Shown here: positions 1 through 64,000 of the stretch, one piece after another
Numbering within the stretch: the first letter of the stretch is position 1
How the letters are laid out: each line of letters opens with the position of its first letter
From: Watersipora subatra
Lineage: Eukaryota > Bryozoa > Gymnolaemata > Cheilostomatida > Watersiporidae
Reading direction: 5' to 3'
NCBI RefSeq assembly: GCF_963576615.1
Contig: NC_088709.1
Span: 15,203,264 to 15,267,263, forward strand
Length of the DNA stretch: 64,000 bases
The notes under the pieces: generated by a model
Told to the model about the DNA's origin: nothing
What the model saw: only the letters and a program-made list of their open reading frames with translations
Database searches by the model: none
Made by a program: the position numbers and the translations under genes

Positions 1-573
1 TGATTATTATTAATGCCTCTATTTATCCATCATTTGTTAGAAGCAGGCCTCATTGTCCATTTGCTCTCAACGCTTATTGTTTAGTTAATCTGGCAGAAGG
101 ACTGTGCAGCTATGATGGCTATGAACTATCCATGACACTCACAACATCTTCACTCCAGCTATAGAAGTCACCAAACGCAAGCTCAGCTCTTTGAAATAAA
201 AGGAAACGTGTTCAATCATTTATCAGCTAAGTTCCGATCACTTATGAATACCCGACTTAGCTAATGAAGTTTTTATATTTGCTCATTTATGATGGATCAA
301 ACCTGGCTGATGACCTCATAAGTGCCCAGCTCTCTCTCTCTTTCACCTGTCATAAGACTGTCATACCCTCTACAAGAGGCAAGAGCATCTACAAGAATAA
401 TCAATACAGTAACACACTTTGTCTCTTACCTTCCCACATACGCACAATAGCTTATTAACGTGTCAATAATTTATTAACCCGCCTGCATAACATTTTACTA
501 TCAATAATTCACGGCGCAAACTGGTTTTATTTAATAATTTACGGTTGCGAACATATATTTACGTTTGAATATT
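1..573. other. No gene seen
   Basis: AT-rich DNA; the only frame (264-458) has no protein-like match or splice context. Confidence 0.6.
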
Positions 574-716
574 TACTATAGTAAGAAGCGTGTCCATCCA
601 TCCATCTGAAGTCATGGTTGGAAAACGGAAAAAAAAAGTTGCATTGCGCAGGATTTGAACCCTCAATATTCTACCCCATAACCAGACCCACTACCACCTG
701 CTCGAACCATCCACCA
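574..716 (-). mobile_element. tRNA-derived SINE, copy 1
   Basis: On the minus strand a tRNA-like head has an A-box-like TGGTAGTGGGTCTGG and a B box GGTTCAAATCC, followed by a T-run and a tail ending in GGACACGCTTCTTACTATAG. Head, spacing and tail match the copy at 17613, defining a family. It is not a usable tRNA gene, because the arms do not pair cleanly. Confidence 0.65.
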
Positions 717-2227
717 TCAAATATGCAATAATTATTGTGCATATAAATGTAGATATTCTCTGTGCTTTGTTGTCACATCTGACGATTTTTCACGGCACAC
801 TAGACTGACAGAGTAATCATTGTTCATCATTCAGTGAGTTATCTATCTAGTTTGCTATCTAGGTATTACATGCATAGTATAACCTATTTATTATTTCATA
901 CTTGTTGACAGTTAACTGTTACGCTGCCGATTAATTGAAGGAAGTGACATCACACATCATAAGACTGACATGGTTTCATTGGAAGCTTGGTGACATTAGT
1001 TAGCCAACAAAAACAGCGAGACTTAACCTGTGATTAAACTCTCGGACACCCGCGCACAGGTTTTACCATGTTTTTCACCTGCTGATCATGACTCTAATCG
1101 ATGCCCCTTCAACTTACCCCTGACTAATATGAGGAACTACCATAACAAGTGTTTTGAAGTGTTGGATATCTTGTAAGGCACAGGTCAATGGTGCTCATAA
1201 TGACAGTCGATGAATTATGAGTGATGTAAATCCATATTTCCATGATATCATATTGACTCAGCTCAGCTTGTAAACTAACTGCAAGTGATTACTAAAGCCA
1301 TGGAGACAAAAGAATAATCGCCTAATTTGCTACTGATTGTTTTTGTTTATTCGAAGTTTAGAGCGTGCAAAGACGCAGACGAAGTTGGCAAAAAAGTTAA
1401 TCATTTAGGTCGTAAACAAGGTGGCATGGTCAGCTAGACTTAGACTAAGAAAATTAAACGGATTTAGGGAGGACCCTAACCTCTCCGCGGATTTTGCATT
1501 GATTGTTAGCAACTGCTAAAAAAGGATATGAATTGTATGGTTATAGGCATTCTGCCTCACTGAACACGGTCATAGTTGACAGACAGAAGCTACCAGTACT
1601 TCAGTCATGGTTTTAGGTGATTCTGCTCTTTTCCTCATAACATTATGTAGTATTTTGGTAGAATTTTCTGGAATTGATTATGGCTGGGCGAAAACGTTTC
1701 CTTCGTTGCGACAGGGTGCAAGTTATAAATATACAAGAGGAAATTCCTACCTTCTAGACCAGCAGCAGACAAACCGATGGCACCGTGGTCAACTTCAAAG
1801 AAAGTTCCTTTGACCACGATGCAAGTCGATTAATGTGTAAGCAAGACAGCGGCGAGATTTCCTGTCGAAAAGGATTAGAATGCTATCCATGTCATGCATT
1901 TCCAAATATGAAAACCAAAGGAATAGCTTATCTTGTTTTACTCTGCAGTATATTTGGAAACACACCAGACATTACTACTGATATGCTATTGCGATAGTAA
2001 GCTGACACCATGAAAAAGTTTCGTTATGACCACAAACCTTGGACATCCTTTGTTGAGAAATTGACACAAACAAATACATGGCAGGACATCCAGCTTGCAC
2101 CTTTTCTGCAGGTGATGAAATAGTTTGACAAACTTATAGATGATGACTGCTCATGTCTATATCTATGTGTGCAGAAGTGAATATTTTATTCATAATTATG
2201 CATGCAAGTGTTTGTATATGATTTGTA
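717..2227. other. No convincing gene; a few protein-like stretches
   Basis: Short frames such as 1785-1997 (ESSFDHDASRLMCKQDSGEI) and 2010-2123 (MKKFRYDHKPWTSFVEKLTQ) have ordinary composition but do not join and match nothing I know. They could be remains of an old gene or element. Confidence 0.4.
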
Positions 2228-2242
2228 TATGTGTACATATAT

Positions 2243-2273
<31 letters not shown>

Positions 2274-2367
2274 ATATTATATATATTATATATATTATAT
2301 ATATATATTTATATATATATTATATATTATATATATATATTTATATATATATATATATATATATATG
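2228..2367. repeat. TA-rich microsatellite
   Basis: About 140 bp of almost pure TA with TTTA interruptions, followed by a looser ATGTCTATG-like stretch to about 2480. The Ile/Tyr-rich frames across it are artefacts. Confidence 0.95.
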
Positions 2368-2479
2368 TTTATATGTCCATGCTTAAAAGCATGCTCATGT
2401 TCATGTCTATTCTGTCTATTTGTATGTCTATGGATACATTGATGTCTATGTCAATGTTTTTATTTATGTTTATATCTTG

Positions 2480-4738
2480 TTTGGTAAGTTTAGCTCATCA
2501 GCTCAGCATGACAAGCTCAATGGTTTTCTTATGATAAATGTTACATCGGGAGATGATGCAACTGGTTCATGTAACCACCAAAAGCCTTGCATGATATTTG
2601 CACAGATATAAAAAGGGCATTGAGAAAAATTGCATCAGACAGCTGGCCAACCTGTCAAATATTAAATTCATGTTCCTTTTTAACATACTCGTTTAAATCA
2701 ATAATGCTTTAACAAACAAAAGGCACTGACGCCTGACTTAGCTTTTTCTTAGCCCTTTTTCCAACAGCCTAGAGGGCTGCGACCTGAAGTTCTTGTCTTT
2801 TTTCTTTTCGATGGTCAAAAGAGCGATTCAGAATCGCCAAGCTAGTGCTGCCACATAGTTTTGAGAGTAGACATTATCGGACGATGATAAATATGGTAAA
2901 TGGCCAGAATCCAAAGATGGGGCAACACGAATACTGTTACGAATTGATGTCCACCGTCAATGTCATTTCTCACATGAACATTAAGTTCCTTGTCCTTCAT
3001 GTCATGAGAAGCAGTCATTCGAATGTCGAGTTGGTTAGGAACAGCTAAATATACTCTTTTTCTTAAACCATGACAACTTTACATATTTAACTAAATGTAA
3101 TCCCTTTTATATAGCCCTACATCAAATATTCCGATAGACGATGTTCGTGGCTTAGGGGATAATCCTCTAGTTAAATACGATATGCAGACAAGTTAAGCCC
3201 AGGCATCTAGGCATCTGACAGGAAGTGAGCTCCATCGCTCTATCGTTGTGCACACGGTTTTATGGTTAACGGAGATATGATGGCTGAAGGCGGTAGGTCA
3301 TTGTAGCAAAATATCAGCCATTTTATTTTTTTTAATACTACCAGAAGGCAGAATAAAAGCATAATGCTGTTTACCATATTAATGTTCTTCAAAAAACCGC
3401 AAACTAAAAAGGTTCGCTACGCCACACAGGCAGATGTTTTATTTTGATAGGAGCACCTACACTGGAGCTTCGGTGGTTGTCACTTGCTTTTGATGTCATT
3501 GCAGTTTATATAAGGTATTGGTGTTTGTTTGAAGCCCTTGTGCATTGCTCATATGTCATAGGCTAAGTCTGTTCAGATTGAACATACTTTTTCTATTAGT
3601 AAACTTGCCAGAAGAAAAGCTTGCTAAAATATAAATCGATGGTTAAAAATAACCCTGACTTTGGACTTTTGTAGAAAATGCACTATAAGATTAGGCATTA
3701 TTGAAAATAGTATGTATGTATTTATATATGTTTATACGTATGTACCTATGTACGTATGTACGTATGTACCTATTGTATGTACATAATATCGGGAAGGTTT
3801 GTAGCTGTCAAAGCTTCCCGACGTTTCACCGAGCATTGATGACAGCCTGTACAATGTGCGCCATTTTGGCGATATTAATTTGCGGTCAGGGACAGCGTGA
3901 TTTACTTATTTCTGTTTATGATAGTTGCTGCGGGACTAGAATTTGATTCGAGCACAAAAAAGAGGTTTCTGCGCGAAAAATTAAAAAGAAAAATGAGAAC
4001 CCTATGTCACAGAGGATTTGCTGATGAAAATACGGATGGGTATGTGATAGTGTGAACATTGTTATCGTCGACGATCACCAAAGTATTGTGGCATCAACGC
4101 CGAGATATGGTGATATAATGTAAACCAGCCTTTAATAAGAGACCGTTCAAGTATTAAATATTCTCTTCTGCTATCAGAGAAGTTGGAATATTTGTGAACC
4201 AGCTTTTATGAATAGTTTTCTGCCAAATGGCACTATAGTATGATAAAACGTATTCTAAGAACATCATTTGTTCTGTAAAACTGTTCTCTCTGCTCTCAAC
4301 GAGTATATATACATAGAATATACAAATCCTCCAGTGTTATTGATTAGCAGCTCAAGAAACTCTAAGTTTACCAATGACATATCAGCAAAATAAAATTCCT
4401 CATGTAGAGTCATAACATTTCAGTTCCTTGTTTTATGCGAAGTTAGGTTGATTCAATGGCCAGCGACTTAAACAACAATGCCACTGTTTGACCTTGAATC
4501 GTATGCAGAAGAATGTCGAAGAATGCTAATCAATATGGAATAGAATTTTTTAGTGGAAGCATCTCTGAATATTCCGTAAGTAAATAGACCCATCCGCACA
4601 GTTGACCAATACAGAATAATCCTTTAAATTATACTATTACTGGACAGGAATAATTACACATGTAGAGGGAATGCAGCAAAGGAGCCGCAACATTTTTGCA
4701 AGGTTTTGAAGTTCCACCGCTCGAATGAACAAATAAAA
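2480..4738. other. No gene seen
   Basis: Apart from the microsatellite at 3709, I see only short frames (such as 2845-3048) with no recognisable content. Confidence 0.5.
3709..3785. repeat. ATGT/ACGT microsatellite
   Basis: Repeated GTATGTA, GTACCTAT and GTACGTAT tetranucleotide variants. A similar short array occurs near 51265. Confidence 0.85.
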
Positions 4739-4862
4739 TATACCGTAAAACCTCTAATTGTACACCACCTCTATTTGAACGCCACCTCTATTTAATCGCC
4801 ACTATGAGAGAAGAGTTGAAAAATAGAGCGCCATAGCATTCAATTAGAGGTTTGACAGTATT
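4739..4862. mobile_element. Short hairpin MITE
   Basis: The ends TACCGTAAAACCTCTAATTG and CAATTAGAGGTTTGACAGTA are inverted, and the interior (CCACCTCTATTT, AATAGAGCGCCA) is also nearly self-complementary. The arms match the ends of the element at 33858-35306, so this is a deletion derivative of that family. TA at both outer ends suggests a Tc1/mariner-pogo type target. Confidence 0.8.
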
Positions 4863-7800
4863 TGGTAAATTTGCGTTAAGAGTACATTTAGATCTCTACA
4901 GTGAGTTGGTCAACATATTTGATGATTGTTGTAACCTTTTTAACATCTGGTGAGCTTCGCTGAAAGCTGCCGCTTGTGGACTTGCAGGATGCATTCGCAA
5001 GAACATTCCTTAGCAATTTCTCCATAGCGTTCACAGTTGTTACAGCTTATTGTTTATTGGTGAGTGACGTAGTTAAGCCGAGCACCTTGCTGCCATTCCT
5101 ATAGATCAATATTTTGACAGCAAGGAATGTTCAGTCAAATAAAGGCCAGAGTGTAAAGAGAATAACGCTTATTTCTTTCAAGTGGCTCGTGCTTCATTTC
5201 GTAATGCTTCAACAATACCGCAAGCTCTTCCCAGCTATCGAGGGTGGCCACTCTGTCCTTTCATGCTTATCAACGTCTCAGCTTACGAAAGGCCTCATGG
5301 TCTACTAATCTGTGGTGTGGCGGGAGGGGCAAGACTTTCTGCTAATAACAAAACATGACTTGCTATGTTTTACCTCTTATCAAAAAGCCATATTCAAATT
5401 ACAGTTATTTGAACAGATTATTGCTTCATCGGCCTCCAGGTTAGGCCGAGAAAAGCTATTGACTAAACGTGCCATTTTATCAATATCAGCTTTCATCATT
5501 GTAACGGTATCCCGTTATCACCATGGGTATAGTTCTGAAAAAGTGTCACGACTTGACTAGAATATTTATATGCTGCACTCATATCCACCCCTTCTGAATC
5601 TAGTTGAATATGACTCTAGGAAATACGAAAGGAACACCTCGAAGCCCTATAACAATGGATCATACACATAGCCGGCAGCAAACAAAACTCTCTGTACTCC
5701 ACGTGTGGTGAGATTAATTTACGTATATTGTTCGGGGATAGTTAAAAGGCTCAATCTCAGGTGCAAACAATAGGTAAGCTCATGAAACACAATAGTAGCT
5801 ATTGTGCACCTGGAGAAATGGAAGGTGACAATTTATGTGAGAGGCCGTTACCTGTTTATCTCTGGTTAACCAAGGTCAAATCGTACTTGGGGATATGGAA
5901 TCATGACCACAAAATTTTTCTTTACTCATAAAAATTACAAACATTCAAACTGAACCAATTAACACCTTCTAGACAATGCCTTCTTTTGTCCTAGAACAAA
6001 ACAATGTTATAAAATGCCTTTATAACATTTCTTGGTTTATTATTATTATTATAATTATTTTTACAGAGGCACATATATATGTATAATTTTTTATTGGCAT
6101 CGGAAATCATCAATCAAATGATGTTTTCCACTACATGCCAAAACAAAAATGAGAAAACAGAAATTATTGAGTGAGTTGAACAAAAGTGTTGTAAAAGTTG
6201 GAAATCTAATAGTATTGTGGAGTCAGAATAGTAAATTGTAGGTTGTAGTAACAGAAAGTTTGTAAACTGAAACATATGATGGTGGATGCAGTATGTTGGT
6301 GTCATGGAATAAAAAACAATGTTTGTTACCTGTGTGGAAGGATAAATACAAATATTCTGGGCATGTCTTATTATTATTAATTAGGCCTATAATCTATTCA
6401 TTATTATTAATATTTTTGCAGAAGCACTAGAAGAAAAACATATGGCAAGCAAATGTTAAAACTATCTCATCCTTACGTCACTAACTTTTGCAAGAGTTCA
6501 CGGGTATTGGCAGATGGCTGGCTGCCTTCACGCTTGCTGAGAAGAGTGGGTGAAATGCGGACATAAACATACATAGAGAGCATGTTTGTCAGTGAGTGTG
6601 CACCACGTGTATACAAGTAGAGTGCATTTGCGTACTTAATAACAACGGTCTTGTTATATGAACTCATCCTTCAAGGAACCGTACCAGCTTGTGCCGTTCT
6701 GCGAGGTCAGAAGGCTAATTTACACAGTCGAAAATATTTTCTGCGGTCCTAGTGGCAGTTGTAGAATTAACCGCTGTCGTTGACAACGCGGCCTGACGAT
6801 TGACTCATAGACTTCATTGAATAAAAATGTTTTTGCAAGAAGCGGCAGCGATTAGGGTAGGCGCCGGTCAGCAAGAAAGTTTAAAGGGTTATAATGAATA
6901 ATTAGAGGACTTCTGGGTGCTGCATGAGAAATTCACTTTGTATCTGAGCATAGGCTTGCCTGTTATTGCTCGTGTGTTATTTAGCAGAAAAAGCGTCCAT
7001 AATAATTGCATAATGGCTGCTCAAAAACAAAAGAAAGGAGTCGGCAGCGAGTAAACTAGGTGCTGTCTTTGTATGCATTCCCCCATGAAGTGTTGTGACA
7101 GCCAGCTCATGGCTAGGTCAGTCTAGCCTGCCGCATACATAGTATTTACCCATGCCCTTCCTCTCAACTGCTGTTTAGTTATTTGGTTTATGAGAAAAAT
7201 GCCTAATAAATTGGAACTTGATTGATTAGGCTACATTCTTAGCTTTATCAATAAAACTTATTGATAGTATTGATAGTGACTGCGTATTGATAGTCTCTAG
7301 CTAAGGTATTAGCTTGCAGGTGAAATTAGAGCTTCACTGTTTCCAAAACCGACCAGACGATTTGATATTGCAAATAGATTATTCGTGATATATTACGATA
7401 TATTGCGATATCATTATGGAAACAACTTTTTGAAAATTACGGATATATTTTTTGTATATTTTAATTTAAAACGAAACTTTGTTTTGTGTTCCTGATTAGA
7501 AGCATTTATTTTATGAATGCCCATGTACGTGTAAGACCGTGGTCCGTGCATTTCAGTTCCAGTATCGCTCACTCTGAAAATCATCATGTGCAAGATAAAC
7601 CGCCATTATATGATTGTAACATTTATACGATTGGCAATATCACGTTTATGACGACGATTTTCAAATCATCTACTTTGAAAGTCGCCATCAAACACAAACA
7701 ATCAAATCGCCATATGGTGAGGCTCTCGGTAAAATAGGTGCTCGTTTGTGTTTCAAAGCAGCTTTGGTTTTAAAAATTACAGCTTTTGTCATCGAGTTAA

Positions 7801-8411
7801 ATTAAAAGCTCGATGCCAAAATAAAACAGCACAAAAGTTAAACTTTTTTAAAAATAAACAAATTTGTCGAAAGAGAAAAGCGTTAAATGCAAGTGTTCCT
7901 ATTAGATCCAGAGGCTCTTTGCTATCGGTTAAAAGTCAAAGCCGGCGGCCATGGAGCCAACTATAAAACAATGGATATGTTTCTATAGAAGCAAAATAGT
8001 ATTTACGTAGTCAAGAACAATTGCCGTTGTAATTAGCTAGAAAGGATAAGATTTAACTGCGATACTGGAGGCACTTTTGCTCGCCACCAAAACACTACCA
8101 TTATTAATTAACTTGTCATTTGAGGGGGTGACATCTATTCAATAATTAATTGTTTCTCTTAACAACAGGTTAATCTCTTTCTGACCCTCTCTCCTCTAAT
8201 AATTAAATTGGCTCAAACATATCTTTATTCAGCCAACTACAGCTGCGTATCACAACACAAGCTCTTTGTGAGGCTGTGCTCGTGTTAAGCTCCGCCCCTT
8301 CTATGTTTAAGTGCTAGGCGGTAACTGCGTGAAGAAGCATTCCAACGAGAGTAGCTACTGAGAGAAGTCGTGCACTGTGTGATTAACTTCAATAAGAGCC
8401 TAGCCTTACAA
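4863..8411. other. No gene seen; includes the NUAK upstream region
   Basis: Apart from the repeat at 6158-6369 nothing is recognised. NUAK 5' untranslated sequence and promoter should lie before 8412; no TATA box or other clear element was identified. Confidence 0.5.
6158..6369 (+). repeat. ~210-bp dispersed repeat, copy 1
   Basis: Begins GAGTGAGTTGAACAAAAGTG and ends ACAAATATTCTGGGCAT. It is collinear with 17744-17952 over its full length with moderate divergence. No coding potential. Confidence 0.8.
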
Positions 8412-12082
<3,671 letters not shown>

Positions 12083-12299
12083 CATTATGTACATTCCATT
12101 ATAATATTTCCCCAAACTCTCTATAATTGCTATAAGTGGTGCTAAATAATAGCTTTATTAATATTCCTTTCTTATTACTAAATTATTTTTGCTGCATAGT
12201 ACTTTGCAGGCGTGTAAGCAATCCATTGTTGTTAGTCATTACATATGGATGTACATGTATGTAGTCTTCAATCACTGCCTTCGAAGCAGACTTCTTAAA

Positions 12300-12305
12300 A
12301 ATAAA
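12300..12305 (+). terminator. Probable polyadenylation signal of the NUAK gene
   Basis: An AATAAA hexamer about 220 bp past the stop codon at 12082, the first canonical one in the 3' flank. Position and sequence fit; use is inferred. Confidence 0.5.
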
Positions 12306-12835
12306 TCTTTAGGAAGCATTTCAACTATTTTATTCTATTCATTTCTGACATGAGCGAAAGTCAGCATGGCGGCCTTTTTTTAGACAGTATATTTTTATTA
12401 AATAACAAAACACAACATCTGGCACTTTACAGACACAAATTTAAATGTAGGAGCTGAACAGAAAGAGGCAAGCTTAAGTGGTCTTCTCTAAGTTGACAAG
12501 GACAGGAATAATGAGTAATTGGTGTAGCTACTTCTCGTGGTTGTCTCGTCTGCTAAACTTCATTATCCCAATAGAAATGCACTTTGGGGAAATTACTGTG
12601 CAGGACAGGACGTGACCACAGTCTACGACTGATGGCTATCTACTTCTTCCTGACACAAACTCGTGCTTGGATCTGATACTACCAATAATGATTGAGTAAT
12701 TCCGTGCATTTGGCTATTTTGTGGTTTATAGAAAGTTTGGTAATCTATAAATTCTAATCAGATGAGCACTCGTACGACCAACCACAATGCTAATATGGTA
12801 AGCCATACAACTTGCACTCATTGGTTCGGACAATT

Positions 12836-13483
12836 ATGGCTTACGCTCCGCTGTTGACATGCGATGTCAGTGCAGGAGCTCCCAGTGGTAAGTATGTAAA
12901 GTGGTCGAGGAAGACGTAGTTGGCGCTGTGCTCACCGATGTCAAAGCAACACTCAGTGCGTTCACAGTATGACACGACAAATTTGTCGAAAAGAGAAAAT
13001 GAGCGCAAACCATTCTGAGTCATTAGAGCTGATGAAAATAATAATAGTAAAGAATAACCATATAGATTCTTTACCATCATTTCTGATTGAACAAACAAGA
13101 ATAGTATCAAATAATATTGCTGTAGCCATACTTCTACCAAATCAGGAGTCAGCCTTGAGAAGCTGTTTCTGAAGCGCTAAACAAGCAAGGTGAACCTAAG
13201 GTCAGCTGTTTCGCAGTTGTTTTTTTAACTAAATTACATAATTCCGTGTAAGTAGACCTTATCTTAATGCCTAAAACGTCTCAATTACAAACAACTGCAT
13301 CAATCTAGGTAACTGATAACGTTCTAATGACGAGAGAAACGACAGATGGTGCCCTGCGCAACACCAGCGATACGACACGGCTGCAGAGACGAATGTTGTC
13401 GCAGGCTAAGATCCTAATGGACAGTGCCGGTATGTCGAAGGTGATTCGCTGTGTATATTCTGAAATTGTGGAGAGGAAATAGG
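12836..13483 (+). other. Two weak exon candidates downstream of NUAK, product unknown
   Basis: An ATG at 12836 opens a short frame (MAYAPLLTCDVSAGAPS) ending at a good donor, GTAAGT. A second stretch, 13309-13429, follows a TAG acceptor and reads VTDNVLMTRETTDGALRN onward with basic, polar composition to a GTATGT donor; unspliced, it runs to a stop at 13483. The two do not join in phase, and neither resembles a family I know. They may be a small gene, untranslated exons or chance. Confidence 0.2.
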
Positions 13484-13984
13484 AGCTGATCTCAGAAGTA
13501 CGCAGTTCAGCTAAATATCATCTCATATTTCATCTACTTTCATACTTCATCCGGCTATCGAAGGCTTCGGAATGCGTTAGTTGTGATTATAGCTTATAGC
13601 TATTAGGCTCTGCATAACTTCTTTCTGCTATAGTCGGAAGATGCCTTGAAACAATATTACAATATACCTCCTTAGAGGTAGACAACTCCTAATAGAAGGC
13701 AGTAGTAAGAGGTTGAAACTCAATAAGCAAGATTTGATTTAGGAAAGTCGTATAGTCTTTCAAAGAGAGGGATATAATCGGTCGGTCGATAATTGTGTCT
13801 AAATGCGCAACTCAGCCCAGCATGTGTTGGCTTACGTGAAAAATGTCAGACCTACAAATCTTCACAGTGGGTCTAATTATACGCTACGTGGCTCGTGTTA
13901 TGCAAGCCTGGATCTAGGTCTGTGCCAACTGTGTCTAACATTTTGGTTGATTTTTTATGGAGAAGGTAATTGTCTCTATTCTGC

Positions 13985-14341
13985 AGCAGCTTGTGGTAAA
14001 CTAAATAATATTTAAAATAGCCTGTGATAGGTTGAACAATATTGAAATAGTTTGTGATAGGTTAAACAGTATAAAAACAGTTTGCGATGGGTGAATTATT
14101 ATTACAACAGTTTATGTTAGGTATGTATGATATTCAAACCTTTGGTGATAGGCTGAATAGTATTAAAATGAGTTGTGATAGGCTGAATAGTATTAAAACG
14201 AGTTGTAATAGGCTGAATAGTATTAAGACGAGTTGTGATAGGCTGAATAGTATTAAAAGAGTTGTGATAGGCTGAATAGTATTAAAACGAGTTGTGATAG
14301 GCTGAATAGTATTAAAACGAGTTGTGATAGGCTGAATAGTA
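13985..14341. repeat. 30-bp minisatellite, left part
   Basis: Tandem units of about 30 bp built on GTGATAGGCTGAATAGTATT followed by AAAACGAGTT. Units are ragged before about 14130 and nearly identical from 14150 to 14341. The array resumes at 15434 after the inserted piggyBac-type element. Confidence 0.9.
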
Positions 14342-14345
14342 TTAA

Positions 14346-15429
14346 CCCTTTCGCGGGCAGAGCGACATTTTTGTCGCTTCGCGATACGGCTGCTAATGGG
14401 CAGAGCGACATTTTTGTCGTTTCGGTAACGTACTTTATTATTGCAGTTTCTGGTTAGCTAAATGCCGTTTTTGTTTACTTTTTTTACCAATAGTAAGCTA
14501 CGATATAGTAGCTTCGGTTAGCCTCAAAAATTGACTTTAAATTTGAAAAAAAACGATCGTTTTTAGCAGTGATGAATAAATAAACTTTCGAAAAAAATTA
14601 GAAAATTGTTCTAAATAATTTATCAATTTTTATTCTTCTTGGTTCAGTTTTAGCTTTTATTTTCCGAATTTTTCGAGAGTTTGAATTTAGTTTACCATCA
14701 TGGTGACTTCTAAAAGAACTTGCCGAGATTATTCTAATAAAGCAAGTACTAGTACTGAAATTACTAAGAGATTCAGAGCTGACAGTGACTTTTTAGATTT
14801 AGTAGCAAGAGATGACAGTGAATCAGGTTCGGATTGTGATTGGAATGACTTTACATCTGGAAGTGACAGTGATGAAGAGGCTGGTAGCAGTAATGATGAG
14901 GATGTGAGTAGGAGTGATGCCAGCGCCTGGAAGATTATAACCAACATGAACAGAGATAGATCTCCTACAATTCAGCAGTTTGTAGCAGTGACAGGCCCAG
15001 TATTTATTCCAGTAGATGCTCAGCCAGTAGAGTATTTTGAAAAGTTTTTTGAGCCTGTCAATCCAGGAGGTACGTCTTTGTGGGAGCTCTTTGTTACAGA
15101 GACTAACAAGTACCACAAGTACTACTTGACAAAGGAGAAATGTCAAGGAGAATGCTTTTGTAAAGGAGAATGCTTTCGAAAATATCATTCGTAAATAGAC
15201 AATTATTATAAAAAGCATATATTTTATGTTATACATTTTTATTCGTTTATAATATATACATATGCCTATATGGACATATACATGTATACATATGCACCTT
15301 TAAACATAGATATATGCACATAACAACACACAGAAAAGTGTATGAACCTTTTAAAAAAAATTGATTTTTTGGAAAATTAATTCGCCCATGGGGGTCTGAT
15401 TTAGTTTTGAAAATTCGTCCGCGAAAGGG
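14346..15429 (+). mobile_element. piggyBac-type DNA transposon, internally deleted, with TTAA target duplications
   Basis: The ends are inverted, CCCTTTCGCGG at 14346 and CCGCGAAAGGG at 15429, and are flanked by TTAA at 14342-14345 and 15430-15433, the exact target duplication of the piggyBac superfamily. The left end holds two direct copies of GCAGAGCGACATTTTTGTCG at about 14358 and 14400. The single gene inside (14700-15194) encodes only the N-terminal part of a transposase, so the element is non-autonomous. The insertion splits the 30-bp minisatellite at the TTAA of one repeat unit. Confidence 0.93.
14700..15194 (+). pseudogene. piggyBac transposase, N-terminal fragment (164 aa)
   Basis: The frame starts with a basic stretch (MVTSKRTCRDYSNK), passes an acidic Ser/Asp/Glu region (about 35-75), and reaches FIPVDAQPVEYFEKFFEP and LWELFVTETNKYHKYY, which match the start of the piggyBac transposase domain where FF..L...IV.ETN.Y is conserved. 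The catalytic DDD domain and C-terminal Cys-rich region of a full-length enzyme (about 550-600 residues) are absent; the frame ends in a Lys/Cys-rich tail. It cannot be a working transposase. The acidic region is intact, so a short protein could still be made. Confidence 0.85.
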
Positions 15430-15433
15430 TTAA

Positions 15434-15465
15434 AACAAGTTGTGATAAGCTGAATAATATTACTA
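15434..15465. repeat. 30-bp minisatellite, right remnant
   Basis: AAAACAAGTTGTGATAAGCT and the following bases continue the unit interrupted at 14341, confirming that the piggyBac-type element landed inside the array. Confidence 0.85.
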
Positions 15466-15659
15466 GAAATTCCACTGTCATACAGCCCATGACTAAAGAG
15501 ATGGCCAGAGATATTGGCAAAAAAATAAAGGGTACTAATGGTTGAGAAATGCAATATTAGCAATCAAATGGCTCTGCAGTGCAATAGGATAACTGCAATG
15601 GTAGCTGTAATGTACTGGGTGTGGGTGTTATTATATACAACAATAAGCAATAATGAATG

Positions 15660-16055
15660 GAAAATATGTTTATATTTTCCCCCTGCAACAGGAGAAATGC
15701 AATATTGGCCAATATTAGAAGTAAAATGCACTGATATTCTTAGAATAATCAATTTTATTAATATAGTAATAATAGAAAACCAATACACAATTTTGTTTAC
15801 ATTTCAAAACGTCATAGGTAGCAATATCGAGAAGTTGTGGTATTTATATAGGTTTTTAGAAAATTTATTTAAAAAGTGTTTGGTCATGACAAACAACAAC
15901 AATGAAAGGAAAATATTACACGTTTATATCTCTCCCTTGCAATAGGAGAAATGCAATGTTGGCCAATATTATAAGTAAAATGCACTGATATTATTAAAAT
16001 AACCAATATTGTTAATATAGTAATACAGCAATAATAGAAAACCTATGAACGTTAA
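15660..16055. repeat. Two diverged direct copies of a ~130-bp AT-rich segment
   Basis: Copies at about 15665-15790 and 15915-16050 share AGGAGAAATGCAATRTTGGC, then CAATATTA.AAGTAAAATGCACTGATATT and AATAATAGAAAACC. A short echo (GAAATGCAAAATTAGAAGTAAAATG) lies near 16184. No gene is evident. Confidence 0.75.
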
Positions 16056-17612
16056 TGCGTCTCGAAGATTTCTGCAAACTGCAGCAAAATAAAAGCTGTT
16101 ATAAAAGTGTTATAAAGCTGTAGGCCCAATTTACTGTAATGTATGTAATTCAACAACAATAAAGAAATATGTTTATTATAACTCTGAAATGCAAAATTAG
16201 AAGTAAAATGGCAAGCTACTGTGTACTATACACAGTTTGAAAGTTGGTTGCGTTGAATGTAGAATGGTTTTGATAAGCGATCTTTAACAGAAAGCGGGTA
16301 GGAGCATTCACTCGTATAAAAATGTAGCAAAATAAAAAATGTTCTCGTCATGAAGGGGCGTTGTAGTTTGGCCTTAGCTTGTACGTAAGTTGTAAAGAAT
16401 TTCGGCTAACGTTTTAAATAATGAAACCTTCGGTGATTGGACAAAAAACATAGGCTGATAAACGGTGTACCACAATTTCGTACCTGTAAATCGGTCTACG
16501 CCTCAAACGGTCTACGTTTATTACAAAAACCTTCGAATAAATTCGATTACAAGTAAACAGCACCATAGACTGGTAAAATGAACACGGTTTTCTCGTGAAA
16601 TACGCACTACTAAATAGTTCTACAATCGGTCGCACGGCTTTATTGGCGTTTCAATTTTCGGTCTTAACTTTTATTTAACCGAGCTTTTCAAGCTTTTTGT
16701 GGCAATTTTCGTTCAAATAAATCTGTCTATTTGTGTATAATCCGATCAGATGGGTAAGTTTAAAGATAATACCGATAATTTACAAAGACTTGGTAACATA
16801 TTTAAATGGGTTTAAATGTGTTCTGTATCGTTATGATACTTTAACGACTTTACATTCCGATGCTTAAATTTCTTGATGAAATTTCTAGCCAAGGGTTCGT
16901 CTCATTGTTGATGAATAATTTTCGTAAGTTGTGTGCACATGCATTTATCATAAAAACTCCCTCACATCGCTCCGCTCGTTTGCTCGTGGGAAAACAAGTT
17001 GTGATAGGGTAGGATACATTTAAACAAGCTAAGATGGTAATGTTAATGGACACTCCCGATATGTGATGATTTACTGAAGTTGTTTTGAAGGCATAAAGTC
17101 TGGACCAACAATGTTCATCTAAGATCTTATTTCCTGGCTACTTTAGATATTTTCCATGTTTGCTTAACATAATAATGTGATTAGAGAAACGAAAACCTTT
17201 TCTGTCTATAAATTTGCAATCAAGTTAATGCAGCGTAAAAGTTGAAGATCACCTGTCTGCACCAAATGAACGCCACACTTAGCCATAAATACCAGAGCAC
17301 CAATTGCCACAATCATTAAATATTTTTCAGTCTGATTGTTACGGTATTCCATGAATGCGAACAGACTTAAAGCCAGTTTCTGTTTATTAGCAAAGTCTGA
17401 GACTTATATAAGCATTTGTTTATTGACGTTACTGATCATCCACACAAAAAATGTGAGGACAAAAATTAAGAATTAGGAACAAATTAAGAATTAAAAATTA
17501 GAATTAAAATTGGAAATTAAAAATTAAGAATTATTAGTACGTTTGCCAGTCTCGTGCACTGTCAGAGACCGTCAGGAGCAATCGGTACATGGAAAAATTT
17601 TTCATGAATCAT
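16056..17612. other. No gene seen
   Basis: AT-rich. An AATTAAGAATTA-type low-complexity patch lies near 17465-17535, beside the SINE. Confidence 0.5.
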
Positions 17613-17745
17613 TAGGCACCTAAGTAGATTAGTGGTAGCACGCTTGCCTTGGAATCTGATGCCCGAGTTTGATTCCCGTGTGAGGGAAACCTTTTTTTGA
17701 CACCCTTAGTGTTGCTTCGGACAGACATGGCTCTTATTATAGTAA
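17613..17745 (+). mobile_element. tRNA-derived SINE, copy 2
   Basis: A-box-like TTAGTGGTAGCACGCTTGCC and B-box-like GTTTGATTCCC are spaced as in a tRNA promoter, followed by a T-run and a tail GACATGGCTCTTATTATAG that matches copy 1. It directly abuts the 210-bp repeat beginning near 17744. Confidence 0.65.
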
Positions 17746-17952
17746 GGATTGAGTGAGTTGAACAAGAAGTGTTTTAAAAGTTGGTAATATAATGGCAGAT
17801 ATTGCGACTCAGTCTAGTGAGTTGAAGGTTAGACTAACAGAAAGGTCATAAACCGAAACAAACGATTGTGGATGTCAACAATCTGTGTCACGGAATAGAA
17901 AACGATGTTTGTCATATGTGTGGAAGAATAGATACAAATATTCTGGGCATAA
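17744..17952 (+). repeat. ~210-bp dispersed repeat, copy 2
   Basis: A direct-orientation relative of 6158-6369, starting GAGTGAGTTGAACAAGAAGT and ending ACAAATATTCTGGGCAT. It follows the SINE tail immediately, so it may be the body of a longer composite SINE. Confidence 0.8.
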
Positions 17953-18342
17953 TTTACGCAGGATTTTGATACTCAGCTGTTAATAAACGATGGGTGGTGC
18001 ATATGCGTACATGGTAAATCTACGTAGTTGACTTTTATTTTCTGGTAGTGCATCACATAGATTCTCTCCAATACTAATACCGTATTCACAGTTTTTTTTA
18101 TGTAATCAAGCCGTTTGCACATGCGCTCGTTTACGAAAAAGCCACCATATGTGTAGAAAATGATCGTCATTCTCTTATTTAATAGTATTTTTGGTGTTGT
18201 TTAGATACTATAATAAAAAAATTGCAAACAAAAGCATCGTTTTCAAAAATTCATTGCAGCAGCTTCGTGTTTTTAACGATAAAAGTTGTCTACAAAGATG
18301 GCCGACAATGATAGAATGACATCACGAAAAAAATGAAAGATA

Positions 18343-18706
18343 GCTTCACAGAGTCCCACAACCAAAACGGGAAACAAACACGCTTGTTTCCAAACAAACC
18401 TGATCGGCATACTGATCTCTAATGAAATATTCATACCTCGATCTCAATACCTCACTTTTTTGCATTTACTTTATTTAAAAAAAACATTATTGGTAGATTA
18501 TTGTAGGAAATGTTGTCCCCTTTTAAATGGTGTATAATACAACAATCAATTTCGCAGCAACTGCCAATGGGAGTAATTTTTGTTGGTTACTGTTGCGGCC
18601 TCTCCATTACAACTTATATCAAAATAGTAGGCGTGGCCTGTTTGTTTGGAAACGAGTGAGCTCCCATATACACTTTCGTTGGTCGCGGGACTCTGTGAAG
18701 CTATAC
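18343..18706. mobile_element. Inverted-repeat element (MITE), superfamily unclear
   Basis: AGCTTCACAGAGTCCC at 18343 recurs inverted as GGGACTCTGTGAAGCT near 18700, and TTTCCAAACAAAC at about 18394 recurs inverted at about 18646. The arms are some 65-80 bp around a 220-bp AT-rich middle. No open frame. Confidence 0.65.
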
Positions 18707-19269
18707 GGCTCTGACTAATACCAGGAAATGATACATAAGGGCTGACCTGGGCCCAAGGCCAATTGGTCAAGATGATTGAATACTCAGGGCAATAGGGCAG
18801 GTCATGCGATCATAAATAAGCATGAATAAATACCCGAAAGACTAATAAAATGTTTTCTGGCAGCTTCACGCAAATGAAAGTGTATTTAACCAATCACCAC
18901 ATAGAACAGTGGATAGGAACTGGGAAAAGAGGTCTGATAATGTCACTTGTATTTTTCACGGACATATTATATTTTCCGTGTCAATATGCTTTTTCAAACT
19001 CATCATTGCACAGAGTAAAAGTGCTTCAGGTATTCAAGGATATCCAAAGCAGGCAACTTACGTTTTCATTTTTTACGTTTTGATTTCAACTCCGCCGATT
19101 TCAATATTCACCTCAAAAGTCGGGCTACTGCTGATGCTGTTGTATCAGTCATGGAAATCCGATTGACAATCGATACCTTTAAACTGGGTCATCCCTCTGC
19201 ACAATTGATCCAATTATTTTTTGTTTCTTTGCTCATTTTTATAACGTATTCTCCAAACCTGTTTTTATA

Positions 19270-19673
19270 TACCGTACTTTTTGGACTATTAGCCGCTACT
19301 TTTTTCTTATGATTTGAGCCATGCGGTTTATATAAGGGTGAGGCTATTCGGTGGCTTTTTCTTTCACCGCTAGGGCTCATTAACCAGATTCTCCGGTTAG
19401 TGCGATTCTAGCAGTGAAAGAAAAAATGAAACAATGCCTAACGGTACGGTTCTGTTAGGCACTAGGTTAAAAAGCATCGGTTAATACGAAACAGTGTCAT
19501 TAGGCACTGTTCCGTTTTAAACAGCAAAGTTGCTGCCGTGTTAAAAAGCACCGTCCTGAGTTCTGCAGCCTATACAGAGGTGTGGCCTATGTATTGTTTT
19601 ATTATCATTTTTCGGAAAATAAAGCAGATGCGGCTTATATAGGGGTGCGGTTTATAGTCCGAAAAGTACGGTA
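19270..19673. mobile_element. ~400-bp TIR element of the 'CCGGACTATAAGCCGC' type
   Basis: The termini TACCGTACTTTTTGGACTAT and the inverse of ATAGTCCGAAAAGTACGGTA are inverted, flanked by TA steps. GCCGC and 'GGTTTATA' blocks continue the arms. Similar ends are widespread in animal non-autonomous elements. The interior repeats a TAACGGTAC/TTAGGCACTG theme; no transposase is present. Confidence 0.8.
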
Positions 19674-19977
19674 TATACATGTAGATGTAACATTTACTAG
19701 CAGAAGATTATACATCTAAATAAACAGAAAGAAAAAACTGGAGAAATGTCTCACTCGGAGAGGATATTGAAAAATGCCGGTATGTAAGAGCAACTGTAAT
19801 CCTAGAAGTCATTGAAGTATTGGGTACAATAACATCTACACATATGATGTAGTTTGTACAAATACTGGCAAAAATCAACACAAGTCAGCTGCAGAAAAGA
19901 TCGTTATTGGGAACTGTTAAAATCTTTAGGCTAGGGTTCCAACTTCCAAGTCTCTCGTATGAGACGAACCCGAGAAA

Positions 19978-20190
19978 ACATTACCACTCACTTGGGTTAA
20001 CAGGGTGAGGAAACAATTTTACACATATAAAATATTTTACAATTTTGAGACCGGCTAAAACCTTGATACGAGCACACAAACCCCCAAACCTTTGGTAAGG
20101 GACCAAAGCTTGAGTATGCATTACCTCCCATTTTAGTGAACAAGGGTGAGAGAACAATTTATATATATATACAGTATATAAGGTATATAC
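19978..20190. repeat. Diverged ~140-bp tandem duplication
   Basis: GGGTGAGGAAACAATTTTAC after ACATTACCACTCAC is echoed about 140 bp later by GGGTGAGAGAACAATTTATA after GCATTACCTCCCA. A short TA microsatellite follows. Confidence 0.5.
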
Positions 20191-21213
20191 ATGGGTGTAG
20201 GTATACATACATGTATATCTACTGCTAGTAAACTTTACTACTCTACCAACCTATCCTTCACTTGTCTTTCAAATATATTTGCTATTTACTTTTCTCTCCT
20301 CCCACAATTTTTGTCTCCGCCTTGACACCTCCATGTCCTTGACACCTACATGTCCTTATCACCCGTATAAAGTTTCCTCGTCCTTTCTAAATCTCTTGCA
20401 CTCGGCTGACTGGCCTCTGTTTCATAAAATTGTCTGTAGGATCTCTAGAAGGTCTAGACAGTTGGTAATTTATTGCTCTTATTTTGGTGGTTTTAACTCT
20501 CAGGTTTCTAACCACTTCTTAGAACACAGCGGGTGCCTATCAATCCTCTAGTTGACGGCGAACTCCTTGCTGCAGCAAGGTCGTTCACAGGGTAATTGTA
20601 GGGTGATCGTTCTCAAGATGGGTCGGCAAATCTGGTTACAAGTCCTCTTCAAATCGTGTAGAAGTGACTTCAGGTTATCTTTCGTAGATGTACATTGACC
20701 AGATGTACATTTGGTTCCGCATCTTGTGTGAGATTATACTAATCCATCTCTCCTAATCTCTCTTATCCACATCACATATAGCAGAGACTGTCTGAGACTC
20801 ATCTGCCATATAATGAGACAAAGTCAAGTCTAGCTATAATTTCTAGGTTCATGTGCTGCAGTGTTAAGGACGGTTCTCTTATCGTGCCTCAATGCTGTTT
20901 CTGGTCAATAGCGCGCGCCCGAGCTAACCAGTCAAGGAGTCGCATTCAATAAACATGAAGGCTGTACTAGCAACTAGTTCTGGGTTCTATGTAAATGAAA
21001 ACTTTCAGTTGCAAACAAACTAGTGCCAAAAGAAAAAGGCATAGCAAATTGAAATAAATAGCTAAATGGTTACAGCACTGGTTGGGCAAGTTCAATAAAA
21101 AGTGAAACTTTGGGGTTGCAAGTATGATCCTAACAAAGGAAGGGAATATACATCTCCACTGAACTTAACCCTGATGCATATTCTTGTAGGTTTCTGCTCT
21201 TCCACCCTGCAAT
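20191..21213. other. No gene seen
   Basis: One 90-codon frame (20279-20551) with no recognised content. Confidence 0.5.
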
Positions 21214-21663
21214 GTTTTAAAGATAAACACGCACAAAGCTTTAATAGATTTTATTGCAAAGTATCAGTATTTTTCTATCATTTGATATTGTTTTTTATGC
21301 TACAGGTGATCTGACTGCCAGGATGTTTCAAGATTAAAATTGATAAACCTTGATCGCGATTGAAACACTCAGTTCAAGCAAAAGTGGAATTATAGTGTCT
21401 ATAGTTGCAAAGAGACTGACAGAATAGAGACGCATAACGCTGCAACTTGAATGTAATAACTGATATCAACTGTAACATTGATTGCAACTAGTGACGTCAT
21501 TTCACACCTTCGCTTGTCTGGAGCGTTTTAACCGCGATCAAGTTTTGTCGATTTTAATTTCGAAACATCCTGTGTCCCAAACATCAAAAACAATCACAAA
21601 TAATAGAAAAATACTGACAATTTTTAATAAAATCTGCTAACATTTTGTGTAAGCTTATCTTTG
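21214..21663. mobile_element. Palindromic ~450-bp MITE, copy A
   Basis: Ends TTTTAAAGATAAAC and its inverse near 21650. Inner inverted blocks are TGCCAGGATGTTTCAAGATT against AATTTCGAAACATCCTG, and TTGATCGCG against CGCGATCAA. A central segment carries GACAGAATAGAGACGCATAA and GTGACGTCAT. This copy defines the consensus shared by copies B-E. Confidence 0.85.
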
Positions 21664-22204
21664 AGGGTCTATATGTTTGTCATTGAAATATTTTCACCAA
21701 GATGGAAACCTCGCCAAACTACTTCCGTATTTTGTTGCAAACAGCCATTTTCTGAGGACCTTGACCTTCTTTAGCAGCTTAAACATGGGATCACCATTTT
21801 GTGAACACAAACCGCGAGCCTCATCCCATTACATCATTTTACATAAAATTGTCACCAGGGTCTAGGATCGATATAGGTAGTCTGGTGTTGGGTCTACGCT
21901 TGTGTGAAATCTCATTACAGAGGCGTGGTGTGAATCAAAGGAGTGATACAGTTAATGAACTATTACGTTAGTGTTAAACAGCTTGTCTAGCCTGCTTGCA
22001 GCTGCGAGACACAAAGCAGCAGAAGAGCGTGCAAACCTGTGCCAGTGATAGGTCGTATGACGACACATTAGGATAAAGGCCTTGCTGTCACGATAATCCT
22101 ATAATCCCTGGCCGACATATAAGTAGGAAACCTTTAGTTTCCATACCTGGTTTGTTTATCCATGTGTGTTTTATGTATCGATAAACCGTAGGATTTTCTT
22201 CACG

Positions 22205-22590
22205 TTAAAGATAAACCTACACAAATGTTTTGTAGGTTTTATCTGCAAGTATCGATATTTATCTATTATTGGCAATTGTTGTTGATGTTTGAGGTGATCT
22301 GATTGCCAGAGTTTTCCTAGATTAAAATCGATAAAACTTGATCTCGATTAAAACGCTCTGAAGAAAAATACGTCCGATCGTCTTATCGTTGCGATAGTTG
22401 ATATTATTGCGTTCAATTTGCAGCGTTTCAGGTCTCTATTCTGTCGGCCTCTTTACAACTATAGACGTCATAATCACACTTTCGCTTTATATGAGTGTTT
22501 TAACCGCGAGCAAGTTTTGTCAATTTTAATCTTGAAACATCCTGGTAGTAAGATCAATGCAAATGTCAAAAACAATCACAAACATTGACA
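22205..22590. mobile_element. Palindromic MITE, copy B
   Basis: Starts TTAAAGATAAACCTACACAA and carries GAGGTGATCTGATTGCCAG, AAAACTTGATCTCGATTAAAACG and the inverted ACATCCTGG block. The middle is rearranged relative to copy A, with the GACGTCAT segment lying toward the right arm. Confidence 0.8.
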
Positions 22591-23274
22591 TTGTTAGAAC
22601 AATGCCGATGCCTTCCTTCGAATGGTGGAAAATCTTCTAAAACCTAGTGACAATACAACCGTCAGCTCTATTAACAATCTTCTGACACCTTGCGAACACC
22701 ATGCTGTTAAGAAAAAACTTCTTATGCTTGTTTTAATGGAACTTTTGCAGTTTTAGTAATAAACACGTTCATTTCTTTCATAAATCTATAGCTTAATCTC
22801 CAACTTCCATTTATTGCGCAATTCTTTGGAGACGTAACAGAAGGTTTAATCTATTGCAAGATCAATTGTACACTCTGTTTGGTAAAAAAAACAATAATTT
22901 CCTCTTGGGTTAGTTTATCTGACAAAGAGAACATTTAACTAGAATCAAGACCAAATGCAAAAAAGAGTGTCCTATTTCTTAACAGCACAGAAAATCGACC
23001 CGCCTTGTGGTGAGAGATAAGCCACTACTGTTATAAAACGTCTCACATGTCTTCTTTTCTAGAACATTCTTTACATTATGACTAATCGTTTCTGCTCTAA
23101 CGAGTTTTGCAAACATCATCTGCTACAGAAATATCCGAGCGCTGATGCAATGACCAAGTTATACAGTCAGTGAAAAGTTTTTCAGCATGTGTAGCTTTGG
23201 TTCAAACAGGTTGGAATAGATCACGTGATCCTAGATCTACTGCAAGGAAGCCAAACTGCTTTTGTGTATATCAA

Positions 23275-23390
23275 CAATACTGCTTTTGTGTGTATGTTTG
23301 CATATGTGTATGTATACGTGTGTATGTGTGTGTATGTTCGTATGTGTGTGTATGTTTGTATGTGTGTGCGTGTATTAGTTTGCGTAAACA
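23275..23390. repeat. TGTATG/TGTG microsatellite
   Basis: Alternating GTGTATGT and GTATGTTTG units over about 115 bp. The Val/Cys/Tyr-rich frames on both strands are artefacts. Confidence 0.9.
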
Positions 23391-25497
23391 TTATGTGTGT
23401 CCACATGTTTAAACCAATCCTCATCCAAACTTTACACGTATATGCTCCGTGTCTTCCTCCACGTCACCAAAATATTTGGTTTTAAAATTCCGTCTGGTTC
23501 CTGAGAACGAGCGTCTTAAACACCCATCTGATTGAAAACTCAAGAATGCATCTTAACATGCGCTAAGTACAGTTGTTCTCAATAAATGCCTTCATGGAAT
23601 GTTGTACATGAAAGCCGTGTAGGAATTTGCGTCAAAAATCTGTACGGCTACTTGATTGAAAAGAAATTCCGGGCAGCACCAGGCTTAATGCTTGTGACAA
23701 ATATGTTTCTCAAAGGAAAGAAGCAATCCAACATGATGAACATTTGTGTACTCAAATAAAACGTATTTGAATGTTTCTACAAGAAATGAGATGATGTTCA
23801 ATTTATCTACACCGGTCAAAGCTGCTTAAAGCAAATTAGACCATGAGACAGAAAATAGTAAGGTAAATTATGAGTATAAAAAGAACAAGCCCTTTTTGCA
23901 TAACGATGTTTTATAATGTAAATTGGCAAGGTGTTGGTGTTTAGTATAAGGTGTTATGATTTGTCTGAAGAAGTAAGAATGTAATGGATAGTCAGGCAGA
24001 TTGGAAATATGATTTGAGTATTTTAGACAGCAAATGTCTAAAAACACAGCTCATCAGCGTTAAGGATGCTTGCAATAAGTGTACCGCATTGATTTTTTGT
24101 TGATCTCACCGTCGCTAGGTGATGTAAGCTTCTTATAGAAAGGCTCCTCCATGAATGCGAAGTTACGTAGGAAAGTTTAAATAAAATATACTAACAATTA
24201 ACCATAAACACTGTCACGCCCAAACTACTATCTTTGGCTATCTCCTGACATGGGATTACACGAAGCATCAGAAGCATCGTGAGTGTCCGTAGAGGGTTGT
24301 CATTGGCCATGTCACGGCACAATTGTATGACACTAATAGGAGATTAAAGAAGTTTATATCTAGTCAATGAGCGATGATATGCCTTTTACGCTCTTCCCAA
24401 GCACTCTACACTGATTCAGATTGGTTTCCTTGTTCGGCCACGTGGATGACAGTGCTTGGCGATGACACTGCAGACTAATTAATTAAGCATTGGTATAAAT
24501 TACTAAATTGGGTGATATTAGTTATCTACCACCGAAGTGTGTTTGACCTGGCAATGCGGTGTATGTTTCAGACTGAAAGTTATCCACAGCTTCTCAAAAA
24601 ACTTATGAACTTGCTGCCAACAGCATAAATTACAGAGAACGCAAAGCCTTGGCTGCCATCCAAGATAAGATAATTTACACTCGGTTGGCTTTGACAGCTG
24701 TAAAGTGGAAGAAAGATGAATTGGTATTTGGCGTAGTGAGTCAGCACCCTGTTGGCACGGGTCAAACGGGAACATATCGTTACTGGTAATCCCATTATCC
24801 ATACCGATTACATATCGTTACATTAGCATAAGAATTTCAAACACGCTTTGGACCGAAATGTCGCCGAGTGCAGCTTGTCCAATAAGCAATAAGTATTGAA
24901 TCGAGACCATACATTCAGAACATGAAACCACTATCAAGGAACTGCCCATTGTTGTATGGCAGTCTTTGAACGATATAGCTGGCAAATGCTGACGCTGCTT
25001 TGATTTATGCGCTTGACCCTTCGACTACGGGAGCCGTTATAACCACACACGATGGCACGCTGCTGTCTGAGGTTTCCTATTTTTATTCTAAACAACTCGA
25101 GAGTGAAATATTATACGAGTGACATAATCTTCTGATAGTACAATTGACAGCTGGATGAACCCAATCATAAAACCTATATAGCAGAAAAAGTAATTAACTT
25201 ATGGCTAATCTAGGAAGCATCTTAGTCATAAAGACCAATTTTTTGTCTCCCGTTATTTAAATACGTAGCACACCGCAGATTTGCAAAAAGGAAAATTCTG
25301 CACTACGAAAGTAGACTTTTCAAGGGACCTAATTGAAATTGTTTGACATTATCAATATTGACTAGCAACAAATATTATTCAAAATACAAGCAGGCGTTGA
25401 TTGCGACATCAACACGGATCCATTAGCCGATATATGCCACTAGCATGCTTGCATGGATAACAGAGACTAAGTACACAACGAATGCCTGTTTCATAGA

Positions 25498-25680
25498 ATG
25501 TTCCAAGGTAATCGTCTATATAGTTATTTGATCAGGCTGGAGTGGACGCATACCACGGGCATGGCATTACATAAGGATTATAGAAGTGTAAAGGCAATGG
25601 CTACGCAATCGAACCATCTTCCCACTGATCATGAGTATGCAGAAAATGCATTTAATGATGTAATGAGAATCCCCAAATAA
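25498..25680 (+). other. Unassigned open frame (60 aa)
   Basis: An ATG-started frame with ordinary amino-acid use (MFQGNRLYSYLIRLEWTHTT at the start, NAFNDVMRIPK at the end). I recognise no family and see no flanking splice structure. It may be chance. Confidence 0.12.
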
Positions 25681-28306
25681 AATTGATCTCATGACACTGT
25701 GCAATATTTGAAGCACGATGAACGACGTTACATTTAAAGAGGTGTGTCATTTTTACTATTGGGTCTATTAGGTGAGCTCAATTTTACAAACATCAGAATT
25801 TAACAAAAAGAGAAAGTAACCAATGAATAGAAACCTAATCTCGGCTGTACTCTGAATCATTAAGCTTGGCTTATATTAAACGCGGTTTGAATACAGTATC
25901 AACTGACAAGACTTTAGTGAGTACACAAGTGCTAAAGATGCCCACCTGCTGTACAATAAAAACAGCAATGTTTTACTTTGTTAAACATGCTTTGAAAGGT
26001 GAACATGGATAGCAATTTAGTGAGCAAAGTTATCTTACTTTTGTTAAGATGAATTAATGTAATAATGAACATTTTTACATTTTTATGTAACAGATAACAG
26101 AAAACCTACAAATAATTTAGCAATTTAACTATTTGCATATTTTCTAGCTCAAATTAAACTGATTATACAATCCTAAGCATAGTATAGATAAAAAGTGAAT
26201 ATCCATGAATCCAGTTCCCATCAATAGTAGGCTATACTTGAGAAAGTATCTTGATAGTAATGTCCGGTGGCTGGGCATATTGACTACTAATAACAACAGG
26301 AAAGTCCACTCCCTTTATACCAGACACCAACACCTTGCCAATCCACATTACACAAGAGCGTCATGCAAAAAGTGCTTTTTCTACCAATACTCACAACTTT
26401 ATTCGTTTGGCTTTTGTTTCAGTCTAATTTCTTTTGAATGGCCTTGACTGGTGATGATGAAGTTTATATCCATCTGTCTACTGCCTGTTCAGATGTCTGT
26501 TTTGCTATAAGAATCGCACCTACCATCTGAGCAATTTAAATTATGGCTGTTGAAAAAATTATAAATTCTAAAAAACTGAGTAATTGTGATATTCACATAC
26601 ATGAATTTTGCACCTATTCTTTGGTTGGTATACGTGAAGTTTAGATTAGCGCTATACGACGCAGCCATAAGAAAAACCTGTATACATGTAAGTCTATGCG
26701 GAGATAACTTCTCAGGGGTCTAAATGGCAATAAAATTTAAGGTAGGTTCAAACAGTGTCCTGTGTACGCCAGAATATAGTTTTACTAAATATAAGCATAG
26801 AAGTATCCATCGGTACATAGAAGTATCCATCTCGCAAGTGTTTGTGGAAATTAGTTTTATCTCAATTGATCTAGCTGCCAGACCATTTTATTAACAAATC
26901 AAAAGAACTCTATTGAATTTAAATCGAAAACAATATATTTATTGGCAAGTTACAGAATGTTATGTGGCTATTACTATGGCTGATTCTGGTACTTGCTAAA
27001 GCCAACAGCGGCAGCAAACTGTTTTCGAGAGTTTGCAGGTTACAATAATAATAACTACTGCAATTAATTGAGATTTTTTCTGCAAAAAACTTTTGATGGT
27101 ATTTCAAAAAATTTTGCTAAGAAAAAAATGTTACATTTGTGGAGATGCTTGTTATAAAGGGATTTTCATTCATATGGTTTATTTATAACTGGGCATTACT
27201 CCTGCTTGTTAGGGATTTTACACAATTTGTGCTGAATTGTTTTTGATAGATGTTTGTAAATCGATCATTTCCATTAAACTTAATTTTAAAATAGCATGAT
27301 CAACGGCGGCTTTTTCAACAGCTAGATAAAACAGTGAATGCTAGCGTTTTACCAATTGTTTTGTAAAGGCCTTGTCATTATTATAATCATAGTTTTAACG
27401 ATATAGTCTTTTACTTGTAACAAAGCGCTGACAAAGATAACCTCAGCTAGTTTTCAGTTATCTTTTCGGCCTCAGAAATGAAAAAGCTGTTACATATTTT
27501 GGTACCCATTAGTAAATCTGGTGAGAATCAACAAGGAAAATAAGAGGAGACATCTTGGTTCCTCTTGCCGTTAATGTCAGTCAATTATTACGAATGAGGG
27601 GGTACACAAATCGGAATATATCCAGGGAATACTGCCAGTTTTAAGGAGCTCCCCGAGCGTATGCGTGGTCTCATTTGCCATGAGCTTGGGCGGTACGTGG
27701 AACTGCTACTGTGTACTGACGCGTGATCGAGGAGACTAACTCGGCATTATCTAAGCGGCTATCACTTCCCGGTAACAATCATGTAGTGGAGGTCTCATGA
27801 CAACCTCACCATGCGTATCACATGTTTGCAGAATGATAAGCCACCGGGGAAACTTATTTTGAAGTTTATAATTAGAGCTTCACCGAATGCAATCTAATTT
27901 TGTAAAACATTCCGTGGCAGACAGCCAAAGATATCGGCTAAGGTTGGATTTTGACCAGAGATAGCGCTGGCGCATAGAACAGAGTTTTTTGTCAAACACA
28001 CCTCCCAATTTAAAAGAAAGCTTGCCATAGCTGAAATATTGTATCCAACTGTTTTATGTCTTTAGTGAGAAACAAAGGTAAGTTTTCTGAAACAAGGAGG
28101 GTCACAGCAGCGCATGACAACGGAGCTAGTAAAACCATATCGGTAACTTAAAGTAAAGCTTCTTAGGGGATTATATTATATTATGAAATATATAATCAAT
28201 AGCACTAATATTATAACGTTGAATAGAAGACAAAATGTCGGCAAATCTATGAGAGCTATAGATAGATGAATAAGTTATATCGAGCCAGACAGTAGGCCAT
28301 GGAAAG

Positions 28307-31300
28307 TTACAGCTGACCTCCTTTGACCTCCACAGTCTCTTGCTCATTGCCTGACTCATCCCTCGTGACTCTGCGGGTTTCGATAGTCTGAAAGATTTTA
28401 AATCTCACTGATTAGCCTAGAAATGGTTTAAACATTAACAGCTAAACCTGCAAGTTCCGATTGTGACACATTTTTTAGATGCGATACTGCACGGAAAAGC
28501 AAAGCCACACGTTATCTTTATAAAAAAAGTTCAACTAACTTAGCCTCAGTCTGAGCTTCAGTTAATTTTTTTTGCAGAGGATCACCTGGCCCCAGCCTAT
28601 GGTGAGTATAAGCCTCACACAGAGAGCCCTCGCTATTTCATAGTGAGTCAAAAAAGGATTCCGATCTGACTATCAAAGGCAACTTCAAAATAAATTAACT
28701 TCCTTCTAAAATGATTTCAAATTTAAAATAAGACCAAAAGGCTTATCAACTGATAAAACTAAACACTTTTAGCGAGTTAAAAGTTCAAGCCTAAGTTTAG
28801 AATGGTAAATATATTAAGAATGTTTATCAGCTGTTGAAAATTCTCCCATTTCGTGAGTTCGTTTACCACTTCAAATCTTATTGATACTGAGTCAACATTA
28901 TAATTAAATATTTTGACATTTCTGCTTACATTCAAACGGGACAATTATGTTTAAGAAAAGATTACACGCAGCAAGCGCACATGCAAAGTGAGCAAAGGGA
29001 GGAGAAGCGATGAGGAGGGGAAGACGAAGAGGAAGAAATAAGCAAGGACCAAGTCTAGTTCAAACTGGATGCTGTTTGAACGCCGCTGACATTGCGCTGC
29101 TATCTATACCATGAACAAGTTATCTTGACCTATATAGACCTATCCTAGTTCACACAAAAAGGAATCTCCGATGGAATCTAAGACGAAACGAAAAGATAGT
29201 TCTATTCAGGAGGTCATTCCTAGACCAAATTTCTATGGTTGTTTAATCAGAGACTGGCTGATTCCACCGATGATAAAGTAAGATATATTTTGTGCGAGCC
29301 TGAACATTGTTACTTTCTCCCGAACAACGGACTAATAGCACAGATTTAGTTTCATACAATAGGTAGATGACAAAAAGGTTTAGCTAACCAATCATATCAA
29401 TCCTTTTCCCTAAAGATTTCATAAAACCTTACATCGCTTAATTAGCACAAACATTAACAAAGCCATCGTTTTGATCCCAACCAATTTTGGTATAAGGTTT
29501 CATGGGAGAATCGTCCTTGTCTAAACTAGACATATATCTTAGTGCTAGTCTAAACTCCATTAATATCGGCCCAAGATTGTATGCGTTGAGGTTATAATGA
29601 CTCAGTTTTCAAAACTGCTAACTTCCGTGAAAAACAACGGCTTGTACCAGCATCACAAAGATTAATGTAATCATCAGAGACCTTACGGTGAAGCGGACAG
29701 TTGCATAGACAATAAATACCAGTCAAAATACAATGCTAAGTGACTTAACAACGTATACTTTACTACATTTTTGACATCTACATACCAACTTGTCAGATGT
29801 ACTCCTTTAAAAAATCCTACTTCTGTCTTTAAAGATGAACTAGCACAAAATCTTGATAGATTTTATCAGAAAGTATCGGTATTTTTGTATTATTTGCGAT
29901 TGTTTTTTATGTTTGAGGTGATCTGACTGCCAAGATGTTTCAAGATTAAAATCGATAAAACTTGATCGCGGTTAAAACGCTCAGACAAAGCGAAAGTGTG
30001 ATTATGATGTCTATTAGTTGCAGAGAGACCGACAGAAGAGAGACGCATTACGCTGCTATCAACTGATATCAGCAATCGCAGCGATAACAACTAGTGATGT
30101 CAGTTCGCAAGTATTTTTCTCCTGAGCGTTTTAATCGAGATCAAGTTTTATCGATTTTAATCTAGGAAAATTCTGGCAATCATATCACCTCAAACATCAA
30201 CAAAAATTGCCAATAATAGATAAATATCGATACTATGTCGATAGTTGCAGAAACCGACCGAGTAGAGATGCATAACACTGCAACTTATAAGCAATAGCCG
30301 ATATCCACTATAGGAACAATTGCAACTGGTGACGTCATTTTGCACGTATGTTAGCTGCTGAGCCTCCCAACCGCCATCATCTTATGTAAATTTTAATCTT
30401 GAACCATCCTGGCAGTCAGATCACCTCAAACATCAAAAACAATCGCAAACCAAAGAAAAATACTGATACTTTCTGAGTGAGGCTGTGCAAAAACACATAA
30501 ATAAATCAGAAAGGGATTATGTGACCAAGCCAAACATCCCTATTTCCATTTTGCCGATGTTCTCACTCGAATACCATCTGTTTCTTAACAGCACTGCGTT
30601 CGACCTGCATCCAGTGTGAACAGGCTGTATAAGAAAACTTAAGCTAAAGTCAAACTCACCCCATCGGGACGGCGTCTTGTAGTCGTGCTGGAGTACCTGA
30701 ACTGAAACACGGGAGTGTCTTTTTTTACTTCACCGTCTGGAAGTTGACTTCTTTTTTCAAGAATGTCATTCATGTTTCCACCTTCTTTCAAAAATGAATC
30801 CCAATCTGTGAAAATATAAAAGCAACTACAATGTTCAGTGAAAATATAGAAGTAACTACAATATTCAGTGAAAATATAGAAGTAACTATAATATTCAGTG
30901 AAAATATAGAATTAACTACAATATTCTGTAAAAATATAGAAATAATTACAATATTCAGTGAAAATATAGAAATAATTACAATGCTCAGTGAAAATATAGA
31001 AGTAACTACAATATTCAGTGAAACCACCCCAAACGTATTTGCTTATAGAACCTCAGTCTAGCCTTGTTTGCTATGATTAACTTACACTAAAAGTTATCTT
31101 AATAGCCAGCTATTACCGGGTAAGTGCGCACAATTAGGAAAGATGTTTAACGTTCTTAAGATGATAGAGAGATGAGAAACAGAATTCCATAGTTTCCACA
31201 TAGTGATTTTAATAAACAGGCAGATATCAAATATCTCATGTTAAATGAGCAATCTCAAGATTGTATCTATTCTGCAATACCACCGCCTGTTTTTGTAATA

Positions 31301-34300
31301 CCGGCCTGTGTACAAGGTCGATTATTATGCATATGAGGAGTAAACACCTCGGAGAGGGAGCATCTATTCAATGTTACATCCTTAACTGTATTTTACAGAC
31401 GATTGCCACAGAATATTAGTTTATGATCATTTAAAAATATTGTCTGATTAAGAACTTCCATTTCCAGTCCTAAGTTATGGTAAACACATATCCTTGGCAA
31501 AACAGTGCCTCCCGAGTTTCCTTTGAATTTGTTGTGATGGATCACACCGAATAGCCCAAAAACTTACATGATTCACAAACTTGGGACGATGAAAAGACAC
31601 CAAAGAGAAAACCGAATTGATAATGGACTAGATTGTTGCCAGTGCAAAAAAATAACTAACTGAAATCATAGCAGTAATGGCAGAATGATTGATTACTTAC
31701 TGATATCTCTCCGTTCAGGCCGACCAGCCTACAAGACAACAGGCTTGAGTATAGAGAAAGGCTATACAATGGAATATTTTTAAGAGACCAGTAGAGGCTA
31801 ATATCTAAACAATTGACAATGTTAAGGAAATAAGTGGTTGCACAGTGCACAGCCTCGAGAGGAAGGAGCAGTAGTGACAAGAGTGTAAAATGTATAGGTG
31901 AAACTTAGACAAACTGGACGCATTAAAACTGTTAATGACTCCAGTAAAGATTTCTAAGGCAAGTTAGAAGAAGAAAAATTACTGGTAATTATAAACACTA
32001 AAAAGCATTTCACAAAAAATGCAAAAAAACACTTATTATAAAATTAGACAAAACCAAGCAAAAACCTTAAGTTAAGTTGATAATTATTCATTGATGCGAA
32101 ACCCTCGGTAAGTCCACAAGATTCTTTCGAAGATTTTGATTAAGAAGATTTTTTTGAAAAACAAAAAAAAATAAAATAAAACTACATGGTATATATTGCA
32201 GCTGATAATGGATGCCATACCGCTACATGAAATGACTGCAATGAATTTCTTTCCACTGCACAAAATACTGCATCTGGTATTACTTAATTTGCCAATAACA
32301 CAATTCAATGACCTTCAACAAATAGGATGAAGCTAAAACCTAGTGCTTTAGACACCTAATTATAATTCCTTTTAGTCTCTTTCATGTATCTCGCAATAAG
32401 TGTTACCAGGTAAAGCAAGATGACCATCAAACAGAAAAGAGAATCTTAGCAAGATAGCCTCAGTGTTACTTTGAACTTTTAAAGAGGATGACGATAAGTC
32501 ATACCTGAGCGCCAGGGTAGTTGGGACTTCTTCGTAACATCCTGGATCTAACATTCACAGTTTCGTCATCCTAAAACAGAAATGAATCCAGGGGTTCTAA
32601 AGAAAAATAGTCAGAATTTCAAAGCACATTCTAGAAAGTTCTGAACAAAGAAACCTAATAAACTATAAAAACGGTTTCTGATCTGCATTTAAGACATTTA
32701 AGATGTGTTTAAGTCACAAAAGAACGTAACAGGGCCAAGACCTCAACTCGCCAAAACCTTTCTGGCCATTTTCACTGAATCAGCCAATGGTAACAAGCTA
32801 TATTCCGTACGAGTGTAAACATCATTACCTCTCGATACCACGCATATATTATCATGCTGTTTTTTTTTCAGATTCTGTGCAAATGTTTAACTGAGACAGT
32901 TTAATAATCATTATTGAGTCATTATTAATAGCACTTACTCCAATCTGCATGCATAAACTAGCAATCATAGATAAATGACTTACTTTCAACTGAACAGTTG
33001 ACCAACAGCATAATTGTAGTTCCATTCAACAGACGACTCAGCAACAAAATGTAATAAATTAATTAGTGAATCCTATCGGAGAGAACTGATATGATTTGCT
33101 AAAAATTTTATAAAACCCAACATAACTATCACGAAACCTTAATAAATCTATTGCAAAACCAAATTTGTTACAAGATTCGTCTTTCTAGAATAATTACACA
33201 TCCGTTTAAGAAGCCGCTGATATCAAATATTGAAGGATTACTTCTTTTTTTTCACATGAAGACTTGAGAGAACTACCGAAAGAAATCTGACTGACTGGAT
33301 GTTTTATGTGGGGCAGTGCAGAGGGTCGCTGAGAGTGCTGGCAACACGACCAGTGTATCTTACAGCCCAGAAGGAATTTTAGACCAAATGCTGCCTGATA
33401 AGATTGAACCACTAACCAGCTGTTCAACAGTCCAGAATAATGACTACAACACCAAGGCAGCTCACATATTTTGCACAAACTTCAACCTTATCATTTTGAA
33501 TCAATGATTTCTTTTCCTAAGTAAGCTGATCCAATACGCAATTGAAATAAACCTTTCGTTATCCTTCCAGGAGCTTTTGATAATGTTTTACAGCCCTAAA
33601 TGTATCAAGTGCTAAGAAGTTTTTTATTGAAAAGCAAATAATTTGCGTAAAATAAACCCAACTTACTTTGGAAATTACCTTTAAAAAACCAAAAAATGTG
33701 TGGCAATCCGAACCAATCACCAACTAATGTATTACGATTTAAAATGATTAACTTTTTTGTTACATGATGGCAGATACATACTATTTAGCCAACATATTCC
33801 TAAATCTACTCAGAGTTGTCCAACTAAACATAGACAACTCCAAAACATAGATACATATACCGTAAATCACCTAAATTAAATGCCGCCTCTATTTCACCTA
33901 CGAAAGAAGGGTTGAAAAATAAAGCGCCACCCTTTATTTGAACGTCACCTCCATTTAACTGCCACTTTGATTATCTTTGATCTTTATGAACCCATAATAT
34001 CAAGTGATCAGTAGAAAAGTGTCCACAAAACCGTACTAATAATGAATCATTTACATTAATAACAATCAATTCTCTCGTTGTCCAACTCCAAAGCTTTTCA
34101 CTTTTTTTCGTTAATACTTTGAAAGCAACACCATAGAAATGATCAATAACAGTTTCGGGTTAATAGTAGCTCCTTGTTTAACGCGGTCTTGATACTTCGA
34201 CGTGCGTATATGAAAGCGGTTTAAATTAATGATGGTAGATGAACTTTGAAAGCGACACCATAGAAATAATTAATAACTGTCTCAGGCTAATATTAGTTCC

Positions 34301-36849
34301 TAGAATAACGCGGTCTTAATACTTTGATGTACATATATAAAAAAAATGGTTTGCAAGTTTTGGGCCAAAGGTTATGTTTAGCGAGCAAAATTTTTACGTG
34401 TTGTCTTTGTGCTAAATTCAAGGTTTTGCTCTGACAAAAAATTGTTTGAACGCTAATATTGACTAGTTCAGCAGTGCAGATGTTCAGTTGAGATCAGAAG
34501 ACATTGTGGAAGGTATTGGACAACCAGAAGATGTTCGTTCCATCGAAAGCAACAATCAGAACGCAGCTATCTGAGCAAACGATGGAAATATTTTTGTTTT
34601 AAAAACATTAATTTTTGTTTCTGCATGTAATATAAGTATGGGTCGTTTATGTCATTTGTTTATGAATATATATTTGTAGCATTTGATAGATTATCATTAC
34701 ATAACTTATAAATTTGCGAATTTATAGCATATTATTTAATAGCATCATTGTGGTAATCTGATCATACTGATCATATTGATCAACGCTCGTAACTCCTCTG
34801 TTATTGCACTTACAAAGCTAATTTTGGCTGCAAACTGTAGCAAACATATCAATGAATGCAATGAGTTTTTATGCAACATTTGTAAATATAAATGTAAAAT
34901 AAAATTATGTCTTCAAATTTAGAATAAATTAAAAACTGAAAGTGCCAACAAACTGCAAAGGACACAGGCTATAATATTAAAGCAGGTCAATTGCAAGCAA
35001 TGGATATCAACTGATAGAGATAGTGCTCGGTTTCTCAATGCATATTTATTAAAAGATCTTTGACAAGTTGGAGGTAAGTTAGCAGATTTATTGCATCCAA
35101 AATGTTTAAAATCGCTCCACCAAAAAAAAGAGCAAAATATAGGTGACACTCGAGAACTAAATTTATCTTATAAAAATTCTAACGAGCCATTTGAAAAATA
35201 CAACGCCAGCCTTTATTTGAACCGCCGCCTCCAATTGACCGCCACCATAGAGGAAAGGTTCAAAAATAAAGTGCCATGGTGTTCAATTGGAGTTTTTACA
35301 GTATATATACATAGTCATACCTCCCCATATGAGTGCCCTAACGCGCGGGAAAATTGAGATATGAGTCGAATATTGAACAAATTTCTTCCTTGAGAGACGA
35401 GTCATCTCTGATATATAAGCACACGAGATGGTCCTCGATGGTCACTGTATTACAAACAATGCGGGAGGCCATTTTTGATAACAGCATCACTCGGTCTTCC
35501 TTTTCGAATCAGTTTCAACATTTTTTAAAAGGTTGGCTAAAGGTTATAGTGAACGCAACACAAAAAGCGCCAAAGCGAAAACAGATAACAAACAGGACTT
35601 TGTTGGCGTAGGTATTGAATTACAACAATTAAACACACATTTTCTATCGTAATATCCTGTTTGATGTGTTTTTTTCCATAGTATGGTAACAGATCAATTT
35701 GTATTTAGTTATTTTATATAGGAAATAGTGCCTTGAGACACAAATTGACATACAAGCTCAGCCCTCTTAAGCTCATATGTTGAGGTATGAGGTACTACAA
35801 TTTCTAACAGACTTCCACAAGGGTTGAGACTGTTGCAAGTACATTACAGAGTTTATAGCAACTGCATACATGTCTCACCACTAAGTATGCACGTGTGGTT
35901 ATAATAAAGAATTAACTACTTGCATATTGAGAGTTATCAGATCCCTTCAGCATTCTGTCTCGAACATTCTCATTAGCATGTGGAAGCTGTGCTTTGGGCT
36001 GCTGACCAAAACCACCTTCAAATGCAACAGTTTATGGTGATAGGATTTCCGCTGCAAAACTGAGTTTCCTTGAAAATTATGCTTCTGACATGAAATGAAA
36101 CTAAATTGACTTGAGAAAATAGCTATCTTGTTTTCAGCGAGTAGAAAAAAAGACAGCAATCAGCAAATTTTATATTAAAAAAGGAAATTCACCAACCCGG
36201 AAATTGAGGATGGTCTGGTATATACGGGTCAAACATTGGCAAATTATCTACTCCAAATATTTTAAATAGCTCATCAAAAGATTCATCCATTTCCTTCCTC
36301 ATATCTTCAAAATTGCGTGGAAATGGTGCAAAGAATCCAAAACCGCCAAATCGGCGGTCATCGTCTTCAAAGCTACAGAACCAGATCGCGACAAAAAGGT
36401 TATCACACCACAAACAAAACATCAGAGGAAACCATGTATATTGACTGGCACAAAGTTTCGGCAAAGCCAAAAGGCTACAAAGAAAAAGTGATAGCATACA
36501 ATGCGATTAGGGATATGATGCGATTTGATATACAAGTAGATGGCCGCTAATGGCACTTGACGGTCTCATGGCGTAAAAAGTACAGCACTTACTTATCTCT
36601 ACGAAAAGATTCAGGGTTAGAATGAGAGGGGTAGGTATAGTCTGAATAGTCATCTGGTGGGTGCCTGTGAGGCCTGCAACATGCATTCAATTTCTGATCA
36701 GGTAAAAAACTAAACAATTTGTAGACATAATATGAGGGATTTTCTGTGTCAGACTGAAGTACAGTAAGAAAATGTGGTTTCTAACATATCTGTCATATTA
36801 TATCCCACCTGTAGATGAAACCTGGCAAGAAGCTTCTGAGCCAATCCAT
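28307..36849 (-). CDS. HAX1: HAX1 homologue (HCLS1-associated protein X-1), at least eight exons
   Basis: Minus-strand exons in order: 36809-36849 (MDWLRSFLPGFIYR), 36593-36673 (PHRHPPDDYSDYTYP), 36197-36372 (EDDDRRFGGFGFF then FDELFKIFG), 35920-36015 (NENVRDRMLKGSDNS), 32505-32570 (NVRSRMLRRSPN), 31701-31728 (AGRPERRDI), 30660-30805 (FQFRYSSTTTRRRPDG), 28307-28387 (TIETRRVTRDESGNEQETVE, then VKGGQL and stop). These follow vertebrate HAX1 block by block: start MSLFDLFRGFFG, acidic and Phe/Gly-rich region, LRDSMLKYPDS, then YFKSISVTKITKPDG and EERRTVVDSEGRTETTVTR. HAX1 is mainly a mitochondrial protein that works with CLPB and supports cell survival. Phases agree at every junction except 35920-36015 to 32505-32570 (phase 1 to 0), so a linker exon is missing from my model, or the two are used differently. 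The exon-3 donor and exon-4 acceptor are weak. Confidence 0.85.
28579..28602 (+). other. Possible 24-nt plus-strand microexon
   Basis: A strong T-run acceptor ending TTTTTTTGCAG is followed by 24 bases and a GTGAGT donor. It could be a microexon of a gene overlapping HAX1 on the other strand, or chance. No partner exon was joined. Confidence 0.15.
28985..29046. repeat. Purine-rich tract
   Basis: About 60 bp almost all A/G on the plus strand (GAGGAGGGGAAGACGAAGAG). It lies in the last HAX1 intron and would be a pyrimidine run in the HAX1 transcript. Confidence 0.6.
29171..29277 (+). other. Possible first coding exon of an unknown plus-strand gene
   Basis: An ATG at 29171 opens 35 codons (MESKTKRKDSSIQEVIPRPN, then FYGCLIRDWLIPPMI) to a clear GTAAGA donor. 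It has a basic, polar N-terminus and then a hydrophobic, Trp/Pro-containing end, which reads like real protein. No downstream exon was found in phase, and no family is recognised. It lies in the last HAX1 intron on the opposite strand. Confidence 0.25.
29827..30226. mobile_element. Palindromic MITE, copy C (in a HAX1 intron)
   Basis: Carries TAGATTTTATCAGAAAGTAT, the TTGATCGCGGTTAAAACGCT block, GACAGAAGAGAGACGCATTA, and the inverted arm from about 30118 to 30215. Homologous to copies A, B and E. Confidence 0.85.
30227..30475. mobile_element. Palindromic MITE, copy D (right half)
   Basis: Begins inside the central segment (GTCGATAGTTGCAGAAACCG) and runs through GTGACGTCAT to ACCATCCTGGCAGTCAGATC. 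It lacks a left arm and sits directly after copy C, suggesting a tandem insertion or a recombination product. Confidence 0.75.
30808..31024. repeat. 30-bp minisatellite next to a HAX1 splice acceptor
   Basis: About seven units of GTGAAAATATAGAAGTAACT plus ACAATATTCA. Because 30 is a multiple of three, both strands stay open and give decapeptide repeats, which I regard as artefacts. On the HAX1 strand the array forms the end of the intron before the exon 30660-30805. Confidence 0.95.
33858..35306 (+). mobile_element. TIR DNA element with transposase-like remnant
   Basis: The left arm starts TACCGTAAATCACCTAAATT and the right arm ends GGAGTTTTTACAGTATA. Both contain CCGCC(A/T)C and AATAAAG.GCCA blocks, and each arm can fold on itself, as in the small copy at 4739. 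TA steps flank the ends. The interior is AT-rich and keeps one short frame (34467-34574). It lies in the HAX1 intron between 32570 and 35920. Confidence 0.7.
34467..34574 (+). pseudogene. C-terminal remnant of a protein, probably the element's transposase
   Basis: Thirty-five codons (FSSADVQLRSEDIVEGIGQP, then EDVRSIESNNQNAAI and stop) have clearly protein-like composition. They open right after a stop and lie between the arms of the TIR element, so they are most simply the tail of its former transposase. Family not determined. Confidence 0.35.
35312..35793. mobile_element. Tigger-related MITE (~480 bp)
   Basis: The ends TCATACCTCCCCATATGAG and the inverse CTCATATGTTGAGGTATGA form the TIR. 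The pattern 'ATAC.TC..C.TA..AGTGCCCTAAC' is shared with the Tigger at 40614, as is the internal GAACAGCATCACT-like text (here GATAACAGCATCACTCGGTC). No transposase frame survives. Confidence 0.75.
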
Positions 36850-39029
36850 TTTACTTTTTTTTACATTGAGCTGTGAGCCTAAAAGAGACATAAGAGAAGA
36901 CGATTACTAAGACAGCATTTATACCATGAGAACACACTTAGGCATGCCTATAGACATAGTACTAACAACTGTTCATGTCTTTTATGATAAAAAAGCATAT
37001 GCGGCTAGTAATGCTGCATCGTCTGCTTTGATTATCAAATTCCTCTACAGTCCAACCTTGACTTACAATCACCTCAACATACTTTGTTAGGACATTATTA
37101 CATAAAATTTGAGCAAAAATCTGTCTCAACATGCAAAGTAATCCCTAACATACGATGTTTAAATTTTTTAGAAAAATAGTGTTGTAAAACAAGTAAACAA
37201 ATTTATAAGAATTGAAAATAAAATGTAAAAGTAATAAAAAATACATCAGTTAGGCTAATTTAGACTATGTCTAGTGTATATCTATTACTCATTCTCCAGT
37301 AAGCCTGAAAATTTTTAAGCTTACGCCATGTTTCTAATAAAATGTAATAATAAAAAGGTCTTTTAACCAGTGATTATTTTATCAATTTTGTTTTTGTACA
37401 TATAATACAATTTTCGATGTTCTATGTCCAGTAGAAACTCCTATAATGTATTCACCATAACATAAAAATATTATGCAAAGTTTTTGCTTCATACTATGTA
37501 AAAATTACGACACAGATATTGGAGCAATTTAAGTTCGCAAATTAAATTTGTTTAGCAATACACTTGGATTGATGTCAATTAAAAGCTTGTAAACTAGGGG
37601 TTTGCCTGAAGCAATGTTAAGCAAAGGTTTTAGCAAAGGTAGCCTATATTGCAACTTGATTTCGCGCTATATTTCAACTTTCATTTATTCCCTCTAGGAA
37701 AGTGCTTGATAATAGCTTTTTTAAAGGATTTTTCATACCTTGATAATCTAAACAAATATTTAACTTGCTATTTCACTGCAAAAAGCCTTTTGTAGTGAAA
37801 TGACTGCATTTTTAGCCTTGTCTAAACTATCCACTATGTGAAGTCAACGTAAATGGTTAATTGGTTAAATAATCAACCAAAAAAGGTTAATTGTATGATT
37901 GTTTTGCTTCACAAGAGCATAGCATCAGTTGATCTCCAAATGAACTAAAAAAAGGTTAGCTGAATATAGCTCAGGTTTTGCTACCATGATGAAAAAACCT
38001 AATTTATCTACTACGTAATGTTGACTGTTTAATAGTTTTTAAAAATGTCTCTACAAACTGTAAAAGCCAATCATTTTAAACATGAAAAGTATCAAAATAA
38101 GTATCATGTTTTATAAGTACCGGTTTCAGTAGCTCGTTACATGCTATTTTGTGAAAAGCATGGCGCAGAACCAGTCTTTGCCAAAAATTTAAATTTTTAT
38201 AAACAATCTAAACTGTCAAATAAAAATAAGTAAAATGGTTATTCACAATTTCAGCAAACGAAAAACAGCCTTCAGCTATCCTTTTGTCAAAATTTCTTGG
38301 ATAGATGTTTTGGGAGTGATGTTTAGCAAGCAATTTGAGTGTTCAATCTACAATAAATACTACTAGTATTTACTAAAACTACAAAATTTGCGTTAAATTA
38401 TTAATATTTGGACTTCTTGTTCAGCATGACAATGTTTTTTTGAAGAAGAAACTAAACAGAACGACCCGTTAAACAGAACTGCGCATAGGGCATCACATCA
38501 TCATGATGCAAATATTCGGAAATACTCTTGATGGACTCGTTAAGATAGCTCGCAAAGAGTTGCGGGTGTCAGAGCCGTGTGGAAACGATTGCACAGGGGT
38601 ATATACTGTGTACGTAATTGCTTACGCCGCGTAGCTATAGAAAATATAGCGAAGCGTACATGGGACTTTGAACGCGTCTTTTTTCGCTTTCGTTTTGTGT
38701 TTGCAAATAATGACGAGTTGGTGGGTTTGATAATGATTGACATTTTGTGGTTTGGTAACACTAGTATGGAATTGCTGAATATAGTTAAAAAGGGCCTCAT
38801 AGACCTATAAACGACGACTTTCAGCACAGTGGAAACGAGAAGAAGCATCTCGCCTTCCAAATTATGTTTGCTAGATAGACCCTAAATTATGATAAAACTT
38901 TCCTTTTTTAAGTCTGAATAATGCGTTACTAGCTTTTTCATTTTATGCTGAAAATAAAGTTGAGTAATAGTTGCTTGTTATGCAACGTAAATGTATTGGA
39001 TGAGGGGGCTGGAACAAATGTGGCATAAT
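36850..39029. other. No gene seen; HAX1 upstream region
   Basis: The HAX1 promoter should lie just above 36849. The rest is AT-rich, and the overlapping frames at 38540-38860 on both strands look like chance. Confidence 0.5.
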
Positions 39030-39290
39030 TAACAGTATGGTCAGTTGTTTTGATATAACTTAAGGACAGGCTAGCCTAAATGAGTGCACTCATAATGTAA
39101 GTAAAAGTTTATATGACGGACTTTAGATAATGAACTTGACTCTGTGCTTTTTGTGACTGAAGACTTTTCATATTGCCTTCCATAAGAAGTTAATAAGACA
39201 ACTCTGAGGCAATAAGGCTATTTTAATATCTTCAGTTAATAAGTGTTGGTCACTTAACTATTATGTGACAATAATACATAACAATACAAC
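39030..39290 (-). repeat. Candidate 3' LTR of the fossil element
   Basis: Direct-repeat partner of 47795-48045. The best-kept blocks are GGCTAGCCTAAATGAGTGCA and AATAAGTGTTGGTCACTTAA. Confidence 0.55.
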
Positions 39291-39387
39291 ATTTGGTTTT
39301 TTCCCATAAAGGATGGAAACCATTGTCATAAGAGTATGGGGTATGTTTAATTACAAGAACATTTGTATATACAATAGTACAATTACA

Positions 39388-39885
39388 TTAATTTAATAGC
39401 TCTACTATATCTGCTTTATAGTCCTCACACAAAGCACTACAGACCTGACTGATTTGTGCCAAGATTATATCCGTTTTCATATCACTATCAATGTCACCAA
39501 TGTAATGGGCTCCTAATAAATCTTCAGTTAGTCGGAGGTACTTGCCAGAGATATGTGTGCTTCTAGGAGCACCTACTATCATCCGAAAGCTCAGAGAAAG
39601 ATGATATTTTGTCATGTCTACTGTGGCCAAGTACAACTGATTAGATGGTTTTCGATGGGGTTCTTTGTTGTAGTCCACTAGCTTGGACCTGCTTGGTCTG
39701 ATTGCCCAACCTACTGTCTGGGCAGCACTCAGGTGCAGTAGATTGGCTTGGATGCTAGTGTCTACTAGTTTAAACATCCCTTTCTGTGCAATTTCACCAT
39801 AAAAGGTCTGGTATGTTTTGTACCACAAACTTTTTCTATGCTTTGTATTGACCAATCTGACCATCTTACTGGTCTTCATGGCCAC
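39388..39885 (-). other. 165-aa open frame of unknown origin inside the repeat nest
   Basis: An uninterrupted minus-strand frame beginning MAMKTSKMVRLVNTKHRKSL and ending CEDYKADIVELLN. Composition is protein-like, with no obvious signal peptide, membrane segment or motif that I recognise. It lies between the LINE 3' end (about 39990) and the left candidate LTR, so it may be part of the fossil LTR element rather than a host gene. No function is proposed. Confidence 0.3.
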
Positions 39886-40613
39886 GGTGTTGGTTTTTTA
39901 TAACTGTTACTATAGACTATGCTGTAGCAAGACTACTCGAGGCGAATAGCCTGAGTTAACAGATGAGATTGTTTATGAGGAAAACATGGATAGTCTAAGC
40001 AAAAGAAATAGGAACAATTCTATTACAGAGAGACCAGCAAGTACTGCTTCAAAGCAGTCCTAAAACCATCATACGTATCAATTTTTCTTAGCCAAATTGG
40101 CAAGGAATTCCATGCTGATGACACACGATAGGCAACCCATCTATGGCCACCAGTAGAGGAGGGTAGAAGGGGTAATGAAAATAACGAATGGCGAGTGCTG
40201 TAATGTGTTGACAAGTTAGTTTGAGATTTAAATTGTGTGAAGGCTAAAAGACATATTCTCAGTGTTCGAAATGGGGGGGGGTACGCAGGGGTACGGCGTA
40301 CCCCTAAGAAGAATTAGTGGGGGTACTCCCGAGGACGCGTACCCCATCATATAAGGTTGCTCATCTACTATATATTTCTCAAAGTATGTCGTCGTATCGT
40401 ATACCGGTATACATAGATATAGTAAACCCTAGATATGCGAATAATCAAAACAAGTGAGGCCTATAATTAGCATGACGCAACGTCATGGTGATGTGCAAAG
40501 CGAATCAGCTGATCTATTAACTCCTATTGACTTAGCACTAAAACTGCTCAATTTTTCCATAGTTTGTGCGTCTGAGACTGCATATTTTATTGAAAATATG
40601 TAAAACTTATATG

Positions 40614-41882
40614 CAGTAATACTTCAACTTACAAGTGCCCTAACATACGAGAAACTTGAGGTACGAGCCAGCTTTTAAGCAAGTTTTAGCACTAAAATAC
40701 GAGCCATGTTTGAGATACGAGCACATGAGACAGTTGCCAAGTATGTCGGAGGTGTTTTATGAGAACAGCATCACTCTGTATTTTTTAACTGCTCAGATTA
40801 TACTTTTGTACCATGTTTTTTGTGCGCGATTTTCAGTGCAGAATTATGTGAATTAAAAGTACCGTGCGTAGACCGAAAGTTTGCCAGTAAAAGGATAGAT
40901 AGTGCAAAGAAAAAGCGAATGATAACAATTGATATTAAATGGGAAATTATTGAAAAATATGCAAAAGATGTATGCGTGATTGAGCTTGCTCAACAATATG
41001 ACAGAAATACATCCACAATTATCAAACACAAGGATTATATTCAAGGCATTTAGTCTGCAAAAGGACTAACCATAGTTTCTAAACGATGCAGCGATCTTCA
41101 CGACCACTGATGGAGAGACTGCTCAGGTTTTAGATAAAAGACAAACAATTGGCCGGTGACTGCGTAACTGAAACGATGCTACGTAAAATGGCCGGTGCTA
41201 TCTATCAAGACTATAAAAAATAGACATTCGGACAAGTTGGCTAGCGGTCGTGCATTAACCCTTGGTGACAACACCTGTGTTCGTCCTGATCGCAACATGT
41301 TGAAAGGGCTACAAAGGCAAACGTCCTTAGATAGGTTTCTCTTAAAACGGCCGGCTGGTCATGAAAGCGAAACAAATGAAAAATTAGCTAACCAGCGAGA
41401 AACTTAAAACAATGAACGCCGAAGAAACTTTAATTGCGTTAAGTTAAAGATTAAAGTTTGCTTTTAGGTTTGCTTTTAAGTTTGTCTTTTAAGACTTGGA
41501 TAAAATTTAAATTTATCAAAGTCAAATGTTGTAACGAAGGATAACTTATCTCTCCCTCTCTGGCAAATGCTAGCGTTAGCTGCTATTGTATGTGTTTAAT
41601 TTTAAATTTTAATTAATCACATTTCCTTGCATTAATTTTATTTGTTGCTTTTTGAAAGCATGTGGTAAGTTAGGACAATAACCAACATGTTCTTTCTGTT
41701 ACAATATATTGTTTTGAGTGTTTTATTTGCATTTTCATGCATGGTATGGTATGATAGGTATGAAAACCTATCAATATATATTTAATTGTTTTATATATAA
41801 ATAAATTGCACCAATATGCGAGTAAATTGACATACGAGCTCAGTCTCTGAACGCATTAAGTTCGTAAGTCGAAGTATGACTG
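40614..41882 (+). mobile_element. Tigger (pogo superfamily) transposon, internally deleted
   Basis: The terminal repeats CAGTAATACTTCAACTTAC and the inverse of GTAAGTCGAAGTATGACTG enclose 1.27 kb. The right end abuts TA. Inside, 40911-41053 reads KKRMITIDIKWEIIEKYAKD, then VIELAQQYDRNTSTIIKHKD, the N-terminal HTH of Tigger/jerky-type transposases. 41055-41400 continues with weaker matches (AKGLTIVSKR, then SDKLASGRAL and QTSLDRFLLK). The DDE catalytic domain is absent. Innermost layer of the nest. Confidence 0.85.
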
Positions 41883-42066
41883 TAATGACTTTGGATGAGA
41901 AAGGCAAGAATCTTACACACATGGTAATGAATAATACCAATGATTTAGAAGCTTCTATATCATTGATAATACAAAGAGTGACCAAATAGAAATTAAACTA
42001 ATAACAAACTAATGAATCAAATGAGGTTTAGAAGCAGTTACGCTGGACCCCTGTATTAAACACCCA

Positions 42067-43050
42067 TTAGACATGACTTAAAATAACTAGACGAGATAGT
42101 TTTTGTCTAAGGTTGGTTGAGCTAGATTCCTGCTTTGAAGCGGCATAGTGTTTTCTGATTTTAGTATAGCGATTTACTATAGTTTTGAGTAGATTGCTGG
42201 CATGCACTGTACATGTAAAACCTTGATGGAGGTTATGTAATAAAACATATGTTACTGTCTGTGATGTTACTTGTTTAAAAGCTCTCTGTGTGATACCACA
42301 GCTCTCCATGTGTGAACGTAGGCACTTTTCTGCAGCAATTCATATTCGGCCTATCAATCTGGTCACCAATCCTCCTCTGTTTTTAACTGAGATTAGGGTT
42401 ATGTCACCACTATTTCTACTTCCCACTACTTCGACATCGGTCAAGAACTTGATACGCTCATCACATTTGAGTTAGAAAAAATCCTCATCACCGAACTCCT
42501 CATCTTCACCTTCCTCAGCTTTTGTCTCTTCTTTCTTTTTCTTTCTAGCCAGAGAATGTAGCAGGAGTTGGCCAGTTTTTTCAGCCCTGCTCACATCCAG
42601 ATCAATACAGTTAACATTGGGATTTGGTGTGATATCTGCTTTTATGAACAGTGCTCGAAGTGCAGATCTAAAGCACTGCACATCCGGGTTATTGTTATAG
42701 CCACCCTTAGATCGTATTGTGGAAAACAGAATCTCAATGTGATCCTGGTTGATCTTAAAGGTTAGGAAGTAGTTGATGTAAGGGTAGTTGCTGAAAAGAT
42801 ATTGAGCAATGTCATGTACAGATTTGGCTGCTGACTCAAAACCAATGACGAAATGATGATGATTTTCCTATTATTTTTCACTAGCAGCTTTCAGCTTGGT
42901 GTCTTTAATCGGCATAGATAGCTTATGATATTGTTGAGAACTTCTCGTTTTGAGTTGAAGTTCTGTTTTGTTATGGGCAATTCTGGATATACCTGGGGTG
43001 TTGTGGTCTCTTCTGATGACATTTCACTAAGAATTTGGTCTTATTGTTAT
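42067..43050 (-). pseudogene. P-element (THAP9-like) transposase, C-terminal remnant
   Basis: The minus strand reads VIGFESAAKSVHDIAQYLFS, NYFLTFKINQDHIEILFSTI, RSKGGYNNNPDVQCFRSALR and ADITPNPNVNCIDLD, the part of P-element and THAP9 proteins where 'Y.LTYK.SQDH.E..F..IR..GG.NNNPT..QF' is conserved (RNase H-like C-terminal part). A second block, 42067-42309, ends KIRKHYAASK, then LRQKLSRLVI, like the end of these proteins. The THAP domain and the front of the catalytic domain are not seen, and the frame is interrupted (the block just upstream of VIGF is in another frame), so it is dead. Confidence 0.75.
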
Positions 43051-46000
43051 GTTTATGACTTAAAAACTAGCATGCCAAGCGTGCTTCCACTACTAAACTT
43101 ATTGCTCAATTGAAGGCTTTGATGCTGTGATGCACATCACTACGACGTAACGTCGTGAAAACAACAGCCAATTATAGGCCTCACTTTTACTCCATTGTAA
43201 TGATAGCTATTCGCCAATCTAGGGTTTACTATATCTATGCCGGTATATGTCGGTTATTCAGCTATAGATCTTATAATCTTGAAACTCATATTCCGTACCG
43301 AAGTGGATTCGATCTCGGACCAAGCCGTGCACAAGTCTTACGCCTAGTCCACTGGACCATGGAAGTGAAATTGCTGGTTGACCAATATAAGGCATTATAT
43401 CAGAGCAATACCTAACTGCTTTACGTGTGACGCGGGTCATAGCATAACGTCACGATGAGCTGTTCGCTCACCTGTTCGCTCACCTGTTCGCTCGCTGCCT
43501 AATAGCAAAACTCTCACTACTTCTCATTGTTTATAAGACAAAAAACTTTTCTCATGATATGTAGTTTGAAAGTTAGAATGGCAAATGTTGTAATATGTTA
43601 AATGCAAATCAATTTTCTGTCCAAATACTCTTCTACTACACGGGCAACGCCAGGTGGCACAGCTAGTATCTTATTAAATGCGGTAAAACCCGGAATGAAG
43701 TGAAATATTCACTTGTTTTGTCCTTTTCTTCCTGAACTTATATTAGCTCGAGTTTGTTACACTGAAAACAGTGCACGTGTTTGGGATGAGAGAATTACGC
43801 TACTGATCTTTAATTTCTTCAGTCAGTTTTTTGCTATTATAGCCGATCAACTAAATTGTTTTATTAAAAACCTGAGAACCGATAAGTTTTCTATCAATTC
43901 ATAATGAAACAGCATGGGCCAATAGATAACTTCTTTAAAGGTGAGTAAGAATTAGTGACTGTCATGAATTTAGAGTCTGTATTTACAAAAATAGTGAGTG
44001 ACTGAGCTTATCATATAATAATAATCATGGCGGCTTGGAGATGGGACTGTCTTGTGTCTGGGGTCTGTGTGGACTGTCCATAGGGTTTTTTGACTCACTC
44101 ACATCACAACCTGGAGTCTCCATAGTCATAGAGCACACAGGTTGTGCAGCTAAGCCTACTTTTAATTTCTTACTGAACACAACTCAGGATTTTAAGTTAT
44201 GGAAAACAGCATAATTTAGGGGCATTCGTGCTAAAAAAATTTCGGGGGAGTACCCCTGGACCTCCCTCTACTGAGAAGGGCCACGCCCCTCTCAGACTCA
44301 CCCTGTGAGCGGCAAGCAGGGCCGTTGGCCCTGGACACTACCCTCCTGGCATGACAGAGAGTACCCCCAAGAATCTCTCTCCACTTCAGACACTGCATAT
44401 TCTTAGTTTGTATAGTTGTTGTATAGGCAAAACACGAGATCTTTTAACCAAAGGAGTTGATGGAAAATAAGAGTTTTTATGATATATTATTCTAAGCAAT
44501 CGGTTCTGGATGACCAAAATTTTGTTTAAATAGCTCATTGGAGCATTTCCCCATGCTTCCAAGCAATAAACTATTTTACCGTATTATATATAGCAGTATT
44601 ATATAAAAGCAAAAGAGGCATTTTTGGTAAGATGAGTGAGGCCTGGTAAATAAGTTCCACGCTTTGTCGTAGTGGTTTCCTCAATAGCTCTATGTGACTT
44701 GATCAGTTTAGTGTACTATCTATTGTAACTCCTAAAGATTTTATGCTATCCGTCATTAATATGTTTTCTCCATTCATGGAAATGTTTTTAATTAATCGAA
44801 ATTTATTTTGTGGATTTTGAATAACTATGAAATTAGTCTTGTCAACATTCAATGTTAGTTTGTTTTGATCACACTAATTTTTTATCATGTCTAATTCTTT
44901 GTTTATTATAGTTGTATCTTTAGTTAAATTTTTAGAGGTATAGAATAGTTTAGTATCATCAGCAAACAAAATAGTTTTAAATTTATCAGTACTCTTTACA
45001 AGATCATTTATATATAACAAAAATAGTGTTGGTCCAAGAATGGATCCTTGTGGTACTCCACATTTAATTACTAAAGGTTGGGATAATTCTTGAGATATTA
45101 TAACACTTTGAAGGCGATTAGATAAATAATTTTGTTAAATAAATTAATTCTAAAATCAATTGAGAAAAATTTATTTGCTTTAGCTTATCAATCAAGATGG
45201 ATTGATCTATTGTATCAAAAGCCTTCGAGAAATCAATAAATATATCTAAAACAGATAGACTGTTGTTTAAAGCTGCAAGTGTATTGTTAGCGAACTCTAT
45301 CAATGCTTCATGAGTTACTTTCCCTTTCTGAAATCCAAATTGAGTTTCTGCAATAATGTTTTCTTTAATAGTGCAGTTATGGATTTGTTAGTTAATAAGA
45401 TGCTCAAAAATTTTTGAAAAAACCGGTGGAATAGAACTAGGTCTATAGTTGTTAGATAATAGCTTATTGCCTTTGTTTTTAAATATGGAAAAAACTTTAG
45501 CACATTTTATTTTTTGTGGGAAAAACACATTGCTTTATGCTCATGTTGAATATGTAGGCTAAAGGTTTTGATAACTCAAGTGAACATGCTTTTACTAATT
45601 TTGCGGGAATTCCATCTATGCCGTCAGCTTTGTGTTCATTTAGATTTGCGATAACTTTTTGAACAGTACACTCATGAACTTCTACAATATTAAAATTTGG
45701 GAATTTATTTGTCCCTGAAGCTTGATGCTTTATATTTGTATTAGAAAAAGCTTGCACAAGCCGGGGTCCTATTTCTGTAAAGCAAGTGTTAAATTCTGTA
45801 GCTATTTGATTGACATCAGTTAATTCCTTGGAGTTGGAGTTTAAAAGCATAGTAATTTGTTGAGCTTTACCACGGTTTCGTCCACAAGCATTATTTATTA
45901 AATTCTATAGCTTTCTCAAGTCATTAATTTTTGATATTTCATTACAATAATAATCAGCTTTAGATTTTTTGATAAGGGATGAAACTTTATTTCTAGCTTT

Positions 46001-47156
46001 TATGTAGCTCTTTTTTAAATTAGGACTAAAGGCTCTGTACTTGCCAAACAATCTGTATTTTTTGTGTATCTCCAAAAAAAGCTTTTTGGTCATCCATAAG
46101 TTTTTAAAGCTTTTGAGCTTACAACAAGTTGTTTCCTTTATAGGAGCAATTTGGTCAAAAATTTCTTTAGTTGTGTTTAGAAAGTTATAAGCCAAATCTT
46201 AACTTTCTATCTGGTAAACCAAATTTTCCCAGTCAACCCTGTTCAATAGATACTTTAATTTGTCAGGATTAAAATTTGTATAACTCCGTTTAAGAATTTT
46301 TTCAGACTCGCTCATCAAAGATTTATCAACACAGGCAAATATAGGTTGGTGGTCAGATGTGTCCTTTTCTACTGGGCCACAAACAATATTTAAATAATAA
46401 AAATTAATATATGATCTGCACAAGTAGCCGAATACAGAGTTTTTCGAGTTGGAATATCTATGATAGTTTGGAAATTATACTGGTAAATTAAATCAAGATA
46501 ATCAGCTGAGTCGGTAGACATAGTATTAATATTAAAATCACCAACCCCCTACATGGTCCACCCCCTCACATTAGGAGATGCCATGTACTGGTCTAAATCA
46601 ATTAAGAACTTATCGGTGTCAGCAGATGGAGCACGATATAGAGATGTGATCAAGAGTGGCTTCCCATCAGCCCCGGCAAACCTCAGTGAAATAGACTCTG
46701 CTCCATATATTGACACAGTTGAAGAGTTCAAAACGGCCATGCTACTGAGCACATAGACCCCTGTGCCTCCGCAACGAGATGGACGGCTGTCACCTATAAA
46801 CATGTAATTGGAAATCGGAAAGAATGTGTGTTAATTCCTATTCAAAAAAGTCTCACTTAGGCAAATGTCAAAAGAAAATTTGAATGACACAAGCAACTCT
46901 AAAAGTCGATCAAAATGTATTTTTGATTCGTAACCGCAGACTGTACAGTTGGTTATCTTCGTAAGAGCTGGGGTGGGTAGAGTTTTTACTAGCAGCAGGG
47001 ACTGACTTATCACTCACAGTCAGGCACTTCATTTAATTCTTGCTATCTTTTGATGAGGTCAGTAGCCTCAAGTAGTGTGATGTCCGAGTTCTGTAGAAGC
47101 TTCTCTTTTACCTTTTGATTGTTCATACCTCATACACAGTGACAAAAAATCATCAT

Positions 47157-47417
47157 CTAGCTTCCATAAATCACAGTAACATCTTGAGCTTTCAGTCTCT
47201 TCATGTGCATATCATAGGGTTCACTCTCAGGCTGAGTCAGTAGCCAAAACATATACCAGTCACACAGGGCGTTTGTTCTTGTATTGAAATGCTCGTCAAG
47301 TTCTTCCAGTATATTGGGCAGCCTCTCTTGAGTTTTCTTCACCCTCAAACTGGTTAAGGATTTCAACAATATCTTCACAAACCCTGCGCCTCCAAAGGAC
47401 GATCTTGTTTCCTTCAT
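47157..47417 (-). pseudogene. gag-like remnant of the fossil LTR element
   Basis: The stretch around LDEHFNTRTNALCDWYMFWL followed by QPESEPYDMHMKRLKA resembles the retrotransposon gag segment in which 'L..HF.P..N...ER..F....Q..GES...Y...L' is conserved. It is a fossil fragment, not a host gene. Confidence 0.5.
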
Positions 47418-47794
47418 ATAGGGTTGTTAGCAGGAGGGGAACTATCAGCTTTTTCAACAGGTCCTGTTAATAACAACGATCAAAAAGTTCTCAAACCTCC
47501 ACTTTTATTTTGGTTTCTTGCATACCTTATTTGTGAGGGAAAGGCAAGCCCAAGAACATTTGTGTCACAGTACCAAGGTCAAGGCACCAGTGGTTGACAA
47601 CACCACACACCAGAAATAGGCCACAGTTTGCATCAAACCACTAGACTAGTCACCAACTTGGCCACAGCCGGTAACACCGAAATCCATTCTACACAAAATT
47701 CAACACCGAATCAATAAATTGTTGCAAACTAGCAAGCTCCAACAGCTCCCCTTCAGGGTTCAAATGACCAACTGTAACCATTAGTAATTGTAGT

Positions 47795-48045
47795 ATAGTT
47801 ACTGTATGATCTGTTGTATCAATATAACTCAAGGGTGGGCTAGCCTAAATGACTGCACTCACAACTTAGGTAAAAGTTTGCAGGGAACATCTAGATAATC
47901 AGCTCGGCTCTGAGCTCTTCGAGGCTCCAAGTTTTTTATTACCTCCCGCGATCAAGATCTTTGTGGAGCACTTGTAACGAGATAATAAGTGTTGGTCACT
48001 TGACCATCATGTGACGATAGAGCGTGACAATATGACAGGAACGAA
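47795..48045 (-). repeat. Candidate 5' LTR of the fossil element
   Basis: Direct-repeat partner of 39030-39290, keeping GGCTAGCCTAAATGACTGCA and AATAAGTGTTGGTCACTTGA. The gag-like remnant begins some 380 bp inside it, the expected order for a minus-strand element. Confidence 0.55.
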
Positions 48046-50075
48046 TTGTATTTCTTTTTTTTTCCATATCATTCAAAATTTTAGTTAGCTTTTCTGGTTT
48101 TTATTTGCTTTTTTTTAGCTCAATTCTCAATGTTTGTTTGGTACTGTGTACAGCAATCGTTTTAGCTAGGCTGTCGAAGTGTTAGCATGTATATAGTTCT
48201 TCGATACACATAATTCAACTGAGAGTGTAATGAATCGCTCTGTCCATTCATTGCACGTTACATTAATAGTGTTTATACAGTTGGGATTTATTCCAATCCT
48301 CAATTCACATTTGAAACAACAGTTGATTTTACATCAAAGTTAGAAAACATAACTCTGAAAAGAAAATTCAAACAGTAGGAAATATCTAATTCTACAAAAT
48401 TGTAATCTGGCTCTGTATATTATTCTCAGGCAGTAGTCTGAGTATGCTCAAATTATGCGAACGAACACCACTGGTAAAGCTTGGAATTATACTGTTACTT
48501 GATCTATATGAGGTAGAAGGTAACTCAACTTCAGTGAGTAAAAATCAATGAAATGTCTACATGCGGTATATCTATAAATACTTATAGATAAAAAGTACTA
48601 TTGTTTTATGAAGATAACTTGAATTATGGGGACACAATATGAAAAGTCTTCACAGTTGGCTGATTATATTTCACAGTTTAACGGCAAGGGTGTCACACAG
48701 ATAATGCGATGAACTTGAAATATGTTAGTTTAGCCATTCTAATCACTCAACAGCTTATCGTGTGCTCAGTAGGGCAGAGCAGGAGGAACTCAAGTTTGCA
48801 GATAAACTGGTGATGGATAAGTTATTGTTGCTTTTACTAGGAAAAGCCAACAGCTGCTTTCATCTGTCAAAATTTGCAATCAATCACTCATCTGTGTGTT
48901 TTTTAGACCACTTTCCATTCTGTTGAGAGGGTAATCTCGGTTTTGGAATAATGAAGCCTGATAGAAATTTACATAACCACACGTGGTTCTGCAACAGAAA
49001 TCTGTTATTAATCCACAAATGTAAAAATTATGCACGACAGGAATTTTGAGCACATAATTGGCAAGCTTCTTACCCTTCAGATAACACTGAAAATGACAAA
49101 CAGTACAATTATTCAAACAGCTGTTATTATTAGCGACCTGTTTAGTGCTGACTACTATCGAGTTGGGAAAATATATTTCATAGATGCATTGTATAAATTC
49201 GATGACTCCGTAAAACTTAATTAAATAAGTGAAACAAGTCATTTTAACTGATGGAGAATGATTGAACTGGTTACTATTTAGCCTCACAATTGTTGCTAAG
49301 ATTTAGAGTTGAGTGGCTATGGAGTTGAAACGCATTATGTACAAGATAAACTATTGCTATATCGCTAGTTTTCTTATTGAGCTAGAGTTTTCTAATCACT
49401 TCGTTGTGTAATATGACTAACTTCAGAATACGAAAGGAATGTGTTTTATTTAGTCAGTGGAGGTGGGCAATTGTTGCTCTCACCGTTGTTTTTGCCGTGG
49501 GCACATTTAACCCAAGAGGGCTGATACAGATCACTTTGTCATTAATCATCATTGAGTGATCAGGTACCTTTTTTAGTTTCCTGTATCTTACCTCTAGTCA
49601 GTCATTTCTACCGCTGTGGATGAAGGCTGGAATTCGGATGCATTATTTGTGTGTTTTATCATCTTTAAGATCTTGCATCATGTTATATCACTAGTCCACG
49701 CAGCTGTAATTGTCAATGTTGTGGTTTGTTTTGGTTAGTTTTCACCACACAATCATTCATCACCTTAGCCTGTTTTGTCAAACTGTAGTTATCGCCTCGG
49801 CTAACCTTTGTCCTCATTTACATTTCTTTACATAAATATATTTTGACACGTGTATCTGATTAAATCGGCAGCACTTCTCAACTTGGTCCGCTTGCTATAA
49901 CAAGTGTTTTAGCGATATTGTGTGTAAGTATAAGCAGGCACGTGAGTTGGTAAGTTTATATGGTACTCTAGCGATAACTACTTGATATGAACGAGTTCTA
50001 TATTTGGTAATGTATTCATCATTTAGTTACACTGATTAATTTGCTACTGTAGTTTGCTGCTACTATTGAAGAAGA
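48046..50075. other. No gene seen; STARD5 upstream region
   Basis: Frames at 48880-49287 (-) and 49030-49224 (+) overlap each other and resemble nothing known. No core promoter motif was identified before 50076. Confidence 0.5.
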
Positions 50076-53000
50076 ATGGAAACCTACAATGTACCTGCTA
50101 AAATTGAAGCATTGGAAAGGAAGATTGGCCCGTGTTTGGAGAATATTGAAGAAGAATCGAGCTGGAACCTGGTCAAAAACTACCAGGTTAGTTCATATCA
50201 TTACGCATGACTCAGGCTTGTGCCTTAATTACATGTCAAATATTCAGTATTCAATATTGATTGATCTCACAATGCCATAAGTCTAAATCTATATTAATAC
50301 ATGTACATCCCATTTTGCCATTGTGTGTCTGTTAGTCTGCGTGAACGCAGACGTTTACGCAGACGTAAACGATTGGCATTTCTATTTTTTTGATCGATTC
50401 CATCTAAACTCCACACATAGCCTCTGTGCCTTCCGCTAAGTTGCTTCAAACATCTGGTTTCAAACTAAAGCATAAAGCTGTCATAGAATTACATAAAGCT
50501 GTCTAGAATGACATTATTATTATTATTATTATTATTATGAAAGGCATCAGCAAAATCACATACAGCTGACTAGAATGCCATTATTATTACTATCATAAGT
50601 ATTATGAAAGGCATCAGCAAGATTCGGAATTCATGTTTGCACTTCTGTTTGTGGATAAGTCTCTTATAGCTTGGCTTCTGGCTTTACTTTGCTGTTAGAG
50701 TAGGCTTAGGCAACTAAACATTGTACAGTCAAACCTATATTTCTTATCACACCAGTATATTAGTTGTTCTATGTATGATGTAAGATTCAAGCAGACATTT
50801 TACTCTGTATCCAAAGCAATCTTGGAGGAGGTTATAACCACCTATACATCTGAGCCTATAAATCATCAAACCTACACTGTCATTGTTGTGTATCTATAGC
50901 AGAGTGGTCATAAAACTTATTACTTTATATATTATTATTTTATGAATTTATATCTTTCCGTTTTTACATATAATGCCTTAATGCATTTATTGCCATGTGT
51001 GACTAGCTGAAGGATTTGTTGTTCGATTTTTAAACAAACACAGTACGATGTTTTTGAAATACGATGCAAATCTTGGAACGAGTTAATTTTGTATGTAGAG
51101 ATTTTACTACTTAAAAAGGTTTGTTTGTTTCAGAAAGAAGGCCTTATTATTCATGCAAGACCTTCCGACAAGTTCAGCGGAAAAATGTAAGCATTTTTCT
51201 CGACTCAAGTTTAAACGTTTGTCATTAAAAAAAATCACGGTTTTCATGTTTGTTTGTTATAATACGTACGTACATACGTTTGTACGTATGTTTGTTATAA
51301 TCCTTACATCGATGGCTTATAATTCCCACAACGAAAAATTCCCAATGAAAACTAATGAGCTAATAAAAAATAAAGTCAGTGATTATTTCTTTTGCTTACA
51401 ATTCTTTCTCATACCCACCTTGTGTGCCACGCCTGTCAAAACCATAGATCTCTATTACACCAGCCACCAGTATCAATTCTGCAATCGGAGCCTTTTGACT
51501 GAATTAATGTGTTTGTTTAAAATGATTTGAAATTTAATTGTTTGCAACTTTGGCGAGTGTAACTAGCAGAATATTGTAGTGTGAGAGGAGAAGGCTTGAT
51601 AGAGGCTAGCCCTGAGGAATGTTTTAAACATTGTCATCCTAGACCTGAGTTAACCAGAACACAGTGGGACTCGTCGATTAAAACCCTTGAAATAGCTGAA
51701 ATGATTCAGGACCAGGGGTGGCCGGTAAGTAGGTCATGATGAACCCACTTCCTTTTTAACTGCAAAATCTAAACTTGTTGATGTGTAAAAGTATTTATTT
51801 AGCGTCAGTGTAGGAATCTTTTTGTATTTAAGTGTTTTTGTACCATAATCGGCACAAGTAAATGAGGATATGCTGCCCGCTTATAATCAGTATGAGAAAC
51901 TCATTGTCAGAGATTTTGACTCCTCTCGGATGAAATGACTCCTAAATGGTGTTCCAGTTTACAAGAGCCTTTTGTTGTCAGGAAGTGTACTTATTACGAA
52001 CGACGACCCACAGCGCTGGTATGGGCCTCATATCCCAGAGGGACTTTCTCGACCTCATTATCAATGTTAACAATGATAAAATGGTGGGAACTATGGGTAA
52101 GCAGCTGCAACTGGCTTCCTGTCATGCTCTCCCAGCCCAACAGGCTTGCATTCCCATCCTACCTAGCTCAGCTTTTTTTAGCCTGTTAGCAACTATTCCA
52201 TAGTACTTCTACTACACTCTGTATGAGACTCTATAATACCTGTGGTGCCATAGTACTTCTACTGCACTCTGTATGAGACTCTATAGTACTTGTGGTACCA
52301 TAGTACTCCCACTGCACTCAGTATGAGACTCTATAGTACCTGTGGTGCCATAGTACTTCCACTACACTCAGTGCAAGACTATAGTACCTGTGGTGCCATA
52401 GTACTTCCACTGCACTCTGTATGAGACTCTATAGTACCTGTGGTACCATAGTACTCCCACTGCACTAAGTATGAGACTCTATAGTACCTGTGTTGCCATA
52501 GTACTCCCACTGCACTCAGTATGAAACTCTATAGTACCTGTGGTGCCATAGTACTCCCACTGCACTCAGTATGAGACTCTATAGTACCTATGGTGCCATA
52601 GTACTCCCACTGCACTCAGTATGAGACTCTATAGTACCTGTGGTGCCATAGTACTCTCACTACACTTGGTATGAGACTCTATTGTACCTGTGGTGCCATA
52701 GTACTTCCCCTAAACTCAGTGCAAGACTCTATAGTACCTGTAGTGCCATAGTACATCAACTATACTCAGTTTGGGACTTTATAGTACCTGTGGTGCCTTA
52801 GACTTGCTGCTAAACTCTTAAGCACTTAGGCACTTACTGCCTTTTATTCAAACTTTGGAAGTGCATAAATTCATCCATACCGACGTCAACTGAAAATTAA
52901 TGAATAGAGGGATGTTGAGAAATCATCGTATTGTCGATACATGAAATTAATAGCGCTTGCATTTTATTTCTGTCAAAGCATATTCATTGCAAATGTTCTC

Positions 53001-54361
53001 AGTTTTCCTCTCGCTTCATTTCCTGCTAGAATGCTCAGTTAGTATTGAGTAGCACTTTATCAAATGAAAGACATAATTTATTATACTAGCAGTGGTATCC
53101 TAGTTCTGCCCTCTGCATGAAAATTTACTATCCATAAGATGCGATGAACTCTGTACTATGCATTTGTGTGCCCCGATTAACTACAACAACAGAGAGGCAA
53201 GGTTCATTTGCGGATAGGTTGGCAGCTGCTTGTCACTCACTTAACAAACTTTGTGAAGGTTTCATAGGGCTGTATAATAATTTTAATTTTGAGTATTAAA
53301 GTGAAAGAGTGGTTGAAACTCTCCTAAAAGATTTCAGTGTTCACCTGGAACTCCATGATAGCGAGCTTCTGGCGGAAATTGCATAATAATTACTATTGTA
53401 CCTGACAGTATAATCACTGAGAAATGAATGTTATTATTGTACAAGTAACTCTGATGATAGTCATTGAGAAATTATTGTATTGTATTATTGTAAGTTATCA
53501 GTACTACTGCAAATGAGAGTATAACCATTGAAAACCTGGTTTTATTATTTTAGCTGAGAGTATAGTCAGTGTGAAGTTACTTTTACTGTTTTAGCTGAGA
53601 GTATAGTCAGTGTGAAGTTAGTTTTATTATTTTAGCTGAGAGTATAGCCAGTGAAAAGTGTCCACCACATAAAGATTATGTTAGAGGAACAAACCACTAT
53701 TGTGGCATACTTTGTTGCAGGCTGCCTGGGTAAGTGAGTTCATTTGTCCTCTTTTTGCCGTAGTATTGCTGTCTGTACAGGATGTGCATTGACCTGTTTT
53801 TGTTACTCTGTTCATTTTCAGTCATTTACAAATTTTATGATCAGCTGCCACTTTGGTTTACTGATTACCTTTGCTCAAATATTTTATTGTCTTTAAGAAG
53901 TTATCATTCCTTTAAAGGGTATTGTTTTCTTTCAATTGCTGGCCAATGACAATAAGAGTGTTATTTTTATATTAAATTGCTAAACAATTATTTTATTCCA
54001 ACATGGGATTGTTTTAATTTTGATTTATAATTTTTTTACCTTAAATGTGGAATTTCTGTTATAGGAGCGTCTACCGTATTTTACTCCTAACCATTTTTAG
54101 TGCCCCCTGGTGTGATGACTTATGACCTATTTAACAAGCTGGCTAATATAACCCTCAAAACTCAGCATACTGTTATATATAAAGTTTTCTGTTATAAATA
54201 AAGTTTTCTTTTATACTTGCAGCGAGCCCAACAGAACAAGACTAGTCTATATTGCACACTCGGAGATCGGGGGTCGCCTTCCTGTATCAGTTGTCAATGC
54301 TGCTGTGCCAAATGCCATTTATAATTTTTATGCTGCCCTCAAAAAGCAGGTAGCCAAGTAA
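50076..54361 (+). CDS. STARD5: STARD5-type START-domain lipid-transfer protein, six exons
   Basis: Exons 50076-50186, 51134-51186, 51580-51724, 51958-52096, 53636-53729 and 54223-54361 join in phase to about 226 residues with GT/AG introns. The protein follows human STARD5 (213 aa): the start METYNVPAKIEALERKIGPC; VRGEGLIEASPEECF (human YRGEGIVYGTLEEVW); RTQWDSSIKTLEI (VKWDENVTGFEI); RTTTHSAGMGLISQRDFLDL (SRTSTPSAAMKLISPRDFVDL); CPPHKDYVRGTNHYCG (CPPKPGFVRGFNHPCG); GEPNRTRLVYIAHSEIGGRL to the end. The whole protein is one START domain with no targeting sequence, as in the soluble STARD4/5/6 group, which carries sterols or bile acids in the cytosol. The start ATG gives an N-terminus of normal length. 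STARD4 and STARD6 are related, but the RDF..L and VRG.NH text is closest to STARD5. AATAAA lies at 54717 and 54783. Confidence 0.93.
50482..50625. repeat. ATT microsatellite and ~80-bp duplication in STARD5 intron 1
   Basis: TTATGAAAGGCATCAGCAA occurs twice (about 50534 and 50598), each after CTAGAATGMCATTATTATTA. The first copy has an expanded ATT run at 50514-50538. Confidence 0.8.
52199..52800. repeat. 50-bp minisatellite (~12 copies) in STARD5 intron 4
   Basis: Tandem units of CCATAGTACTYCYACTRCAC, TCWGTATGAGACTCTATAGT, ACCTGTGGTG. The array starts about 100 bp after the exon-4 donor. Unit length is almost constant; the central units (about 52440-52650) are the most alike and the edges are the most diverged. 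Confidence 0.97.
53400..53660. repeat. 41-bp tandem repeat carrying the exon-5 3' splice site of STARD5
   Basis: Three consecutive TTTTAG|CTGAGAGTATAG junctions occur with the base after AG at 53554, 53595 and 53636, each 41 bp apart. Each unit holds the first ~20 exon bases followed by a new pyrimidine-rich intron end. Older, decayed copies (GACAGTATAATCACTGAG, GATGATAGTCATTGAGAA, GAGAGTATAACCATTGAA) extend upstream to about 53400. Only the last copy leads into an open exon. Confidence 0.92.
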
Positions 54362-55214
54362 GCCCAATCAAGCACTATCTACTTAATGATTAAAACTGTT
54401 TATAAAAAGGTGCAAGGGCATATGTAAATAATTGTCTGCTCCTGGTGATAATCATTTGTCAGCATTTTAGTAGTTGTCAGTAGTTTTTAATCTGTTTGTT
54501 TGGGCATTTATTATTTGTTAGTTATTGTTGTACGCTGATTCTGCTACTTAGTTTTCTGCTTTGAAATATAAGTGTGTGTTATTTATATTTGGTATTTATT
54601 TATATTTGTGTTGATTTATAGTTTTTTGTCAGTAGTGTACCAAAGTATGCTATTATCAAAGCAAGTTTTTCAATAATACTGTTAAATTATGACATCTTGA
54701 GTGCTTACCTATATAGAATAAATACAGCGATATGCTTGGCAATCAAATTATTCGCAAAATTGGTAATAACCATTATAATTTAAATAAAGGACCAAATAAA
54801 ACAATATCTCAAGAAAGAAGTGTATATGATAACTGCTACCGCTTGAGGATACGAGTGTTGCCAAAATTATGAAAGGTAAGAAGTTGTGTTCTCAATCAGC
54901 GTTATTGAGAGCACAACCTCAATGTAAGTCAGCTTGTTATATCAGTTGACGTCAGTGTAATAAGCTGAACAACGGAGACGAGATCATAGACAAACTTACT
55001 GCGCGAAAGGCTGTCCGTATGGACGGCTCTTTTTCACACATAGTACGTTGGCTATATCTTGCGCGAGTATGATATAAACGTAGCTCGGGCTGCTTTGACA
55101 CATCGGTATCGGTATCGGTATAAATAGATCCTGCAGATATTCATATGAATATATTGTGCAGGCCTCAAGTTTGTACAATCAAAAGTATAGACTAAAATTA
55201 CAACCTCAAAAACA

Positions 55215-55450
55215 AAAAATAAAAAAGCTTATTGTATGACATATATATCTCCGAGTTTCATATCTCGTATAGTTCTCGGAAGGAAGCTATTATGGTACTT
55301 GTTGTTATTTGCGGTTAAATTCATGGGCTGCGAGGAACGCTGACTTCTAGTGGTACAATGATCTTCATTTTTATTTTTACTAAAAAGCTCAGGAAACTTG
55401 TGTGATATTGCTCCTGGAGACTCGGAACAGGCAGACTCGGACACATGCTT
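55215..55450 (-). mobile_element. LINE 3'-end fragment
   Basis: The minus strand reads TTRSQRSSQPMNLTANNNKY and HNSFLPRTIRD, the typical end of CR1/Jockey-type reverse transcriptase proteins ('F.PRTI..WN.L'). It is truncated at the 5' side. Confidence 0.6.
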
Positions 55451-55839
55451 GAATTGCCTCTTAAAAATCGAGGCATAAAATCGGTTAAAAGTAGTAAAGA
55501 TATCCTGTACCCATTATTGCATTAAAATTTTAAAATAAACGATTTGTCACTATCGTAGCAGCTTGCCAGTGTAATTATTTTATGTTCACTCTTGCAAATA
55601 ATTATGTTAGCCGCCTGTGTATTTGCCAGCGTGTCTTATCTAAGCTAGTTTTACCATACCCACTTTTACTTGTATACTTAGACCTCAATTTTTCTTACTT
55701 TGTATTGTTCACCTTATCATTTTGTGGGTTAATTATTCTAAGTTTATATATCTGAACGTTTTTTCACTTTTTTATTTTTTGGACTATAGCAGCACCACTA
55801 CTCGTAGCCGAAGAGCTACCCTGCCGATGAAGGTCTTTA

Positions 55840-55985
55840 CTAAATGTAACGCATACTATAACAGTTTCCTTCTTAGAACGATAAGTCGATAAGAGATATA
55901 AAGTTTAGCGATGTGTCCAGCTGGTGATAAATTTAACTCGTAATTGTAAATACTTCTTAGGAGTATACATTGGTTACATCTTACA
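55840..55985 (+). mobile_element. Short LINE C-terminal fragment, opposite orientation
   Basis: Plus-strand NAYYNSFLLRTISR resembles the HNSFLPRTIRD end of the two neighbouring minus-strand LINE fragments. Only about 20 codons are recognisable. Confidence 0.35.
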
Positions 55986-56695
55986 TCTTCTTCATAGAAC
56001 GTACTAGAGCGGGTTGCGGCAAGCGGCACGCCTCATATGTTGAGCAGTTGTTAACACTAGATAATATTGTAATATATTGCCATATTAGCAAATAATTGTT
56101 TATTGTTGATGTGATGTACAGTTTTTTAAATTCACGAACAGTCTTTGGTAAAAAGCTGTTGTGATAAACAGACGTTCTTGCATATATAGTAGGAGGATCG
56201 CCTCTTCCAGCAGCTCGCGTGACAGTCGTACTAACTCGGTCCTGCATTAATTCATCATAGGTGGTAATTAATGAGTTGTGATTCTTGTCAGAGGAGAGGA
56301 GTCGCATTAGCAGATTTTGTCTACTGACCTTCCGTCTTTCACATAGTGTTTGCATATTTAAAGTATCTAAAGCTTTGGTGATGCTATCTCTTCCTTTCAG
56401 TTTACATATAAAACGTAGTGCGTTGTTTTGCACCATTTCAAGTTCATGTTGTAGTAGCTTAGTAGAAGGGTCCCACACAGTGGAGGCATACTCAATATGT
56501 GGCCTGCAAAGACTAGTATATGCTAAGAGTTTGGCCTTTTCAGGAGCTTCATATAGCACACGCTTAATCATGCCTAACTGCTGTCTCGCCCTTCTGGCTT
56601 TGGAGTCTATATGTTTGTCAAACTTCAGGTTAGATTGTAGGATAACACCTAGGTATTTGGTTTCTTCAACTATTTCTAATTATATGGTTATTTCT
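55975..56695 (-). mobile_element. 5'-truncated CR1/Jockey-group LINE
   Basis: The minus strand encodes VEETKYLGVILQSNLKFDKH, then ARRARQQLGMIKRVLYEAPE, LCRPHIEYASTVWDPSTKLL, ELEMVQNNALRFICKLKGRD and YHNSFLPKTVREF, the thumb and C-terminal part of a non-LTR reverse transcriptase. The main frame (55981-56571 and its upstream continuation) is open over some 230 codons, so this copy is young compared with the one at 45 kb. The catalytic YADD region and everything upstream are missing, the usual 5' truncation. Confidence 0.88.
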
Positions 56696-57221
56696 GACTA
56701 TTCATTAGCCTATATTTTTGCCATTTTATTGAGGCCTGCATAATATGTTCGATGGAATATCTGCAGGTACTAATTTTACTGGTACTGAACTCAAATTGTC
56801 AGAGCTTTTCAATACCACGGGTTGGAGATTTCACCACGCCATAAACTGCTCATTCTTACTGCTTCCTCAAACTTGTTATGTTCTAGAGCAGTTAACTAGG
56901 GATTTGAATGCTAAGCAGAGTTAAAAAGCCAAAATAATGCTTTGTGGTGGTGCCCTTTGCACAGAGAAGGGCAGTGTAACCGAAAATCTCCATGACTGTC
57001 CTGTTGTCCAAAGTGCAACAGCTACTGTTGCTTTACACGACATACTATGCATCTTACCCGAAGCACGGTACATTTAGTTGATTCGAAAAACTGCATTAAC
57101 ATTTCTATGTCTAAGTGACATTGCTTGCTTCACTCAACCACTTTAGATACAGCTGCGCATAGCAAGGCTACTACTGATAACTATGCTATGTGTTAGACCA
57201 ATAGTAACTAAGCATTTCAGT

Positions 57222-58071
57222 ACAGTAGACACTCCTATAACGTAAACAATCCGTTCCAAGAACGTTTACGTTGTAGGGAATTTACGTTATGAGAACAGTA
57301 AAATACATTTAAATTGCCTAATCTGTTCCAAGATCTTTTCAAACTCACCCCTTTGTTGGAAGAAAAATCTTCACTTAACTCTTTCAATTTGTAGGCTGTA
57401 CTGTAACTGCAGAATTATTGGTTTGCATAAACGACTTTTCTCCTTTTTATGATCAATCTCACTAGTTTTATAGACCATGATCGCGGTAGATTTACAACAA
57501 GTTAATAGGGACTGCACATTTTCGACGTTCATTTACAACGATTCGCATGTTTTTTCTGAACAGCAGTCTATTCTGCATAGTATGACTAATAACAAATATT
57601 TTGTACGTCTACAATAAGACAAAACAACAAAAAGTTTTTACTATAAAAAACAGTTCTACCTGTTCGGCATCTATCTCTATCCTGGAGTCAAGGTTGGGAT
57701 AAAAATCATTTTTCGACGATACTCCAACTTGTGACATTAAGACTGGTAGATGGACGCTGTAACACCTGAACCAATTGATCACCTTTGTATTTATTAACGA
57801 TGCGCAGCTATCCTATTCGCCTTTTTGTTGACACATTTAATGATTTACAACAACGAACTAGAATGTCACAAACGTTATATATAACGATATACAGAAGGCG
57901 TCTTTTCTCTTGCGATTGCGGCGAAATAAACTCGAATTTGAAAACTCACCCGACTTGACACTTTACGTTATATGGAATTTTTTATATCGTAGGAAGCAAA
58001 AACGTTACAGAAAGTTTACGATATCTGGAATTTACATTATAGGAAGTATACGTTATAGGAGCGTCTACTGT
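57222..58071. mobile_element. 850-bp TIR element, no transposase seen
   Basis: The ends ACAGTAGACACTCCTATAAC and the inverse of TATAGGAGCGTCTACTGT are inverted. The arms extend with further AACGTAAA/TTTACGTT blocks. The inside is AT-rich with stops in all frames. An isolated arm-like GTTATAGGAGCGTCTACCGT at about 54060 is a second trace of the family. Confidence 0.8.
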
Positions 58072-58274
58072 GTTTCTTAATGCTAATTTTTTTGTCTGAA
58101 ACTTGCAAATTTCCTCAGTATTTTGATCAGCAATTATAGACTCCAGTCAGTGAAAAGTCATTTACTGATTTTTCATCATCCTAAACTGAGATATAGGTTC
58201 TGAAATAAACATTGAAGTCAGCCACAGAAAACAACTTCCATAATAACACATTGTTTCTTACGAGAAAACAAGCT

Positions 58275-58362
58275 TGTACGATTGTTACACGCACGGTTGT
58301 CACGTGTGCAGTTGTCACACATGCATTTGTTGCACGCGCGGTTTTACACACGGTTGAGTTTC
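58275..58362. repeat. Short degenerate tandem repeat (TTGTCACACGYRCGG type)
   Basis: Five or so ragged units such as TTGTTACACGCACGG, TTGTCACGTGTGCAG and TTGTTGCACGCGCGG. Confidence 0.6.
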
Positions 58363-58799
58363 ATTGTGCTCAAATTTGCTACAGGTACTAGCAGATTCAA
58401 CACAGTTTTTTTCATTCAATTTTTACTCATTACATAATGCATTTATGTTACAATATATTACATAGTTTATTAATTATTTCTACATAGCTACGCCATCAAT
58501 TTTTTCTCTTTGGTCGCTTAAAAGGTTTGGTCTGCAATCGATTAGCCGATGGTCTTGTCTTACAAAAGGCCAGTGATAGTGTCAAGAAGGACATCAGATA
58601 TAGTGTGACATCAGATATATGCATCTATACTTCATTCCTAACAATGAAACTAAATCATTTACTATGCTTTCTACAAGTCTGCCAGTCTACAAATTCTTTT
58701 GCTAGCAATCGCTTTTCCATGCTTAGCTGCAACATACAGATCTGACAACATGGCAACATGACATCTAGTAAAAGTTTTGCTATATCTGCCTGAGCTTAA

Positions 58800-59678
58800 A
58801 GGTTGACTTGCAACAAAATTCACATTACAGTTATTTGGTATCAAAAGATTCACCATGTCTTACTTTGTTGTGTTGTAGGTGCCAAATATGTGGAAATGTG
58901 ATTACAAGCTCTTAAAAGCTCAAAAACGAAAAGCCGCTGTAGATTGGAATCTCTTTATTTATCTGACGTAGTCATTACAGTTTGATTATCGTCTTGTCAC
59001 GTGATGTTTTCACGTGAATTGAAAGGCCAATAAAAAGCTCAATATAAAACTTATCGTAGCACTAGTTTATGACAAACGCTTCGGGTTTTACCGAAGACCC
59101 CGTATCAAATATAGATGCTCGCTACTTTACAGTTTTGTTTCGGCATTATCTAATCGTCAAATCGTAATCTGATCATGTGACCCAATACTTCACAAATAAT
59201 TTTTGCAGCACTTTTCGATTATCACAGGTGACCAACAGGCTCGTCATGATTATCAGACAATGATATGTACTCCTTCGAGCTAAGGTTAAAAAGTTTAACG
59301 AATTTTTATGTTAAGTTATAAGATATCAGTGCTAAAAGTGACAGCATTACAACGACGATAAAACAGACGCGTAAGAACAATAGACATGGTTTTATTGAAT
59401 GCGTGAAGTATATTTATGAAAATATTTTTTCGAATGAGGTTGCATGAAAGTGTAAACAGAAACCATCCTGTACAACTACGTCCCATTTGAGCCGTTTTGG
59501 AAAGGGAATCCTAACTACGGCGGTCTCGTGTGTCTGCGATTAACTGTTCGTTTTTTTAGCTTTTAAGAGCTTGTAATCACATTCCCATATATTTTGCGCC
59601 TACAACACAACATAGTAAGACATGGTGAATCTTATGATACCAAATAACTGTAATGTGAATTTTGTTGCAAGTCAACCT
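58800..59678. mobile_element. TTAA-flanked element with ~130-bp terminal inverted repeats
   Basis: The arms 58800-58930 and 59550-59678 are inverted copies more than 90% alike by eye, starting AGGTTGACTTGCAACAAAAT and including ATTCACCATGTCTTACT and GTGATTACAAGCTCTTAAAA. TTAA sits at 58796-58799 and 59679-59682, the piggyBac-type target duplication. There is no open frame of note inside, so it is non-autonomous. The ends differ from the CCCTTTCGCG ends of the element at 14346, so it belongs to another family. It ends 120 bp before the NOPCHAP1 start. Confidence 0.9.
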
Positions 59679-59797
59679 TTAAGGGTTATTACAGTCAGTT
59701 TGAGTACTGTAACAGTGTTTATTGCATTCATGATTGAGCAACATGGCTCGAATGCCCTTTGTCATGTACAAATATATCTGCAGGCGCAGTGTGTTCC

Positions 59798-60277
59798 ATG
59801 ACAATGATCAATAATGATCAGATGTTGGGTCTGGATCCGGAAGTGACATCGCCGATCAGTTCCCTTCTTATAGTAGGCAACAAAACATCAACTAGCAAAC
59901 ATGCGCTACCTTCACAGACTAAGCCAAACATCTGTCGGATCCCTGAGAGTGATCTCATGGCTAAGGTGAAAGCCTTCATTCCGACTATAGCTAAAAGCGA
60001 ACAAGCAGAACCAGACCTTTCTAGACAAGATAGTCTGGTACAGCTCGTACCCATTTCTGACTCTGACAGCAATGATTCCGACAGCGAAAATGATGATGAA
60101 GATAATGGTGTTCACGTAGAAATGAGACTGGCGATGATGCCTGATATGTCTTCTGATAGCGAGGAGAGTTCTTGTCCGGAGCAGCCTTCACTCGGTGAAG
60201 TGACGGAAGATAATATTAAGCTACCGACTAACAAAAATATCAGGCAGACTCCGCCGTGCATAGAGGAGTTGAACTGA
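59798..60277 (+). CDS. NOPCHAP1: NOPCHAP1 (C12orf45) homologue, NOP protein chaperone
   Basis: The open frame from ATG 59798 encodes 159 residues; human NOPCHAP1 has 185. Matching parts: SSLLIVGNKTSTSK (human DRLLINSQPKSRKTSTLQ), PESDLMAKVKAFIPTIAKSE (SPLLDQVQTFLPQMARANE), VHVEMRLAMMPDMSSDSEES (VIQMDVALFEMNQSDSKE), and GEVTEDNIKLPTN (SEVTIDNIKLPNS), the strongest signature. An acidic Ser/Asp/Glu run (about 85-105) is a likely CK2-type phosphorylation region. Known role: it bridges NOP58 and the RUVBL1/2 ATPases during box C/D snoRNP assembly in the nucleus. A CTGCAG acceptor-like site at 59783 suggests the coding exon follows a 5' untranslated intron; the frame stays open back to 59759 without an ATG. 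A short first coding exon cannot be excluded. Confidence 0.85.
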   Translation: MTMINNDQMLGLDPEVTSPISSLLIVGNKTSTSKHALPSQTKPNICRIPESDLMAKVKAFIPTIAKSEQAEPDLSRQDSLVQLVPISDSDSNDSDSENDDEDNGVHVEMRLAMMPDMSSDSEESSCPEQPSLGEVTEDNIKLPTNKNIRQTPPCIEELN

Positions 60278-61393
60278 TTCATAGAAAATGCATTATGTCT
60301 TCATATGTTCCTTTAATATGTAAATGTTATATATAGTAGTTTTTATTGTTGTAGTTATTTTACAGTTATGTAATAGCTTTGTCTGGACATTCATTTTTTT
60401 GTGGTTCTGCTACAGCGTAAATATCTGTTTTGCTGCACTTTTTGATGATGCCATTAATGGACTATAACTGATTATTGTCAGTCTTAGAATTGTTGTCTGG
60501 TAAATATTCTACCAACAATCAATCTTTGTTCTAACAATCCAAAGCAATGGCTTTGTTTGATTTGGTTAAATGGGAAAGCAATGCTTTTTATCAGCTGGCT
60601 TCGCAGGGCCTTCGGCGGTTTCCTGTTGCCAGCTGATGTGGAAGATGGCTGCAGTGTGTGTGATCTACCATGCGCTGATGATGGTAGGTAAGTTATGTTA
60701 TTGCTGATGTAATGCGTCAATGTTAGGAGAGTAGCAAGTTTGATCGCGTTACATGCAACCTTGAAACCAGCAGTGGTCTGTAACTGGTATTATAATGACA
60801 GGATTTTACAGCTGCTAGATTTTGCGATTAAAAGGTAACAGTGTGTTTTGAAATGTTATTTCTATTAATATAACCTAATATGTTTCGTTTGAGAAGCTGA
60901 GGTAGCCAAAGCTCTTAGCAAAGCCAGTTATCACTGGGACATTGGCAGGTGTGGCCTTGCCACCCCTTTTGTCCCTCATGTACAACTACTGCGAATCGTA
61001 AGGTTTATGAAAGACTATTTTCTTTAAATTTATTAATCATTTAGTTGGAAGCGTTATAAACAGGTTAAAAGATCTGCTGAAGTTAGCATAAAATAATCAT
61101 GTCTACCCGAATCTTGATTTTCAAAAAATTTACTCGTTATCTATTATCTCATGTATCTACATGAGAACAGTTAGTTTGTTCTGGTAAAATTTGGTTTGAT
61201 AGAGCGAATAGGTGATTACCTAAGGAGTAAATTGTAAGTAAAGACAGCTTGGGAATTACCAACATTACCTGAATGATTTTTTCCATAAGCCTATTTGCCG
61301 ATTGATTTTACCAAAAATCTAATTTTTTGGTTAAAAAGCATTTTAGGCCAAATCCAATTAAAAATGCTCTGCTTTACACATAGCTTCTGCTCA
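60278..61393. other. NOPCHAP1 3' flank and intergenic DNA
   Basis: A short frame ATGTGGAAGATGGCTGCAGT (about 60638) running to a GTAGGT donor could be a first exon of the next gene, but nothing supports joining it to 61394. Confidence 0.3.
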
Positions 61394-62969
61394 ATGCGAC
61401 CATCTAAAAGAAGTAAAGCTCAAACAGTTGAGACATTGAACCCTAGATCACATGTGGATGCTGCTGTAACTGATGATAAGCAGAATATTGGCATGCATGC
61501 TTGTTACAAGGATAAAAAGGTAAGAAAGTTTTTTATAAGGCGTCATGACAATTTCTTCATTAGCTACGTTTGATTGGAATTTCCTTGCAAAATGACTCAA
61601 TTTATGTCAAAAAATTTTGTTACATCAATCAAAATTATTACTTCGCGTACCCTAATCGCTCACTCTGTATTCTCAGCTGAATAAAGTGAGCTTACAACCA
61701 CAAATTCTTTAAATTAATTGCAATTCATTGCATAACTAAAAGGAAATTCTAGAATGAGTGAATATATGGATTACAAGAATAGGACAGAGATTTAAATTTA
61801 GCTGGAATTTTGAGCGACTTTTCTAAAAGGTTTTTACAAATAGTGACCAATTGTTCTAGAATCCCAGTCCTGCTAAAGGGGTAGAGCTAAAAATTGGTGC
61901 GATATCTACTAGGGACTGTGATAGTCAACAAGAGAATTTGAACAAAGTTACTGGAGGCGGAGATGAGCCGTAAGTCATTGTTAACTTTGAGGTCTGAATA
62001 CATTTTTCATCCTATGAAACAAAATCTCTATAAGCAGAGCCGAGTCATAAGAATTTATAAAAATTGATTTAGGATGTCATAAAAATGTAAACTTCGCAAT
62101 GAGGTATACTCATTTATATTATATTAACAGCATTATATTATACTATAATTATATAATAGTACTATAGATTTATAGTATAAACAACGTTATATTATCAATA
62201 CATTATTAATATATTGATATATTAACAATACATTAATTAGCCAATGCTGCCGTTTTGATATCTGTTATACATCAATATTTCTATTACATAAATAACAAGT
62301 AACTTAATTTTTTATGATGAATTGGTTTCAAGCTCATGACTTAGTTGCAATATACTTATCAAGCTTTAATTTTCTTATTTTGTTTAAATGGTAACGAAGT
62401 TCAAATATCTTCCATATATTTTTAAATTATGTCTTATTCTGATTGAAAATTTTTTGATTGTGCAACTTTTCAAATACTGAAAATTATTATTTCATGCTAC
62501 TTGCAAATTTACATTTGATATTTCCTCTTTTACTACCAAAACTATTGTTAACAGTTAAATATTAAAATTTTATGACTTTTTGCTGCAAATTGGAGTGGAA
62601 ACTGATTAGATAGAAGCAATGTTTCTGCAAAGGAAATAATTTGAAGGCTGGAACAATACTACCAATAACAGTTTTCATGTGTTTTTAGGGATGCTCTAAA
62701 AACACATGAAAGTTCTATGCTCTAAAGTTCTATGTTTTCTTCAGTCAATTTCAAATAAATCAAAGCGCTGATGCCTTCAATGTAGGGAATTAGCCTTGAA
62801 AGATTAAGCTTTGCCTAAAACAGCAATCACTTTGAAACTTACTGTAATCAAGATAATTCTTTTTTTGTGTTAGTGAAACTGTGACAGAAGAAATAATAGA
62901 GCAGTCGTCTTCCCTTTCCAAAGATGATAACTTGTCCAAGTCTTCCTCCCCACAGATTGATTGTCAATT
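61394..62969 (+). CDS. Unrecognised gene, three coding exons (partial at 3')
   Basis: Exons 61394-61519, 61860-61969 and 62874-62969 have good splice sites (GTAAGA, CTAG, GTAAGT, GTTAG, GTGAGT) and join in phase 0, 2, 2: MRPSKRSKAQTVETLNPRSH, then HACYKDKK; NPSPAKGVELKIGAISTRDC, then NLNKVTGGGDEP; ETVTEEIIEQSSSLSKDDNL, then SSSPQIDCQ. About 110 residues, polar, Ser/Lys/Glu-rich and probably disordered; the basic RPSKRSK start could be a nuclear signal. It continues past 62969, with a possible exon after the CAG at about 63972. The frame also opens upstream of 61394, so the true start is uncertain. No family is recognised. Confidence 0.55.
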
Positions 62970-63059
62970 GTGAGTTTTCAATGGTAAACAAATTAAAAGA
63001 GGGTGATTTTTAATCTTTTATATACATATTTTTCTCCAAAACAAGCTAATTTTGAGAAA

Positions 63060-63365
63060 ATTATTTGTGTTATTTATGTTATTTATATTATTGCTGTTAT
63101 TTATGTTATTTATATTATTTCTGTTATTTATATTATTTCTGTTATTTCCACTATTTATGTTATCTTAATTATTTATAGTTTTTATATTATTTATGTTACT
63201 CATAATATTTGTTATTTATATTATTTCTGTTATTTATATTATTTACACTTATGTTTTTTATGTTATTTATGGTTTTTATATTATTTATGTTGTTTATGGT
63301 ATTTATATTATTTATGTTATTTATATTATTGTATTTATATTATTTATGTTATTTATATTATTTAC
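63060..63365. repeat. TTATTTATATTATTT-type low-complexity array
   Basis: Some 300 bp of TTATTTATRTTATTTCTG-like units. The Ile/Tyr-rich frames through it are artefacts. It lies in the last visible intron of the unrecognised gene and abuts MITE copy E. Confidence 0.95.
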
Positions 63366-63377
63366 AATCGTAAATTG

Positions 63378-63843
63378 ATTTAAAGATAAACTTCACAAAA
63401 TTTTAGTAGATTTTATCAGAAAGTACTAGTATTTTTTATCATTTGCAATTGTTTTTGGTGTTTGAAGTGAACTGACTACCAGGATGTTTTAAAGTTGAAT
63501 TTGACAAAACTTGATCGCGATTAAAACGCTCAGAAGAGCAATATGTGTCGAAATGACGTCACTAGTTACGCGGTTGCCTTTTTCTCTCATTAATATCAGC
63601 TGTTGCATTCAAGATGCAGTGTTATGCGTCTCTGTACTGTCAGTTTCTTTACACTTATAGATGTCATAATCGCACTTTCGCTTGATTTGAGCCTTTTAAC
63701 TATGATTAAGTTTTGTTGATTGTAATCTTGAAACATCCTGGCAGTCAAACCACCTCAAATATCAAGAACAATCGCAGATGATAAAAAATACTGATATTTT
63801 TTGATAAAATCTACCAAAATTCTGTGTAAGTTCATTTTTAAAA
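63378..63843. mobile_element. Palindromic MITE, copy E
   Basis: TTTAAAGATAAACTTCACAA at the left end, TAGATTTTATCAGAAAGTAC, TTGATCGCGATTAAAACGCT, and the inverted arm GAAACATCCTGGCAGTCAAA through TCTGTGTAAGTTCATTTTTA. It is full length, about 465 bp, with both arms. Confidence 0.85.
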
Positions 63844-64000
63844 AGAAAGAAATGATTGCTCCTCCCATCACTGTCTTCATATTATAGTAATGATTGTTTA
63901 TCTTTTTACTAGTGTTTGCTTATTCAACTGGCACCATGTTCTTTATCTTCACTTTATTACTGAGACATCATGCAGCTCTTGGAAGCATCCAGCCTTGAGT

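Follow-up and report, generated by a model that had tools for sequence, protein, structure and literature searches.

Mirages are minisatellite-like tandem duplications of exon-intron boundaries, described from amphioxus in the genes Adh3, BflGb6 and BflGb9 (PMC3087553, accessible portion of the report). In BflGb6, the 3' end of an intron and the 5' part of the next exon are duplicated together; haplotypes with six and with three units are on record, and the edges of the cluster are excluded from homogenisation (PMC3087553). AG/GT signals occur in many, not all, of the amphioxus copies, and the authors noted that such copies could serve as cryptic sites; RT-PCR of the globin mirages suggested that regular splicing is undisturbed (PMC3087553). 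PGBD5 and TnC were added as lancelet cases, with repeats whose copy number differs between two sequence versions and for which accurate splicing was suggested, in the case of PGBD5 as the authors' inference (PMC3902484, accessible portion). In a lancelet gene model of PGBD5, repeat copies are annotated as an exon without RNA support, and a predicted extra exon in one PGBD5 array was left out by the authors (PMC3902484). Across the accessible portions of both reports, undisturbed splicing was inferred for Adh3 and the globin genes and reported for Adh and TnC, and the known mirage cases are cephalochordate (PMC3087553, PMC3902484). In C. elegans, a link between minisatellites in introns and alternative splicing has also been reported (PMC4039745).

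Here we describe a 41-bp tandem array that lies over the acceptor between intron 4 and exon 5 of a STARD5-like animal gene, whose product is a lipid-carrying protein, within a window of 64,000 nucleotides (the whole stretch of DNA that was analysed). With a probability of roughly 0.7, we read it as a minisatellite that has expanded over the acceptor end of intron 4, that is, as a mirage. A minisatellite would then have spread over a splice junction in a gene that the accessible portions of PMC3087553 and PMC3902484 do not list as such a case and, if the source of the DNA is not a lancelet, mirages would occur outside the cephalochordates. The locus is also a clean natural setting in which to study how the spliceosome chooses between three consecutive acceptors that are almost the same. 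Should the decoys be in use, the number of repeats would act as a simple dial on gene output. A parallel closer than the amphioxus and lancelet cases was not found in the literature among the matches listed.

The STARD5-like gene and its 41-bp array

The coding part of the gene lies on the plus strand at 50076-54361 and consists of six exons (50076-50186, 51134-51186, 51580-51724, 51982-52096, 53636-53729 and 54223-54361) that form an open frame and yield a product of 218 amino acids. All five introns have GT..AG borders, intron 4 is a phase-1 intron that follows the last base of exon 4 at 52096, and exon 1 opens on a putative start codon that may be preceded by additional exons. The product contains a START domain (Pfam PF01852, E 1.9e-15), and its best match among solved structures is human STARD5 (2r55, E 7e-34), with weaker matches to STARD6 (7.3e-23) and to the best STARD4 (3.9e-21). 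We therefore call the gene STARD5-like, STARD5 being matched ahead of both STARD4 and STARD6. A preliminary description had named the gene STARD5 and had given the intron phase, the authentic site and the stop arithmetic discussed below; the reading frames and the structure alignment agree with it on all of these points.

Tandem Repeats Finder places the array at 53540-53653 on the plus strand (2.8 copies, 91% matches, no indels, score 200). Within it, the 3' splice site occurs three times in nearly the same form, at a spacing of exactly 41 bp, and the corresponding exon starts are 53554, 53595 and 53636. The first two belong to decoy acceptors, in copies termed c4 (53540-53580) and c5 (53581-53621), and the third to the authentic acceptor of exon 5, in copy c6 (53622-53653). 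The repeated stretch comprises roughly the last 14 intronic bases, including the AG, and roughly the first 24 bases of exon 5. Identity is 38/41 between c4 and c5, 36/41 between c4 and c6 and 33/41 between c5 and c6, which corresponds to 3, 5 and 8 differing positions, and the most alike pair is thus that of the intronic neighbours. The junction 18-mer TTTTAGCTGAGAGTATAG matches the window three times when up to three mismatches are allowed, and all three matches are exact and fall in the array; the chance expectation has a mean of 0.09, and three matches were reached in 0 of 100 shuffles. Both the repeat finder and the 18-mer matches bear out the three acceptor positions and the 41-bp period that had first been proposed.

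On both strands of the window outside 53300-53730, no half-overlapping segment scored above 23 against the unit, where the decayed copy c1 described below scores 33, so that a dispersed family was not detected there. A search of GTDB prokaryote genomes returned 50 pattern stretches, none of which was confirmed as a relative, an outcome to be expected with a gene from an animal; a Miniphocaeibacter contig contains one exact 18-mer, which is regarded as chance. A search of viral contigs gave no matches, nor did Rfam (at the gathering threshold) or tRNA scans of the whole window.

The array fits the two defining mirage features that were fully tested. Its tandem unit spans an exon-intron boundary, and splice signals are present in many but not all copies, AG being found in two of the five intronic ones (c4 and c5). 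Like the amphioxus mirages, it places tandem units over a splice boundary, with signals in many copies and the authentic copy at the edge (PMC3087553). As in BflGb6, the end of an intron is repeated together with the beginning of the exon that follows it (PMC3087553). The two intronic neighbours are the most alike (38/41 against 36/41 and 33/41), which may recall the homogenisation of inner copies with the edge left out in BflGb6, three copies being too few for a judgement (PMC3087553). The 41-bp unit lies within the 10-72 bp range of Adh3, whereas the units of BflGb6 and BflGb9 measure about 150-160 bp (PMC3087553). The present case differs further in affecting a STARD5-like gene, possibly of another species, and in having three decayed outer copies without AG; and while length variation and RT-PCR are reported for the amphioxus mirages, this array is known from one sequence (PMC3087553).

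Other described systems share some of these properties. In PGBD5 and TnC, too, splice sites coincide with imperfect tandem repeats or are overlapped by them (60 and 108 bp), but both PGBD5 arrays are described as abutting sites named as 5' splice sites (PMC3902484, accessible portion), whereas three full acceptors follow one another here. Several 3' splice sites in a row also characterise NAGNAG and wider tandem sites, which are NMD-sensitive if frame-disrupting (PMC8055015, accessible portion); unlike these, the sites described here repeat a single junction at intervals of 41 bp. Intron gain by tandem genomic duplication resembles the array in that sequence is tandemly duplicated within a gene (PMC4974935, accessible portion); in contrast to that process, a new intron is not indicated at this locus, no passing donor-like site lying between the three acceptors.

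Decayed copies upstream of the array

Upstream of c4, three further segments of the plus strand resemble the unit. The farthest, c1 (53384-53428), has its junction equivalent at 53402, where AC replaces the acceptor AG; it matches c4 at 29/41 positions, and its local score against the unit, 33, was equalled or exceeded in none of 1000 shuffles and in none of 5772 other segments of the window. The second, c2 (53429-53474), has AA in place of AG at 53449, matches c4 at 25/41 and is marginal, with a score of 21 that 13 of 1000 shuffles and 17 of 5520 segments of the window equal or exceed. The nearest, c3 (53480-53539), also has AA in place of AG, at 53513, and matches c4 at 23/41 and c6 at 25/41; its score of 20 is marginal alone, since 9 of 1000 shuffles and 28 of 4232 segments of the window do at least as well, but its junction equivalent falls exactly 41 bp before that of c4, in register with the array. 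AG is thus found at the junction equivalent in none of the three decayed copies. The existence of older upstream copies, as the preliminary description had it, is therefore clear for c1, while c2 and c3 taken singly are marginal.

The same description had seen in these copies a gradient of decay, and this is absent. Ungapped identity to the first decoy c4 over 41 columns drops toward the exon, from 71% in c1 through 61% in c2 to 56% in c3, so that the farthest copy is the best preserved and the gradient must be rejected. The spacing of the old copies is irregular as well (47, 64 and then 41 bp between junction positions), and in all three the exonic part is better kept relative to c4 (67-79%) than the intronic part (43-64%). 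Of the proposal of slippage-type growth at the junction, repeat growth is kept as the best reading; the gradient offered as its sign is not. The lack of AG in c1-c3 is a point against the mirage reading, as the oldest units may never have contained a splice site.

A donor-like sequence, ATT/GTAAGT, lies amid the decayed copies at 53487-53495, and would define an intron of 64 nt if joined to the acceptor of c4. On a donor matrix it scores 3.0, against 3.3-6.4 for the five real donors of the gene.

Decoy acceptors and their reading frames

In sequence, the decoys match the real site in quality, and no scored feature marks them as dead. The last 14 intronic bases of c6 recur at 14/14 positions in c4 and at 12/14 in c5, and pyrimidine content from -20 to -4 is 71% in c4, 71% in c5 and 65% in c6. 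The AG-free stretch upstream is longest in c4 (32 nt), followed by c5 (16) and c6 (12), with 13, 8, 12 and 17 nt at the four other acceptors of the gene. The stretch of c6 is as short as 12 nt because of an extra AG in GTTAG at 53617-53621, which ends 14 bases before the authentic intron end and whose equivalent before the c5 acceptor is GTTAC. A first-AG scanning model would favour 53554, and it weighs against mostly normal splicing that the sequence offers the spliceosome no cause to pass over that site. Minor acceptors at human tandem sites are, as a tendency, used more when they lie upstream than when they lie downstream (PMC8055015, accessible portion), which may also hold at the distances of 41 and 82 nt found here and would be a further point against it.

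Two other ways in which the decoys might be handled were tried and rejected. The fold of 53500-53680 is ordinary (z -0.93; an equal or better fold in 33 of 200 shuffles), which speaks against concealment of the decoys by RNA structure. For the decoys to act as cassette exons, a donor would be needed among the three acceptors; GT sites at 53301-53740 were scored with a donor matrix and a cut of 2, and the three that pass (exon ends 53489, 53729, which is the real one, and 53733) all lie elsewhere. Branch-point motifs (yTnAy) proved useless for ranking, none being found in the scanned range for c4 or for the real acceptor of exon 6.

Only 53636, among the three sites, continues into the conserved CPP..VRG..NH.CG part of the START domain, and its use adds no residues relative to human STARD5. 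In the alignments with STARD5 and STARD6 this protein has no added residues and each target has one more; in that with STARD4 it is two residues longer, which the aligner placed before the junction. Splicing from exon 4 to 53554 or 53595, as translation bears out from phase 1, gives 13 further codons before the acceptor TAG of the following copy closes the frame, for a product of 154 amino acids. For 53554 this stop is the acceptor TAG of c5 (53592-53594, plus strand, 135 nt before the end of exon 5), and for 53595 that of c6 (53633-53635, plus strand, 94 nt before it). The preliminary description spoke of a stop built into each decoy; the stop is there, but it is one property counted twice. 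Wherever the acceptor ends in TAG, the intron is in phase 1 and the period equals 2 modulo 3, every upstream copy stops at the next acceptor, so that the in-frame stop follows from these three facts and selection is not needed. Before the end of exon 5 and including the acceptor TAG, the 53554 frame holds eight stops and the 53595 frame two; with seven more and one more, respectively, a frame-shifting decoy would be unproductive anyway. NMD acts on stops that precede the last exon junction by over 50-55 nt, and both decoy stops lie farther than this from the exon 5/6 junction. It is possible, on the basis of these positions, that decoy use could lower STARD5 output through NMD.

Explanations for the array and neighbouring features

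On the mirage reading, a minisatellite would have grown over the junction by slippage or unequal exchange, with the start of exon 5 as the probable source of the intronic copies. Exon 5 retains the last copy, the sole one of the three giving the START domain; the two youngest intronic copies still resemble complete 3' splice sites, and the three older ones lack the AG. Splicing would be expected to go mostly to the last site, 53636, and low-level use of the decoys may be splicing noise, its transcripts cleared by NMD or yielding the truncated protein of 154 amino acids. The structure is unusual, yet like the amphioxus cases, and probably mostly harmless. In favour of this reading, minisatellites are common in the window: six arrays with a period of at least 25 and a score of at least 200, picked by hand from the tandem-repeat list of the window and including the 41-bp array, cover 2.7% of the window, and under random placement one or more of the gene's 10 splice sites would fall within such an array with a chance of 24%.

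The direction of growth may instead have been the reverse, with an intronic minisatellite arising first and its last unit replacing the start of exon 5, which we hold to be quite unlikely. In its favour, the lack of AG in the three old copies would accord with a splice site new to the family, and AESIASEK has little similarity to the aligned human ATHVEHPL. Exon 5 nevertheless begins without added residues relative to STARD5 and STARD6, and the two extra residues relative to STARD4 were placed before the junction; this conserved exon length, together with an exonic part of c3 that is closer to the exon copy c6 (19/24) than to c4 and c5 (16/24), argues for the exon as the source. The exonic part of c1 points the opposite way (18/24 with c6, 19/24 with c4). 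That the extra copies stem from mis-assembly seems highly improbable: the amphioxus draft genome did contain an aberrant assembly of one globin mirage (PMC3087553, accessible portion), but the copies here differ from each other at several positions, and an array of just 114 bp should be spanned by a read of ordinary length.

A different question is whether the decoys serve as an attenuator, taking a substantial share of exon 4 splicing into transcripts that NMD destroys, so that copy number would set STARD5 output. The decoys match the real site in sequence strength, both stops lie far enough upstream, human frame-disrupting tandem sites increase on NMD knock-down (PMC8055015), and in C. elegans the intronic minisatellite CeRep25B shows enrichment next to the alternate exons of some genes (PMC4039745). 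We nonetheless consider such a role unlikely, since the stop that would make it work arises automatically and the authors of the amphioxus and lancelet reports inferred undisturbed splicing for mirages (PMC3087553, PMC3902484, accessible portions). The tunable form of this idea, in which the number of TAG-ended acceptors, each poisoned by the next, would set the productive share and repeat-number variation would change the STARD5 level between individuals, we regard as very unlikely.

Intron 4 contains another of the six arrays counted above, a minisatellite with a 50-bp unit, at 52198-52805 (12.2 copies, 88% matches). A relationship between the two units was rejected, as their best local score of 13 was reached by 175 of 1000 shuffled units. 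A 19-bp repeat of 2.4 copies at 54170-54215 leaves seven bases before exon 6, and two acceptors of the gene therefore have tandem repeats on or beside them.

Elsewhere in the window, protein kinase exons at 8784-12082, which we take to be NUAK-like, contain Pfam Pkinase matches at 8784-9092 (E 1.7e-05, below the curated cut-off) and 11375-12079 (E 2.2e-09, above it), and a 154-bp tandem duplication at 10102-10387 is read as lying within an intron of the kinase gene. Minus-strand open frames at 45497-46830 and 55981-56679 presumably represent pieces of LINE retrotransposons; a Pfam scan of three of the five LINE-like open frames gave no match at E 0.01. A transposase remnant with a TNP-like RNase H C-terminal domain (E 6.5e-13) lies on the minus strand at 42475-42867.
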